From a virus, in IMG/VR virus record IMGVR_UViG_3300037557_000319, positions 1 through 42,635 of that record: a DNA stretch of 42,635 nucleotides. The stretch is one strand, 5' to 3'. The position numbers were made by a program, and so were the translations under genes. Positions 1 through 42,635 of the stretch are shown here, one piece after another; positions within the stretch are counted from its first letter, which is position 1; each line of letters opens with the position of its first letter. The notes under the pieces are model-generated. The model was not told the DNA's origin, searched no databases, and worked only from the letters and a program-made list of their open reading frames with translations.

Positions 1-374
1 TCCACTATATCTTCACCTAAACTACCACGCATTCTTTCTTGCGCTTCTCGCGCCTTCGGGTCAAACCGAATGTCCCGTACTGGTTCAGGCTCATAAGCTG
101 CTGCTCGATCTATCCCAGCCCCTAAACGACTAAACAAACCTTGGGCAACCGCTTCTCTCTTTTGCCTTAAAGCAACAGGGTCCGGAGTGGTCACTACACT
201 CTCAGTCTCAATTTCTTCCTCTATATCCCTCTGGACTGGCGGGGAAGGGGGGGCAGAGGGTGGTGGCGCTGCAGAGCGTGTTGCCTTTTTTGGGGCAGCC
301 GAAGGTGCCTTTTTAGGTGCGGGGGTACCGTATTTGCGCCTTAATTGCTCCCGCATTTCTGGTGATAAAGGCAT
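1..374 (-). CDS. N-terminal fragment of a large virion protein (runs off the window)
   Basis: The frame starts at an ATG at 374, directly beside the stop of the next gene, and stays open to base 1, giving 124 codons. After a short basic N-terminus there is a stretch rich in Pro, Ala and Lys (residues about 18-50), then a charged helical-looking segment. Disordered low-complexity starts like this are common in giant internal or ejection proteins of short-tailed phages. It is the last visible member of the minus-strand late operon. I infer that it is the start of the same gene whose C-terminal part fills 40852-42635. No enzymatic motif is visible in this piece. Confidence 0.75.
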   Translation of the reverse strand, partial: MPLSPEMREQLRRKYGTPAPKKAPSAAPKKATRSAAPPPSAPPSPPVQRDIEEEIETESVVTTPDPVALRQKREAVAQGLFSRLGAGIDRAAAYEPEPVRDIRFDPKAREAQERMRGSLGEDIV

Positions 375-1259
375 TTATCCATTTCTCCGTAAAGCCACAT
401 AACGTAAAGAGCGAGCCCAAGTTCTGGTTTGGCGTAAACTATCATAGAGATATTTGTCGCCAGTCGGAATAGTGGTGTTAGTTAATTCCAACCCATTATA
501 CATGGGGACTCGTTTGCCGACAATACTAGTGCCCGCAAGTATCCTCAAGCTAGCCGAATGCCATCCTCCACTCAAAGCCACGGTATGGTGCCCATGCCAA
601 TATCTATTTTTAATCATCGCCAAATGAACATTATCAAATAAATCGGCTTTGATGACCGTAGCGGTATTACCGGGGGCAGTCACCCAGCCGAGGTCTTCCT
701 CATTGACCGCCCATAAGGAGCGAGGTGCTTGCCTAAATTGTGAAGGGACATGCGTACCATCCACAAAAAAAGTCATTAAACTATGCTGACCCGGATTAAT
801 GCGGCTATCTGGAGAGTTACCCCTGGTACCTCTACGCGAATCGTTCCCCCACATTACGGTCCACGTAAAAATGACAAGGGAGTCATAGGGAAGGTAAAAG
901 TTAACACAACCCCCAGGGATAGGCTTGAACCGATCTAAGATGGTTAAAGGGTCGAAATTAGGTAGGGTAGGGTCGGTGTCTTGCCCGTAGGTAAGATCAA
1001 CATCTTCCCACCAATTCTTAAAGTAATCTAGGTTAGCCGTACCATTGGACTTATCTGCGTAATGAAATGAGTTCTCTTGAACCTGATCATAAGTAACTTC
1101 AGTAAAAGAAGGGTCGGCGTTAGTTTTATCTAGATGCCCATTCAACCCTTCTAAGGAAACAGGTATGTTAGCTGGGAGATAAAAGACTTCGCTTACTTCA
1201 TCTCCGGTTGGTGTAGTTCCATCGGCAAAAGGGACGTTTACTAGGTTAATGACGGTCAT
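375..1259 (-). CDS. Virion structural protein, unknown function
   Basis: A 294-residue protein whose ATG overlaps the upstream stop as ATGA, which indicates translational coupling. The sequence is rich in Asn, Thr, Gly and aromatic residues with few long helices, as expected of beta-rich tail or fibre components. Motifs such as PGGCVNFYLPYDSLVIFTW suggest beta strands. It sits between two other structural genes and the giant protein, downstream of the nozzle gene. I do not recognise the family. A tail-associated or receptor-contacting role is inferred only from position and composition. Confidence 0.8.
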   Translation of the reverse strand: MTVINLVNVPFADGTTPTGDEVSEVFYLPANIPVSLEGLNGHLDKTNADPSFTEVTYDQVQENSFHYADKSNGTANLDYFKNWWEDVDLTYGQDTDPTLPNFDPLTILDRFKPIPGGCVNFYLPYDSLVIFTWTVMWGNDSRRGTRGNSPDSRINPGQHSLMTFFVDGTHVPSQFRQAPRSLWAVNEEDLGWVTAPGNTATVIKADLFDNVHLAMIKNRYWHGHHTVALSGGWHSASLRILAGTSIVGKRVPMYNGLELTNTTIPTGDKYLYDSLRQTRTWARSLRYVALRRNG

Positions 1260-2086
1260 GACAAGTTCCCGGTATGAAAAGGAATAACGCTTAAATTCCC
1301 CTCACGGTAATACCCTCTAAAGGTAAAAGAAGCAGGCCAGCCAGGGGCTGTAGGGTCTAAGTTTACCACTGCTCCCACCACTCGAAAACCCCGTACCCCA
1401 TTCACGTTAAAATTGGTTCCATCTAACCAGGTGCGTAAAGGAATATCTTGGTAAGTCCAAATATCATTTTCACTAATAGTTAAAAGATCCCCTACATGTC
1501 GGTTAAACGGACCTTCTCCCCATTGGTTGTCTACTACCCGTTCCGTTTGCCACCTTTCAGTTTTAGCTAAGTTGTTTGTCACCCAGTTCACCCCGTCAGT
1601 GGTATATTGGAGTGCCACCATAAAGGCCGTTTTGCCCGGTTTAAGAGCGGTAATTTCACCTTCACCCTCCGGGACATAAGTGTTACGGATAAAATGGACA
1701 TTAGCCAAGATAAGTAACCCCCCAATTTTTTGGGGTTGGCCCATCCCTAGAGTGATCCCCGGTGCAGGGATAAGAACTTCCAAGTTAGTCCCGGCTCCAT
1801 CAGTTAAGACTTCCCGTCCAGCATCCGCACCAAAGGTAGTATATGTCGAGGTAACAAACTGGTCGGTGCTGGGATTAATCGTAGTAGTAAAAGAAGAAAA
1901 GGCCTCTGCCGCTACCACCCCTGTAGCGGGAAGATGAACTTGTTGAAACGCTCCTCTTTTAGCTGCATAAGGCATAATAGCATTAAGCCCTGCTGCAGCC
2001 CCGGCTACGCCCTCAAACCGTGTATTCAGGGAGGAAGCATCAAAAGGCGCTCCCTCGATGAGGTAAGGGTAAGTTAAATCGGCCAT
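1256..2086 (-). CDS. Virion structural protein, unknown function
   Basis: A 276-residue protein with a strong AAGGAGGT ribosome binding site ahead of its ATG. The N-terminus has a pattern (LNTRFEGVAGAAAGLN, about residues 20-35) resembling the equivalent part of the upstream neighbour (INVNFRAVVEE then LNEHN). The two genes may therefore share a short N-terminal attachment module. The rest is beta-rich with many Thr, Val and Gly residues. It is part of the tail gene block downstream of the nozzle gene. No catalytic motif is visible. Confidence 0.8.
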   Translation of the reverse strand: MADLTYPYLIEGAPFDASSLNTRFEGVAGAAAGLNAIMPYAAKRGAFQQVHLPATGVVAAEAFSSFTTTINPSTDQFVTSTYTTFGADAGREVLTDGAGTNLEVLIPAPGITLGMGQPQKIGGLLILANVHFIRNTYVPEGEGEITALKPGKTAFMVALQYTTDGVNWVTNNLAKTERWQTERVVDNQWGEGPFNRHVGDLLTISENDIWTYQDIPLRTWLDGTNFNVNGVRGFRVVGAVVNLDPTAPGWPASFTFRGYYREGNLSVIPFHTGNLS

Positions 2087-2089
2087 AGG

Positions 2090-2827
2090 TTACCTCCTTA
2101 ATTCTAGAATGATCACTTCTCTAGTCGTTACGGTCTTTGCATACTTCTCATACTGGGGGTCAGTATCAGGGGGTAAACGAGATTTGGCTGGAGGGATAGC
2201 TACCACTTCTAATTTATGTGTCCCTGGGGGTAGACTCACTATAGCTTCTACTACTACACTCGCATAAGTGGCTGTGATCCCTGTGCTACTAAAGGAAAGA
2301 ACCCCCGCGCCTGGAGGGGTATTAACAAAGTGGTTTGTCTCATATTTATCATTAGTCGTATCACCGGAACCCACTAATGAATCCAGTAGAATATCCCCGT
2401 CTAGCCTAAAAGCAAAATGCGCCCCAAAAGCGCTTTCCTTTAACGCCGTAGGGTCACCTGTAACGCTAGGTTTATACCAAGGCAGTATGGCAACAAAGGA
2501 CGCAAGAAGCCAAAAATTCCCGCCTGTCGTAATAAATTCTTGAGTTAACTGGGAGATAGGAGCAGGGGAAACTTCATCTGGGATGATAAAAGTAGATGCT
2601 GCTCCCGACCCTGCGGCAGGGTCCATAGAGACTTGTTGGCTCATTTGGCGGACGCCTACGCCGTCTGATAAATCAGTAAGGCGATCGGGCCAACTGGCTA
2701 CTTTCCAGTTGTGCTCGTTAAGATCCCCGCTCCCCTCTTCTACAACAGCGCGGAAGTTCACATTAATGTCATCGATTTCAATAACGCTATTATCTGACAC
2801 ACGGTGTCGAGGAAAACGCCAGCCCAT
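2090..2827 (-). CDS. Virion structural protein, unknown function
   Basis: A 245-residue protein with a strong AGGAGGT site before its ATG. The N-terminal 45 residues contain the LNEHNW pattern common in phage tail accessory proteins. The centre carries alternating hydrophobic stretches typical of a beta sandwich (for example HKLEVVAIPPAKS near residue 205), and the C-terminus ends in a short basic strand. It lies directly after the nozzle gene and before a gene with a similar N-terminal motif. A tail appendage or fibre-base role is plausible, but the family is not recognised. Confidence 0.8.
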   Translation of the reverse strand: MGWRFPRHRVSDNSVIEIDDINVNFRAVVEEGSGDLNEHNWKVASWPDRLTDLSDGVGVRQMSQQVSMDPAAGSGAASTFIIPDEVSPAPISQLTQEFITTGGNFWLLASFVAILPWYKPSVTGDPTALKESAFGAHFAFRLDGDILLDSLVGSGDTTNDKYETNHFVNTPPGAGVLSFSSTGITATYASVVVEAIVSLPPGTHKLEVVAIPPAKSRLPPDTDPQYEKYAKTVTTREVIILELRR

Positions 2828-2836
2828 AATTACCTC

Positions 2837-5227
2837 CTAGGGTGGGATGCGAGCCCCACCTGCATAACGAGGTGACTCTTCGATCTGAATCCCCACAAAC
2901 TCCCATTTGCCTACCCCACTGAGCCTAAACTTAAAGACTTCCGCAGAGGGGACGTATACGGCGGCGCGAGTCCAATAGGGTCGCTTCTTTTGCCATAAAG
3001 CGCCTGGTGAAGCGAGGGGGGTTTCCGACCAAAATTTAGGTATATCATCCCCGGAATAACGTTTGGCGCTGGTGGTTTCAATGACGGTATTTCGCCAATC
3101 ACGCATTACTTCAATAGTTAAAGAGGTATTTTCCGTTTCACGTAGCCAGAGATAAATTACTTGGGCCGTTCGTTTTTGCTCCGATGCAGCGGATGTAAGC
3201 CATGCAGTTTCTATGACCCCCTCTCTGGCAGTCAAACTAAGGGGTTGGTACTTCACTGACTCATGGTCTATTAACCAAAGCCCCCCATCATCCCCCACTT
3301 TACCCGTGGCTAGCATATAATTCCGATGGTCTTGAGTAACGCATACATCGGTAGCACCTACATCGGTGCGCGTTCTCCACCCCACTCCGTCGTAGATAAA
3401 GCACGTATTATTTTCCAGCTTCCCATCAATAGAAGCCCAACACCTATACTCTCCCGTGGCGGCGTCAACGGCTGCACAGGCTTGCTTTCGTCGGGATTGT
3501 GTAATCCTTTGTACAAACAAATCTATGTCCGTCGAAACAAACTCGACTCCTCGACTATAGTCTTCTGTCCCCGTAAACTGATAAAACCCATCAGCCCCCA
3601 TCCACATGACAGTGCCATCCTGTAAAGTGCACACTGAATTAGGTGATGGGCATCCGGCTTCGGAACTTACCGTGAGGGAAGTAAATCCTTGGTCATTATC
3701 TGCGGGGATAATAAGGTAGGTAGAACCTTCGGTAAAAGCTAAAAGCCCTTGAGGTATCCGCCATAAAGCGGTTACTTCGGCGCCCCGAGGATCGGGGTAT
3801 AGCTCCCCTTTCTCCGGGAAAGTACCCCACCGACCCTCTAGTGAATACCTAAGAAGTCCGGGGTCGGCTACCGTATTGGCTATCCACAAGCGACCAAACG
3901 CCACACGGCATAAACGAAAGGTAGGGACAGGTACAATCTCTTGCGCCTCCTCAGCTAGCCATACATCAGGGATATTATCGGGGTAAGTATCCACGACATT
4001 ATCAGGCATTGTTGGTGTAGGATCGTGGCTTTCCTGAGAGTCTAATGGTAACCTAAAGAATTTAGCCGTTCCTGAGTTTTTGAGGTCCATAGTGCGGTAG
4101 AGAACACGAGCTACCGTGCGTTCAGGACCTGCACCGATAGCAGTCCAAGCGCACTGTTTTCGTGCACGATCGGATTGAGCAACCAATGAATTGCCTACGA
4201 CCCTCCCCCCGTCGTCGGGGTCGAAAGGGTTGAAGGGGTCTTTACCACTCACTAAAAAATCAGTAGAATACTGTTGGGCTACCACCACCGGATTACTACG
4301 TCCGGATAAAGGGGAAAGGTTCCCCCAACAATCCATAAACTGAGCCCGACACCGCCATTCCCCTGGCTCTAGCCATCCCCCCACCGAGTTCATCCCGAAG
4401 GTTCCAGGGTCAAGTACCCCCCGTGTCGTGGTAAGCGGAGGATCTACGCTAGTATTGATATTATTTACGACTTGTCCTGCGCCCGCGTTGTTAGTGGGGT
4501 TACGAGTGAGCCCTAAGCGCCCCTGCCCGTAAGAGCAAATCATCCCTGAAGTACGTCCCTCTAAAGCATCCCAGGCATAACCGCTGTCATTGATCCCTCC
4601 CCCGTACCTAAACAGGGGAATAGTATAAGTAGTTAGCGTAGTAATCTCACGCCAACCCGCATAATCTGCTTCAGCTAAGGAATTTTTTGGACCTAGACCT
4701 AGCGGCGCCCCAGGTGCTTCAGTGTAGCCAAGAGGTGCAATATAGGTCCCATCGTAAAAATAAGCGCGGCTATTTTGGGGGACGATGATAATCCCATTTT
4801 GAGTGGACTCAAATTGAGTGGGGAAATTAGGTCGTGGAGAACTAACTAATTCGTCATTTATAACTGCACCAGTAGTACCAATAAGCTTAGTCCACCCTCT
4901 ATTCCACCCCTCAAATTCCCATATCTCATCACCTGTATGGACAAGAAGGATCTCCCTTTGTCCTTCCCGTCCTACGGTGCCTTGGAAGACCCCATGCGTA
5001 TAGCCGTATCGAGGGATAGTTATATCGGCTGTAGGAGCACTCGCTGGCGCTCCTCCCGTCGTGTAGTCAGGAAGATAAGGTAGAGGCCCCTCGACAGTCC
5101 GAAGGGTCCCCTCCTCGGTAGGACACAAGTTCTCAACCCGAGAACCTATTTCATCGGGGAGGAAAAGCCTACCACTCGCAATCCGGAGTGGAAACGTTCC
5201 CTTCTTTACCGATGCAGAAGTGTCCAA
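2837..5227 (-). CDS. Tail tube/nozzle protein (T7 gp12-like position and size)
   Basis: A 796-residue protein, about the length of the T7 nozzle gp12 (roughly 790 residues). The first 60 residues read as a typical nozzle start, with the protein's own parameters followed by a Leu-Pro-Asp-Tyr segment. The body has repeated Trp/Tyr/Gly-rich blade-like segments (for example QREILLVHTGDEIWEFEGW and KGELYPDPRGAEVTALW) that suggest a beta-propeller or beta-sandwich platform. It follows the adaptor gene, as gp12 follows gp11. The start is a TTG, because no ATG or GTG lies between it and the upstream in-frame stop. It starts two bases after the stop of the 79-residue gene, so coupling is likely. The function is assigned from size, order and composition. 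Confidence 0.72.
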   Translation of the reverse strand: MDTSASVKKGTFPLRIASGRLFLPDEIGSRVENLCPTEEGTLRTVEGPLPYLPDYTTGGAPASAPTADITIPRYGYTHGVFQGTVGREGQREILLVHTGDEIWEFEGWNRGWTKLIGTTGAVINDELVSSPRPNFPTQFESTQNGIIIVPQNSRAYFYDGTYIAPLGYTEAPGAPLGLGPKNSLAEADYAGWREITTLTTYTIPLFRYGGGINDSGYAWDALEGRTSGMICSYGQGRLGLTRNPTNNAGAGQVVNNINTSVDPPLTTTRGVLDPGTFGMNSVGGWLEPGEWRCRAQFMDCWGNLSPLSGRSNPVVVAQQYSTDFLVSGKDPFNPFDPDDGGRVVGNSLVAQSDRARKQCAWTAIGAGPERTVARVLYRTMDLKNSGTAKFFRLPLDSQESHDPTPTMPDNVVDTYPDNIPDVWLAEEAQEIVPVPTFRLCRVAFGRLWIANTVADPGLLRYSLEGRWGTFPEKGELYPDPRGAEVTALWRIPQGLLAFTEGSTYLIIPADNDQGFTSLTVSSEAGCPSPNSVCTLQDGTVMWMGADGFYQFTGTEDYSRGVEFVSTDIDLFVQRITQSRRKQACAAVDAATGEYRCWASIDGKLENNTCFIYDGVGWRTRTDVGATDVCVTQDHRNYMLATGKVGDDGGLWLIDHESVKYQPLSLTAREGVIETAWLTSAASEQKRTAQVIYLWLRETENTSLTIEVMRDWRNTVIETTSAKRYSGDDIPKFWSETPLASPGALWQKKRPYWTRAAVYVPSAEVFKFRLSGVGKWEFVGIQIEESPRYAGGARIPP

Positions 5228-5229
5228 GA

Positions 5230-5469
5230 CTAGCTCGCTTTACGCTGAGCCGTAGCTGCTGTACTAACTGGGGCTGGAGTTGCCACTAAAGTAAATAGGT
5301 TTAGCTCATCAGACCCTTCATCGAATCTTTCAGACGCAAACCCATACATCTCTAAGGTACCCTGCTTCAGCCCATTAGCTTGAACAACCACATTTACACA
5401 AAGTGCATGGTATTTACGTCCATGCTTTTCACAGTAGTAAACACCACCGCACACTAATTTAGTGTCCAT
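5230..5469 (-). CDS. Small protein between adaptor and nozzle genes
   Basis: A 79-residue protein with an ATG at 5469 preceded by AGGAGAG, which overlaps the end of the adaptor gene. The longer frame reaching 5595 is rejected because it runs back inside the adaptor gene. A CGGVYYCEKHGRKYHALC segment near the N-terminus has spaced Cys and His residues that could bind zinc. The middle is hydrophilic and acidic, and the C-terminus is Ala/Thr-rich and basic. It may be a minor virion or assembly protein. No family is recognised. Confidence 0.65.
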   Translation of the reverse strand: MDTKLVCGGVYYCEKHGRKYHALCVNVVVQANGLKQGTLEMYGFASERFDEGSDELNLFTLVATPAPVSTAATAQRKAS

Positions 5470-5482
5470 TTTCTCTCTCCTG

Positions 5483-7258
5483 TTAAGGGGTTTTAACTGT
5501 CCACCACCTACGTAGGTGGCCCCGTTGATCCCAACCAGCACGCGCTCGGCTGAAACGACGTAAGACGGGGACAGCGGGAGGACGCAAGTCCCCATACCGC
5601 TTGGACAAGGTAAACAAATTTTCTCGGTAACGCGACTCGGCTAGCTGCGCCATCTGCGGATTACCCATGTTCTCATAGAGAAACATCAAAGTTCGATGGA
5701 TAAGTAAATCCACAGCTACGGGCTGCACAAGAGGGGCATCCTGGTCATCTACTAACTTAGGGGGACGACGAACACATCGAATGTCTACCTCATAACGTTC
5801 GTTAGGGTAGGGGTAAAGCTGGATGCTTTGATACCCATTAATAGTCCTCATCCTCCGATGATAATCTGGGATGATACGACCGTTATCGTAAAAGATACCT
5901 TCGTTACTATCATCAATCTTTACTTCCCCTAATAAGAAAAATGCTGTAGGTAAGTCTAATTTTGTTAGGCCCCGAATAGTGGCGCCACCTGACGCATCAT
6001 CCCCACCCAGAGTCGGAATAGCACTCAGATTGCTATAGTTAGTAAAATCTGCTGTCACCCGACGCCGATAAATACGCACCCACCAACCACTCTCGCGGTA
6101 GTTAAAGCGAGCAAACCCAGCCAACGCCGCAGGCGTGCGTTGTTCACCAACGGTCATAAAGCCCTGCATATATTCAATATTCGGGAGAGTAATCCGTACC
6201 GCTGGAGTAGCCGTTCCTGGCTCTCCGGGGGAAATAGTAATTACTTGCGCCGAAACAGGGGATGGAGATGACTCCCACAAGGGTTCTCTAAACCTATTTT
6301 GGGACATTTCTTCAGCCCCGGTAGATTTAGGCTGGGCGTAGAAGTTCTCTTGAGTATTTAACCACTGGTTGGCGTAACCTAAATGATAGCCCATTGTGGG
6401 GTTTTGGAACTGAATATCCCGTTTTCCCCAACAGTATGTTATTACATACTCAAAGGTACCAGGGGGTTCCGGTCCAAGCCACGGTATGCCCCCGGCGATG
6501 GGAAGGACGGATTCTAGGTCTACTTCCGGCGGAACAGCAGGTCCTTGGATTTGGCGGTAAGGTCGCCGGAATACACTGCGTGGAAGACCGTGCGATGTAA
6601 CTTTGGGGTTATCCGCAAAGCTATAATCCTCTGCTTCTTCCTGTCCGATTACATCTAAGGGCCAATTACGGTTATCTTTCCATAAACGCATCGACCGGAC
6701 TTGGATTACATCGTCGGGTAAATAGTAGTGCTCGGAGTACACACGGTACTTAAAAGGCCCGGTGCCTAACGTATCGATAGGCCAAGGGATCACCACGCTA
6801 AAGCGGTAACGTGGGGTGCCACCTTCGGGCGTATACTTCCACACCGCTCGAATGCGGCGCCGATAATGGATCGTTTTACCCCCTTGGGTGGGGTCGTTTT
6901 TAACAGTAATCTCAATCATCCGACCGTCCCATGAACGATCGGTAGCCCAAGAAACATAACCCGGAGTATCAGCGAGAATGTCTTGCTCGAATACCCACGG
7001 GTTATTCTGGTTAGGCACCATTGGAGTAGTGTCATCTACTACCGTTAAAGAAACAGTATCACTATTTTGTAGTGAAGCCGCGTCTACTTGGGTAGCAAAC
7101 TTGACCATAGACTCGAAGAAAAGGAAGGGAGCTTCTAATGAAATATCATTATAGGCTCGATTAATGAACCCGTTAAGTCGTGTCACCGCTTCCGCAGATT
7201 GCGTGGGAGCCCAATCAGTCTGCGAAAATATCGCTGTACGCAACTCCTTCAGGTTCAT
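5483..7258 (-). CDS. Head-tail adaptor / tail tube A-like protein (enlarged)
   Basis: A 591-residue protein. The N-terminus has the pattern of phage adaptor proteins: a helix followed by LNGFINRAYNDISLEAPFLF (about residues 28-47), the bundle that docks on the portal ring. A later LPDDVIQVRSMRLW segment (about residue 175) is the strand pair usual in T7 gp11-type proteins. T7 gp11 is only about 200 residues, so this protein carries large insertions, mostly beta-rich. The C-terminal 100 residues (YPYPNERYEVDIRCVRRPP, then a helix pair) resemble the usual adaptor ending. It lies between the capsid and nozzle genes. Confidence 0.72.
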   Translation of the reverse strand: MNLKELRTAIFSQTDWAPTQSAEAVTRLNGFINRAYNDISLEAPFLFFESMVKFATQVDAASLQNSDTVSLTVVDDTTPMVPNQNNPWVFEQDILADTPGYVSWATDRSWDGRMIEITVKNDPTQGGKTIHYRRRIRAVWKYTPEGGTPRYRFSVVIPWPIDTLGTGPFKYRVYSEHYYLPDDVIQVRSMRLWKDNRNWPLDVIGQEEAEDYSFADNPKVTSHGLPRSVFRRPYRQIQGPAVPPEVDLESVLPIAGGIPWLGPEPPGTFEYVITYCWGKRDIQFQNPTMGYHLGYANQWLNTQENFYAQPKSTGAEEMSQNRFREPLWESSPSPVSAQVITISPGEPGTATPAVRITLPNIEYMQGFMTVGEQRTPAALAGFARFNYRESGWWVRIYRRRVTADFTNYSNLSAIPTLGGDDASGGATIRGLTKLDLPTAFFLLGEVKIDDSNEGIFYDNGRIIPDYHRRMRTINGYQSIQLYPYPNERYEVDIRCVRRPPKLVDDQDAPLVQPVAVDLLIHRTLMFLYENMGNPQMAQLAESRYRENLFTLSKRYGDLRPPAVPVLRRFSRARAGWDQRGHLRRWWTVKTP

Positions 7259-7283
7259 TTTTCCTTCCTCTTCTCACGAGATT

Positions 7284-7904
7284 TTATCCATTACAGTTAA
7301 GAATAACTGAGGCCAACGTGGGTCCTGCAGCCTGCGCGATGCTCATGCCGCAAGCATTTGCCGTGCCAGCGGCTGCGTCTTCGGTTAGCTGCCCTGCCGC
7401 ACCTGGGATTAACCCCCGTGAACCATTGATCAAACCACCACCAAGATTGGCGAGACCCGGTCCTTTAATCAGGACGAACCCGAAGAAACCAGCCGGGATG
7501 TCATATTGAGCTACCCCCGTGATCACAGCCGCGTTAGCAGACACCGCCCCCGCAAGGGACTGGTCTACAATTGCCGCGACAAAACCCACGGGGGACGCCG
7601 CCCCTGCACGTTTCACTGATTCACCGGCTGGGATCAGTGCACCCGTAGATGGATTGTAGACATACATCCAGGTCTGATCTCCACCACCTGAGGTGGGGAG
7701 AGGAAAAGGTGCAGGGGGCGGTCCGGGAGCCCAGTTAAGCGGCGCCTGGCTGGCAGGTTCACAATGAATAAACCCTAGAGGGGCTTGCGCCCATCGGCCA
7801 ATGTCCGGTCCTAGTGGAACGGGAGCATCGGGACCACCTGGATTGTTAACGTCTGGTTGACCTGTTGCACGGAGATGGTCAATCCCCATAGCTGTACGTG
7901 ACAT
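7284..7904 (-). CDS. Putative capsid decoration (cement) protein
   Basis: A 206-residue protein encoded immediately downstream of the capsid gene, with AAAGGAG ahead of its ATG. The first 90 residues are Pro/Gly-rich and probably extended. The remainder is Ala/Gly-rich with the recurring pattern QYDIPAGFFGFVLIKGPG (about residues 132-149) followed by a Gly-Ala-Ala-Gly segment. This layout is typical of small beta-sandwich proteins that bind the outside of HK97-type capsids. A decoration role is inferred from pattern and gene order. The 145-residue protein at 40047-40484 has a comparable pattern. Confidence 0.6.
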   Translation of the reverse strand: MSRTAMGIDHLRATGQPDVNNPGGPDAPVPLGPDIGRWAQAPLGFIHCEPASQAPLNWAPGPPPAPFPLPTSGGGDQTWMYVYNPSTGALIPAGESVKRAGAASPVGFVAAIVDQSLAGAVSANAAVITGVAQYDIPAGFFGFVLIKGPGLANLGGGLINGSRGLIPGAAGQLTEDAAAGTANACGMSIAQAAGPTLASVILNCNG

Positions 7905-7928
7905 AATAAATCTCCTTTAAGATTATCC

Positions 7929-8999
7929 CTATGGGATTGCGCCACCAGTTACAACAGCGTTGCAACGTAGCTGGTTAGTGTTCATGCCCATGTTCAAGAC
8001 GATTTCATAACGGAATACATCTTGCTCAGGAATACGGAAAGGACCACGAACGGCAAAGTCGCCTTTGGTCTCACGGTTAGCGTCATGACCCATCGTGTAT
8101 GCATACCATGAAGCTGACTTCATCATATAAACACAGCCATTAGCCGCTGGACTACCCGCAAAAGCTGCCGCGTTAATGTCCAATGCATCTTCTAGGTAGA
8201 AGTCTGCGTCGAGGAACTTGACACCCTGCCGAATGTTAGGCGGTGCTTTGTCCCCTTCCACCTTGCTGACTCGAACAAAGTCATTAAGGTCTTCAATGTA
8301 GTTGAGATAAGAAGCTTCATCACCAAGCAACAAGTCCACTGGACCCATTGTTTTACCCTGACGGGAAGCTGCATAATAGGCTTGGCGTAGTGTGCTAAGT
8401 CCATCAACTGCAAAAGAAGTAATTGCACCGTATTGGTTGGCCCATCCTGTGGTTGCAGGCTTAGGTAAACCGAAGACAGTATTAACCTGGGCTGCAGGAG
8501 CCGCAAATTCTAGGGCACCCGAGCGGGCTGCACCGTTAGGATTGTATGTGGTATTACCGTTTAAGGTAAGGAAACCGCCTACGTCCAAACCATCACCAAC
8601 TGCCATCTGACGAGCGATACGCTCATGGAAGTCACCAAGAGCAAGCTCCGGGTAATGTTGAATGATTCGGGCAAGGTCCATCGCACCGTTTGCTTCCGCC
8701 AAGTCCTTACCAGGAACATCGAACGCATAGATCAAACGAGGCGCATAGGTGCTACCACGAATTGCATTTTGGTTACGACCACCGGCAATAACTTCAGAGC
8801 CTGTGAGGATCTGGGTTACGGTACCAGGACCGTCAGTGACAACGACAAATTCGCGATAAGGGCCACTAGCCACAGATCGATCAATGTTACCTTTGTCTAC
8901 TACCTTTTCGAGTATCGGGTGCCACTTGACAAATAATTCCGAATACCCAGGCATTAGCTCCTGCAGAGCAGATGCCAGTACGTCAGGGCTAATAGCCAT
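7929..8999 (-). CDS. Major capsid protein (HK97-type fold expected)
   Basis: A 356-residue protein directly after the scaffold gene and before the decoration gene, the canonical capsid slot. It starts with an N-arm and helix (LQELMPGYSELFVKWHPILE), has a spine-helix-like region ending in MDLARIIQHYPELALGDFHE (about residues 107-126), and ends with a beta-rich axial domain (FRIPEQDVFRYEIVLNMGM). The length is normal for an HK97-like shell protein without a delta domain, which fits the presence of a separate scaffold. The ATG at 8999 follows GGAGGTAGAG. Confidence 0.85.
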   Translation of the reverse strand: MAISPDVLASALQELMPGYSELFVKWHPILEKVVDKGNIDRSVASGPYREFVVVTDGPGTVTQILTGSEVIAGGRNQNAIRGSTYAPRLIYAFDVPGKDLAEANGAMDLARIIQHYPELALGDFHERIARQMAVGDGLDVGGFLTLNGNTTYNPNGAARSGALEFAAPAAQVNTVFGLPKPATTGWANQYGAITSFAVDGLSTLRQAYYAASRQGKTMGPVDLLLGDEASYLNYIEDLNDFVRVSKVEGDKAPPNIRQGVKFLDADFYLEDALDINAAAFAGSPAANGCVYMMKSASWYAYTMGHDANRETKGDFAVRGPFRIPEQDVFRYEIVLNMGMNTNQLRCNAVVTGGAIP

Positions 9000-9001
9000 C
9001 T

Positions 9002-9925
9002 CTACCTCCTACCACTTGTGTGGCGTTTCAAAGCATTATGCGCTGCATTGTGCCGCATATCATCTAAAGTACGAACCTTATGGCCCCCATCGTGCTTTAA
9101 TTGGTTGGGGGTTGCAGGAGCCGAAGTGGCTCCCGAAGTAATCCTCGCAGCCGGACGGGGCTTAGCGGGGGCAGCTTGAGCGGGGACAGCCTTGTTGGCT
9201 AGTTGTACCGCATATTGGGGGGGAACCCCATCCTTTAAGGCCTTAGTCGCAACTGCGAGGGCTTCTTCAGGAAATGACATTAAACTAGGGATAGTATCTA
9301 CTTCCCAGCCCGCCTCCACGAGTTTGTCGAATTTAGCTAAAGCTGCTGGCTCTTGGAAAAGATGGCCGTGAGTACGCTCAAACCAAGACGCATAACGTTC
9401 GGCTTCTGCATCAATGGCTTTCTCCATATCTGCCCTAAAGGCCTTATACTCCCCAGCTTCTTGTGTGGAAGAAAGTTGGAGAGCATCAAACTGAGCCTGT
9501 AGGCTATCGTGGGTAGACTTAAGTTCCCCGTACCTAGGGTCATCATTCCCGTCTAAAAGAGTGTTATAAATCTCTTTGACACGATTAGCCTCGGCAGTTC
9601 CTTCAGCGATTTGTTTCTCGGCCCAACCCGTGCGTTGGTCGTAAACTTTCTGCGCCCACGGTTGGATCTGTTCCGGGAGGCCCGACACCTCTCCAGCCCA
9701 ATCATCCCAACCGAAATCATCATAAGAGGGAAAATTAGGAGCTTGAGCTTCTGGTTGGGCGCTGCCTTGAGTAGTGGCCGCAACATTGGTTTCCCCTCCG
9801 CTAGTGGGTGAGGGGGAAGAAGGGGCCTCACTTGTACTTGTAACAGGAGATTCAGTAACGGCTGCTGACTCCGAAGAGGTGTCAGCGATTGGTGCTGCCC
9901 CTCCTTCCATAGATTCTTGGCTCAT
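9002..9925 (-). CDS. Capsid scaffolding protein
   Basis: The ATG at 9925 is chosen over a TTG at 9931 because AGGAGGT ends at 9931, which gives a proper five-base spacing. The 307-residue product has an acidic Ser/Thr/Pro-rich N-terminus (about residues 1-60), a long charged helical centre with heptad-like spacing (about 75-200), and a basic C-terminus. This is the standard scaffold layout, in which the basic tail binds the inner capsid surface. It lies immediately upstream of the capsid gene. The start overlaps the stop of the preceding gene as ATGA. Confidence 0.8.
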   Translation of the reverse strand: MSQESMEGGAAPIADTSSESAAVTESPVTSTSEAPSSPSPTSGGETNVAATTQGSAQPEAQAPNFPSYDDFGWDDWAGEVSGLPEQIQPWAQKVYDQRTGWAEKQIAEGTAEANRVKEIYNTLLDGNDDPRYGELKSTHDSLQAQFDALQLSSTQEAGEYKAFRADMEKAIDAEAERYASWFERTHGHLFQEPAALAKFDKLVEAGWEVDTIPSLMSFPEEALAVATKALKDGVPPQYAVQLANKAVPAQAAPAKPRPAARITSGATSAPATPNQLKHDGGHKVRTLDDMRHNAAHNALKRHTSGRR

Positions 9926-10239
9926 CCACAACCTCCTGTATGCTTGTGTTTGCCTAAGGCTTTTTCAGAAGCACTGATGCGTAATGCAACCATATCCGGA
10001 CCAGGTCGTTTCTTTTTAATGATCATCACTGGGGGAGCTTCCTCGTCAACCGTCTCTTCAATCTTAACCTTCTTCAGCGCCGTGTCACCTTTGGTCGCTT
10101 CCTCAATCTCTTCGTGGGCTTTTAACTCGAAACCATGTTCTTGGAGGAGACGGAGAGCTTCGGTTCCTGTTTGGGCCTCTTTAACAATAAAATCGGCTAT
10201 CTCTTCGATAGTATACGACTCTTTGTCTTCGTAAGGCAT
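9922..10239 (-). CDS. Small acidic late protein, unknown function
   Basis: A 105-residue protein preceded by GGAGAG. The N-terminal half is a strongly acidic helix (IEEIADFIVKEAQTGTEALR, then EEIEEATKG). The C-terminal half is basic and ends in a HKHTGGCG tail. It is coupled to the scaffold gene by an ATGA overlap and could be an assembly chaperone or an internal head protein. No recognised domain. Confidence 0.75.
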   Translation of the reverse strand: MPYEDKESYTIEEIADFIVKEAQTGTEALRLLQEHGFELKAHEEIEEATKGDTALKKVKIEETVDEEAPPVMIIKKKRPGPDMVALRISASEKALGKHKHTGGCG

Positions 10240-10281
10240 AGAAACTCTCCACCATTCGTTTACTAAAAAATGAACGCCAAG

Positions 10282-10680
10282 TCAAGCACTCGGTGCACTT
10301 TTAGCCTGTTGGTCTTTCTTCGCGTATCTCTTCATATCTTCAGAGTCATTAAAGCCTCGCTTCTTTGCGCTAGCTTCAACCTTCTCTCTCGCCGTGTCTC
10401 GGTGCTTTTGCCACTTAGAACTCGACGGACTTAATATTTCTACATCAGGATTTTCTCGTTGGTACTGTCGGAATTCACTTTGACTATGAAAGGTGCGACC
10501 AATCTGTTTAATCTCTAACGGTTTAGAAAAGGTAGGCCCTATAGTCCGAACCGGGCTCATGAGTATCTTCACAGGGTGGTTACATTTACTACAACGTAAA
10601 TCATCCAATGCAGCCAAAGGACAAAACACATCATCAAAATAACCACACCCTGCTGTACATCGAACATCGTAAAGAGGCAT
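10282..10680 (-). CDS. FmdB-like zinc-ribbon protein
   Basis: A 132-residue protein that begins MPLYDVRC, the hallmark start of FmdB-type zinc ribbons. The ribbon has Cys8 and Cys12 as the first knuckle and Cys29 and Cys32 (CSKC) as the second, with an extra Cys at 20. The rest is a lysine-rich helical tail with no further motif. Proteins of this kind are often found among phage head genes, where their role is unknown. The start overlaps the stop of the repeat-protein gene as TAATG. Confidence 0.75.
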   Translation of the reverse strand: MPLYDVRCTAGCGYFDDVFCPLAALDDLRCSKCNHPVKILMSPVRTIGPTFSKPLEIKQIGRTFHSQSEFRQYQRENPDVEILSPSSSKWQKHRDTAREKVEASAKKRGFNDSEDMKRYAKKDQQAKSAPSA

Positions 10681-11582
10681 TAACTTCTCGGAGTTCCTAA
10701 GAGCTTCTCGGCTAAAGCATACAGCGACTTAGAACGATCCGGTCCCATACCTGTAATTTGATCGAGCCTCCGTTGGTCACGAGTTCTTTCAACCAGGCCG
10801 TCCTCGTCAACAGCGCCTTCTTCGATTTGCTCAGACATGCTTACGTCCTCTTCAACCCCAGGTCCATCAGAAGTTTCCACCTCTAAGCTCTCTTTGATCG
10901 CGTCATGAACACGACCCTCACTTAAAATGGTCCCTACTCCGCTCGGGCCTGCAATAATTTCAATCGAACCATCGTCATAAAGGCGGTAGGAGTAAGGATC
11001 ACCTCCAGGCTTAATATAGTTCTTACCTGGACCTTTACCATAAAAGTCTTTTAGCTTTGGAGGCTCATAGTCTTTGCCCTCATGAGTTTTAGACTTGGTC
11101 CCCTTGTGCGCTTCATAATCTTCATGACCAGGGCGAGTCTTGGACTTGTCCCCTTTATGACCAGTAAAATCTTCTTCCCCTGGGCGAGTCTTAGACTTGC
11201 TTCCTTTATGGGCCTCATAGTCTTCATCGCCTGGGCGTGTTTTAGACTTATCACCCTTGTGCCCCGTGAAGTCTTCTTCGCCGGGACGTGTCTTCGACTT
11301 CCCGCCTTTGTGGGCACCGAAGTCTTTATCCCCTGGACGACTCTTGGAGTCATCACCTTTGTGCCCAGTGTAGTCTTTTTCTCCAGGACGAGTATGGGAG
11401 TCTTGGTCCTTATGCCCAGTGAAGTCTTCCTCGCCTTCTCGGGTTTTAGATTTTGCATCCATATGTGCTTCGTAGTCTTCGTCTCCAGGACGGATCTCCG
11501 ACGGGTCTCCAGTTCTTTCCGGTCGGTGACGCCGAAGAGCGCGTTTAGCTGCTGCATCACGTATATGTTTCATGGTAGCCAT
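10680..11582 (-). CDS. Repeat protein with eight tandem 17-residue charged units
   Basis: A 300-residue protein with AGGAG ahead of its ATG. After a basic N-terminus (residues 1-30) there are eight consecutive 17-residue units (31-166). Each reads roughly Arg-Pro-Gly, acid-acid-Asp, Tyr or Phe, two residues, His-Lys-Gly, two residues, Ser-Lys-Thr. The units are rich in opposite charges and Gly and look extended or disordered. A degenerate copy follows, then a short globular segment (DPYSYRLYDDGSIEIIAGPS, about 205-224) and an acidic C-terminus. It lies between the portal and the zinc-ribbon gene, so a virion or DNA-packaging role is likely. No family is recognised. Confidence 0.8.
   Translation of the reverse strand: MATMKHIRDAAAKRALRRHRPERTGDPSEIRPGDEDYEAHMDAKSKTREGEEDFTGHKDQDSHTRPGEKDYTGHKGDDSKSRPGDKDFGAHKGGKSKTRPGEEDFTGHKGDKSKTRPGDEDYEAHKGSKSKTRPGEEDFTGHKGDKSKTRPGHEDYEAHKGTKSKTHEGKDYEPPKLKDFYGKGPGKNYIKPGGDPYSYRLYDDGSIEIIAGPSGVGTILSEGRVHDAIKESLEVETSDGPGVEEDVSMSEQIEEGAVDEDGLVERTRDQRRLDQITGMGPDRSKSLYALAEKLLGTPRS
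11085..11492 (-). repeat. Tandem array of eight 51-bp coding repeats
   Basis: Eight in-frame units of 51 bp encode residues 31-166 of the repeat protein. The units are identical in length but diverged at the DNA level. Alternation of FTGHKGDKSKT with YEAHKGSKSKT in the last four units suggests a 102-bp higher-order duplication. There are no spacers, and the array is fully coding. Confidence 0.9.
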
Positions 11583-11591
11583 GAGTAACTC

Positions 11592-13391
11592 CTAGTTATT
11601 GTTCAACATTCCCTTCACGACTGGAGGTAACGGAGGCGCTGGTTGCCCCGGCCCACCCGCAGGGAAAGGAGGAAGTGGTTGGTTTTCAGTATTAGGGGGA
11701 AGCGCCCCAGTAACGACAGTATCTGGAGCCTGAGGAGCCGGTGGCATCATTTGAGCCATTGGATTCGGCATCGGTAAACCCACGTCAGGGGGGGCGTCTT
11801 GCATAATATCAGTCAACTGCAGAAGCTCCAATAACTTGAGAACGAGTTTCTCTTTATTCACCTGTGGTGATTCTAGCAACAATGGTAAGTATTGTTGCAC
11901 TTTTTGCAACTGAATTAAGGAATGATTTTCAGTCGGAGAATAAGGAACCGCCGCATAATCATAGTCCATCGGACCTTCTTGAGGGTTGCGCTCGTCACGA
12001 ACCCGTAACGATTCTCTGGTTACTTCTAAGACTTCACGGCTGTCAGTTAAGCGCAACGGCAATATTGTCTCGGAAGGAAGGAACTCTTCGTAAAGACCAA
12101 TGACATGGTCGCCTAAAACTCCCACAATATCCTCAACCGTTTTAATGCGCCTACCATTCCTAGTCCGGGTCGCAGTGTCAGCTAAAGCAACTTCGGTAGC
12201 CACGTCAGCCACACCTACAACCCCACGGCTGTACTGGGGTATGCCCAGAACAAACTCAATCACCTGCGTACACCGCTCACGCATCTGGGTAAACGATGGT
12301 TGGAACTGGGGAGTCGGAGTCTGCCCGATCAAATCACGAAGAGGCGCACTCGCTTTTCCCATGACAGCTACCATTGAACCTGGTTCTGCGGCATCACGCA
12401 AAGCTGTCGTGATAGCTTCGGGGTTGTCTACGAGCCCAGTGTTTACCAGAAGGACAGGAGTAGAAGAATGAGCGTGCCATAACTCCAAAGTATCGATCTC
12501 ATTTAAGCGCTCCTGTAAAGAACTAATCAGCTTTACGTCCGACATGCCACCAAGGTCCGACATGTTATCATTAAATTGCATCATCACAAAAGGGTTTCGC
12601 ACCCAACGGTAAGGAAGCTCCCCCTCAAACAAGGGCTCCTCAATGTCATCTAGCATGTGGTAATAGCGGCCTTCGCCCGAAAAGTCATAGACTTCATAGA
12701 CCGTCACCCAATCATAAACCCCCACACTAGCTGCATTAACAGTAGAGGGGTTACGAACATTGTCTCTAAGCCAAGTAGGATACCCACCAAAATCTGCACG
12801 ACTAGCTACTTTAGCTCGGTACATGGCCCCCCTACCTTTTTTCTGCTTAGTCCTTTCTTTGAACTCGGCCTTGGTCAAGACCGTCACTTCGATAAGGTAA
12901 CGAATATCATCCCACCTCGGAGCAGACATGTCGAAAAAAACAAATCTCGGGTCTACGGGAAAAAACTCTACGGTGTTCTTGTTAAAGTTCCATACTGTCT
13001 TGAGGAAACCACGCCCGCAAATGGCTGTATGAGTAGCCGTCTTCCACAATAATCGATGTGTGTTATTACGACTCATCGTGTCATTGATCAAAGCCTCACG
13101 GAACTTAGCCACTTCGCGTAGCTCTTCTCGCTTAGCCAAGACTGTCACTTGAGGATTGGTAGGGCAGATGTTAGCGATCATCGTATCGATGTAAGCATAA
13201 GGGTAGTTTGTCTCGAAGTTAATCTCCGATTCCCCTAAAATCTCACCGGAACCTTGAGGGAAGTCCGAAGAGCCACGCCAATACTCGGACAAGTACCAAC
13301 TGCGCCAGCGATCCCACATCCCTCGTTCAGTACGAGTTTTGCTCTTGTGAGTATCAATGATCCCACGTAGATGTTTAGGGGTTAAAGCCAT
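11592..13391 (-). CDS. Portal protein
   Basis: A 599-residue protein. The N-terminal region matches a podovirus-type portal: WDRWRSWYLSEYWRG, then NYPYAYIDTMIANICPTNPQV, in which the DTM-NPQ pattern marks the start of the clip and wing region. The centre has a DP-RFVFFD motif and the EIDTLE/LW segment of the stem. A Pro-rich C-terminus (residues about 545-590) is probably the disordered barrel tail. It sits between the terminase cluster and the scaffold/capsid genes, the usual portal location. The twelve-subunit ring would be the entry point for DNA. Confidence 0.88.
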   Translation of the reverse strand: MALTPKHLRGIIDTHKSKTRTERGMWDRWRSWYLSEYWRGSSDFPQGSGEILGESEINFETNYPYAYIDTMIANICPTNPQVTVLAKREELREVAKFREALINDTMSRNNTHRLLWKTATHTAICGRGFLKTVWNFNKNTVEFFPVDPRFVFFDMSAPRWDDIRYLIEVTVLTKAEFKERTKQKKGRGAMYRAKVASRADFGGYPTWLRDNVRNPSTVNAASVGVYDWVTVYEVYDFSGEGRYYHMLDDIEEPLFEGELPYRWVRNPFVMMQFNDNMSDLGGMSDVKLISSLQERLNEIDTLELWHAHSSTPVLLVNTGLVDNPEAITTALRDAAEPGSMVAVMGKASAPLRDLIGQTPTPQFQPSFTQMRERCTQVIEFVLGIPQYSRGVVGVADVATEVALADTATRTRNGRRIKTVEDIVGVLGDHVIGLYEEFLPSETILPLRLTDSREVLEVTRESLRVRDERNPQEGPMDYDYAAVPYSPTENHSLIQLQKVQQYLPLLLESPQVNKEKLVLKLLELLQLTDIMQDAPPDVGLPMPNPMAQMMPPAPQAPDTVVTGALPPNTENQPLPPFPAGGPGQPAPPLPPVVKGMLNNN

Positions 13392-13393
13392 GA

Positions 13394-13660
13394 CTACTCC
13401 TTATCTTCTTTTGCGATCTTACCCATGTTAGCTGCAAACTGAGCCTGACGAATCGTCTCTTTGTCATAGTCGCCCTTGTTAGCTAACACATGACGTGCAT
13501 ACTCTTGGACGTTGTCATAGCCCGCAGACTTAGCCTTCCGGGTAAACTCACCCTTCGTGCCCTTGCGCTCCATTTCTTTATCCGCCCGCTGAAGCCAATT
13601 CTTCTTGTCTTTATCAATTGCGGTCTTCGCTGCTTTCTCTCGTGCATCTTTAAGTGCCAT
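13394..13660 (-). CDS. Small basic helical protein, unknown function
   Basis: An 88-residue, highly charged protein with many Lys, Arg, Glu and Ala residues, predicted to be almost all helix. Its stop lies two bases before the portal ATG, so the two are co-translated. A segment GYDNVQEYARHVLANKGDYD (about 47-66) resembles a short conserved repeat seen in other small phage head proteins. A DNA-binding or packaging accessory role is possible but not shown. Confidence 0.7.
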   Translation of the reverse strand: MALKDAREKAAKTAIDKDKKNWLQRADKEMERKGTKGEFTRKAKSAGYDNVQEYARHVLANKGDYDKETIRQAQFAANMGKIAKEDKE

Positions 13661-13676
13661 CTTATTTCTCCTCTAA

Positions 13677-14021
13677 TTATTTTTTCCAAGATCCCCGCGC
13701 AAATGCATCGGCCTCTCCTGGTGTAGTAAACGTGAAAACTTCGCCTCGTTTTTTAGCCTCCCCTAACGCTTCCGGAAAGGAGAACTCAACCCAATCCTTA
13801 GGGTCTGAGCCATAGTTCCCAACATCCTTGGGGAATAAAGTAGGAACCACAACATGCTTACCGTCTACTTCTCCACTTGAAAACAGCACCGTAGAGCGGC
13901 TTCCGTCTGCATTTTCTCTCGCAGTGCTGCGTAGCCCTCGGGCACGCTGGTCTCGATCGGGTAGAGCTTTCTTTGCCACGCTTTCTCGCATCAACTTAAA
14001 TGTGTCTCTATCTGGGTCCAT
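13677..14021 (-). CDS. Small phage protein with an NADGSRSTV...PTLF-type domain
   Basis: A 114-residue protein. From about residue 33 it follows a pattern I recognise from many phage structural and internal proteins: Asp-Gly-Ser-x-Ser-Thr-Val, a Gly-Lys-x-Val-Val-Val-Pro-Thr strand, an Ala-rich helix, then Phe-Thr-x-Thr-x-x-x-Ala-x-x-Phe-Ala. In large internal virion proteins this domain is often one module, but here it stands alone. The start overlaps the terminase stop as TAATG. The biochemical role of the domain is unknown. Confidence 0.7.
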   Translation of the reverse strand: MDPDRDTFKLMRESVAKKALPDRDQRARGLRSTARENADGSRSTVLFSSGEVDGKHVVVPTLFPKDVGNYGSDPKDWVEFSFPEALGEAKKRGEVFTFTTPGEADAFARGSWKK

Positions 14022-15739
14022 TATCTTTTCTTCCGGTAGCGGGCTCGGGACCGAGCTTTAGTTTTGTTCTTTCGTTTAGTCTCTTCCTTACGGTAAGCCT
14101 CTATGCGATCCCAACTCATATCCCGAAACAATACAACGTTTTCTGTTCTATCATTTTCACCCGTGCTCTTCAAACGGCGCGGTGCCCGACGAGCCGCCAC
14201 TACGGCTATCTGTAACGCTGAAATCTTATCCCAGTGGTGGCGATTACGGCGCCTTTTCCCACTTCCCCCACCGTATAAAATCTCATGAGAGGCCCCTCTC
14301 TCTACTCTCTTATCATGCTTATAGCTCGTTAATTGGTCTACAGTATCAGAGTCGTTAAGAATTAACTCATCGCGTAAACCCTCTTGAAGCCAAGATAACA
14401 TCTGGTCTACTGACTTAGACGTAGCCGCAATACCAGGACGGTAAGCTTTTTCGTAGTAGATGTTCTTGCATTCCATCTCCTCTAACAGAGCTAAGACTGC
14501 AGCCCCTACCCCGTTAGACTCCACTGCTACAGTTGCATGATGGTAACGCTCTGTAACTTCGAGAAGCTTACGAGTAAAAGGCAACGGCTCAGTATGGTCG
14601 GCATAGCAAGCTACTTGCGTCCACTCCCCATCGTAGACCTTAAGCACCTGAAAAGCAGCATGGTCGCGAGCAGCATAACCAGCAGGGTCAACTCCGATGA
14701 CATAAACGGCTCCAGGCTCGGGGGGCTCATACTCCTCGTAAGGCCCTATCCATTCTTTTAACTTCCTCTCCCGATGGCGCTTTAAGATACTCGGGTGAAT
14801 GACCGAGGTGCTGGCTGCTACCCAACAAGTCACATCATCGAAAGGATAGTAAACCCCGAAGAGGTCTGGGTTTCTCCGGATCTCCGGGTCAATGTCCAGC
14901 ATTAACCTGCGAAAGGCTAAGTTCTCTTTGCGTAAACCTAAATGACCATAACGGTCTAAAAGCTTCATCTCGTCGCTGTCTAAGGAGGCATTCTCTGGCC
15001 AAGGACGCATATTGAGCTTCGAGTCCCAGAAAGGGAAAAAGGCATAGAGATGACGACTCAGCCCACGCTTTGCGTCTCGACATTGGTCATGCCACCACTC
15101 CGCTGAAGGCGCGTCCATCGGTGCGGGCGTAGACTCCAACACCATGAGGGAATGATCCCGGTTGATCATCGATGGGTAGATCAAAGTAAATTGCTCTGCA
15201 GCATTAGCCCAGTAAGGAAGCTCGGAGCCGTGGAAAGAATCAGGAGACTGGCCAATACCAACAGCCCCCGACTCGCCCGATAGAACACGCATCTTGCCAC
15301 CAGCTATTTCGGAAAAAGTAAGCTGACGAACCTCTCGGTTAGGGACAGTAGGAGACCGGATAGCTTCGGGCCACCGAGCGTGACAGAAGTGAACGCGCTG
15401 GTGCAGATACTCCGCACGAGCCTTCGTATCCGCAATACATACATGGTCCCACCCCGGAGTATATGCAGTCTTTGCATAAGCGCAAAGCTCAGCCGTAAGA
15501 GACTTTCCCCCCTGACGATAGCCTAGAAGAGTAAGCCACTTAGTCTGCCCATGCTCTGTGAGAGGAGGGTCGGAGAAATAAGCTAGCAAAGTAGACTGAA
15601 GCGTATGAGTTAACTTAAACGGATCGAACGCAACCTCGCGCCCAGAAGCCTGGTCGTGGACTTTCCCATAGGCCCGAAGACTTAAAGATGGATCTGCTAA
15701 GGCCTCTAATGCCTCATTTACCTCTTCCTTACTCGCCAT
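14021..15739 (-). CDS. terL: Terminase large subunit
   Basis: A 572-residue packaging motor. The Walker A motif is GYRQGGKS (73-80). A Walker B-like acidic residue is probably the Glu in SELPYW (about 173), and the coupling motif is LEST (201-204). The RNase H-like nuclease half has Asp351 in GVDPAG, Glu407 in VAVESNG and Asp504 in HWDKISAL, the expected metal-binding triad. The basic C-terminus (RKNKTKARSRARYRKKR-like) may contact DNA or the portal. It translocates DNA into the prohead and cuts concatemers. The start overlaps the end of the preceding gene by 11 bases and has no strong ribosome site of its own, so coupled translation is likely. Confidence 0.92.
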   Translation of the reverse strand: MASKEEVNEALEALADPSLSLRAYGKVHDQASGREVAFDPFKLTHTLQSTLLAYFSDPPLTEHGQTKWLTLLGYRQGGKSLTAELCAYAKTAYTPGWDHVCIADTKARAEYLHQRVHFCHARWPEAIRSPTVPNREVRQLTFSEIAGGKMRVLSGESGAVGIGQSPDSFHGSELPYWANAAEQFTLIYPSMINRDHSLMVLESTPAPMDAPSAEWWHDQCRDAKRGLSRHLYAFFPFWDSKLNMRPWPENASLDSDEMKLLDRYGHLGLRKENLAFRRLMLDIDPEIRRNPDLFGVYYPFDDVTCWVAASTSVIHPSILKRHRERKLKEWIGPYEEYEPPEPGAVYVIGVDPAGYAARDHAAFQVLKVYDGEWTQVACYADHTEPLPFTRKLLEVTERYHHATVAVESNGVGAAVLALLEEMECKNIYYEKAYRPGIAATSKSVDQMLSWLQEGLRDELILNDSDTVDQLTSYKHDKRVERGASHEILYGGGSGKRRRNRHHWDKISALQIAVVAARRAPRRLKSTGENDRTENVVLFRDMSWDRIEAYRKEETKRKNKTKARSRARYRKKR

Positions 15740-16154
15740 TAATTAAAATCTTTTTAGGGAGTTCAGGCACAGCATCCACAACCGTATAGCTCGCCTCAAG
15801 CTTCGGTGACTCACGACGCACCGAAACCAGCGCAGTAATCACGTCGCTATAAGCCGCCTCAGGAGTACCCGCCGCTGTGTTCTCCGTGGCAATAGCCGTA
15901 AAGATTAACTCGGTCCAATGACGCGCCTCACGAGAAATAGCAGGAGTAAGGTTCCCTTCCACTAGCTCGGACAACATCTGTTGAGACAAAGTTATAACGC
16001 TTTTGTAATCTGAAACCGGGTTCTGCTTGATAATCTCGGCAACCGCTTTTCTTTTCTCTTCCGGAACCAACGTGAGCCAGCTACGAAAGTCAGCCCCTTC
16101 ACTCGCTGGTTGCGATTTAGTATACTTAACGGGAGTGGTTTTCTTACTGGCCAT
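15729..16154 (-). CDS. Small protein upstream of terL; small-terminase candidate
   Basis: A 141-residue protein with GGAGGA ahead of its ATG. It is mostly helical, with a Lys-rich start, an acidic centre and an amphipathic C-terminal half. It occupies the position where a small terminase subunit is usual, directly before and overlapping terL. No clear helix-turn-helix is visible in it, whereas the upstream neighbour has one. The assignment therefore remains open between the two genes. Confidence 0.7.
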   Translation of the reverse strand: MASKKTTPVKYTKSQPASEGADFRSWLTLVPEEKRKAVAEIIKQNPVSDYKSVITLSQQMLSELVEGNLTPAISREARHWTELIFTAIATENTAAGTPEAAYSDVITALVSVRRESPKLEASYTVVDAVPELPKKILINGE

Positions 16155-16975
16155 TAGATTCCTCCAAAATGTGGGGCTCCGACTAGACCCATTGTAAGGC
16201 CTTTACGGAGTTTATTCTTACGGGGCTTAAATGCACCCCCGCGAAAGAGCTTCCAAAACAAAGGAGACTCCGTCAATACGCGCAGTTCAGTTTTATTCAT
16301 GTATTGGGGGCCAACGATTAATTTATGCCGGAACTTTAAGCGTTTCAAAATTCCTCCCTCTAGCTGAGGAGGCCACGGAGTGTTCTCCCAGTCTACATTG
16401 ACAGCCCATAACTGAAAACAGGGCTCTTTAGCTAGCACCTTAGCCCCCTCTTCCAGACTCCTTAAGACCCAGGGCTTTGTCTCCCCCGTGACGTGGGCTA
16501 AGCGAGACAGAGACATGCCCGAACTATAAGAGCGTAGGAGTTGTACGTCCGGGTTGCACATCGTTTTAACGGGGATGTTCCCCCGTTTGAAACAAGCTAC
16601 TTCGTAGGGATGCGGGATGGGAAGTTTACCGAAGGCGTCCACTACATTAGCGGGAAAGTGTTTAGGTGCGACCAGGGCGTTAGGCTCATAAAACCATTCG
16701 TGTACTGCTGGGGTGCTATCCAGCCATGACTTGATCCCCTCGTAGTGGTTAGGGTTTGTGCGCCGGTTAAACGTAGCCCACCGGAAAGGGGCTCCTCTCC
16801 TCTCTTCCCCATATTTGAGGATGTAGGGGGGTACTGGTCCTTTGGGGTAATCTACATATTCGGTTGAGCTTAATGCTCTAAGGGCCGTAAAAAAGATCGG
16901 ATAAACTACGTGGGCTCTCGGAGCAGGAATTTGTCCTGTGGGAAAAAGGTAGTACTCGGGAGGCTTAGTTTTCAT
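16154..16975 (-). CDS. HTH-containing protein, possible small terminase or regulator
   Basis: The ATG at 16975 (273 residues) is preferred over a TTG at 16993, and either start overlaps the end of the primase-helicase gene. Most of the protein is unrecognised and rich in Pro and aromatic residues. Residues about 145-181 (PDVQLLRSYSSGMSLSRLAH, then WVLRSLEEGAKVL) have the spacing of a helix-turn-helix, similar to resolvase-type or sigma region-4 motifs. A basic C-terminus follows. Its position before terL fits a DNA-recognition partner of the terminase, but a transcription regulator is equally possible. Confidence 0.65.
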   Translation of the reverse strand: MKTKPPEYYLFPTGQIPAPRAHVVYPIFFTALRALSSTEYVDYPKGPVPPYILKYGEERRGAPFRWATFNRRTNPNHYEGIKSWLDSTPAVHEWFYEPNALVAPKHFPANVVDAFGKLPIPHPYEVACFKRGNIPVKTMCNPDVQLLRSYSSGMSLSRLAHVTGETKPWVLRSLEEGAKVLAKEPCFQLWAVNVDWENTPWPPQLEGGILKRLKFRHKLIVGPQYMNKTELRVLTESPLFWKLFRGGAFKPRKNKLRKGLTMGLVGAPHFGGI

Positions 16976-19442
16976 TCTCGACCCACTGGTCAAGCGTGAT
17001 TACTTGGCCTAAGTCTTTTGGGCTAACAGCCCCTTCTTCTCTGAGTTTGATCCCGAGCCACGGACGATAGGTGGTTGAGGACCCTTTCTTGGAGGGTTTC
17101 CCTTGGACGTAAGAGCGCTCACGCATGAGCATCGCGAAGAAGCGTGGCTTCATGGGGTACTCGTGGCTGTCTTCACACCAGTCTACGTAAGCGTTGTAGA
17201 GATTCTTGGGGTTGATCAAGAACTCTTTGCCCATTTCACAACGGTCATCGAAGAAAGGTTTGATGAGGTCAAGCTCTTCTCGGTACTCTTGTGTAGCTGC
17301 CGTGACGGATTCGGGTGCGTTAAGTCCGTTTCGTTGCCAGTCTAGACACCCAGCTACTAAGCGATTTAGGATGCCAGGTAACTCCCCTCGGAGCTTTGAG
17401 TCTAGCTCCTTATCTTGACGCTCTTCGGGTATCTTTTCCTCAAAGGGCACAAGTAAAACTCGACGCCAAATCCCCTCGTCGTTCCCCTTGATGATGGGCT
17501 TGTGGTTAGCGGCTAGCCAGAGCTTATGGGTGGGTTGAAACTCGAAGAAGTCTTGCTTCATGTAACGAGCTTTAATTGGGTCGCCCCCGGTCATCTGCTT
17601 AATCGAAGCTTCGGCCAAGGCCCGACCTCGATCAATTTCTGCGCTCACTACCATGCGAGCCCCGAGTAAGTCAGCTACTTCAGTGGGATGGCGCCCATGT
17701 TTTGAGGCCACCAGAAGTTCAGGGGCAGCTTGCTTCGAGTAAGTCCCCATGAGATGTTGGACGGTGTTGAGGAAAGTGGACTTCCCGTTCGCCCCAGTAC
17801 CGTAACAGAATAGCAGCTTTTGCTCCCGCACAGAGCCTGTCAAGCTGTAGCCTAAGTAACGATAAATGAACGAGATGAGGTCTAACCTCCCGCCCAGTAT
17901 TTCATGGAGAAAGTTATCCCAGATGGGACACTCGGCATTAGTGTCATATTCTACTGGGCAGTTTTTAGAGATTAAGTCGGTGCGATTAAATGGAAGAAGC
18001 TGACCTGTCTTAAGGTCTACGGTCCCGTTAGCCGTATTGAGTTTCCAAGGGTCGTTATCAAATTTATTAGCGGGTATAGCCATGCCTGCTTCGCTTGAAG
18101 CGAGGATAACCATTGAGTGAAGAGAGCCTGATGATTCTGACCGGACAGCATGTTTGTACATGCGTTCAGATTTAGCGCTGTCATTTTCTGCTGCAGCATC
18201 GAGGAATACATCGGCAACAGCTTCTTCTGCTAGGCGCATAATGCGTCCTGTTTCGTCGAGTTCCCATGACTTGCTGTTGTAGGAAACCCACTTCTTGCGG
18301 CTAGGGATGAACTTAATGTCGTGACCAAACTTTTGTACGAGTCGTTTAGCGTTACCGAGGTCTGTGAGACCTGGTGCATTTCCGGAGGAGCCCGTGACTT
18401 GGGCTGGTTTGTCGTCATCGCTGTTGCTACTGGACTTAAAGCGTCCGAACTTATCCTGAAAGGCTCGCCATCCTTTCCGACCAGATCCCACACAGTCATT
18501 GTGCTGGCACCCCGCATACACTTCCCCACTGTGTGTCTGCACGATGTAAGCGCTACTGTCTGTGTGCGTCTCATTAAACGGACAAACAGGCAAAACCCAT
18601 TTGCGTCCTTTATCCCCCCAGGGGAACGCATCACCTATTGTCGGTAAATTCGCCGTGATCCAGAGGTCAAGACGACGAGCCTTCGCAGAATTTAGTGCGC
18701 CACGATTTTCAGGGGCGCGTTTTGCAAATTGTTCGACCAGTTTCTTCGGGCAGCGTTTGAACTCTTCGGGTACGTTAAGGAGTCGGGCTAGACGGTGAGG
18801 TCTGTCCTCGATGCTGTTGCCCTTGCGTACTGCTGTCCCGTAAAGCTTCCAAATCCGTGCAGGATTGAAGACTTTCTGGTCAATAGTGACCCCCTCTTCG
18901 TCGAAGAAGAGACTCAACGCCGCGTAGAATCGGCGCAAGATAGAGTCATTAGGTTTCATGTTGATTTTGTAGATGAGATGAGCCCCGTTCCCAGAGTCCC
19001 CGACGATGGGTTTAGGCCACCCCTCAGCTTGGAGAGAGCGGTAAATGGTGCGGGCTACGCTAAACGCTTTGCGCTTTTCATCGTTGCTCGACCCAACGTG
19101 AGCAGGACGGACAGGATCAATGTCGATGAGGAGGTAGCTGTGCTCGATTACGTCAGCATCGCTAGTCGCCTGCAAACCCCGCGTTACTTTGTTAGGGCTT
19201 CGAGCGAATAAGGCTTCGTTTACTCGGTTAGGGGTGATGTAAACCCCAATAGCCCCGTCATCACTGACGTTGGCTGCTGTTGTTGACAACAATTCTAGGT
19301 CGTTGAAGTAACCTGAGCTTACGCGGGCCTTACCACCATAAGGACTGGGGAATAAGGCACGAAGCTCAACTACCTGTCCTTCCTCAAAGAGCGCACGGAG
19401 GGTAGCCAGAATTTCCTGGCGGTTCGCTGGGGGGGATTGCAT
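16965..19442 (-). CDS. Primase-helicase (AEP primase plus D5/SF3 helicase)
   Basis: An 825-residue replication protein. The N-terminal archaeo-eukaryotic-type primase domain has the metal motif LLIDID (104-109) and the GDSGNGAHLIY motif (148-158). A Cys/His cluster (Cys287, His293, Cys312, Cys317) could be a zinc finger. The C-terminal SF3 helicase has Walker A GTGANGKST (548-556), a Walker B region near SAEID (600-604) and the sensor LWLAANHKP (641-649). Such fusions unwind DNA at the origin and make primers. The TGTAACC repeat cluster lies just upstream, beyond the HTH gene, consistent with an origin there. Confidence 0.9.
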   Translation of the reverse strand: MQSPPANRQEILATLRALFEEGQVVELRALFPSPYGGKARVSSGYFNDLELLSTTAANVSDDGAIGVYITPNRVNEALFARSPNKVTRGLQATSDADVIEHSYLLIDIDPVRPAHVGSSNDEKRKAFSVARTIYRSLQAEGWPKPIVGDSGNGAHLIYKINMKPNDSILRRFYAALSLFFDEEGVTIDQKVFNPARIWKLYGTAVRKGNSIEDRPHRLARLLNVPEEFKRCPKKLVEQFAKRAPENRGALNSAKARRLDLWITANLPTIGDAFPWGDKGRKWVLPVCPFNETHTDSSAYIVQTHSGEVYAGCQHNDCVGSGRKGWRAFQDKFGRFKSSSNSDDDKPAQVTGSSGNAPGLTDLGNAKRLVQKFGHDIKFIPSRKKWVSYNSKSWELDETGRIMRLAEEAVADVFLDAAAENDSAKSERMYKHAVRSESSGSLHSMVILASSEAGMAIPANKFDNDPWKLNTANGTVDLKTGQLLPFNRTDLISKNCPVEYDTNAECPIWDNFLHEILGGRLDLISFIYRYLGYSLTGSVREQKLLFCYGTGANGKSTFLNTVQHLMGTYSKQAAPELLVASKHGRHPTEVADLLGARMVVSAEIDRGRALAEASIKQMTGGDPIKARYMKQDFFEFQPTHKLWLAANHKPIIKGNDEGIWRRVLLVPFEEKIPEERQDKELDSKLRGELPGILNRLVAGCLDWQRNGLNAPESVTAATQEYREELDLIKPFFDDRCEMGKEFLINPKNLYNAYVDWCEDSHEYPMKPRFFAMLMRERSYVQGKPSKKGSSTTYRPWLGIKLREEGAVSPKDLGQVITLDQWVENEN

Positions 19443-19454
19443 AGAGGGAGTCTC

Positions 19455-19787
19455 CTAATCGTTGAACAAATCCTCTTCGATATGTCGGGGGGAATTGACA
19501 GGATATACCACATCTTGGGGAGTGGTAGTGGTGACGGTGACGGGCGCCGCATTCGTCACCTTGCGTTTGGGTAAAGAGCGGGCTTCAGTCTCGGCCCATG
19601 AGCGGTGTGCTTCTTTGGTATTTGATTTAATGTACTTTTCTAGGGTACGAGGTGACACGCGCCAACTGCTCCCGAACTTCATAGCGGGTAGTTCCTTACG
19701 CCGCACCAGATTACGCACGGTGTTGACATGGACTCTTAGCTTTACGGCAATTTCTTCAAGCGTCAGCAATTGTTCATTGGCTGGCAT
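19455..19787 (-). CDS. Excisionase/MerR-type HTH DNA-binding protein
   Basis: A 110-residue protein. Residues 7-52 match the helix-turn-helix 17 pattern: LLTLEEIAVKLRVHVNTVRN, then PAMKFGSSWRVSPRTLEKYI, a winged helix typical of excisionase-like binders. The C-terminal half is Thr/Pro-rich and acidic. It is the first gene of the minus-strand operon, with AAGGAG before its ATG. It probably binds the repeats in the adjacent intergenic region as a replication initiator partner or as a repressor of its own promoter. No integrase is present, so excision is unlikely to be its job. Confidence 0.82.
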   Translation of the reverse strand: MPANEQLLTLEEIAVKLRVHVNTVRNLVRRKELPAMKFGSSWRVSPRTLEKYIKSNTKEAHRSWAETEARSLPKRKVTNAAPVTVTTTTPQDVVYPVNSPRHIEEDLFND

Positions 19788-19819
19788 TGTTACTCCTTGT
19801 AAGAATTGTTCTATGAAGA

Positions 19820-19848
19820 GTTGTATTATAGATCGAGGGCTATGTCAA
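19820..19848 (-). promoter_or_regulatory. Probable sigma70-type promoter of the minus-strand operon
   Basis: On the minus strand TTGACA (19843-19848) lies upstream of two possible -10 elements. TACAAC (19820-19825) has a 17-base spacer. A perfect TATAAT (19825-19830) has only a 12-base spacer. The first ATG is 33 bases downstream. This would drive the HTH, primase and late genes. Confidence 0.5.
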
Positions 19849-19944
19849 GTAAGTATATTAAATTCCCCATCTACTGCTGCTTAGCTACATCAAGCACAAT
19901 GGTTTCTTCAGGTGACACCTTAGGCTTTACAAGTTCTTTACTGC

Positions 19945-20253
19945 TTGTAACCTCTTGTAACCATGGTTGTAACCCTCGGCTATTGTAGCTTGGAGCCCGT
20001 GAATGGGTGTTTGGGGAGGGCCAAGATTACAGGTTACAGAAAATCTGGGTTCACCTATATATAGAAACGTGTATGTATGATGTATTTATAGTGTATATAT
20101 GGTGTAAAAAGACAATAATAGTTAGTATCTATATACGCGTAATGGCTAATCTCTGTAACTTGTAACTTTTATTCTTATATCTTACTTGAAACCTAGGTTA
20201 ATTGAGGTTACAGGGTAGGTTACAGACTGTCAACGAAATGTAAAGCTGTAACC
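19945..20253. repeat. TGTAACC repeat cluster (candidate origin or operator)
   Basis: Seven exact TGTAACC heptamers occur in 310 bases. Four are on the plus strand (starts 19946, 19956, 19968, 20247) and three inverted as GGTTACA (20032, 20206, 20218). Two TGTAACT copies lie head to tail at 20154 and 20161, and GATTACA at 20025 abuts one GGTTACA. The spacing of neighbours is 10 or 12 bases, about one helical turn. Between the flanking groups is an AT-rich stretch (20041-20190). The cluster is next to the HTH and primase-helicase genes. Confidence 0.8.
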
Positions 20254-20341
20254 TTCCGCCTCGAAGCAGGCTTATCAGGCAGCATAAAGTGCAACGGGGT
20301 ATTAGTCGAAAATTGCTTGGCGTTTTTTTACCTCCTATCCT

Positions 20342-20368
20342 AAAAAGGAAAAGGCCCCTCGAAAGGGG
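20342..20368 (-). terminator. Rho-independent terminator for the 181-residue gene
   Basis: Read on the minus strand, CCCCT-TTCG-AGGGG (20368-20355) forms a five-pair stem with a TTCG tetraloop, followed by CCTTTTCCTTTTT. It lies about 120 bases after the stop of the gene at 20483-21028 and before the repeat cluster, so it would insulate the two. Confidence 0.6.
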
Positions 20369-20377
20369 GGAAGCCTC

Positions 20378-20460
20378 GGCTAGGCAGACTGGTGCGCTGT
20401 GCGCTGGCCCGTGGGTGTGGCGCTGGACCCCTAGCCAGGTGCGCCCGTGGAGGCGCGACC
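20378..20460. other. GC-rich double hairpin of unknown function
   Basis: Two neighbouring stems lie within a sharply GC-rich block. GGCTAGG (20378-20384) pairs with CCTAGCC (20430-20436) around a loop that contains three GCGCTG copies. GGTGCGCC (20438-20445) pairs with GGCGC-G-ACC (20452-20460) with one bulged base. The block lies between the terminator and the stop of the 181-residue gene. It could be the 3' end of that transcript, a small RNA, or a replication structure. Confidence 0.45.
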
Positions 20461-20482
20461 CTGTGCAGTGTGTGGGTAACGA

Positions 20483-21028
20483 TTAACAACGTTCCTCTTC
20501 GGGTAACCAAGAACGATCGGGCGCATCGTCGCCGTCGGCTATCGTTCGCAGTCCTTCTGCCTTTGTTACGTCTCGGTAATTACACACAACGCGAGTGTGA
20601 TGACGGGCGGTTAGGGGAGAAGGCTCGTTATATCCATAGGGACATTCCCACACGAACACCGCACACTCTTTCTTTGTGGGTCGACGCAAGCTTACTAGGC
20701 AGTATTCGTGGCATGATGAATTCCATAACAGGGCTTCTAAACCTGAATCATTCACCACAATTATCTTCCATTCGTCTTGCTCAACTAGAGCCTCCGGCTC
20801 TTTTCCCAATCCATCAACATTGTACCAACTCATATCGCCCTGCATTAAATCACTGCACCTGCTCCTACAATTGTATGCGGCGGATTCAACATCTTTCAGG
20901 ACTAGAATCTCGGTACCTCCATTGTCATAGTTGCTCGCCTCATTGATAGCGCTGCTTTCGCCGGGATATACACGGTTAAAGGTGTCATAGAATAGATCGA
21001 GTGTACAGTTGGTGTTAATCAGTTGCAT
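20483..21028 (-). CDS. Isolated hypothetical protein in the regulatory hub
   Basis: A 181-residue acidic protein with seven or more Cys residues and no recognised domain. The composition is protein-like, with regular acidic and hydrophobic alternation, while the plus-strand frame over the same bases is Cys/His/Arg-biased and looks like a shadow. The ribosome site is weak (GAGAAG). An extended -10 promoter lies just upstream and a terminator downstream, so it appears to be a one-gene unit. It may be an early host-takeover protein, but this is inference from position only. Confidence 0.6.
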   Translation of the reverse strand: MQLINTNCTLDLFYDTFNRVYPGESSAINEASNYDNGGTEILVLKDVESAAYNCRSRCSDLMQGDMSWYNVDGLGKEPEALVEQDEWKIIVVNDSGLEALLWNSSCHEYCLVSLRRPTKKECAVFVWECPYGYNEPSPLTARHHTRVVCNYRDVTKAEGLRTIADGDDAPDRSWLPEEERC

Positions 21029-21070
21029 TGTGTCTTCTCGTTGTTAGTGGTTCTCTGTTTAGCTGTCGCT

Positions 21071-21079
21071 ATTATAACA
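21071..21079 (-). promoter_or_regulatory. Extended -10 promoter for the 181-residue gene
   Basis: On the minus strand TGTTATAAT matches the extended -10 consensus (TGnTATAAT) exactly. The ATG is about 43 bases downstream. No good -35 element is seen, which is normal for extended -10 promoters. Confidence 0.5.
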
Positions 21080-21722
21080 ACAAAATAGGAACCAGGCTAA
21101 CACTTCGCTATAACCTAGGGTCCTACTCTCTTATTAGTGGTACACTTTATACGCTTATATATATATCGTGGCGCATTAGGTGGTTTTTCTCCTGTCAGCC
21201 CCTAAAACTAAACACTTGTTTAATTTGAGAGCTTGAATGTAAACACTGTAAACATCGGGTTCCACTTAACCCCTACTTAACCGTCCTGCTTGTTCCTCTT
21301 TTCAGTCAATGCCCCGACCCATTCCTACCCCGTTGCAATTTTACGCCCTTTGCTAAACGTGCCACGCAAGGGCCTGCGCTCACTTTGTTTCACTTTACCC
21401 CTTCCCAAAGCTACCCCAATTAGTTAAGATGTATTCACCAACGAGGGAAACACCGACACACCGACAAGCTGAACATCACATAAGCCAACCAAGTATAAAG
21501 GGCTAAAACAGTTCTGGCCGTAATAGCTAAAGACACCCACTTAATCGAGCGTATACGATACAAAGCAAATCATTACTGTGTAGGGGCTATCTTCTGAAGT
21601 AACGCAAGTTTAGTTTACTAGTTTACTAGGGTTCTAACCGGACTTAAGAACGACGGGCGTGTGATACATAGCTGAAGCACTATAGGACCGCAAAGGCGGA
21701 CGTGTGGAGGACTCTGCTCTGA
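21080..21722. other. Non-coding regulatory stretch
   Basis: No convincing gene is present. The stretch contains a tandem TGTAAACA pair (21238-21245, 21247-21254), a tandem CACCGACA pair (21451-21466), a tandem TTTACTAG pair (21614-21629) and the palindrome CGTATACG (21550-21557). There is a hairpin GTTCT/AGAAC (21631-21651) and a CCGC/GCGG hairpin (21688-21699). Bases 21300-21420 are pyrimidine-rich on the plus strand. It presumably holds the promoter(s) for the plus-strand early genes, though no clear -35/-10 pair was found. Confidence 0.6.
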
Positions 21723-22080
21723 CTATCCGGGTCCAGCGGAGGATAAAGAACCTACGGGCACCTTTTGCCTACCCGTAGCTAAATGACACAGGATAGGTGT
21801 GTCTAGTCTGGGGCTCTGCAATACAGCAACCATCCTACGGGGTGGAGAGCCAGCCGAAGTAATGTTATCAAGGTGATAACTAGCTAACCCGAGTACAAAC
21901 GGGCACCACAATTGTGGTTCATACCTAGCCTAACGGCCATGACAGTATGAGAATCGGCGGTCATACCTGACGGGTGAGGATAAAACCTTTCCCAACGCGA
22001 AGAAACGGGAAATAGCAGGGACTGACAAACCCTGCCTTCCAATTGAGTAGCACGGCTATCCGGTCCTGCTTCTCTATTGG
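21723..22080 (+). ncRNA. Candidate structured RNA or long 5' leader
   Basis: About 360 bases hold a near-continuous series of stems. In order they are TATCC/GGATA (21724-21745), CTACGGG/CCCGTAG (21752-21778), GACACA/TGTGTC (21785-21803), a 12-pair composite GGCTCT+CCATCC/GGGTGG+AGAGCC capped by a TACG tetraloop (21812-21851), GTTATCA/TGATAAC (21864-21880) and CCCG/CGGG (21888-21903). They continue with the palindrome ACCACAATTGTGGT (21905-21918), GTATGA/TCATAC (21945-21966), TTTCCC/GGGAAA (21988-22012), GCAGGG/CCCTGC (22015-22035) and a long interrupted stem 22039-22080. The C(TACG)G loop is a UNCG tetraloop only on the plus strand. No family is recognised. Confidence 0.55.
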
Positions 22081-22090
22081 AGGTCAAGTC

Positions 22091-22267
22091 ATGCAAGGAA
22101 TACAAGCAAACATCAAACAGCAAACAAGCCACCGACGTTTGAAGGCGAAGAAGACACGCCAGCCAAAACGGGAGAAACGCGGCAAAGCAGGCCAATGCAT
22201 CCAGTGGAAACGGTGCCCTAAAACCGGCCACCTTTTCAACCCTACAACCCACCGCCCACAGGAGTAA
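22091..22267 (+). CDS. Small very basic protein, first early gene
   Basis: A 58-residue protein. The ATG at 22091 has GGAGG seven bases upstream, and an earlier TTG lies inside the hairpin region and is rejected. About one third of the residues are Lys, Arg or His, concentrated in residues 14-31. A CIQWKRC segment and a final TGHLFNPTTHRP follow, so a two-Cys/His metal site is possible. It is the first gene after the structured leader. Nucleic-acid binding is likely from composition. No family is recognised. Confidence 0.65.
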   Translation: MQGIQANIKQQTSHRRLKAKKTRQPKREKRGKAGQCIQWKRCPKTGHLFNPTTHRPQE

Positions 22268-22270
22268 CTA

Positions 22271-22474
22271 ATGACAAAGGTATGGATACTGATGCTAAAC
22301 GTCCCCTATGAAAGCGGCATCGGTCCCTGGATATTTTCGGGCGACGATACCGGACATGCTGCAGCAAAGGGCACCATCGAAGCGTACAAGCGCGATGCAT
22401 GTTTCCTGCACGACGCGTACTTCACATTGGAATTAGAAGAAGTACATAGGGAAATTTACAACGACATCTTTTAA
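22271..22474 (+). CDS. Small early protein, unknown function
   Basis: A 67-residue protein preceded by AGGAG, starting three bases after the previous stop. It has a hydrophobic start (VWILMLNVPYESGIGPWIFS) and an acidic helical C-terminus. The N-terminal segment is too interrupted by charged and Pro residues to be a clear membrane helix. It is part of the early operon of small genes. Confidence 0.65.
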   Translation: MTKVWILMLNVPYESGIGPWIFSGDDTGHAAAKGTIEAYKRDACFLHDAYFTLELEEVHREIYNDIF

Positions 22475-22493
22475 TCAAAACATTGGAGGAATA

Positions 22494-22700
22494 ATGGCAA
22501 CACCCACAATCGAACTAACCGAGGACGAATACATCTACCTCGACGATAACTACATAGGGCTATGCATAAAGTGTCACGAGGAACGCGAATGCTGCGAGCC
22601 CGATGCCCGCAAGTATCCCTGCGATAACTGCAATACCAAGACAGTCTATGGGGCAGGCGAATTGCTTGTCATGGGCATCATCGAATTCACGGAGGAATAA
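22494..22700 (+). CDS. Small zinc-ribbon protein
   Basis: A 68-residue protein with GGAGG before its ATG. After an acidic N-terminus it has CIKC (Cys24, Cys27), CC (33, 34) and CDNC (43, 46), a spacing that fits one zinc ribbon. Small zinc-ribbon proteins are common among early phage genes and often bind nucleic acid or host proteins. Its stop overlaps the next start as TAATG. Confidence 0.7.
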   Translation: MATPTIELTEDEYIYLDDNYIGLCIKCHEERECCEPDARKYPCDNCNTKTVYGAGELLVMGIIEFTEE

Positions 22701-22975
22701 TGGCAAAGCGCCAACGAATACCAACACAACTAATCCACGACACACAAGAACTAATCGACCGACAACGCAACGCACAACCACTACCCACAATCAACCACGA
22801 CCGACGCGCCCAACTGGAGGAAAAACACCTATGCAAAAACTTATCCATACTGCGTTCGACGCATTCCACACAGGGAAAATGCGCCAGCTACGGCGACGGG
22901 CAAGGCGCCTGCTACGGGATAGGTTCGGAATCAAAAGTAATGGCTTCATACTCTACGAAGGACCAAGCCAACTAG
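22700..22975 (+). CDS. Small basic protein overlapping the next gene by 145 bases
   Basis: A 91-residue frame with a good GGAGG site and a TAATG coupling to the zinc-ribbon gene, so its start is convincing. Residues 1-44 look like a real helical protein (RIPTQLIHDTQELIDRQRN). After that the frame runs inside the following gene and the composition becomes Ser/Gly/Tyr-rich and shadow-like. Either the overlap is real, or translation of this short protein mainly serves to couple the next gene. No family is recognised. Confidence 0.45.
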   Translation: MAKRQRIPTQLIHDTQELIDRQRNAQPLPTINHDRRAQLEEKHLCKNLSILRSTHSTQGKCASYGDGQGACYGIGSESKVMASYSTKDQAN

Positions 22976-23658
22976 ATCCAACCCAAAACATCGTCGCTAT
23001 TGTTACGGGGCTAAACCGCATCAGCAAGAACGACAAGACAGGAGATATGCTGCAGATATGGATACTCCTTCAAGACGTATCACCTACACAGGCCAGTTAC
23101 GAAGGGCTGGACGTGGCCGTATGCGGGGATTGTAAACACCGGCAGTGGCAACGACAGGACGACGGCACTATGGTCAAGGTGGGCTCGTGCTACGTAGTCT
23201 TACATCAAGCGCCTCTGTCAGTGTACAAAGCCTACAAGCGAGGCAACTACCCTTGGCTAGATCCGGCATCGGCACGCGAGCTATTACGTGATACCTGGGT
23301 ACGGTTCGGAGCGTATGGCGATCCTAGCGCAGTACCCCTGCAGGTCTGGACACCTATTCGAGACGTCGTCAAGAAGTACACTGGCTACGTCCACCAATGG
23401 CGTAACCTAGGACCGGAATGGCAGTGGCTAATGGCAAGTGTAGACAGTGCAGAGGAGAGGACAGAGGCTATGCGGATGGGCTGGCGATACTTCCGAGTCA
23501 AGGGCGAAGACGAACAGCTATTCGACAATGAGCAGGTGTGCGCAAGTGAAGCGAAGGGCACCTCTTGTGCTGCGTGTGGCTTGTGTGCGGGCATGTCAAC
23601 GGCTAAAGCTAAGAGCCAAGTGATCACCGTCCATGGCATGCTAGCTGGTAACTTCTAA
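22831..23658 (+). CDS. Conserved phage protein with CGDC and C-x7-C-x2-C-x2-C motifs
   Basis: The ATG at 22831 (275 residues) has GGAGG ten bases upstream. A longer frame from 22603 is rejected because its first 76 residues are Thr/Pro/Arg shadow sequence. I recognise the family pattern: GFILYEGPS, then KTGDMLQIWIL, CGDC, GSCYV, QAPLSVYKAYKRG, VRFGAYGDPSAVP, TGYVHQW, and a C-terminal CASEAKGTSCAACGLCAG ending before a VHG segment. The protein is widespread in phages and plasmids and has no proven function. The conserved Cys set suggests an iron-sulphur cluster or zinc site. Confidence 0.82.
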   Translation: MQKLIHTAFDAFHTGKMRQLRRRARRLLRDRFGIKSNGFILYEGPSQLDPTQNIVAIVTGLNRISKNDKTGDMLQIWILLQDVSPTQASYEGLDVAVCGDCKHRQWQRQDDGTMVKVGSCYVVLHQAPLSVYKAYKRGNYPWLDPASARELLRDTWVRFGAYGDPSAVPLQVWTPIRDVVKKYTGYVHQWRNLGPEWQWLMASVDSAEERTEAMRMGWRYFRVKGEDEQLFDNEQVCASEAKGTSCAACGLCAGMSTAKAKSQVITVHGMLAGNF

Positions 23659-23700
23659 CAACTCATCAACATTTCACAGAGCCGTTCACAGGAGACCCTA

Positions 23701-23853
23701 ATGATACGACTGACTAACATCGATACAGGCAAGTCATACATAGCCAGCACCCGATCTGATTGCATAGGTGTGGACGTACACATCTGGGACATGATGATTC
23801 ACAGTGGTATCGGGCCTGTGACAATGGGTCACACCATAGGAGAATGGACATGA
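23701..23853 (+). CDS. 50-residue early protein, unknown function
   Basis: The ATG at 23701 has AGGAG seven bases upstream, and the frame ends at a TGA that overlaps the next start as ATGA. The product starts MIRLTNIDTGKSYIA and has a single Cys and several His and Met residues. The ribosome site and the coupling on both sides support a real gene despite its size. Function unknown. Confidence 0.55.
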   Translation: MIRLTNIDTGKSYIASTRSDCIGVDVHIWDMMIHSGIGPVTMGHTIGEWT

Positions 23854-24143
23854 GTATAAACATGACGGAAGCGGAGATGAAATTACTACGCGAACAGCGG
23901 GACACTCTAACGGAGCTAAGCCGTGGGGGATTTTCCCCTTCCACCACTATTGACCTAGGCCGGGTGGTGACCTTCATTGATAGGGTGCTAGCCGACCAAC
24001 AACAACCGCCGGAATGGATCGAGGTAACCGATGAGGACACCGGCAAAACGCTATCCTTCTGGGCTACATCCGTGCTCGACGCAGAGACACAGAGCGAAGG
24101 GGTAGACTGGAACGAAGTAGAAGACAACACGTACAACATCTAA
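23850..24143 (+). CDS. Small acidic early protein, unknown function
   Basis: A 97-residue protein. The ATG at 23850 is chosen because it overlaps the previous stop (ATGA) and has AGGAG upstream. A frame extension to 23760 runs through the 50-residue gene and looks like a shadow. The N-terminal half is an amphipathic helix (MKLLREQRDTLTELSRGG), followed by WIEVTDEDTGKTLSFWA and an acidic end. No family is recognised. Confidence 0.65.
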   Translation: MSINMTEAEMKLLREQRDTLTELSRGGFSPSTTIDLGRVVTFIDRVLADQQQPPEWIEVTDEDTGKTLSFWATSVLDAETQSEGVDWNEVEDNTYNI

Positions 24144-24153
24144 GGAGCTAAGC

Positions 24154-24222
24154 ATGGACGACGAAGAGGGCGATATTTACGACGACAGCCACGGCGATCA
24201 CGATCCCAACTACGACTACTAA
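24154..24222 (+). CDS. 22-residue acidic peptide
   Basis: The ATG at 24154 follows AGGAG with a seven-base gap, and the frame closes at TAA after 22 codons. The peptide is composed almost only of Asp, Glu, His, Tyr and Gly (DDEEGDIYDDSHGDHD). The good ribosome site and the clean fit between two genes support translation. It could bind metal or mimic nucleic acid, but that is speculation. Confidence 0.4.
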   Translation: MDDEEGDIYDDSHGDHDPNYDY

Positions 24223-24236
24223 CAAAGGATAGAAAC

Positions 24237-24611
24237 ATGGACCCATTAGAACGAGTACTAAGACTAACCACCGACCTCCAAGAGAGGAACGCAGGCACCA
24301 ACCACTACACATTCCACGCCGACCCTAGCCACGCATGGCTTAAAGTACCCTTCGCTATGGTCTACCTGCTAGGGATAGGGCACATCCTATCGCGTTGGTC
24401 CTACATGAGCAGGGATTGTCAGGCCTTCTACCTAGAAGAAGATCGGGATGCAGGACTATTCCTCGAAGCCTACCACCAACTGTACGGAGCGAAGCCAGAG
24501 ATAAAGCTCAGCCACACCAACAGCCAGAGTTTTGTACGCAAGCTGACACCATACAACTGGGACACAGTCTTAATCGAAACAGCACGCCGACTACAGGAGG
24601 ATAGACCATGA
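24237..24611 (+). CDS. Conserved early protein with HADPSHAWLKVP motif
   Basis: A 124-residue protein. The core pattern FHADPSHAWLKVP, then LLGIGHILSRWSYMSRDCQAF and YLEEDRDAGLFLEAY matches a small conserved protein I recognise from many phages and some plasmids, without a known function. The C-terminus is a basic helix. Its stop overlaps the next start as ATGA. Confidence 0.72.
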   Translation: MDPLERVLRLTTDLQERNAGTNHYTFHADPSHAWLKVPFAMVYLLGIGHILSRWSYMSRDCQAFYLEEDRDAGLFLEAYHQLYGAKPEIKLSHTNSQSFVRKLTPYNWDTVLIETARRLQEDRP

Positions 24612-24940
24612 GCACCCCAACCGATGAACACGCAGACCAAATACGAGTTGTCTTTACCTACAAGCCAGGAGGATTCAGGCTCTCCAAGGCCGCACTTAAT
24701 GTAGCCCGTGAAATGTGGGCCGTAGACTGGGAGTATGAATACCCCGAGCGCCACGACCCACGCTTAGTCAAGCTACTAAACATGTTAGGGGATGCGGCGA
24801 GCGGCCCCTCTGCTAGCCTCGCGTGCAAGATATTAGAAGGCGATACCTACCACGTCATTGAGCATAACAATGGGCTAGAAGAAGTAGTGGAACCGGACGA
24901 CCTCTACTGGACCACGGTGGATAAACCTAAACCTACTTGA
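24608..24940 (+). CDS. Conserved early protein, unknown function
   Basis: A 110-residue protein coupled to its neighbour by an ATGA overlap. A RHDPRLVKLLNMLGDAASGP segment (about 48-67) and the later YHVIEHNNGLEEVVEPDDLYW segment resemble a small phage family, often annotated only as hypothetical. Mixed alpha/beta composition. A near-consensus promoter starts within the last codons of this gene. Confidence 0.68.
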   Translation: MSTPTDEHADQIRVVFTYKPGGFRLSKAALNVAREMWAVDWEYEYPERHDPRLVKLLNMLGDAASGPSASLACKILEGDTYHVIEHNNGLEEVVEPDDLYWTTVDKPKPT

Positions 24941-24964
24941 CAACCACTCACAACTAGCTATAAT
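24937..24964 (+). promoter_or_regulatory. Near-consensus sigma70 promoter
   Basis: TTGACA (24937-24942) and TATAAT (24959-24964) are both perfect, with a 16-base spacer. Transcription would start about 24971, some 13 bases before the next ATG, and the leader holds the GGAGG site. It would drive the second half of the early operon through the replication genes. Confidence 0.8.
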
Positions 24965-24983
24965 TGGAACCATTGGAGGAACA

Positions 24984-25283
24984 ATGAAACAACGTACTAA
25001 GGCAAATAAGCAGGGGCACCAAGCGGCGGCGCTCCTCGGATTCGAGGCGAGCAGCCTCGGTAAGTGGGGAGAATGGAAGAACGCGAAGGTCAGTTGTGCT
25101 GCTTGCGGCTATCAGGTCTCCTGGTACCACGCTAGCCTGCAAAGGAAGCACCGAAAAGTCTGCCAGCCCATGCCTTCTCAATCGCTGCCTACTGTGGCAA
25201 CTCTAGCTGATAGCCTGGCGCTATATTGGGCTCCATCCAGAGAGGAAGAGGTTGATGCGTGGGACGAGTCGGAGGACCAATGA
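24984..25283 (+). CDS. Small zinc-finger-like protein
   Basis: A 99-residue protein with GGAGG before its ATG, the first gene after the strong promoter. CAACGYQVSWYHASLQRKHRKVC (Cys38, Cys41, a His pair and a final Cys) has the spacing of a C2HC-type zinc finger. The N-terminus is basic and the C-terminus acidic. DNA or RNA binding is likely, and the immediate-early position suggests a regulator or host-takeover factor. Confidence 0.68.
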   Translation: MKQRTKANKQGHQAAALLGFEASSLGKWGEWKNAKVSCAACGYQVSWYHASLQRKHRKVCQPMPSQSLPTVATLADSLALYWAPSREEEVDAWDESEDQ

Positions 25284-25669
25284 CACAACCTACTAACTGG
25301 CAAGACATTGTAGATGTAGCCATTAAAGAACTGCAGGAGGAGCTTTTAGAATACGTCACCGACGAGGACTACACCGTGGAAACATGGACATATCTACCCG
25401 CCCCCTCACCGGAGTATGGGACCACTCAACCTAACGAGGTGCCCGGTTTGCTAGAGGGATGGTTCAACCATGAAGACTACGAAGGCTCGCACACCTACAA
25501 CCTGGGAGGCTACTCACGAGACGTGGATCAGGATATGGACGATGACACCTGCGCATGGCGCGTCCTAATCAAGGTCACCTACGAGCCCAGTGAGAGAGAA
25601 GAAAGGGAGCGACAAAAAGATGAACAAGGAGAACACGACTTCAATACACGCCGAGATAATGAGTGGTAG
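25280..25669 (+). CDS. Acidic early protein, unknown function
   Basis: A 129-residue protein starting at an ATG that overlaps the previous stop (ATGA) with GGAGG upstream. An upstream GTG at 25259 is rejected. The sequence is rich in Asp, Glu, Tyr and Trp. A helical start is followed by a mixed domain (RVLIKVTYEPS near residue 95) and a very charged C-terminus. No family is recognised. Confidence 0.66.
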   Translation: MTQPTNWQDIVDVAIKELQEELLEYVTDEDYTVETWTYLPAPSPEYGTTQPNEVPGLLEGWFNHEDYEGSHTYNLGGYSRDVDQDMDDDTCAWRVLIKVTYEPSEREERERQKDEQGEHDFNTRRDNEW

Positions 25670-25877
25670 ACTAGGCCCCATGACCTACGTAACGACACAG
25701 AAACTTAGCCGAATACTAGACGAAGCACACCGGGAGGAGACAGTGATTGTTATCCGACCACCCACTAAACACTACACACAAGCACTTATGGAAGTTCAAG
25801 CTTCTACATACGCCCCATGGCCTGGGGATTTAGTCAGGTTCAGGGGCACACAATACCGGGTCGTTACTGACCCATAA
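25620..25877 (+). CDS. Small early protein, unknown function (start uncertain)
   Basis: The frame ends at 25877. The ATG at 25620 has GGGAG upstream but overlaps the previous gene by 50 bases. ATGs at 25659 and 25680 are alternatives with poorer ribosome sites. The common part contains LSRILDEAHREETVIVIRPP and a final strand-rich segment (PGDLVRFRGTQYRVV) resembling a small beta-barrel. Function unknown. Confidence 0.55.
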   Translation: MNKENTTSIHAEIMSGRLGPMTYVTTQKLSRILDEAHREETVIVIRPPTKHYTQALMEVQASTYAPWPGDLVRFRGTQYRVVTDP

Positions 25878-25897
25878 CACAGCCGAATGGAGGCACC

Positions 25898-26293
25898 ATG
25901 TCAGCATCAATAGCAGTATACGTATCAACAACAGTTGAGGATGAGATAGACCTAGACACATTAGAGGGGAGCGACATTACCATCAGCGATGGTAGACTCG
26001 GAGGGAGCGTCACGGTAAAAGTAGACGTAGACAACCACTACTACGTAGACGTAGGTGAAGATCAAATCGTGGATGCCTTGGAGCAGATGTACGAAGACCT
26101 AGAGTTTGTCTATGACTTCATCTTTGAGAACAACTATGACGCGGAGATGTTTAAGCATCTGTTTGGTGCGCGTAGTGGTGAGCCTAACATCCCAGAAGAG
26201 GACCAACTAGATGTGGTAGACAACTTCATGGGAGCCCTAAACCCTGCGGCATTAGCCCGCGTGATTGAACTAACCAACCTAGTGGAGGCCTAA
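25898..26293 (+). CDS. Very acidic early protein, unknown function
   Basis: A 131-residue protein with GGAGG before its ATG and a strong excess of Asp and Glu. The N-terminal third is strand-like (SITVKVDVDN-type alternation) and the rest helical (EQMYEDLEFVYDFIFENNYD). Such acidic phage proteins sometimes mimic DNA and block host nucleases, but nothing in the sequence proves this. It is the largest of the unrecognised early genes in this stretch. Confidence 0.68.
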   Translation: MSASIAVYVSTTVEDEIDLDTLEGSDITISDGRLGGSVTVKVDVDNHYYVDVGEDQIVDALEQMYEDLEFVYDFIFENNYDAEMFKHLFGARSGEPNIPEEDQLDVVDNFMGALNPAALARVIELTNLVEA

Positions 26294-26294
26294 G

Positions 26295-26645
26295 ATGGGC
26301 ACTAAAGATAAAGCTATCGGCAAGAAACAAAACGTAGACTTACTTCCAACACCATGGGACATTGAGCATTTCGACTTTGGAGAGGGACACCCTCGCCTCT
26401 TAGTCGCCTACCAAGGTTTAGCCTGGATGCAAGCATACCCTAGTAGCACCCACTACTTTGGTTCGACTCGTACCCAGCTACGGAACATCATCTATGAGAT
26501 GACGGGCTTCATGCTTCCACGGGGCAAGAAAGTGTACCTCCCTTTAGACACACCCGATGATATTCTACGCTGGCTCTACGTCAACGCTCTGCGCTACTTA
26601 GACACCAACCTTTTAGAAGAGGCCTATGCTGAGCAGGCTTCTTAA
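26295..26645 (+). CDS. Early protein, unknown function
   Basis: A 116-residue protein with GGAGG before its ATG, one base after the previous stop. It contains an aromatic-rich core (HPRLLVAYQGLAWMQAYPSS) and a helical C-terminus ending in acidic residues. No motif recognised. Confidence 0.66.
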   Translation: MGTKDKAIGKKQNVDLLPTPWDIEHFDFGEGHPRLLVAYQGLAWMQAYPSSTHYFGSTRTQLRNIIYEMTGFMLPRGKKVYLPLDTPDDILRWLYVNALRYLDTNLLEEAYAEQAS

Positions 26646-26720
26646 CACTTGCCTCCACTACCTAGGCACGTAGCTAAACTGCCTGCCTCACATGCTATAG
26701 TAAAGGAGATGGACAAAGAA

Positions 26721-26942
26721 ATGAAGACCGCGATTGTAATTGAAGTAACAACCGGACGCTTAAGTGAAGTGGCTACTAGTCAACTTAGCTGGGGAACTAC
26801 CACTAACTTGGACGAAGACTCAGAGATGAGACGGAAGCTAGAGTTAAAGGACAGCCCTGAGTTCTGTATACTAGAACTTCCCTGCGGGGACGTAACCTGG
26901 GTGGAGCCTATCTACCCTGAAGCTACGGTGGGAGAATGCTAA
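26721..26942 (+). CDS. Small early protein, unknown function
   Basis: A 73-residue protein. The ATG at 26721 is preferred because AAGGAG lies 12 bases upstream and the product then begins with a strand (MKTAIVIEVTTG). An ATG at 26709 touches the ribosome site, and a TTG at 26649 lies in a poorly coding lead-in. The stop overlaps the next start (TAATG). The C-terminus is strand-rich (FCILELPCGDVTWVEPI). Confidence 0.58.
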   Translation: MKTAIVIEVTTGRLSEVATSQLSWGTTTNLDEDSEMRRKLELKDSPEFCILELPCGDVTWVEPIYPEATVGEC

Positions 26943-27280
26943 TGGGACTCCTAAACGAAGTATACACATCACGCTTAGCAACTAAACACGAGTGGTCAGA
27001 AGCTCCCACCTCACTCATAATAAGTGCTATCAAACAAATGTTATTAGAATTGAGGCTACACCAGCCCCAAAACTATAACGAGGATGGGGCTCTCACCTAC
27101 CTGACGACGTTATTCCAGGTCATAGTGGATAGGCTAAGCGCTGTGCAGCACATCGATATTGGTGACCCTGAAGCTTTCTTACACGCAGCTTTAGACTACG
27201 CGAGGTATCAAGGATTAGACACCGAAGACATAGACGAAGTAGTCGCAGACTCTAGGAAGAAACATGAGGTATCCCGATAG
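26942..27280 (+). CDS. Helical early protein, unknown function
   Basis: A 112-residue protein whose ATG at 26942 is preferred over 26936 on ribosome-site spacing. It is almost entirely helical, with motifs like ISAIKQMLLELRLHQP and FLHAALDYARYQGLD. It overlaps the start of the helicase gene by 17 bases, so the two are probably translated together. It may be a helicase partner, but no family is recognised. Confidence 0.62.
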   Translation: MGLLNEVYTSRLATKHEWSEAPTSLIISAIKQMLLELRLHQPQNYNEDGALTYLTTLFQVIVDRLSAVQHIDIGDPEAFLHAALDYARYQGLDTEDIDEVVADSRKKHEVSR

Positions 27281-28862
27281 TTACTATGACCACGCATTAC
27301 GTGAGGTACCTGGTGTAACCGTGCGGCAACGCCGAGCACCAGGACCGCCGCGTAATTGCCGTGCTCTCCTACCCAACCCGCCTCCCCCTACCGCTATTGC
27401 TCGGCCTTGGGAGAATCCTCCTACCGAGATACAGCCTTGGGTGATCGACTGGCTTACCCCCTATCAGAAGGAAGCTTGGGGGTTTGTGGTGTCTCGGAAC
27501 GGTGGTCTACTGTTTCACCCTCCTGGAGCGGGCAAGACTGCAGCAGGCCTATGTGGTGCGCTCTCTTGTGCGAAAGGTAAGCGCATCATAGTGATTACCC
27601 GTGCCACTACTCGACGCCAGTGGGACCGTGAGATTCAACGGCTCTCTACTCTGCGCCCAAAGATCCTTCGGGGCAAGACCCCCGAGCCTATCCCAAGTGA
27701 TGTACGCTGCGTTATTCTGGGGTGGGAAACCCTAACCGCGTGGGTAGGAACCCTTATTGCTTGGGGTAAGAGTGGTCAGTACACCGTAGTCTTCGATGAG
27801 ATCCACAAAGCTAAGGACTGGAGACGACATGTCTCCTACGTAAAGAAAGCTGGGGTCAAAGGATGGAAGCCTGCGAAAAACATTACGGCGTCTGCGGCTA
27901 AGCTTTCTGAAGGAGCGCTAGCTCGCATCGGACTGTCAGCTACCCCTATGCCCAATGACTTATCCGACCTGTGGTCTGTGCTCGATTTGCTAGAGCCTGG
28001 GTGTTGGGGATGGTCGCTCGCATGGCTGAAGCGTTATTGCGCTGCCCGTCCTGGTCAGTATGGAGGGTATGTCTTCGGTAAGTCACACACGGGGGAACTT
28101 AAACTACGCATCAATGAAATTTGTCACCGGGTAAACGCTGCGGAAGTCTTTAAGAACATGCCACCTAAACGCAGGGAACTATGGTACTTATCAAAAGATG
28201 AACAGTCTAAGCCCGTAGGTTTTAAGAACGACCTTAAAGAAGCAGCACGCCAGGGGCGTAACGCTTTGTTTGAGATGAGACTGCTAGAAGCTGCAGCCCG
28301 GAAGCGGAAACCTGTTGTGGATTTAGCTATTGATTGTGTTGTGGAGTACAAGCAGAAAGTTACCATCCTAACTGGGCGTAAGAAAGAATGTGAGAGCATC
28401 GCCAAGGCTGTGGAAAAGGCGTTGAGCAAAGTGCCTGGGGCCAAGCTCTGGTGGGGGCATGGGGGAATTAGTATCAAGGAGCGGGACCGCATGGTCCAAG
28501 AGTATGCAGCAGCAGAGGAAAGCGCTGTCTTCGTGGGCACCACTGATGCTTTCGGTGAAGCCATCGATGGGCTCCAGCACACGGACGTAGCCTTCTGTTG
28601 TCTTCTCCCTTGGAATGGTGGACGTGTAGAGCAGATGGAGGGACGCTTCCACCGTAAGAGTTCAACCCGCGCAGTGCGGATTGTGTACGTTATCGCCGAG
28701 GGAACTGTAGATGAGCATGTCTCAGACCTTGTGTTAACAAAACTTAACACTCTCGAAGATGTATTGGACCACACAGAAGCTAGGGATATAGCTACCACAT
28801 TGTCAGGTCTTGACGATGAAGACGCTATCATAGCAAGCATTATCAATAAAATGGGAACGTGA
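27264..28862 (+). CDS. SF2 (SNF2-type) DNA helicase/translocase
   Basis: A 532-residue protein. Motif I PPGAGKT (86-92) follows a Q-motif-like YQKEAWGF. Motif II is DEIH (178-181), motif III SATP (225-228), and motif VI QMEGRFHR (457-464). An acidic C-terminus follows. The compact two-domain SNF2 layout is usual for phage helicases that remodel replication or recombination intermediates. The ATG has AGGAAG upstream, inside the previous gene. A hairpin follows the stop. Confidence 0.88.
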   Translation: MRYPDSYYDHALREVPGVTVRQRRAPGPPRNCRALLPNPPPPTAIARPWENPPTEIQPWVIDWLTPYQKEAWGFVVSRNGGLLFHPPGAGKTAAGLCGALSCAKGKRIIVITRATTRRQWDREIQRLSTLRPKILRGKTPEPIPSDVRCVILGWETLTAWVGTLIAWGKSGQYTVVFDEIHKAKDWRRHVSYVKKAGVKGWKPAKNITASAAKLSEGALARIGLSATPMPNDLSDLWSVLDLLEPGCWGWSLAWLKRYCAARPGQYGGYVFGKSHTGELKLRINEICHRVNAAEVFKNMPPKRRELWYLSKDEQSKPVGFKNDLKEAARQGRNALFEMRLLEAAARKRKPVVDLAIDCVVEYKQKVTILTGRKKECESIAKAVEKALSKVPGAKLWWGHGGISIKERDRMVQEYAAAEESAVFVGTTDAFGEAIDGLQHTDVAFCCLLPWNGGRVEQMEGRFHRKSSTRAVRIVYVIAEGTVDEHVSDLVLTKLNTLEDVLDHTEARDIATTLSGLDDEDAIIASIINKMGT

Positions 28863-28874
28863 TATAGTACCTTT

Positions 28875-28909
28875 GGGATAGGTCTTACACTATCCCTGCC
28901 CCTCCTTTT
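28875..28909 (+). terminator. Hairpin after the helicase gene, weak terminator
   Basis: GGGATAG (28875-28881) pairs with CTATCCC (28890-28896) around an eight-base loop. It is followed after a C-rich gap by TTTT at 28906-28909. The tail is poor, so it may only attenuate transcription or protect the mRNA end. Confidence 0.45.
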
Positions 28910-28968
28910 AGTCTTTACCCGAGGCATTTGAGGAGTGGGCACCCCTTTATTTACAAACAGGAAAGAGC

Positions 28969-29298
28969 ATGACACACCCCATACGTCAATGGATAACCAC
29001 ACTTACCCCGACAGCCCAAGGAGCCATCTCGGATAATGACATTCAGTTATTGGAAGACCTTTTCGATAAGCTCCAGGGCCAAAAAGTTCTAGGGGCGAGA
29101 AGGATCGACTACCCTTTGGGAAAGACACAGAAAGAAATTTTAGCTCTGATGGAGGTGGGTACTATTTATCGGACCAAAGACATCCAACTAAAAAAACCAC
29201 GCGCCCAAGTCACAATGTGGAATGCCCTTAAACGACTCGTTGAGAGAGGGTTTATTACACGGGTAGGTCGTGGGCAATACCGTAAGGAGAGAGCATGA
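28969..29298 (+). CDS. Winged-helix DNA-binding protein
   Basis: A 109-residue protein with AGGAAAG before its ATG. Residues about 52-105 (KTQKEILALMEVGTIYRTKD, then WNALKRLVERGFITRVGRGQYR) form a clear winged helix of the kind that regulates transcription. The N-terminal half is helical and may dimerise. It lies after a hairpin and before the methylase, to which it is coupled by an ATGA overlap. It probably controls the downstream replication genes or is a middle-gene regulator. Confidence 0.68.
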   Translation: MTHPIRQWITTLTPTAQGAISDNDIQLLEDLFDKLQGQKVLGARRIDYPLGKTQKEILALMEVGTIYRTKDIQLKKPRAQVTMWNALKRLVERGFITRVGRGQYRKERA

Positions 29299-29792
29299 CA
29301 ACAGCATGGAATGAAGATCAACTATACTCATCGAAGAAACAAGACTGGGAAACCCCCCGAGCTTTGTACCGGGTACTCCATGAGGAGTTTGACTTTGGGT
29401 TAGACGCAGCGGCTGAGCCCTCTGGGGCCAACTCCAAATGCTTCCAATTTATCTCCGAGGATAGCCTTGACCGAGACTGGGCAACGCTAGTCCCCGGACG
29501 CCACGCGGTATGGCTTAACCCTCCCTATGGGAAAGACATAGGCCAGTGGGTAGAGAAAGCTTACCGTGAGTCCTTGAAGGGATGCACTGTTGTGGTGCTC
29601 ACCTTTGTCCGTAGTGACACTAAGTGGTGGCATGACTGGGCTATGAAGGCAGCAGAGATACGGCTTATCAAAGGTCGGGTTAAATTTGTGGGGGCTACGG
29701 CTTCTGCGCCTGCGCCTTCGTGTCTGTTAATCTTTGATGAGGGTCGCCGTATACCCCAATTCACAACTGTAACTGACTTGCCCAGGAGCTAG
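29295..29792 (+). CDS. Phage-type DNA N6-adenine methyltransferase
   Basis: A 165-residue enzyme of the phage T1 Dam-like family. The first conserved segment is DWETP (17-21), followed by FDFGLDAAAE (32-41). The catalytic motif is NPPY (75-78), and a later VVVLTFVRSDTKWW block is typical of the family. It transfers a methyl group from S-adenosylmethionine to adenine in DNA, probably protecting the phage genome from host restriction. The length matches the family. The target sequence cannot be read from the protein. Confidence 0.9.
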   Translation: MTTAWNEDQLYSSKKQDWETPRALYRVLHEEFDFGLDAAAEPSGANSKCFQFISEDSLDRDWATLVPGRHAVWLNPPYGKDIGQWVEKAYRESLKGCTVVVLTFVRSDTKWWHDWAMKAAEIRLIKGRVKFVGATASAPAPSCLLIFDEGRRIPQFTTVTDLPRS

Positions 29793-29793
29793 C

Positions 29794-30069
29794 ATGGTAT
29801 TTTATGTAGTGACATGGACCAATTATCATCTACCTTTCGAAAAGGATCAGGATCAACGTAACCACTTCAAGACAAAGGCTGATGCTATGCCGGAAGTGAA
29901 GAGGCTAAAGGGTGCAGGGAGGGACCATGTGGCAGCGTACAAGGTACGAATAGAAGGGAAGCACGACCTCAAGGCTAATCTCCTTGCTTGGTTGAACTCT
30001 TCGGCGGTTAATGTAGTTGAGTACGACAGCCCCGGATCGTTTACTTGTGAACGGATTGGGAGGAGATAG
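29794..30069 (+). CDS. Small protein between methylase and nuclease
   Basis: A 91-residue protein with AGGAG before its ATG. It has a strand-helix-strand start (MVFYVVTWTNYHLPF, then KADAMPEVKRLKGAG) resembling small ferredoxin-like folds. The C-terminus is basic. It lies tightly between the methylase and the nuclease gene, with which it is likely co-translated. No family is recognised. Confidence 0.64.
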   Translation: MVFYVVTWTNYHLPFEKDQDQRNHFKTKADAMPEVKRLKGAGRDHVAAYKVRIEGKHDLKANLLAWLNSSAVNVVEYDSPGSFTCERIGRR

Positions 30070-30070
30070 C

Positions 30071-30895
30071 ATGAAACTACTTAACGCAGGACCATCCGAA
30101 GCAGGCTGGCATAGACTGCAGTCTGTACTGCAGTGCCCACGCAAGTATGCCCTGGAGCAAGAAGCTGAATGGAAATGGAGCGAAGCTCTTATCAAAGGGA
30201 GCCTTATGCACATCGGCCTAGCCCACTACTACATGTTGCTCAAAGACCCGGAAGGAGACTGGTGTACCCCGGTAGAAGCGGTGGGACAGCTAGCTCTAAA
30301 AGAGTATGAGTCAAGCCGTGATGAGCAGTGGCTAGACCATGCCGAGATGGTCAATCAAGTTGTAGCGGAGTACGTCGATCATTACAGAGGGGAACATTGG
30401 AAAGTCCTACAGGTAGAAGAAGAATTACGAAGTCAGTTGCACGATGAGGTGCGCGGGGAAAAGTATCTGTATACACAGAGGCCTGACCTAATCGTTGAGG
30501 ACAAACATGGCAAGGTTTGGATTGTAGATCACAAAACTACCTACCGAGCAACAGGCCGCACCCTTAAACGTTACGTCTTATCCGGACAGTTCCTGGGTTA
30601 CAAACTTTTAGGCCGAGGTTATTTTAAGGAGAAGTTTGCAGGAGTTGTGCAGAATATGATACAGTGGCCGTCCAAAGGACAAAAGCATGGCGCTTCGTTT
30701 TCGAGGCCCACCTTAGCTGCTGCCCCTTGTGCCGACAAAGACCATAAACAAACATTACTATACGCTGAACGGATAATACGAGACCATCAACACTTAACTA
30801 ATCCAATGGATTGGCCTGCGGTTCATCACGAAACTGCTTGCATGACTCCCTATGGGGTCTGTCCTTTCTATGAAACTTGCCAATGGGGTAACTAA
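30071..30895 (+). CDS. Cas4/RecB-like PD-(D/E)XK nuclease with four cysteines
   Basis: The ATG at 30071 (274 residues) has GGAGGAG upstream and replaces a longer frame running through the previous gene. The nuclease core has a His motif (KGSLMHIGLAHY, 42-53), Asp139 in RPDLIVED, VDHKTT (152-157) and a QxxxY motif at Gln173-Tyr177. Cys22 near the start plus Cys257, Cys264 and Cys270 at the end match the split four-Cys cluster of Cas4 and AddB. Such enzymes process DNA ends. The adjacent ATPase and SSB-like genes suggest a recombination unit. No CRISPR context is present. Confidence 0.85.
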   Translation: MKLLNAGPSEAGWHRLQSVLQCPRKYALEQEAEWKWSEALIKGSLMHIGLAHYYMLLKDPEGDWCTPVEAVGQLALKEYESSRDEQWLDHAEMVNQVVAEYVDHYRGEHWKVLQVEEELRSQLHDEVRGEKYLYTQRPDLIVEDKHGKVWIVDHKTTYRATGRTLKRYVLSGQFLGYKLLGRGYFKEKFAGVVQNMIQWPSKGQKHGASFSRPTLAAAPCADKDHKQTLLYAERIIRDHQHLTNPMDWPAVHHETACMTPYGVCPFYETCQWGN

Positions 30896-31797
30896 TGTCA
30901 CGAATATTTGGAATAACCTACGGACCATCCGGGTCCGGTAAGACGCTTGCTATGATCAAAGCTTTCCCTGAAGGCTACTTCATCGCACCTCGGGGTGCAC
31001 TTCTGTGTGGTCAACACGTAGGATGGGTACCCAAGGGTGGTCCTTTTGTATCGCTGTTAGATACAGCCGACTTTATAAAACGGGAACATAAAAACTATCC
31101 GGCCATTATTGTGGATGACCTGTCTCTTTTGGCTGACCTAGAGATGGTAGAGATACGGAAGAAGTTTGCAGGCTGGTCAGCTAACTCGGAGTTTAACCGC
31201 CGCATGAGTTGGTTGCGAGACGCAGCCCGTACCGCCGAGTGCCATGTCTTCTTCACGATGCATGAGAAAGCTCCGCGTGAAGTGAAGCAGGATAACAACA
31301 CGCGGTATATCCCTGGCTCACCCCTCATACCTGGGTGGGAGATGGCAGAGAAGCTCCCGGCTATGTGCGACTTTGTAGCTCGCGTCGTCTATGACGAGAT
31401 GACTCCGTGGCCGTGGCCCTATGTCTATCAGACGGGACCTGACCAGCATTACATTACCAAGGATCGTTTGGGGCTAAGCCCCCACCGCTTCCCTATGAAT
31501 CTACGAGCCCTCCTTAAAGCTGCAGGTACTGTTGTACCTAGGCCCAAAGAACTTCAGTGGATGGATAAGATTACTTCCCAGCTAGCCCCAGTGCTGGCTC
31601 CCCTCTTAGAGGAGCCGGAAGAGTTGAAGTCCCTCCTCACCAAAGCTGCCTCGAAGTTAAAAGCGAAGCATAAACCCGAGCACATTATCTGGTGTCTTAG
31701 TGACGCTATTGATGAGGCTCAATTACTCACACACGAATCGACCAAAGTCGAATCATTCATTAACACTCTCTCTTTAGGAGAATCAAATGTCCTCTGA
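30895..31797 (+). CDS. RecA-like P-loop ATPase (Sak4-like)
   Basis: A 300-residue protein whose start overlaps the nuclease stop (TAATG). Walker A is GPSGSGKT (10-17), and Walker B is IIVDD (71-75). Later FFTMHE and PGWEMAEKLP segments fit the RecA-core phage family that includes Sak4 single-strand annealing/exchange proteins. The last 80 residues are a helical extension. Next to a nuclease and an SSB-like gene, a recombination role is likely. A replicative or packaging ATPase cannot be excluded. Confidence 0.75.
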   Translation: MSRIFGITYGPSGSGKTLAMIKAFPEGYFIAPRGALLCGQHVGWVPKGGPFVSLLDTADFIKREHKNYPAIIVDDLSLLADLEMVEIRKKFAGWSANSEFNRRMSWLRDAARTAECHVFFTMHEKAPREVKQDNNTRYIPGSPLIPGWEMAEKLPAMCDFVARVVYDEMTPWPWPYVYQTGPDQHYITKDRLGLSPHRFPMNLRALLKAAGTVVPRPKELQWMDKITSQLAPVLAPLLEEPEELKSLLTKAASKLKAKHKPEHIIWCLSDAIDEAQLLTHESTKVESFINTLSLGESNVL

Positions 31798-32434
31798 TAC
31801 CTGGAAATTTACAACTAGTCTTGCCGATATAAACCTACATGGTGGGAGATCCCCCACTGAAGAATGCTTTGTCCAAGTCAAAGTTTTTCAAACGGAGCAC
31901 CGTGTTACTCGCGCAGGCGATGACCGTTGCATTTTCTATACCCGCGTGACGACTGGCCCTCATGAGGGATGTGTCATCACCGATGGTCTTAACTTTCCCA
32001 TCCCCGCTACCGAAGAAACGTCTGCGCGTACTGGTAAATCGATGGATGAACTAGCGAAGCTCTACAAGTCTTCCAACCGTTTCCTGGGTAAGATGCTAGT
32101 TAGCTGTGGGTTTAGTGAGAAAGCTATCCGGAAACCCACTCTCACTATCTCTAACAAAACTTTCATGGGACGAGAAGGGTACCTCCACTTTGTACCTGCT
32201 CCCGAAGGTGGGCGTTACAGTGAAGTGAACTGGCTATCTAAAGAGCGGTACTTGGAGTTGACCAACCAGACGCCAGCACCCGTTAGTAGCCAGCCTGCTC
32301 CGGTACCTGAAGCTGCCCCCGTCGTAGCCAACGTAGCTCCTGTCGAAGTAGACGCTGCTCCTCCACAAGAAGAAGCCGTGTCAATTCCGACTAGCGAGTC
32401 AGAAGATCCTTTGGACTTCATGCTCAACCTTTAA
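31787..32434 (+). CDS. SSB-like single-stranded DNA-binding protein
   Basis: A 215-residue protein with AGGAG before its ATG. Residues about 1-140 are strand-rich, as in an OB-type fold. They are followed by a Pro/Ala-rich linker (about 155-195) and an acidic tip EDPLDFMLNL. That is the layout of bacterial SSBs, in which the acidic tip recruits partner proteins. The gene order nuclease, ATPase, SSB supports this. The OB fold itself is inferred, not proven. Confidence 0.72.
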   Translation: MSSDTWKFTTSLADINLHGGRSPTEECFVQVKVFQTEHRVTRAGDDRCIFYTRVTTGPHEGCVITDGLNFPIPATEETSARTGKSMDELAKLYKSSNRFLGKMLVSCGFSEKAIRKPTLTISNKTFMGREGYLHFVPAPEGGRYSEVNWLSKERYLELTNQTPAPVSSQPAPVPEAAPVVANVAPVEVDAAPPQEEAVSIPTSESEDPLDFMLNL

Positions 32435-32440
32435 TTCCCT

Positions 32441-32504
32441 GGGGGGAGCCTTGTGTAATCTAGGCAACTAGGTTGCTGCCAAGCAGGGCTCTTCCCTTTC
32501 TTTT
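32441..32504 (+). terminator. Branched terminator after the SSB-like gene
   Basis: GGGGGGAGCC (32441-32450) pairs over ten positions with GGCTCTTCCC (32487-32496), with two G-T pairs. The loop contains a nested stem GCAAC/GTTGC (32464-32476). TTTCTTTT (32497-32504) follows. The ribosome site of the next gene begins immediately after the T-run. Confidence 0.68.
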
Positions 32505-32515
32505 AGGAGTAACAA

Positions 32516-32785
32516 ATGACTAACAATCAAGATCAAATAGCCAAAGCAATTCATGCAGTAGCCGCCCAGCTTTCTTCCCCGAACGTAGTGGATTCTAACT
32601 GGGAGACCGCAAACATTGTTGACGCAATAGCTAAGGTAGCGTTCGCTATCTCTCATCATGCTGATTGTATGGAAGCAATTGCCATCGCGCTCAACGAGAA
32701 AGTTGCACCTGCTCTGAACAGCCTTGACCCCAACTTCTCGTTGGTGGAACTCACGCAGGCAGTAAGTAGTATCCCGGCAAAATAA
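32516..32785 (+). CDS. Small helical protein, unknown function
   Basis: An 89-residue protein with AGGAG before its ATG. It is Ala-rich and helical, with an amphipathic pattern (AKAIHAVAAQLSS, then NIVDAIAKVAFAISHHADCM). It lies between the terminator and the polymerase gene and may be a small polymerase accessory or regulator. No family is recognised. Confidence 0.64.
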   Translation: MTNNQDQIAKAIHAVAAQLSSPNVVDSNWETANIVDAIAKVAFAISHHADCMEAIAIALNEKVAPALNSLDPNFSLVELTQAVSSIPAK

Positions 32786-32795
32786 GGACTGACTT

Positions 32796-35249
32796 ATGAA
32801 ACCCCGATGCGATGAGTGTCCCCTTGCTGCTTACTGGAGCGAGCGGGGCGAGTGGTCTCCTGTGCCTAGTGAACTTAACACTACGGAGACTCTGGTAGTG
32901 GGCGAGTTCCCCAGCAAACAGGATACAACTTACCAGCGGCCTTTCAGTGGGGCTAATGGCGTAGAGTTATTAGACGCCCTTGCTGCCGTGGGTCGTGGTC
33001 GGAAAGACGTGTCATGGGTCAACGTGTGTGCGTGTCGGTTTCCTTATGACAAACCTGATGACTTCTTAGCTTCTTTGCGTAAGACCAACCGGACTCGTAA
33101 GCGCAAGGGGCAAGACCTAATCCCCACGCCGATGGAGTGTTGTCGTCCTCTCCTTCAGGAAGCCTTAGACCAACATGCCAATGTCATTACATTGGGTTCT
33201 CTCGCAGCCAAAGCGGTGCTACCCGGCAACCCAAACTTAGGGGGCATACGAGGGGGGCCTACTCTAGCCGATGGGCGTAAGGTGCTCCCGGCTCATGACC
33301 CTTCCTTTATTTCTTACCGCGCTGAATGGCGCAACATTTTCCGTCGCGATATTGCCAAAGCATTTAGGTACTTCGATGATAATCTGAACTGGGTCAGCCC
33401 CCGCACCTTTATGGAGCCGACACCCCAACAGTTACAGAAGTTCTTAAGAGAGTGCCGGGATAACCGGACACCTGTAGCTTACGATGTTGAGACGGATAGT
33501 ATTGAGGCGATGACCGCTAACCTACGGTGCATCGGCATTGGGACCGCCGACGCGGTATACATCGTGCCTTTCTGCACCATCGCCGGGGAGTTTACTTTCT
33601 ACCCCGGTGAAGCTTATGCGCAGATGAGGGAAGTTCTGGTCTGGTTCTTCACGGACGCAGGCATCCTCAAGGTAGGGCATAACGCTGGCTACTACGATCG
33701 TATCGTCATCGAACAACATTTGGATGTAACCCCTGCGCCGTTACTAGATACTATCCTGTTACACAAGCTAGCGCGAAGCGAATACCCGCATAGCTTGGGA
33801 CATATTGGGTCAGTGGAAACCGATGTGCCTGCGTGGAAGTCCGAGCATACGGCTACCAGTGCGCAGACAGACCTGGAGCTTTGGCGCTACTGCGCTACGG
33901 ACGTAGCCGTAACTGCTCGCATCGTAAAGATCCTCATGAGTCAGAGCCGTCAGCGTAAGCAGTTGCCTCTCTACCGCACGGACCAAGCCCTGCAGAACAT
34001 GTGCGTGGGGATGCATCGGTTAGGTGTACGCATTGATGAGAAGCGTCGTGAGGTTCATGAGAAGAAACTTCTTATCGAGCAAGGGGAGCAGTACGGGATC
34101 TTAGCCCACCACCTAGGGGAGAACTTCAACCCTAACAGTCACAACCAGGTACGCCGTCTCCTCTTCGACAAGTGGACCCTCCCTGCCCATACCTACACCT
34201 CAACCGGAGAACCCAGCACCAACGCAGCTACCTTACGCTGGCTGACTGCTAACCCTATCCTCGAAGAGCACCAGCGACCTATCGTGGATGCCTTACGACG
34301 CTACCGTAAAGTAACGAAGCTCTTGGATACTTATGTGAATAAGCTGGCACCCGATGCTGGATGGGTAGACAGCGATGGTTTTGTTTACCCCGACTACAAT
34401 GTGCATGGTACAGTTAGCGGTAGATTTTCTAGTTCCAACCCTAACTTCCAGAACATCCCTTACTCCCTGCGAAACATCTTTGTGCCCGCGCCGGGGATGG
34501 TATTTGTAGGCGCCGATTTCGACCAGCTAGAATTGCGCTTTGCTTCGGCTTTGTCCGGAGCCACCCACTACTTAGACGCCTTCGAGCAACAAGAGATTGA
34601 CCCCCACAACCTCACAGGAGAGTTAATGTTTGGGGCAAGTTTTTGGGAAACAGATGGCGCTCCAGAACTTAAGATGGAGAAGGGGACAGGCCAGTTCAAA
34701 AAGCTACGGGACTTAGCTAAGACGATTTGTTTTGCTTCGTTGTATGGTGCTTCCCCCCCTAAAGTCCATGAGCTTATTATGCAGGCGGAAGACAAAGAGG
34801 GGAACCTTCTTTACGCCCACTATGGTATTCGCGAAGTCCGAGCTTTGCACCGTAGGTGGCTTCGTGCGGCGCCCCAGTTCCAAGCGTGGTGGGAGTCACA
34901 GGTAGACTTTTGGCGTCGTAATGGCTACGTAGAGGAGCCAGTCTTAAAGCGTCGTCGTTACTTTTGGGAAGAGGATTTTAATGCTATCGTAAACTTCCCC
35001 GTGCAAGCGGGCGGGTTTAGTGTGGTGGCGTTAGGTATGCTCGACCTTATTCAAGAGATCCCTTTTGTTCCTAGTGAGCGGATAGGGATCGTTAACCAAC
35101 TGCATGATGCGGTACTCTTACAAGTACCAGAGCATCGTGCTCATGATACCCAACGGATCATCACTGAATGCCTAACCCGGAAACTTGACGGCTTGCCTGT
35201 CACCTTTACGGCTGAAGCTCACATTGGTGAGTCGTGGGATCAGGTCTAG
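32796..35249 (+). CDS. UDG-like domain fused to exonuclease and family A DNA polymerase
   Basis: An 817-residue fusion. Residues 1-195 resemble family IV/V uracil-DNA glycosylase: Cys5/Cys8, GEFPS (36-40), RPFSGANG (48-55), Cys78/80, Cys115/116 and HDPSF (167-171), with an iron-sulphur-type Cys set. The 3'-5' exonuclease has YDVETD (229-234), GHNAGYYD (294-301) and YCATDV (365-370). The polymerase has motif A DFDQLELR (574-581), motif B Arg638/Lys642/Phe646/Tyr650-Gly and motif C HDAV (770-773). Phage polymerases with such an N-terminal domain are known (SPO1 type). It is probably the replicative enzyme. The AAGGA site supports the ATG. Confidence 0.88.
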   Translation: MKPRCDECPLAAYWSERGEWSPVPSELNTTETLVVGEFPSKQDTTYQRPFSGANGVELLDALAAVGRGRKDVSWVNVCACRFPYDKPDDFLASLRKTNRTRKRKGQDLIPTPMECCRPLLQEALDQHANVITLGSLAAKAVLPGNPNLGGIRGGPTLADGRKVLPAHDPSFISYRAEWRNIFRRDIAKAFRYFDDNLNWVSPRTFMEPTPQQLQKFLRECRDNRTPVAYDVETDSIEAMTANLRCIGIGTADAVYIVPFCTIAGEFTFYPGEAYAQMREVLVWFFTDAGILKVGHNAGYYDRIVIEQHLDVTPAPLLDTILLHKLARSEYPHSLGHIGSVETDVPAWKSEHTATSAQTDLELWRYCATDVAVTARIVKILMSQSRQRKQLPLYRTDQALQNMCVGMHRLGVRIDEKRREVHEKKLLIEQGEQYGILAHHLGENFNPNSHNQVRRLLFDKWTLPAHTYTSTGEPSTNAATLRWLTANPILEEHQRPIVDALRRYRKVTKLLDTYVNKLAPDAGWVDSDGFVYPDYNVHGTVSGRFSSSNPNFQNIPYSLRNIFVPAPGMVFVGADFDQLELRFASALSGATHYLDAFEQQEIDPHNLTGELMFGASFWETDGAPELKMEKGTGQFKKLRDLAKTICFASLYGASPPKVHELIMQAEDKEGNLLYAHYGIREVRALHRRWLRAAPQFQAWWESQVDFWRRNGYVEEPVLKRRRYFWEEDFNAIVNFPVQAGGFSVVALGMLDLIQEIPFVPSERIGIVNQLHDAVLLQVPEHRAHDTQRIITECLTRKLDGLPVTFTAEAHIGESWDQV

Positions 35250-35257
35250 GAGACCAT

Positions 35258-36574
35258 ATGAAAATGTACCCACACATAACTAGCATCCATACTAATATTA
35301 AGTTCCCCAATTCTATTGTGGTGAAGAACCTGGAGGAGCATATCTTTGTCACGGGAGACAACGGTACAGGGAAAACAGCCCTCATCAATGCACTAGAGCT
35401 AGCTCTCACAGGCACAGCTTATGACCTTGGTGGACGAGACAAGGCTCGCTCAGGAACCTTACTCGCGGAACTCATCCCTTCGGGAGAGAATAGTCTGTAC
35501 AGCTACGTCACCTTTAGTGATGGTACCGAAGCTAGCTGGGTAATGGAACGAGGCAAGCGTGCTGTGCATAACCCCCCTCCCGTAGAAGCTACCTTCTTAA
35601 TGCCCGAGATCATGGGGGCATTATCCGGGTCTAAGTTAAGTAGTGCCCGGTTTATCCTACGTTACTTTAGCGGAGACGCTACCTATCCAGTAGGCGAAAC
35701 CGGCGCCTTAGTAAAGAGTACCGAGTTCCTAGAGAGGGAAGAGAAGATCCGCAAGCGAGTCTCCACTTGGAAAGCAGAAACGAAAGCCTTAACTGCAGCC
35801 CTCACTACCTTCGGAGCAACGAGCGAGAAAGCGGTTCATCAGTCACACAAGAGTATCCAGCTACGGGCTATGAAAACTCTCTTAGCCTTTCAGGTGGATA
35901 AGAACCTATGCGGGTGCGGGGTGTGTGGAGCTACAGGAGACATCGCTGTCTTCGGAGCCCGCCTCGCCAAAGTAGAAGCTGCCTTAGCCACGTTAGGAGA
36001 AGGCTTCTTACCCGAGCACGTAGTGACCCTACAGAATGCGTTGGACGAAGCTCAATCTTTTCTAGACAAAGCGGAGGCTGAGCTTAAAGAACTCCACGGT
36101 GTCCTTGTCTTACACGCTCGTAAGCTTTTGGAAGAACGGGTGGTGATTTGGGTATCTGAAGCCTTGGGCCAACCTATCGGCGTTAAAGAGACTAAGTCTA
36201 ATTTCTTGGTTGGTTTCGTCGAAGAAGACACAGAGTCTTATGTGCATCCTTTACTAAGTGGTGCGGAGATGATGCGCCTTGCTGCAGCAATAGCCCAAGT
36301 TATTATTAACCTTGGTGCTGAAGGGTTTTACCCTGAAGTAGGGAGTCCCTTGGGCATTCCTATCTTAGTAACTCCAGATCGAGGGCTAGACCTTAAAACC
36401 TTGAAGTCCCTCCTCTTGAATCTAAGAGAGCTTCCTGTTACAACTATTGTGCAAAGCCCTAGCCAGCCACGGGGTAGACCCACTGCTGGGTGGACCAGGG
36501 TGATCCTTCACTCTGATTATGTCGAGGTTAATCGAGATGGCAACCAAGAGCAAGTGCAAAAGCGTGTCGGATAA
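35258..36574 (+). CDS. Short Rad50/SMC/RecF-like ATPase with CxxC hook motif
   Basis: The ATG at 35258 (438 residues) has AGGAG upstream and avoids overlap with the polymerase. Walker A is GDNGTGKT (33-40), followed by the helix expected in SMC-type ATPases. The signature-like LLSGAEMM lies at 332-339. The Walker B position reads IPILVTPDRGLD (367-378), with a Pro-Asp in place of the usual Asp-Glu. CGCGVC (218-223) contains a CxxC that could act as a zinc hook. Only short coiled-coil arms flank it. It may process recombination ends with the nuclease, ATPase and SSB-like proteins nearby. Confidence 0.78.
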   Translation: MKMYPHITSIHTNIKFPNSIVVKNLEEHIFVTGDNGTGKTALINALELALTGTAYDLGGRDKARSGTLLAELIPSGENSLYSYVTFSDGTEASWVMERGKRAVHNPPPVEATFLMPEIMGALSGSKLSSARFILRYFSGDATYPVGETGALVKSTEFLEREEKIRKRVSTWKAETKALTAALTTFGATSEKAVHQSHKSIQLRAMKTLLAFQVDKNLCGCGVCGATGDIAVFGARLAKVEAALATLGEGFLPEHVVTLQNALDEAQSFLDKAEAELKELHGVLVLHARKLLEERVVIWVSEALGQPIGVKETKSNFLVGFVEEDTESYVHPLLSGAEMMRLAAAIAQVIINLGAEGFYPEVGSPLGIPILVTPDRGLDLKTLKSLLLNLRELPVTTIVQSPSQPRGRPTAGWTRVILHSDYVEVNRDGNQEQVQKRVG

Positions 36575-36668
36575 AATTCGTATCCTAAGCAAAGAGGGGT
36601 ATAAGCAAAAGCAAGCTGTTGCTATCGCCCTTAATATGTGCGGGAAGAAAAAGAAAAAGAAGGAGTAA
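36537..36668 (+). CDS. Small phage protein with conserved KQAVAIAL motif
   Basis: A 43-residue protein with ATG at 36537 overlapping the ATPase end by 38 bases. The segment SDKIRILSKEGYKQKQAVAI followed by ALNMCG and a lysine-rich tail matches a small, widespread phage family that usually reads Lys-Gln-Ala-x-Ala-Ile-Ala. GAGG lies nine bases upstream. Function is unknown; basic residues suggest nucleic-acid binding. Confidence 0.72.
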   Translation: MATKSKCKSVSDKIRILSKEGYKQKQAVAIALNMCGKKKKKKE

Positions 36669-36670
36669 GT

Positions 36671-36940
36671 ATGACTACCGAGGAAAACCCCAGTGCGATT
36701 AAGCTTAATACAGAGACGCTAAAGAACCCCAAGGTTCTCCTTGCTGCCGGGGTTGCCGCCCTTGGAGGTCTGCTTTATGCAGGGGAGGGCTTTACTATTG
36801 AGTTCTCCACCTGCCAAACTTCTACGGAAGAAGCTGCTGAAGAGCCTACTGAGGCGTCGGAAGAGGAGTCCCCACAGGCTGAGCCGGAAGAGGCTGGCCC
36901 GGAAGAGCCCGCTGAGGAAGAGGCGCCCCTAGTAGAGTAG
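36671..36940 (+). CDS. Small membrane protein with acidic C-terminus
   Basis: An 89-residue protein. The ATG at 36671 has AAGGAG upstream. Residues about 21-38 (VLLAAGVAALGGLLYAG) form one transmembrane segment, and the last 40 residues are almost only Glu, Pro and Ala. It is the last plus-strand gene and overlaps the converging minus-strand gene by 95 bases. A holin-like or inner-membrane role is possible, but the family is not recognised. Confidence 0.62.
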   Translation: MTTEENPSAIKLNTETLKNPKVLLAAGVAALGGLLYAGEGFTIEFSTCQTSTEEAAEEPTEASEEESPQAEPEEAGPEEPAEEEAPLVE

Positions 36941-37304
36941 CTACCTGCTGAATATCGGCCAGCCTAGTCCCAAAAAGGGAGAGGATAATTGCCAGTATAA
37001 TGACCACCGTTTGAGGATTGACTAGGCTACGTACCCATTTAGCGTGCGCCGCTGCTGCTTTATCTTCCCGTTCTTCGCGTCTTGTTCGATATTCGCGGGA
37101 CTCTCGGTCCCGTTCATTGAGGACTTCCATCATCTTAATTTGTTGGGTAGACAGAATACCATGACGTTCTTCAGCTTTTTCTGCGTGGTGAGTAAGGACT
37201 AACCCAATCTTAGACACATCGATCTTTAGTGAAGACACATCACCCTCCAAGTTTGAAATGCGTCTCCCGTGTTCATCAAGTCTGTCGTCTAGATCCCCAC
37301 TCAT
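36846..37304 (-). CDS. Coiled-coil protein with C-terminal membrane helix, lysis candidate
   Basis: A 152-residue protein coupled to the next gene by an ATGA overlap. Residues 1-90 form a long charged coiled coil. Residues about 97-113 (TVVIILAIILSLFG) form one transmembrane segment, and a Pro-rich tail follows. This layout occurs in phage holin-like or lysis-associated proteins, and its neighbour has a peptidoglycan-enzyme motif. Holin is a reasonable guess, not a demonstrated role. Confidence 0.68.
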   Translation of the reverse strand: MSGDLDDRLDEHGRRISNLEGDVSSLKIDVSKIGLVLTHHAEKAEERHGILSTQQIKMMEVLNERDRESREYRTRREEREDKAAAAHAKWVRSLVNPQTVVIILAIILSLFGTRLADIQQVATLLGAPLPQRALPGQPLPAQPVGTPLPTPQ

Positions 37305-37885
37305 AGGTCCTTACCCTCAAGGAGAGTATACGTGAAGTGGTCACCAAAGTGGGAACAAGAGCGCTTCACAATAGCTAACAGTTCTGCAAAGTCATATGGG
37401 TTTGCCAGCACCTGGCATCCGGCAGACCAACGATCTACATTCTGTGAAGTAGCACTCGCATTCGCCCTGTGAATATTGATACCATAGAGCCCTGAAGAGG
37501 TGAGTCCACCCCAGTCTAACACTTCGTCTTTGTTGTTGTCGCGCCATACTTTGATAGGTTTTGCCTGAACAATAGCGTTGGTCCCTTTATGCAAACCTAA
37601 TGCATAAGCACCACGATACTGACCAGGTACAACAATCGCGCTCCCCCTAACGTTAAGGGGGTTCTCTCGGTAGTAGACGCCAGGGTCGGTCGTACATGGC
37701 CAGCGACGAAAAGTCCAGTGCCCATGACTGTCACACCAGGAACACGTCATCCAGTCATTAAACTTATTGGACGTAGGGTCAGGGTGCCTCACCCCCACCA
37801 GATTAATCGACTCAGGCCGCGTAAACCATGCATAGCCTTTAGATACCATCGCATCTTGAACGTTAGCCAAAGTAGGAAGGTCCAT
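37301..37885 (-). CDS. YkuD-like peptidoglycan enzyme, probable lysis protein
   Basis: A 194-residue protein of a phage family I recognise by NKFNDW, PGVYYRENPLNV, VPGQYRGAYALGLHKG, VWRDNNKDE, GINIHRA and SAGCQV. The His at 139 and the Ser154-x-x-Cys157 pattern correspond to the His and Ser/Thr-x-x-Cys of L,D-transpeptidase (YkuD) active sites. It probably acts on peptidoglycan at lysis. No signal peptide is visible, which fits holin-dependent export. Catalytic activity is inferred from motifs. Confidence 0.78.
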   Translation of the reverse strand: MDLPTLANVQDAMVSKGYAWFTRPESINLVGVRHPDPTSNKFNDWMTCSWCDSHGHWTFRRWPCTTDPGVYYRENPLNVRGSAIVVPGQYRGAYALGLHKGTNAIVQAKPIKVWRDNNKDEVLDWGGLTSSGLYGINIHRANASATSQNVDRWSAGCQVLANPYDFAELLAIVKRSCSHFGDHFTYTLLEGKDL

Positions 37886-37886
37886 C

Positions 37887-38264
37887 TTACAACTTCCCTT
37901 CCGCCTGGAGCCGGTTATAAACCTTTTGTACCATAGGTTCTAAGGTACTACGGGTGATCGCTTGGAGAAGGACTCCGTCTAACGCCTCTAAGGGTAGACC
38001 GAGCCAAGGGGGTAGTCCGTGCCATTTAAGGAAAGTATCCGCATGGTCGGCCAATTCCTCTAAGACTTCCGTCATTTTCTCTTCGCCTGGGAGCGCGTCA
38101 GCTACTAGGTCCAGGATCAATTCTTCAGCCAAAGGCTCCAGCACTTCAAGCTTAATCCCCAGAAAAGGACCACGGTCTTTTTTGCGCGTGGCTCTACGTT
38201 CCGAGCGCAACTTGCGGCGTTCATCCTTACTTAAAGTTTGGCGTTCTTCTTTAGTGAGGAGCAT
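37887..38264 (-). CDS. Small helical protein in the lysis/structural block
   Basis: A 125-residue protein. The ATG at 38264, overlapping the upstream stop as TAATG with AGGGAGG upstream, is preferred over an earlier start inside the neighbouring gene. The first 35 residues are strongly basic (LTKEERQTLSKDERRKLRSE). The rest is acidic and helical with two hydrophobic patches but no clear membrane segment. Function unknown. Confidence 0.65.
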   Translation of the reverse strand: MLLTKEERQTLSKDERRKLRSERRATRKKDRGPFLGIKLEVLEPLAEELILDLVADALPGEEKMTEVLEELADHADTFLKWHGLPPWLGLPLEALDGVLLQAITRSTLEPMVQKVYNRLQAEGKL

Positions 38265-38884
38265 TAAATCGGCCCTCCCTCTAGACAGAGGCGGGGCATA
38301 ATGAAACCATCGTTGAGGGTAGCGCCACCTGGAAGAGGTGTCAAAGTTTGAGGTAAACCAAAAGGTAGACCTGTAACTTCCCACCCGAATTGCTTTAGAG
38401 TATTAACCGTAGTGTCAGGAGTGGGGTTACCAATAGTGGGGAAGCCGGGGGCTGGGCCTGCAGTTGCGTCCCCTTCCCACCCGGCTACTTCTACGGCCCC
38501 ATCGAACATAAAGGCTAACCAATAAGGTCCCGGTGCTAGGGTAATAGTAGAAGGGAAAGCTATCTCTAATGCCCCTATCCCCGTAACAGCGGTGGCAGGC
38601 GCGGCATGTAGAAGCCGACCTGGGAATCCGTTTATGGTTTCATAGATGCCGAGTAAGAGGTTAGGACTAGCCCCCACAGCATCAATGTCGAGTCCTATAC
38701 GCACAAACTTACGGGGCTCATTAGCCCACTGTTGAAAAGGGGTAAGTACCAACCCCTCCAACATGCTCCCTCCTGCAGGGTCACACGTCACGTTAGTGAT
38801 GGGGTCGTATACCCCTAGAGTAGAGCTATCGTACCAGCGACGTTCTAAAAAATAGAGCCCTTTGCTCGGTGGCCATGTCTGCAT
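38264..38884 (-). CDS. Virion surface protein, tandem paralog 2
   Basis: A 206-residue protein that starts MQTWPPSKGLYFLERRWYDS and resembles its neighbour throughout: same start, a PFQQW motif near residue 50, a beta-sandwich-like centre with IYETING and a strand-rich end. This suggests two copies of one receptor-binding or fibre-tip module. The family is not recognised. Confidence 0.74.
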   Translation of the reverse strand: MQTWPPSKGLYFLERRWYDSSTLGVYDPITNVTCDPAGGSMLEGLVLTPFQQWANEPRKFVRIGLDIDAVGASPNLLLGIYETINGFPGRLLHAAPATAVTGIGALEIAFPSTITLAPGPYWLAFMFDGAVEVAGWEGDATAGPAPGFPTIGNPTPDTTVNTLKQFGWEVTGLPFGLPQTLTPLPGGATLNDGFIMPRLCLEGGPI

Positions 38885-38892
38885 AAAGTCTC

Positions 38893-39555
38893 CTACATCG
38901 CCCGGAGCACAACTCGGGGGCCTTGAAAAGTGATACGGGGAAGTGAGCCGGTGGGAAGAACTTGGAGGTCATCAGGGAAGTCGGTGTAAATAGCAGCCGT
39001 AGGCTGCGTAAGGAGCAAGAAAGGTTCTTTATTGGGAGTAGATATAGAGGTAGGGTCCCGGTACCCGGTAAGAGTAAAGCCTTCTTGATCATCGGTTCCA
39101 GTACCCGATACCCACCCACGAAACCGGATGGTAGGATTGACTGGGTTTGCCAAAATAGCCAACCAATATACCTGACCCGAGTCAAGACTAACGGGAGAAG
39201 TAAATGGCGATTCTACTAACTGGTTGTTCCCACCTGGTAAGGTAATGGTAGGGGATTTAGCTATAAGGCGTAGTGGGAAAGTGCCTGCTGAGTGCAGCCC
39301 TCCGTTCCCATAAAGAGCCAAGCGAATGTCGGCTCCTCCTCCCGCTACCCATATCTCCGTACCAATGGCATCAAAGGTAACTTTGCTATTAGACCACTGG
39401 TAAAAAGGCACGAGCCAAATACCCGAATCCACAGAGCCCACAGTAAAATTGCTGCCCGTGAAGATCAAGATGGTATCGGCTTGCCCGCAGGTCATCGATC
39501 CGTACCATCGTTGAGGCACGAACGGAAGCCCTGCGCTAGGGGGCCATGCTAACAC
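38893..39555 (-). CDS. Virion surface protein, tandem paralog 1
   Basis: A 220-residue protein starting with GTG at 39555, preceded by AAGGGGG. It begins MLAWPPSAGLPFVPQRWYGS and shares the PFYQW and IRLALYGNGG-type motifs with the following gene. The sequence is beta-rich and carries many Gly, Thr and Asn residues, as in carbohydrate-binding tail modules. Tandem duplication is inferred from the aligned motifs. Confidence 0.74.
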   Translation of the reverse strand: MLAWPPSAGLPFVPQRWYGSMTCGQADTILIFTGSNFTVGSVDSGIWLVPFYQWSNSKVTFDAIGTEIWVAGGGADIRLALYGNGGLHSAGTFPLRLIAKSPTITLPGGNNQLVESPFTSPVSLDSGQVYWLAILANPVNPTIRFRGWVSGTGTDDQEGFTLTGYRDPTSISTPNKEPFLLLTQPTAAIYTDFPDDLQVLPTGSLPRITFQGPRVVLRAM

Positions 39556-39564
39556 GGTACCCCC

Positions 39565-40017
39565 TTATAGCTGGACTTCAGACCAAACAGTAACAGTAAT
39601 ATCTACAGTACCGGCCACCGTGGGAGTGTAATTAAACGCAAAGTTTAAGGCGGCGGGCGTTGGAGCTTGAACGGGGTCCACCTCATAAGCGGAACCCCCT
39701 GTTGCAGCAAGATGGTCATTAATCATAGCACTGGTAGCCGACGGGGCAATAGCGGTACCCAGATTTGCGTAGAATACATCTTCGTCTTTAGGTGGAGGGG
39801 GAGAAGTAGGGCTCACAATAGGAGACCACTGGCCGTCTACGATCCATACGTCCAAACTCCCCGTGCCTACTGTAGACGTTTCCGCTCGCACACAAACGCG
39901 ACGGAGAGTACCCCGAATGCCGAGCAAGGTGAGAGGCAACATACCATAAGGAGCCGCCGGGTTTATTCGTAAACCGAACACTTGGTGACGAATTACATTT
40001 TTGTCATAGTAAGCCAC
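39565..40017 (-). CDS. Small structural protein, unknown function
   Basis: A 150-residue protein starting with GTG at 40017 with GAGG upstream. The sequence is beta-rich with a Pro-rich loop (SPTSPPPPKDED, about 69-80). The end, VAGTVDITVTVWSEVQL, is a typical sandwich strand pair. It lies between a decoration-like gene and the paralog pair, so a virion surface role is likely. Confidence 0.7.
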   Translation of the reverse strand: MAYYDKNVIRHQVFGLRINPAAPYGMLPLTLLGIRGTLRRVCVRAETSTVGTGSLDVWIVDGQWSPIVSPTSPPPPKDEDVFYANLGTAIAPSATSAMINDHLAATGGSAYEVDPVQAPTPAALNFAFNYTPTVAGTVDITVTVWSEVQL

Positions 40018-40046
40018 AATGGCACCTCAATAGATAGAGTGGAGCC

Positions 40047-40484
40047 TTAGAGAGCAGCTTCAGAACCTACAACCGCCGTTCCATCCGCCGCAACTGGGCT
40101 GCTCGGGGGGTTTAAGATATACCCGATGATGCGCGTCCCAACACCCCCAGCGACTAGGGTGATTTGACCCGTGACGTCGGCGTACAAAGGAGTCTGAGAA
40201 GCGGCCGCGAGGGTAAGTCCACTTAGGATAGCCCAAGGCTGTCCGATACCATACTTCCCTTGGGGGATCGCGTGACGGAGAACCAAGAGCCGTCCATTTT
40301 GGGTCGCCAAAGTGGGGGTCGCGCCATCTGACGGAGCTACGGTAGCTACATTTCCTTGGGTACCACTAAGGTATACAATCGTATTCTTAGGGAGGTCAGC
40401 GCCCGAATTATTATATACCCGTTGGCCTCCAGGGTAACTGAATGCACTACCAGGACGGACCCATTTATTCTTCACACTAGGCAT
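40047..40484 (-). CDS. Decoration-like virion protein
   Basis: A 145-residue protein with AAGGAGG before its ATG. The pattern YNNSGADLPKNTIVYLSGT, then LVLRHAIPQGKYGIGQPWAI, TPLYADVTGQITL and a final RIIGYILNPP resembles phage decoration or cement proteins with a beta-tulip or beta-sandwich fold. Together with the gene at 7284-7904 the phage would have two such proteins. Role inferred from pattern. Confidence 0.66.
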   Translation of the reverse strand: MPSVKNKWVRPGSAFSYPGGQRVYNNSGADLPKNTIVYLSGTQGNVATVAPSDGATPTLATQNGRLLVLRHAIPQGKYGIGQPWAILSGLTLAAASQTPLYADVTGQITLVAGGVGTRIIGYILNPPSSPVAADGTAVVGSEAAL

Positions 40485-40495
40485 TATGCCTCCTT

Positions 40496-40741
40496 CTACT
40501 TCTCAAGATATTCAGTAATGCACCCTTCAGGGCCAACAGCACTACTACGGTTAGAATGGTCTAGCTCAAATTGAAATACATCCATCGCTTCTTCTTGGGA
40601 TGGTTTAGTTTTAAGCCATTTTTTAATCGATGAAACGGTCTTGGTGATCCCTTCTGCGTCAAGAGCGTCGGGAGTTACAGAGCTAGGAGCGGGAGGCGTA
40701 GCGCCACCACGGATATATTTACCTGCTGCATTTCTCGCCAT
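40496..40741 (-). CDS. Small basic/acidic protein downstream of the giant gene
   Basis: An 81-residue protein. The ATG at 40741 with AGAGG upstream is preferred over a TTG at 40756. It has a basic, Pro-rich N-terminus and a helical half (GITKTVSSIKKWLKTKPS, then EEAMDVFQFELDHSNR). It is the first small gene after the giant virion gene. No family is recognised. Confidence 0.64.
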   Translation of the reverse strand: MARNAAGKYIRGGATPPAPSSVTPDALDAEGITKTVSSIKKWLKTKPSQEEAMDVFQFELDHSNRSSAVGPEGCITEYLEK

Positions 40742-40851
40742 CTTAGCCTCTCTCAAAGGGGTTACAAGGGGTTCTTCTTCCCAGGACCCCCCCTCTCCGG
40801 AAGGGTTACCAATATGTTAGGCGTAATGTAACACAGGTTTATGTTTTGTGT

Positions 40852-42635
40852 CTAGGGTTCTTCCTCAAAAAATTCATAAGTCCCCTCTACCCGTGACTGC
40901 CCTTCTTTAAGCTCGCCGATGGCATCGCGCCGTATCTGTCCTGCAACCATGTCCCGTGCTTCGGTGGGAGTCATTAATTTAGTTTCCCGTGTAAAGCCCG
41001 CCAAGTCACTCAACATCCAGGCCATTCCTTTTTTTGTACCTAGGTCCCACTGGGGGTCTCGTAGGTTGAGAAGGCCCCGTACTACGCGGGGAATCTCATT
41101 ACCTACTACGGGTAAAGATTCGATGCCTTCTTTATAGATGCGCGGCATCTCGTACCCATAACGGCCGGGCACGGTCACTTCACCCAGAAAAGGGAACTGC
41201 TGGTCAATAAGAAAATCATAACGACTGGGCACCTTGACCAAGGCACGCCCCCCATCCCCGGTATAGTGGTCCCAGACACTCTTAGAGAGGTACTTAGCCG
41301 TGGGATTAAACTGGTCTTCAATTAATTCTTCGTAGAGTTCTCGGGTAAAATTCTCGCCCAGAATTAAATCCTCAGTACCAGGAAACTGCATCATCGCCGC
41401 AGTTCCTACCATCCCCTGGAGGAGAGCCAGGTAGATATGCATAGTTTCAGGGATACCAAAGGACGGTCCTACCCGTAAAGCAAGTTGTCCTTCGGGGGTG
41501 ATCTCGCTGGTAAGGACGGGGCGACTACCATAGAAAGAAGGTCGGCTCGCAGTATCGGCCAATTGTACAGCTTCAGCATAACCAACGTCATCGCCTTCCC
41601 CCCAATTAACCCAGTTAGGAAGACCGAAAAGGAGGGCGGTGCTTTTACGCGCACGGTTGAGTTTACCTGTCCCGAGGATGCTGTACTTAACTGTATCTTT
41701 GAAGTCATAGCTCAATGGTTCTAAGATGGCGCTCCCCATCTGCTGCATAGCGAGCCGTGTATAAGGGTAGAAAGCACCTAAAACGGTAAGCGTATCCATT
41801 TCCTTTTTGGTGACTCCATGCCGCCAGTCATAAAAGGTTTTCTCTACGGCTTTTTGTGCCTCTTCTGGTGTCGCCCCTCGGCGTAATCGCATCTCTAAAT
41901 AATAGGCCGCACGCTGGTGATCTTGGGTTTGACTTACTAGCGTAGAGCTATAATCGCGCCACGCTCGCTCGACCTTCTTCCCCTTCTTTGCCCAGTCGGC
42001 GGTGCCCTTTCCACGTCGCTTTGCTAGATCCCCTGCGACATGACGCATATCTTCATTAAAAAGGGCGTCAAAAACGTTACGCTCACTCATTTCTGCAAGA
42101 AGCTGAGCGGCGGTAAGCTCACCCTCTTTAACCGCGTAAAGCTCATCACTATGGCGGTTAGTTAAAATGCGCTGCACAAAAGGATTTACCCACGCGCTAA
42201 GGGGGGTCGTAAGAGAGGGCTTTCCTTGTTGGGCTGCTTTGAAGGCCACATCTTCTATGGCTTCGGTCATCCGTGGCCCGAAGTAGGGTACGTAGGTAAA
42301 AGCATTCTGTAAACTCATGGGGAGTGCCCCAGATAAGTAGAAAGCCCCCGCTCTAGGTCCTGTCTGCTGACGCCTTAAAGTAAGGAGACCTTCGGGCATA
42401 ATCATCTGGGCAAAGTCACCAGCCATTTGATTGGCATAGTAAGCTGGACGCGGAGCCCAATACCCTCGGGTTACCGAAGTTCGCCACGCCCTTAACCAGG
42501 TTTTAACCCCGCGCATATGGTCATCAGTGAGTTGACTAACCGTAGGGGTACGGTCTAAGGTTTTAATCCCCCGGTCTAACTGCGCTTCAATTTGTTTGAT
42601 GAGAGGCGCTGCCGTAAAGATGCTCTCCCCTAAGG
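40852..42635 (-). CDS. C-terminal part of a giant virion protein (runs off the window)
   Basis: The frame is open from the window edge to a stop at 40852, giving about 593 residues. An internal ATG at 42516 is not taken as the start because the frame continues upstream without a stop. The visible part is largely helical, with KKVERAWRDYSSTLVSQ, MDTLTVLGAFYPYTRLAMQQ and a final acidic EGTYEFFEEEP. Long helical C-termini of this kind occur in internal or ejection proteins of short-tailed phages. I infer it belongs with the fragment at 1-374. Confidence 0.75.
   Translation of the reverse strand, partial: LGESIFTAAPLIKQIEAQLDRGIKTLDRTPTVSQLTDDHMRGVKTWLRAWRTSVTRGYWAPRPAYYANQMAGDFAQMIMPEGLLTLRRQQTGPRAGAFYLSGALPMSLQNAFTYVPYFGPRMTEAIEDVAFKAAQQGKPSLTTPLSAWVNPFVQRILTNRHSDELYAVKEGELTAAQLLAEMSERNVFDALFNEDMRHVAGDLAKRRGKGTADWAKKGKKVERAWRDYSSTLVSQTQDHQRAAYYLEMRLRRGATPEEAQKAVEKTFYDWRHGVTKKEMDTLTVLGAFYPYTRLAMQQMGSAILEPLSYDFKDTVKYSILGTGKLNRARKSTALLFGLPNWVNWGEGDDVGYAEAVQLADTASRPSFYGSRPVLTSEITPEGQLALRVGPSFGIPETMHIYLALLQGMVGTAAMMQFPGTEDLILGENFTRELYEELIEDQFNPTAKYLSKSVWDHYTGDGGRALVKVPSRYDFLIDQQFPFLGEVTVPGRYGYEMPRIYKEGIESLPVVGNEIPRVVRGLLNLRDPQWDLGTKKGMAWMLSDLAGFTRETKLMTPTEARDMVAGQIRRDAIGELKEGQSRVEGTYEFFEEEP

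Follow-up and report, generated by a model that had tools for sequence, protein, structure and literature searches.

In phage P4, the alpha protein binds to repeats in the origin of replication through a winged helix, after which it unwinds the DNA and primes synthesis; this protein carries a Toprim-type primase (PMC4234260). In SaPIs, an iteron origin is recognized by the C-terminal domain of Rep; in SCCmec, the C-terminal domain of Cch2 binds to a putative origin with direct repeats that are required for Cch2 binding (PMC7581432). In pRN1, the transcriptional repressor ORF56 is encoded upstream of the replication protein and the origin has been described with a stem-loop and without iterons (PMC4234260).

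The window that we analyzed is the full stretch of an IMG/VR virus record, 42,635 bp long. A sequence-only reading of this DNA had pointed to a cluster of the heptamer TGTAACC in both orientations and had offered two proposals for it, an iteron-bearing origin of replication or an operator bound by an adjacent HTH protein. We conclude that positions 19926-20253 are very probably a replication origin, with iterons that would be bound and melted by the adjacent primase-helicase as in P4 and the SaPIs. The parts of this region are as follows, with coordinates given in the window.

19926-19941, no strand assigned: right degenerate flank boxes, TTTACA at 19926-19931 and TTTAC at 19937-19941; alignment A5 conserves GTmAA-N5-TGTmAA, the mirror of the left pair
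19946-19952, 19956-19962 and 19968-19974, plus strand: right outer iterons, three direct TGTAACC boxes, exact matches with 10 and 12 bp spacing
20025-20038, minus strand: right inner tandem pair, TGTAACC at 20032-20038 and TGTAATC at 20025-20031, 7 bp apart and opposite in orientation to the outer boxes
20039-20153, no strand assigned: AT-rich core, a predicted DNA unwinding element, 70% AT
20154-20167, plus strand: left inner tandem pair, TGTAACTTGTAACT (reverse complement AGTTACAAGTTACA), 7 bp apart and nearly invariant in 11 relatives (alignment A5)
20206-20224, minus strand: left outer iterons, TGTAACC at 20206-20212 and 20218-20224, exact matches that are invariant in alignment A5
20229-20245, no strand assigned: left degenerate flank boxes, TGTAAAG at 20239-20245 and GTCAA at 20229-20233; alignment A5 conserves CTTkACA-N5-TTkAC
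20247-20253, plus strand: outermost TGTAACC, found in the window and six of ten relatives

The genes and signals next to the array are these.

16965-19442, minus strand: P4/D5-type primase-helicase, 825 aa (D5_N, E 1.5e-30; TIGR01613, 6.9e-98; 7ola, E 4.6e-10)
17019-17276, minus strand: predicted C-terminal winged-helix origin-binding domain of this protein, approximately residues 723-808, from an AlphaFold2 model
19455-19787, minus strand: HTH protein, 110 aa, HTH_17/excisionase-type DNA-binding (PF12728, E 2.7e-14; TIGR01764, E 1.3e-11)
19820-19848, minus strand: predicted promoter of the HTH-primase operon, TTGACA at 19848-19843, 17 nt, TACAAC at 19825-19820, read from the sequence
20355-20368, minus strand: terminator-like hairpin ending the leftward gene 20483-21028 ahead of the array; such sites are no more numerous in this region than expected from shuffles

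The locus resembles ori/crr and alpha of P4 (NC_001609), where short boxes (TGTTCACC) also occur in both orientations in AT-rich DNA, many of them 9-11 bp apart, and where the initiator is also a P4-family helicase with a C-terminal winged-helix origin-binding domain, which in the window protein is predicted. It departs from the P4 replicon proper in its iteron, which is TGTAACC rather than TGTTCACC, in having one array 5' of the operon rather than a separate ori and crr with crr 3' of the initiator gene, and in a primase-helicase N-terminus that, unlike that of P4 alpha, gave no Toprim match. SaPI replicons (SaPI5 Rep) and SCCmec Cch2 share with the window a Primase_Cterm/D5_N initiator helicase beside an iteron origin, initiator and origin being putative in the window. 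However, the Cch2 iteron is AAGTG, the SaPI origin is 3' of rep whereas the window array is 5' of its operon, and a SaPI is an island whereas the window is a phage record of roughly 42 kb. Like the window, pRN1 has a gene for a small DNA-binding regulator (ORF56) followed by one for a primase-SF3 helicase-winged-helix protein (ORF904), but it has a stem-loop origin where the window has conspicuous iterons (PMC4234260). By structure comparison, AsfvPrimPol C962R and poxvirus D5/E5 have the same succession of primase, D5 helicase and C-terminal winged helix, although they are proteins of eukaryotic viruses and not of a phage. The features found here are those of the P4/SaPI-type class: a P4/D5-family helicase gene beside the array, a predicted winged helix and conserved repeats in two orientations around AT-rich DNA. 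The earlier statement that no motif of this form had been described holds for the sequence, which is new, whereas the form itself has precedents in the origins of P4 and SaPIs.

Seven exact copies of TGTAACC lie within 19946-20253 (19946+, 19956+, 19968+, 20032-, 20206-, 20218- and 20247+), the number given from the sequence alone, together with four copies that have one mismatch (20025-, 20154+, 20161+ and 20187+), one more than had been counted. As had been claimed, this is far above chance, with the top heptamer count reaching at most five in 5,000 first-order shuffles of 19788-20482, and the cluster is the densest of any heptamer in the 42,635-bp record. Over the whole record there are 12 exact copies compared with 5.28 expected from shuffles, and none of 100 shuffles reached 12; the five copies outside the array are scattered and occur at the chance rate. 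The spacing of about one helical turn between direct copies (10-12 bp measured) and the AT-rich stretch between the boxes were likewise borne out. No part of the record outside the core region is as AT-rich over 115 bp, since all 115-bp segments that are equally or more AT-rich start within 20019-20103, and the array is dyad-symmetric about this core. The array is the only one of its kind in the 42.6-kb record, which may be incomplete. Rfam and tRNA scans of the whole record gave no match, and a comparison of the intergenic region with known phages by DNA similarity gave short, chance-level matches only. No TTWTNCACA DnaA box lies closer than 8 kb to the array, and the four in the whole record are at chance level. 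A literature search for the heptamer gave as its sole match a chance overlap in an operator of the RA3 plasmid.

The HTH and primase-helicase genes adjoin the array in the positions noted earlier. Leftward from the array, the order is promoter, HTH gene, primase-helicase, then terminase and portal genes. Because the terminator-like hairpin is on one side and the operon promoter on the other, the array occupies a stretch of its own. The TTGACA of this promoter is invariant across relatives; a consensus promoter scan missed the promoter, as the rule of the scan demands a T at position 6 of the -10 element. The array is near the switch from leftward genes to a rightward arm that encodes a helicase, an exonuclease, a methyltransferase and polymerase A. 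A replication-linked signature in the GC skew could not be separated from gene orientation, which switches near 21-22 kb. Between the two gene arms, about 1.2 kb (21030-22270) contains no convincing gene and holds a TATATATATAT run. The polymerase A gene (32796-35249, plus strand) encodes a uracil-DNA-glycosylase superfamily domain fused to a 3'-5' exonuclease and a family A DNA polymerase.

We fetched relatives by primase homology only, six with the protein first and then 52 with its alignment; L001, one of the first six, is without upstream DNA. No relatives were found in a search of bacterial genomes. A search for the same repeats in related phages had been proposed as a check, and the array was present in all ten close relatives having enough upstream DNA, the primases of which are 64-78% identical. 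Box order and spacing are nearly identical in these relatives (12-46-7-[111-124]-65-12-10 bp). The arms of the array are constant to about 1 bp, except in L236 where a 22-bp insertion corresponds to about two helical turns and keeps the phase, and the length of the core (111-124 bp) is the sole part that varies freely. In this shared layout, outer boxes that point inward at 10-12 bp are followed by an outward-pointing inner tandem pair at 7 bp, the core and a second inner pair. On the far side come three outer boxes spaced by exactly 12 and 10 bp, and degenerate flank boxes mirror each other at the two ends. The spacing of the right outer iterons is identical in all 11 clade members, with GGTTACA invariant. 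In L230, L231, L234 and L236 the outermost box is swapped for an additional inward-pointing box. The spacers between the boxes have diverged among relatives (alignment A5). A site at which a nucleoprotein complex assembles on two arms that face each other would be expected to show this pattern. Just outside the array, the flank boxes (TTkAC pairs at 19926-19941 and 20229-20245) are conserved in 11 relatives, and the left pair is phased at about 10 bp with the array. These may be weak iterons, or the HTH protein may bind there.

The primase-helicase is assigned to TIGR01613 (primase_Cterm, phage/plasmid primase P4 family) and D5_N, an assignment that denotes family membership only. Among solved chains, the closest to it in sequence is 7ola, which we take to be SaPI5 Rep. 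We modelled the C-terminal 136 residues with AlphaFold2 from an alignment of the window and locus proteins (mean pLDDT 75.9). The best structural match to this model was the RFX DNA-binding domain (1dp7, Z 9.4), and the origin-binding domain of phage P4 (1ka8) ranked third (Z 8.0, 78 residues, rmsd 3.1 Å). The RFX half-site is GTTRCC/GGYAAC and shares a GTAAC core with TGTAACC. These fold matches are predictions that make DNA binding by the C-terminal domain plausible. In its full-length model, the protein is laid out like AsfvPrimPol and poxvirus D5/E5. The N-terminal half contains DID and GDSGNGxH motifs that may be read as archaeo-eukaryotic primase motifs; no profile match to a Toprim domain was obtained in the N-terminus, the fold of which matches AsfvPrimPol. 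The binder of the array is likely the primase-helicase rather than the HTH protein.

We examined whether arrays accompany other primases with a de novo detector that calls one heptamer present in at least five copies within 400 bp, with at least two copies per orientation. As a positive control, the detector recovered the annotated 'ori type 1 repeats' of P4 (TGTTCACC, NC_001609). For 23 of the 52 homology-fetched P4-type primases, a heptamer array of mixed orientation lay no more than 1 kb from the gene, compared with 0-2 per replicate in shuffles of the same regions and four in far regions comprising slightly more sequence. The rule that an array lies beside the primase is not universal because no array was detected in 18 of the 40 relatives with both flanks present. 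The heptamer is lineage-specific and includes TGTAACC, TGACTAC, TGACGGT, TGTTCAC (as in P4), TGGTCGC, GTTAGCG, TCGACAC, TGCACGT, TTTCACC and others. In most of the distant relatives the array is 3' of the initiator gene, whereas that of the window is 5' of the operon.

A pattern scan also placed TGTAACC arrays beside VapE-like, DUF927 (Cch-like), Toprim-DUF5906 and AAA_25 primase-helicases. This link between TGTAACC arrays and helicases is partly circular, as the proteins used as queries were themselves taken from these loci, and we relied on the homology-fetched set. Dense TGTAACC arrays were seen by other helicase classes or no recognized replication gene in L019, L055/L090, L088, L117, L016, L024, L047 and L087/L096; the one in L019 is beside an endolysin gene with no recognized replication gene near. 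Another contig with a TGTAACC array, L026, encodes a large terminase with an intein-like insertion, PF14890 (2316-4688, minus strand). A permuted control heptamer, TGACTAC (stretches L127-L227), formed mixed-orientation arrays in 53 of 101 stretches compared with 49 of the 119 matches listed for TGTAACC. We therefore rejected TGTAACC as a special universal signal, and the recurrence of one heptamer is unremarkable by itself because the control heptamer is equally frequent in arrays. Some TGACTAC arrays adjoin genes for primases 44% identical to that of the window, and many are by other genes such as those for terminases. TGACTAC arrays are large and occur in many viral contigs (for example L183, L195, L164, L241 and L243). 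What seems to be general is the use by phages of arrays of one heptamer or another.

A recognition code for the boxes of P4-type initiators, in which TGTAACC would recur either through an RFX-type preference for GTAAC or through exchange of origin and binding domain as a module, is a speculative idea that we regard as rather doubtful. In the predicted recognition helix, residue R767 (codon 17142-17144) is an arginine in four of the seven D5 lineages that use TGTAACC and in no users of other boxes, as judged by eye from a rough alignment, making it a possible specificity residue and only a lead. Among TGTAACC users, the arginine is present in the window clade, L069, L086, L124 and L021, and absent from L115, L035 and L091.

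The HTH gene always lies between the array and the primase in the window clade and its 43-48% relatives, and for this reason presence alone cannot separate the two potential binders there. Both proteins might bind, the primase-helicase on TGTAACC and the HTH protein on the flank boxes or as a helper in loading. This would fit with the conservation and mirror symmetry of the flank boxes, and replication proteins can have small DNA-binding partners such as ORF56 of pRN1 (PMC4234260). However, the flank boxes resemble weak iterons of the same phase and may be low-affinity sites for the initiator. We consider such joint binding unlikely, although not exclusive of the origin reading, with which it overlaps.

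That the array is instead an operator, with the 110-aa HTH_17 protein binding TGTAACC to control its own operon or early transcripts, is suggested by the position of this DNA-binding protein's gene directly downstream of the array and its presence with the array in every clade member. Boxes of an operator would be expected to overlap or abut the regulated promoter, but about 80-100 bp separate the end of the array from the -35 element downstream of it, with the nearest exact box about 98 bp upstream of this conserved element and no box overlapping the promoter. The recognition-helix segment of the HTH protein varies (VNTVRN, VCTNTVRA, SERTVQR), yet the box is still TGTAACC in the window clade, L069 and L086, and operators rarely need a symmetric array of at least ten boxes around a 115-bp AT core. 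In L247, L248, L257, L259, L261, L266 and L275 the arrays are directly 3' of the primase with no intervening gene; therefore, the array goes with the primase-helicase and not with the HTH gene. This leaves the operator, the second proposal made from the sequence alone, much the weaker of the two and in our judgment very unlikely. By analogy with pRN1, the HTH protein is probably an operon regulator, positioned like the repressor ORF56 upstream of the replication protein (PMC4234260).

We also consider it very unlikely that the region is a pRN1-type stem-loop origin in place of an iteron origin. The primase-helicase has the same order of primase, SF3 helicase and winged helix as the proteins for which the pRN1 authors proposed assembly at a stem-loop (PMC4234260), and the inverted boxes could pair if a single strand folded. 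However, single-strand folding was only mildly better than that of shuffles (z -1.75, matched by 3 of 100), and it is separate heptamers at fixed helical spacing that are conserved while the intervening sequence has diverged. Chance repeats or a functionless mobile repeat family can be practically dismissed, even though many heptamers are commonly repeated with a period of 12 in viral contigs, since the seven copies exceed the shuffle maximum of five and the conserved array, with boxes and spacing strictly kept among homologues whose primases are only 64-78% identical, already contradicts this.

The iteron-origin proposal is thus well supported by the conserved symmetry, the AT-rich center, the P4-type primase-helicase with its modelled P4-like domain, and the equivalent arrays beside other P4-type primases, including that of P4. 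From this we infer initiator binding, melting of the core, two rings, bidirectionality and origin activity. The inverted and helically phased TGTAACC boxes would be bound by the RFX/P4-type C-terminal winged helix of the 825-aa primase-helicase, and the symmetric arms on either side of the AT core would assemble two head-to-head helicase rings. The core would then be melted and a helicase loaded on each strand, starting bidirectional theta-type replication from the melted core. The fused archaeo-eukaryotic-type primase would make primers for the phage polymerase A (32796-35249), with the operon probably being regulated by the HTH protein.

What is new here is the particular iteron, its conserved architecture and the lineage-specific turnover of the motif; the type of origin is known from P4 and SaPIs and no new principle is involved. 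The iterons accompany a protein of the primase-SF3-winged-helix class, members of which had been proposed to use stem-loop origins (PMC4234260). It is rare for the origin of an uncultured phage to be identified, and this locus provides a complete, conserved candidate origin together with a named putative initiator. Our survey suggests that such origins can be found from sequence alone as mixed-orientation heptamer arrays beside P4-type primase genes, with the heptamer being specific to the lineage. If true, this would allow host-independent annotation of replicons, the construction of shuttle plasmids and work on how the specificity of the winged helix shifts together with its site.

Follow-up and report, generated by a model that had tools for sequence, protein, structure and literature searches.

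A conserved structured RNA ending in a ribosome-binding-site hairpin ahead of the early genes of three related phages

The window, a 42,635-nucleotide IMG/VR virus record (IMGVR_UViG_3300037557_000319) analysed over its whole length, has genes for portal, terminase and primase on its minus strand; its plus strand encodes helicase, exonuclease and DNA polymerase. The rightward genes begin at 22091, and between this point and the start of a leftward gene, at 21028, there is a gap. A sequence-only reading had noticed a dense run of hairpins in this gap, at 21723 to 22080, and had proposed a plus-strand structured RNA, possibly of a new class, in front of the first early gene. The question is whether such an RNA exists and, if so, what role it might have at this position.

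Relatives were found by a search with the primase. Two of them, the IMG/VR phages L005 and L006, carry homologs of the RNA in the same gap with 60-81% identity in the alignment, and the compensated base pairs among these homologs support the proposed RNA. The three-phage alignment delimits a conserved element of approximately 480 nucleotides on the plus strand, at about 21602-22083. The hairpin region as originally drawn lies within a conserved RNA, but its bounds do not hold: conservation starts near 21602, some 120 nucleotides further 5', and extends as far as 22083. The element is non-coding, as all frames of each member contain stop codons and the indels do not come in threes. Its parts and the gene that follows are listed here, each with the evidence that defines it.

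21602 to 22083, plus strand: the whole structured RNA (bounds by conservation with L005 and L006; RNAalifold against a null)
21618 to 21629, plus strand: h2, 5' hairpin CUAG-UUUA-CUAG, with GGGAC/GUCUC in its place in L005 and GGGGA/UCCCC in L006 (comparative structure)
21630 to 21644, plus strand: h3, hairpin with a conserved UAAYC loop and two compensated pairs (comparative structure)
21654 to 21810, plus strand: hD, central domain with closing strands CGGGC (21654-21658) and GUCUG (21806-21810), of which L005 forms 3 of 5 pairs (comparative structure)
21680 to 21709, plus strand: h5, CUAUA/UGUGG with tip CCGC/GCGG; the tip covaries and the outer stem varies through G-U only (comparative structure)
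21712 to 21741, plus strand: h6, CUCUGCU/AGCGGAG, with one pair that is G-C, C-G and A-U across the three phages (comparative structure, covariation counts)
21752 to 21778, plus strand: h7, CUACGGG/CCCGUAG, with invariant AAAGAACC on its 5' side (comparative structure, covariation counts)
21785 to 21803, plus strand: h8, loop AGGAUAGGU, 4 of 5 pairs compensated (comparative structure)
21812 to 21851, plus strand: h9, GGCUCU/AGAGCC, enclosing a hairpin CAUCC-UACG-GGGUG (21831-21844) found in the window only (fold, comparative structure)
21853 to 21958, plus strand: multiloop closed by GCCGA (21853-21857) with UCGGC (21954-21958), one G-U change only (fold, comparative structure)
21864 to 21880, plus strand: h11, GUUAUCA-AGG-UGAUAAC, recoded in L005 and L006 (comparative structure)
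21888 to 21903, plus strand: h12, conserved loop GAGUAYAAAC (comparative structure)
21905 to 21950, plus strand: two window-only hairpins, ACCACAAUUGUGGU and UCAUAC/GUAUGA (gap in L005 and L006)
21953 to 21976, plus strand: conserved block AUCGGCGGUCAUACCUGACGGGUG, mostly unpaired (alignment)
21988 to 22012, plus strand: h15, UUUCCC/GGGAAA, conserved AACGCGA loop (comparative structure, covariation counts)
22015 to 22035, plus strand: h16, GCAGGG/CCCUGC, conserved CUGACA loop and four compensated pairs (comparative structure, covariation counts)
22036 to 22083, plus strand: terminal hairpin, its 3' strand ending in the Shine-Dalgarno sequence GGAGG (22079-22083) (fold, covariation counts)
22091 to 22267, plus strand: first early gene, encoding a 58-amino-acid basic protein with the motif TSHxRxKxKxTR..RxKR

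A structure built by hand comprises 18 helices and 105 pairs, and standard pairs are found in 300 of 307 cells across the three phages, a score taken on the same three sequences from which the structure was derived. It is homology that decides the question of structure, since L005 and L006 also carry the element, with 36 of the 51 variable pairs showing a compensatory double change, a count from three sequences and thus below R-scape-grade power. Cells with a double change are still paired in 29 of 32, 27 of 29 and 19 of 22 cases. The replacement of whole helices is most easily seen in h8 (GACAC/GUGUC, UCUGC/GCAGA and GCGC/GCGC, around a common AGGAUAGGU-like loop), h11 (GUUAUC/GAUAAC, GUCCCC/GGGGAC and GUCUCC/GGAGAC) and h16 (GCAGGG/CCCUGC, GCCCAGG/CCUGGGC and CCCGGGG/CCCCGGG), and several unpaired blocks of the RNA are invariant across members.

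A less circular test maps the minimum-free-energy (MFE) fold of L006 onto L005, where 102 of 115 pairs still form and 14 of 16 double changes preserve pairing; when the partners are slid, the number of pairs falls to 41-59 of 111-115. Covariation counts on two sub-alignments were reached by none of 500 shuffles, and the homologs fold with z-scores of -3.6 (L005) and -4.5 (L006). It is close to certain that this is a structured RNA, and computation gives strong evidence for both its existence and its fold. A long-range GCACUCG/CGAGUGC pairing of L006 is unsupported in the window and was rejected. AACGCGAAGAA and GCGGUAAUAC resemble motifs of 16S rRNA, and this likeness is attributed to chance because they are not present in all members and stand in another structural context.

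The individual hairpins first noticed in the window are real, including the seven-pair stem with a three-nucleotide loop at 21864-21880 (h11), and the UACG-capped composite is present as h9 and the hairpin that it encloses. Folding of 21640-22095 gives z -3.6 on the plus strand, with none of 100 shuffled controls as good, and z -2.3 on the minus strand. The claim of an unusual hairpin density is borne out at one scale only: among 92 plus-strand windows of 456 nucleotides from this genome the RNA region ranks second by folding, whereas the 120-nucleotide windows within it are unremarkable, so hairpin density alone is weak evidence. Folding energy alone amounts to moderate evidence. The only other sampled 456-nucleotide window with a z-score as low (-3.9) is 7041-7496 on the plus strand, which overlaps minus-strand open reading frames. 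The single-sequence MFE and the comparative fold disagree around 21640-21740.

The plus strand is favoured, with moderate confidence, by the consensus energy, by conserved G-U pairs and by the connection of the terminal hairpin with a plus-strand ribosome-binding site (RBS). RNAalifold gives -110.6 kcal/mol for the plus strand versus -56.6 (sd 5.6) in column-shuffled controls, and -97.5 versus -54.9 (sd 4.3) for the minus strand. G-U pairs are kept in all three phages in h3, h6 and h17c, and the hand structure contains no A-C pairs. However, one-sided changes in an unbiased MFE mapping yield G-U and A-C about equally, and the strand assignment is therefore no more than moderate. The UNCG-type loop had also been offered as an argument for the plus strand, and this argument is lost because L005 and L006 are without the UACG hairpin.

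The terminal hairpin is found in all three phages and consists of 8 bp, a 1x1 mismatch, 8 bp, a second 1x1 mismatch, 4 bp and a tetraloop, with an outer stem of seven pairs in L005. Its energies are -23.0, -26.9 and -33.4 kcal/mol (z -4.2, -6.2 and -5.8), and the stem is mostly invariant, with one compensated pair. In each phage this hairpin is predicted to base-pair the Shine-Dalgarno sequence of the gene that follows. In the window this gene encodes the basic protein, in L005 a FliS-like protein and in L006 an unknown 82-amino-acid protein. The constancy of the hairpin in front of different genes speaks for a leader or processing module of general use rather than for control by one gene product.

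In L005 and L006 the basic protein is the product of the second gene; it is conserved in four phages (window 22091-22267; L066 2893-3117; L005 1190-1408, minus strand; L006 3410-3631, minus strand), and a Pfam scan of three members found nothing above cut-off. The FliS-like genes, which match the flagellar chaperone family PF02561, are located at 1418-1717 of L005 (minus strand, E 7e-10) and 3042-3401 of L006 (minus strand, E 5e-15). A flagellar export chaperone is an unusual member of a phage early operon.

The relative L003 provides an informative comparison. Its primase is 78% identical and it shares left-flank sequence with both L005 and L006, only about 70 nucleotides separate the shared block from the basic protein gene, which is the first of its early operon, and searches of this phage for the RNA by similarity and by model gave no match. 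Since L003 has the homologous flanks without the RNA, the RNA is a modular insert that the operon does not require.

Further members were sought in several ways. Covariance models R1 and R2, run on more than 70 loci of relatives, recovered the three members only. L118 and L126 were inspected for a leader, but their sequences stop before the rightward early region. A match of G001 to a covariance model (13 bits) is too short to count. DNA-pattern scans of viral contigs, with matches read in context, gave only chance matches besides L005 and L006, and a match in a Pseudomonas fluorescens genome contig from a pattern scan spans 33 nucleotides of an open, coding-like stretch and was likewise judged to be chance. 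BLASTN against phages and plasmids returned nothing or two 30-nucleotide chance matches, and a viral scan with the basic protein for further carriers of the RNA led only to L005 and L006.

Comparison with catalogued families was similarly negative. No Rfam family reaches its gathering score in the window, and at E up to 5 there is no family common to the three members; weak matches (freshwater-1, CRISPR-DR57 and others) differ between members, lie far below gathering scores and were set aside. The sequence-only reading had suggested GOLLD or a relative, which is not borne out by any of the three members: the GOLLD model (RF02032) at E up to 10 matches none of them, in a search where control genomes responded only below the cut-off. 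The ROOL model (RF03087) also gave no match, in a dedicated search that had no responding control genome. The group I intron core model (RF00028) finds nothing in the RNA and responds in 8 control genomes.

Several other sequence features deserve mention. The sequence GAATGTAAACACTGT at window 21235-21249 is also present in L006 and is slightly altered in L005, and may be an operator or part of a promoter. A TATAAA located 3' of the common CCAACCAAG (window 21494-21499; L005 2316-2311, minus strand) lies about 100 nucleotides 5' of the conserved RNA start in both phages, and is a weak promoter candidate with no good -35 element. In the divergent region, palindromes resembling TGACA-N-TGTC are repeated at about 2960-2690 of L005 (minus strand) and at 2485-2545 of L066, and could be repressor operators. 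A conserved stretch of some 300 bp upstream of the primase in L004, L066, L114-L118 and L126 (e.g. L118 2830-3172) contains GTTACAG-type direct and inverted repeats and is possibly a replication origin.

Given its position and its 3' end, the RNA is best explained as a leader that acts in cis and contains an RBS gate or a processing site. We give about an even chance to the proposal that this uncatalogued plus-strand non-coding RNA is an early-operon leader of that kind, with the processing site being of the RNase III type. The RNA of approximately 480 nucleotides would form the 5' leader of the rightward early operon and would be co-transcribed with it, folding into some 18 short helices whose loop motifs are conserved, and its final long hairpin would hold the Shine-Dalgarno sequence of the first gene. 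Translation of that gene would have to await the opening or cutting of the hairpin, most likely by RNase III-type processing, and the folded body may either control this step or be released as a stable RNA. Against this leader, an operon of the same kind in L003 lacks the RNA, the conserved body is larger than a simple RBS gate needs, and a check of the plus strand found no sigma-70 promoter consensus. A possibility that we consider serious but clearly short of probable is a free-standing, trans-acting 'ornate' RNA similar to GOLLD or ROOL, perhaps an RNA-only assembly, that shares the early promoter and uses the terminal hairpin as a processing site. Its appeal derives from the size, the number of helices and the invariant unpaired blocks, from its all-or-none occurrence between homologous flanks, from the variable downstream genes, and from the precedent of GOLLD and ROOL, phage RNAs that assemble into homo-oligomers and whose function is unknown (PMC12286853). 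However, all three members have an RBS fused to their 3' end, and there is no GOLLD or ROOL similarity in sequence or model (the ROOL search being the one without a responding control). A tRNA search of the window found none, unlike the setting of many GOLLD and ROOL RNAs. The leader and a released trans-acting RNA are not mutually exclusive, and we tentatively entertain a new ornate class, unrelated to GOLLD and ROOL, that exists as a module in the early operon and is released by a hairpin cut that also frees the RBS of whatever gene follows.

Other explanations carry less weight. One is that the RNA promotes processive antitermination by acting in cis on RNA polymerase, as HK022 put and lambda nut do, with the basic protein as a possible partner. 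This would suit an element that opens the early operon and is followed by a first gene whose small Arg/Lys-rich product is conserved in four phages; lambda N is likewise a small arginine/lysine-rich protein. The antitermination reading is unlikely, given that L003 has the basic protein without the RNA and that put RNAs are about 70 nucleotides with two stem-loops (PMC9378689), making the present RNA some 7 times longer. A DNA-level structure or replication-origin feature would agree with the origin-type inverted and direct repeats that relatives carry between this region and the primase, but we consider it very improbable in view of the conserved G-U pairs, the lack of A-C pairs in the hand structure, the better plus-strand energy and the coupling to a plus-strand RBS. 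Least credible of all is a diverged group I intron or other known ribozyme: length, many helices and a mobile-like distribution would fit, but no L003 gene is interrupted where the RNA is missing, the three sequences have no Rfam match and the group I model is silent despite responding in controls.

Large conserved phage RNAs are rare, and most have no known function. Direct testing of a role has so far been hard for GOLLD and ROOL, and here it is feasible, because there is a defined genomic address, a presence/absence pair (L006 versus L003) and a clear 3' output in the form of the RBS hairpin.

The present RNA resembles GOLLD and ROOL in being a large, multi-helix non-coding phage RNA of unknown function. 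An RNA-only homo-oligomeric cage is a mark of GOLLD and ROOL. They often reside near tRNA genes, a typical rather than strictly defining trait, whereas this RNA of about 480 nucleotides has no tRNA nearby, heads an early operon and ends in an RBS hairpin. Like HK022 put, it would be a structured RNA close to the beginning of an early transcript, but it has another fold and far greater length. The lambda N leader and the T7 early RNase III sites likewise place a long, near-perfect hairpin beside the RBS of an early gene for a small protein; what distinguishes the present RNA is the folded body of about 430 nucleotides that precedes the hairpin and the placement of the Shine-Dalgarno sequence itself inside the stem.
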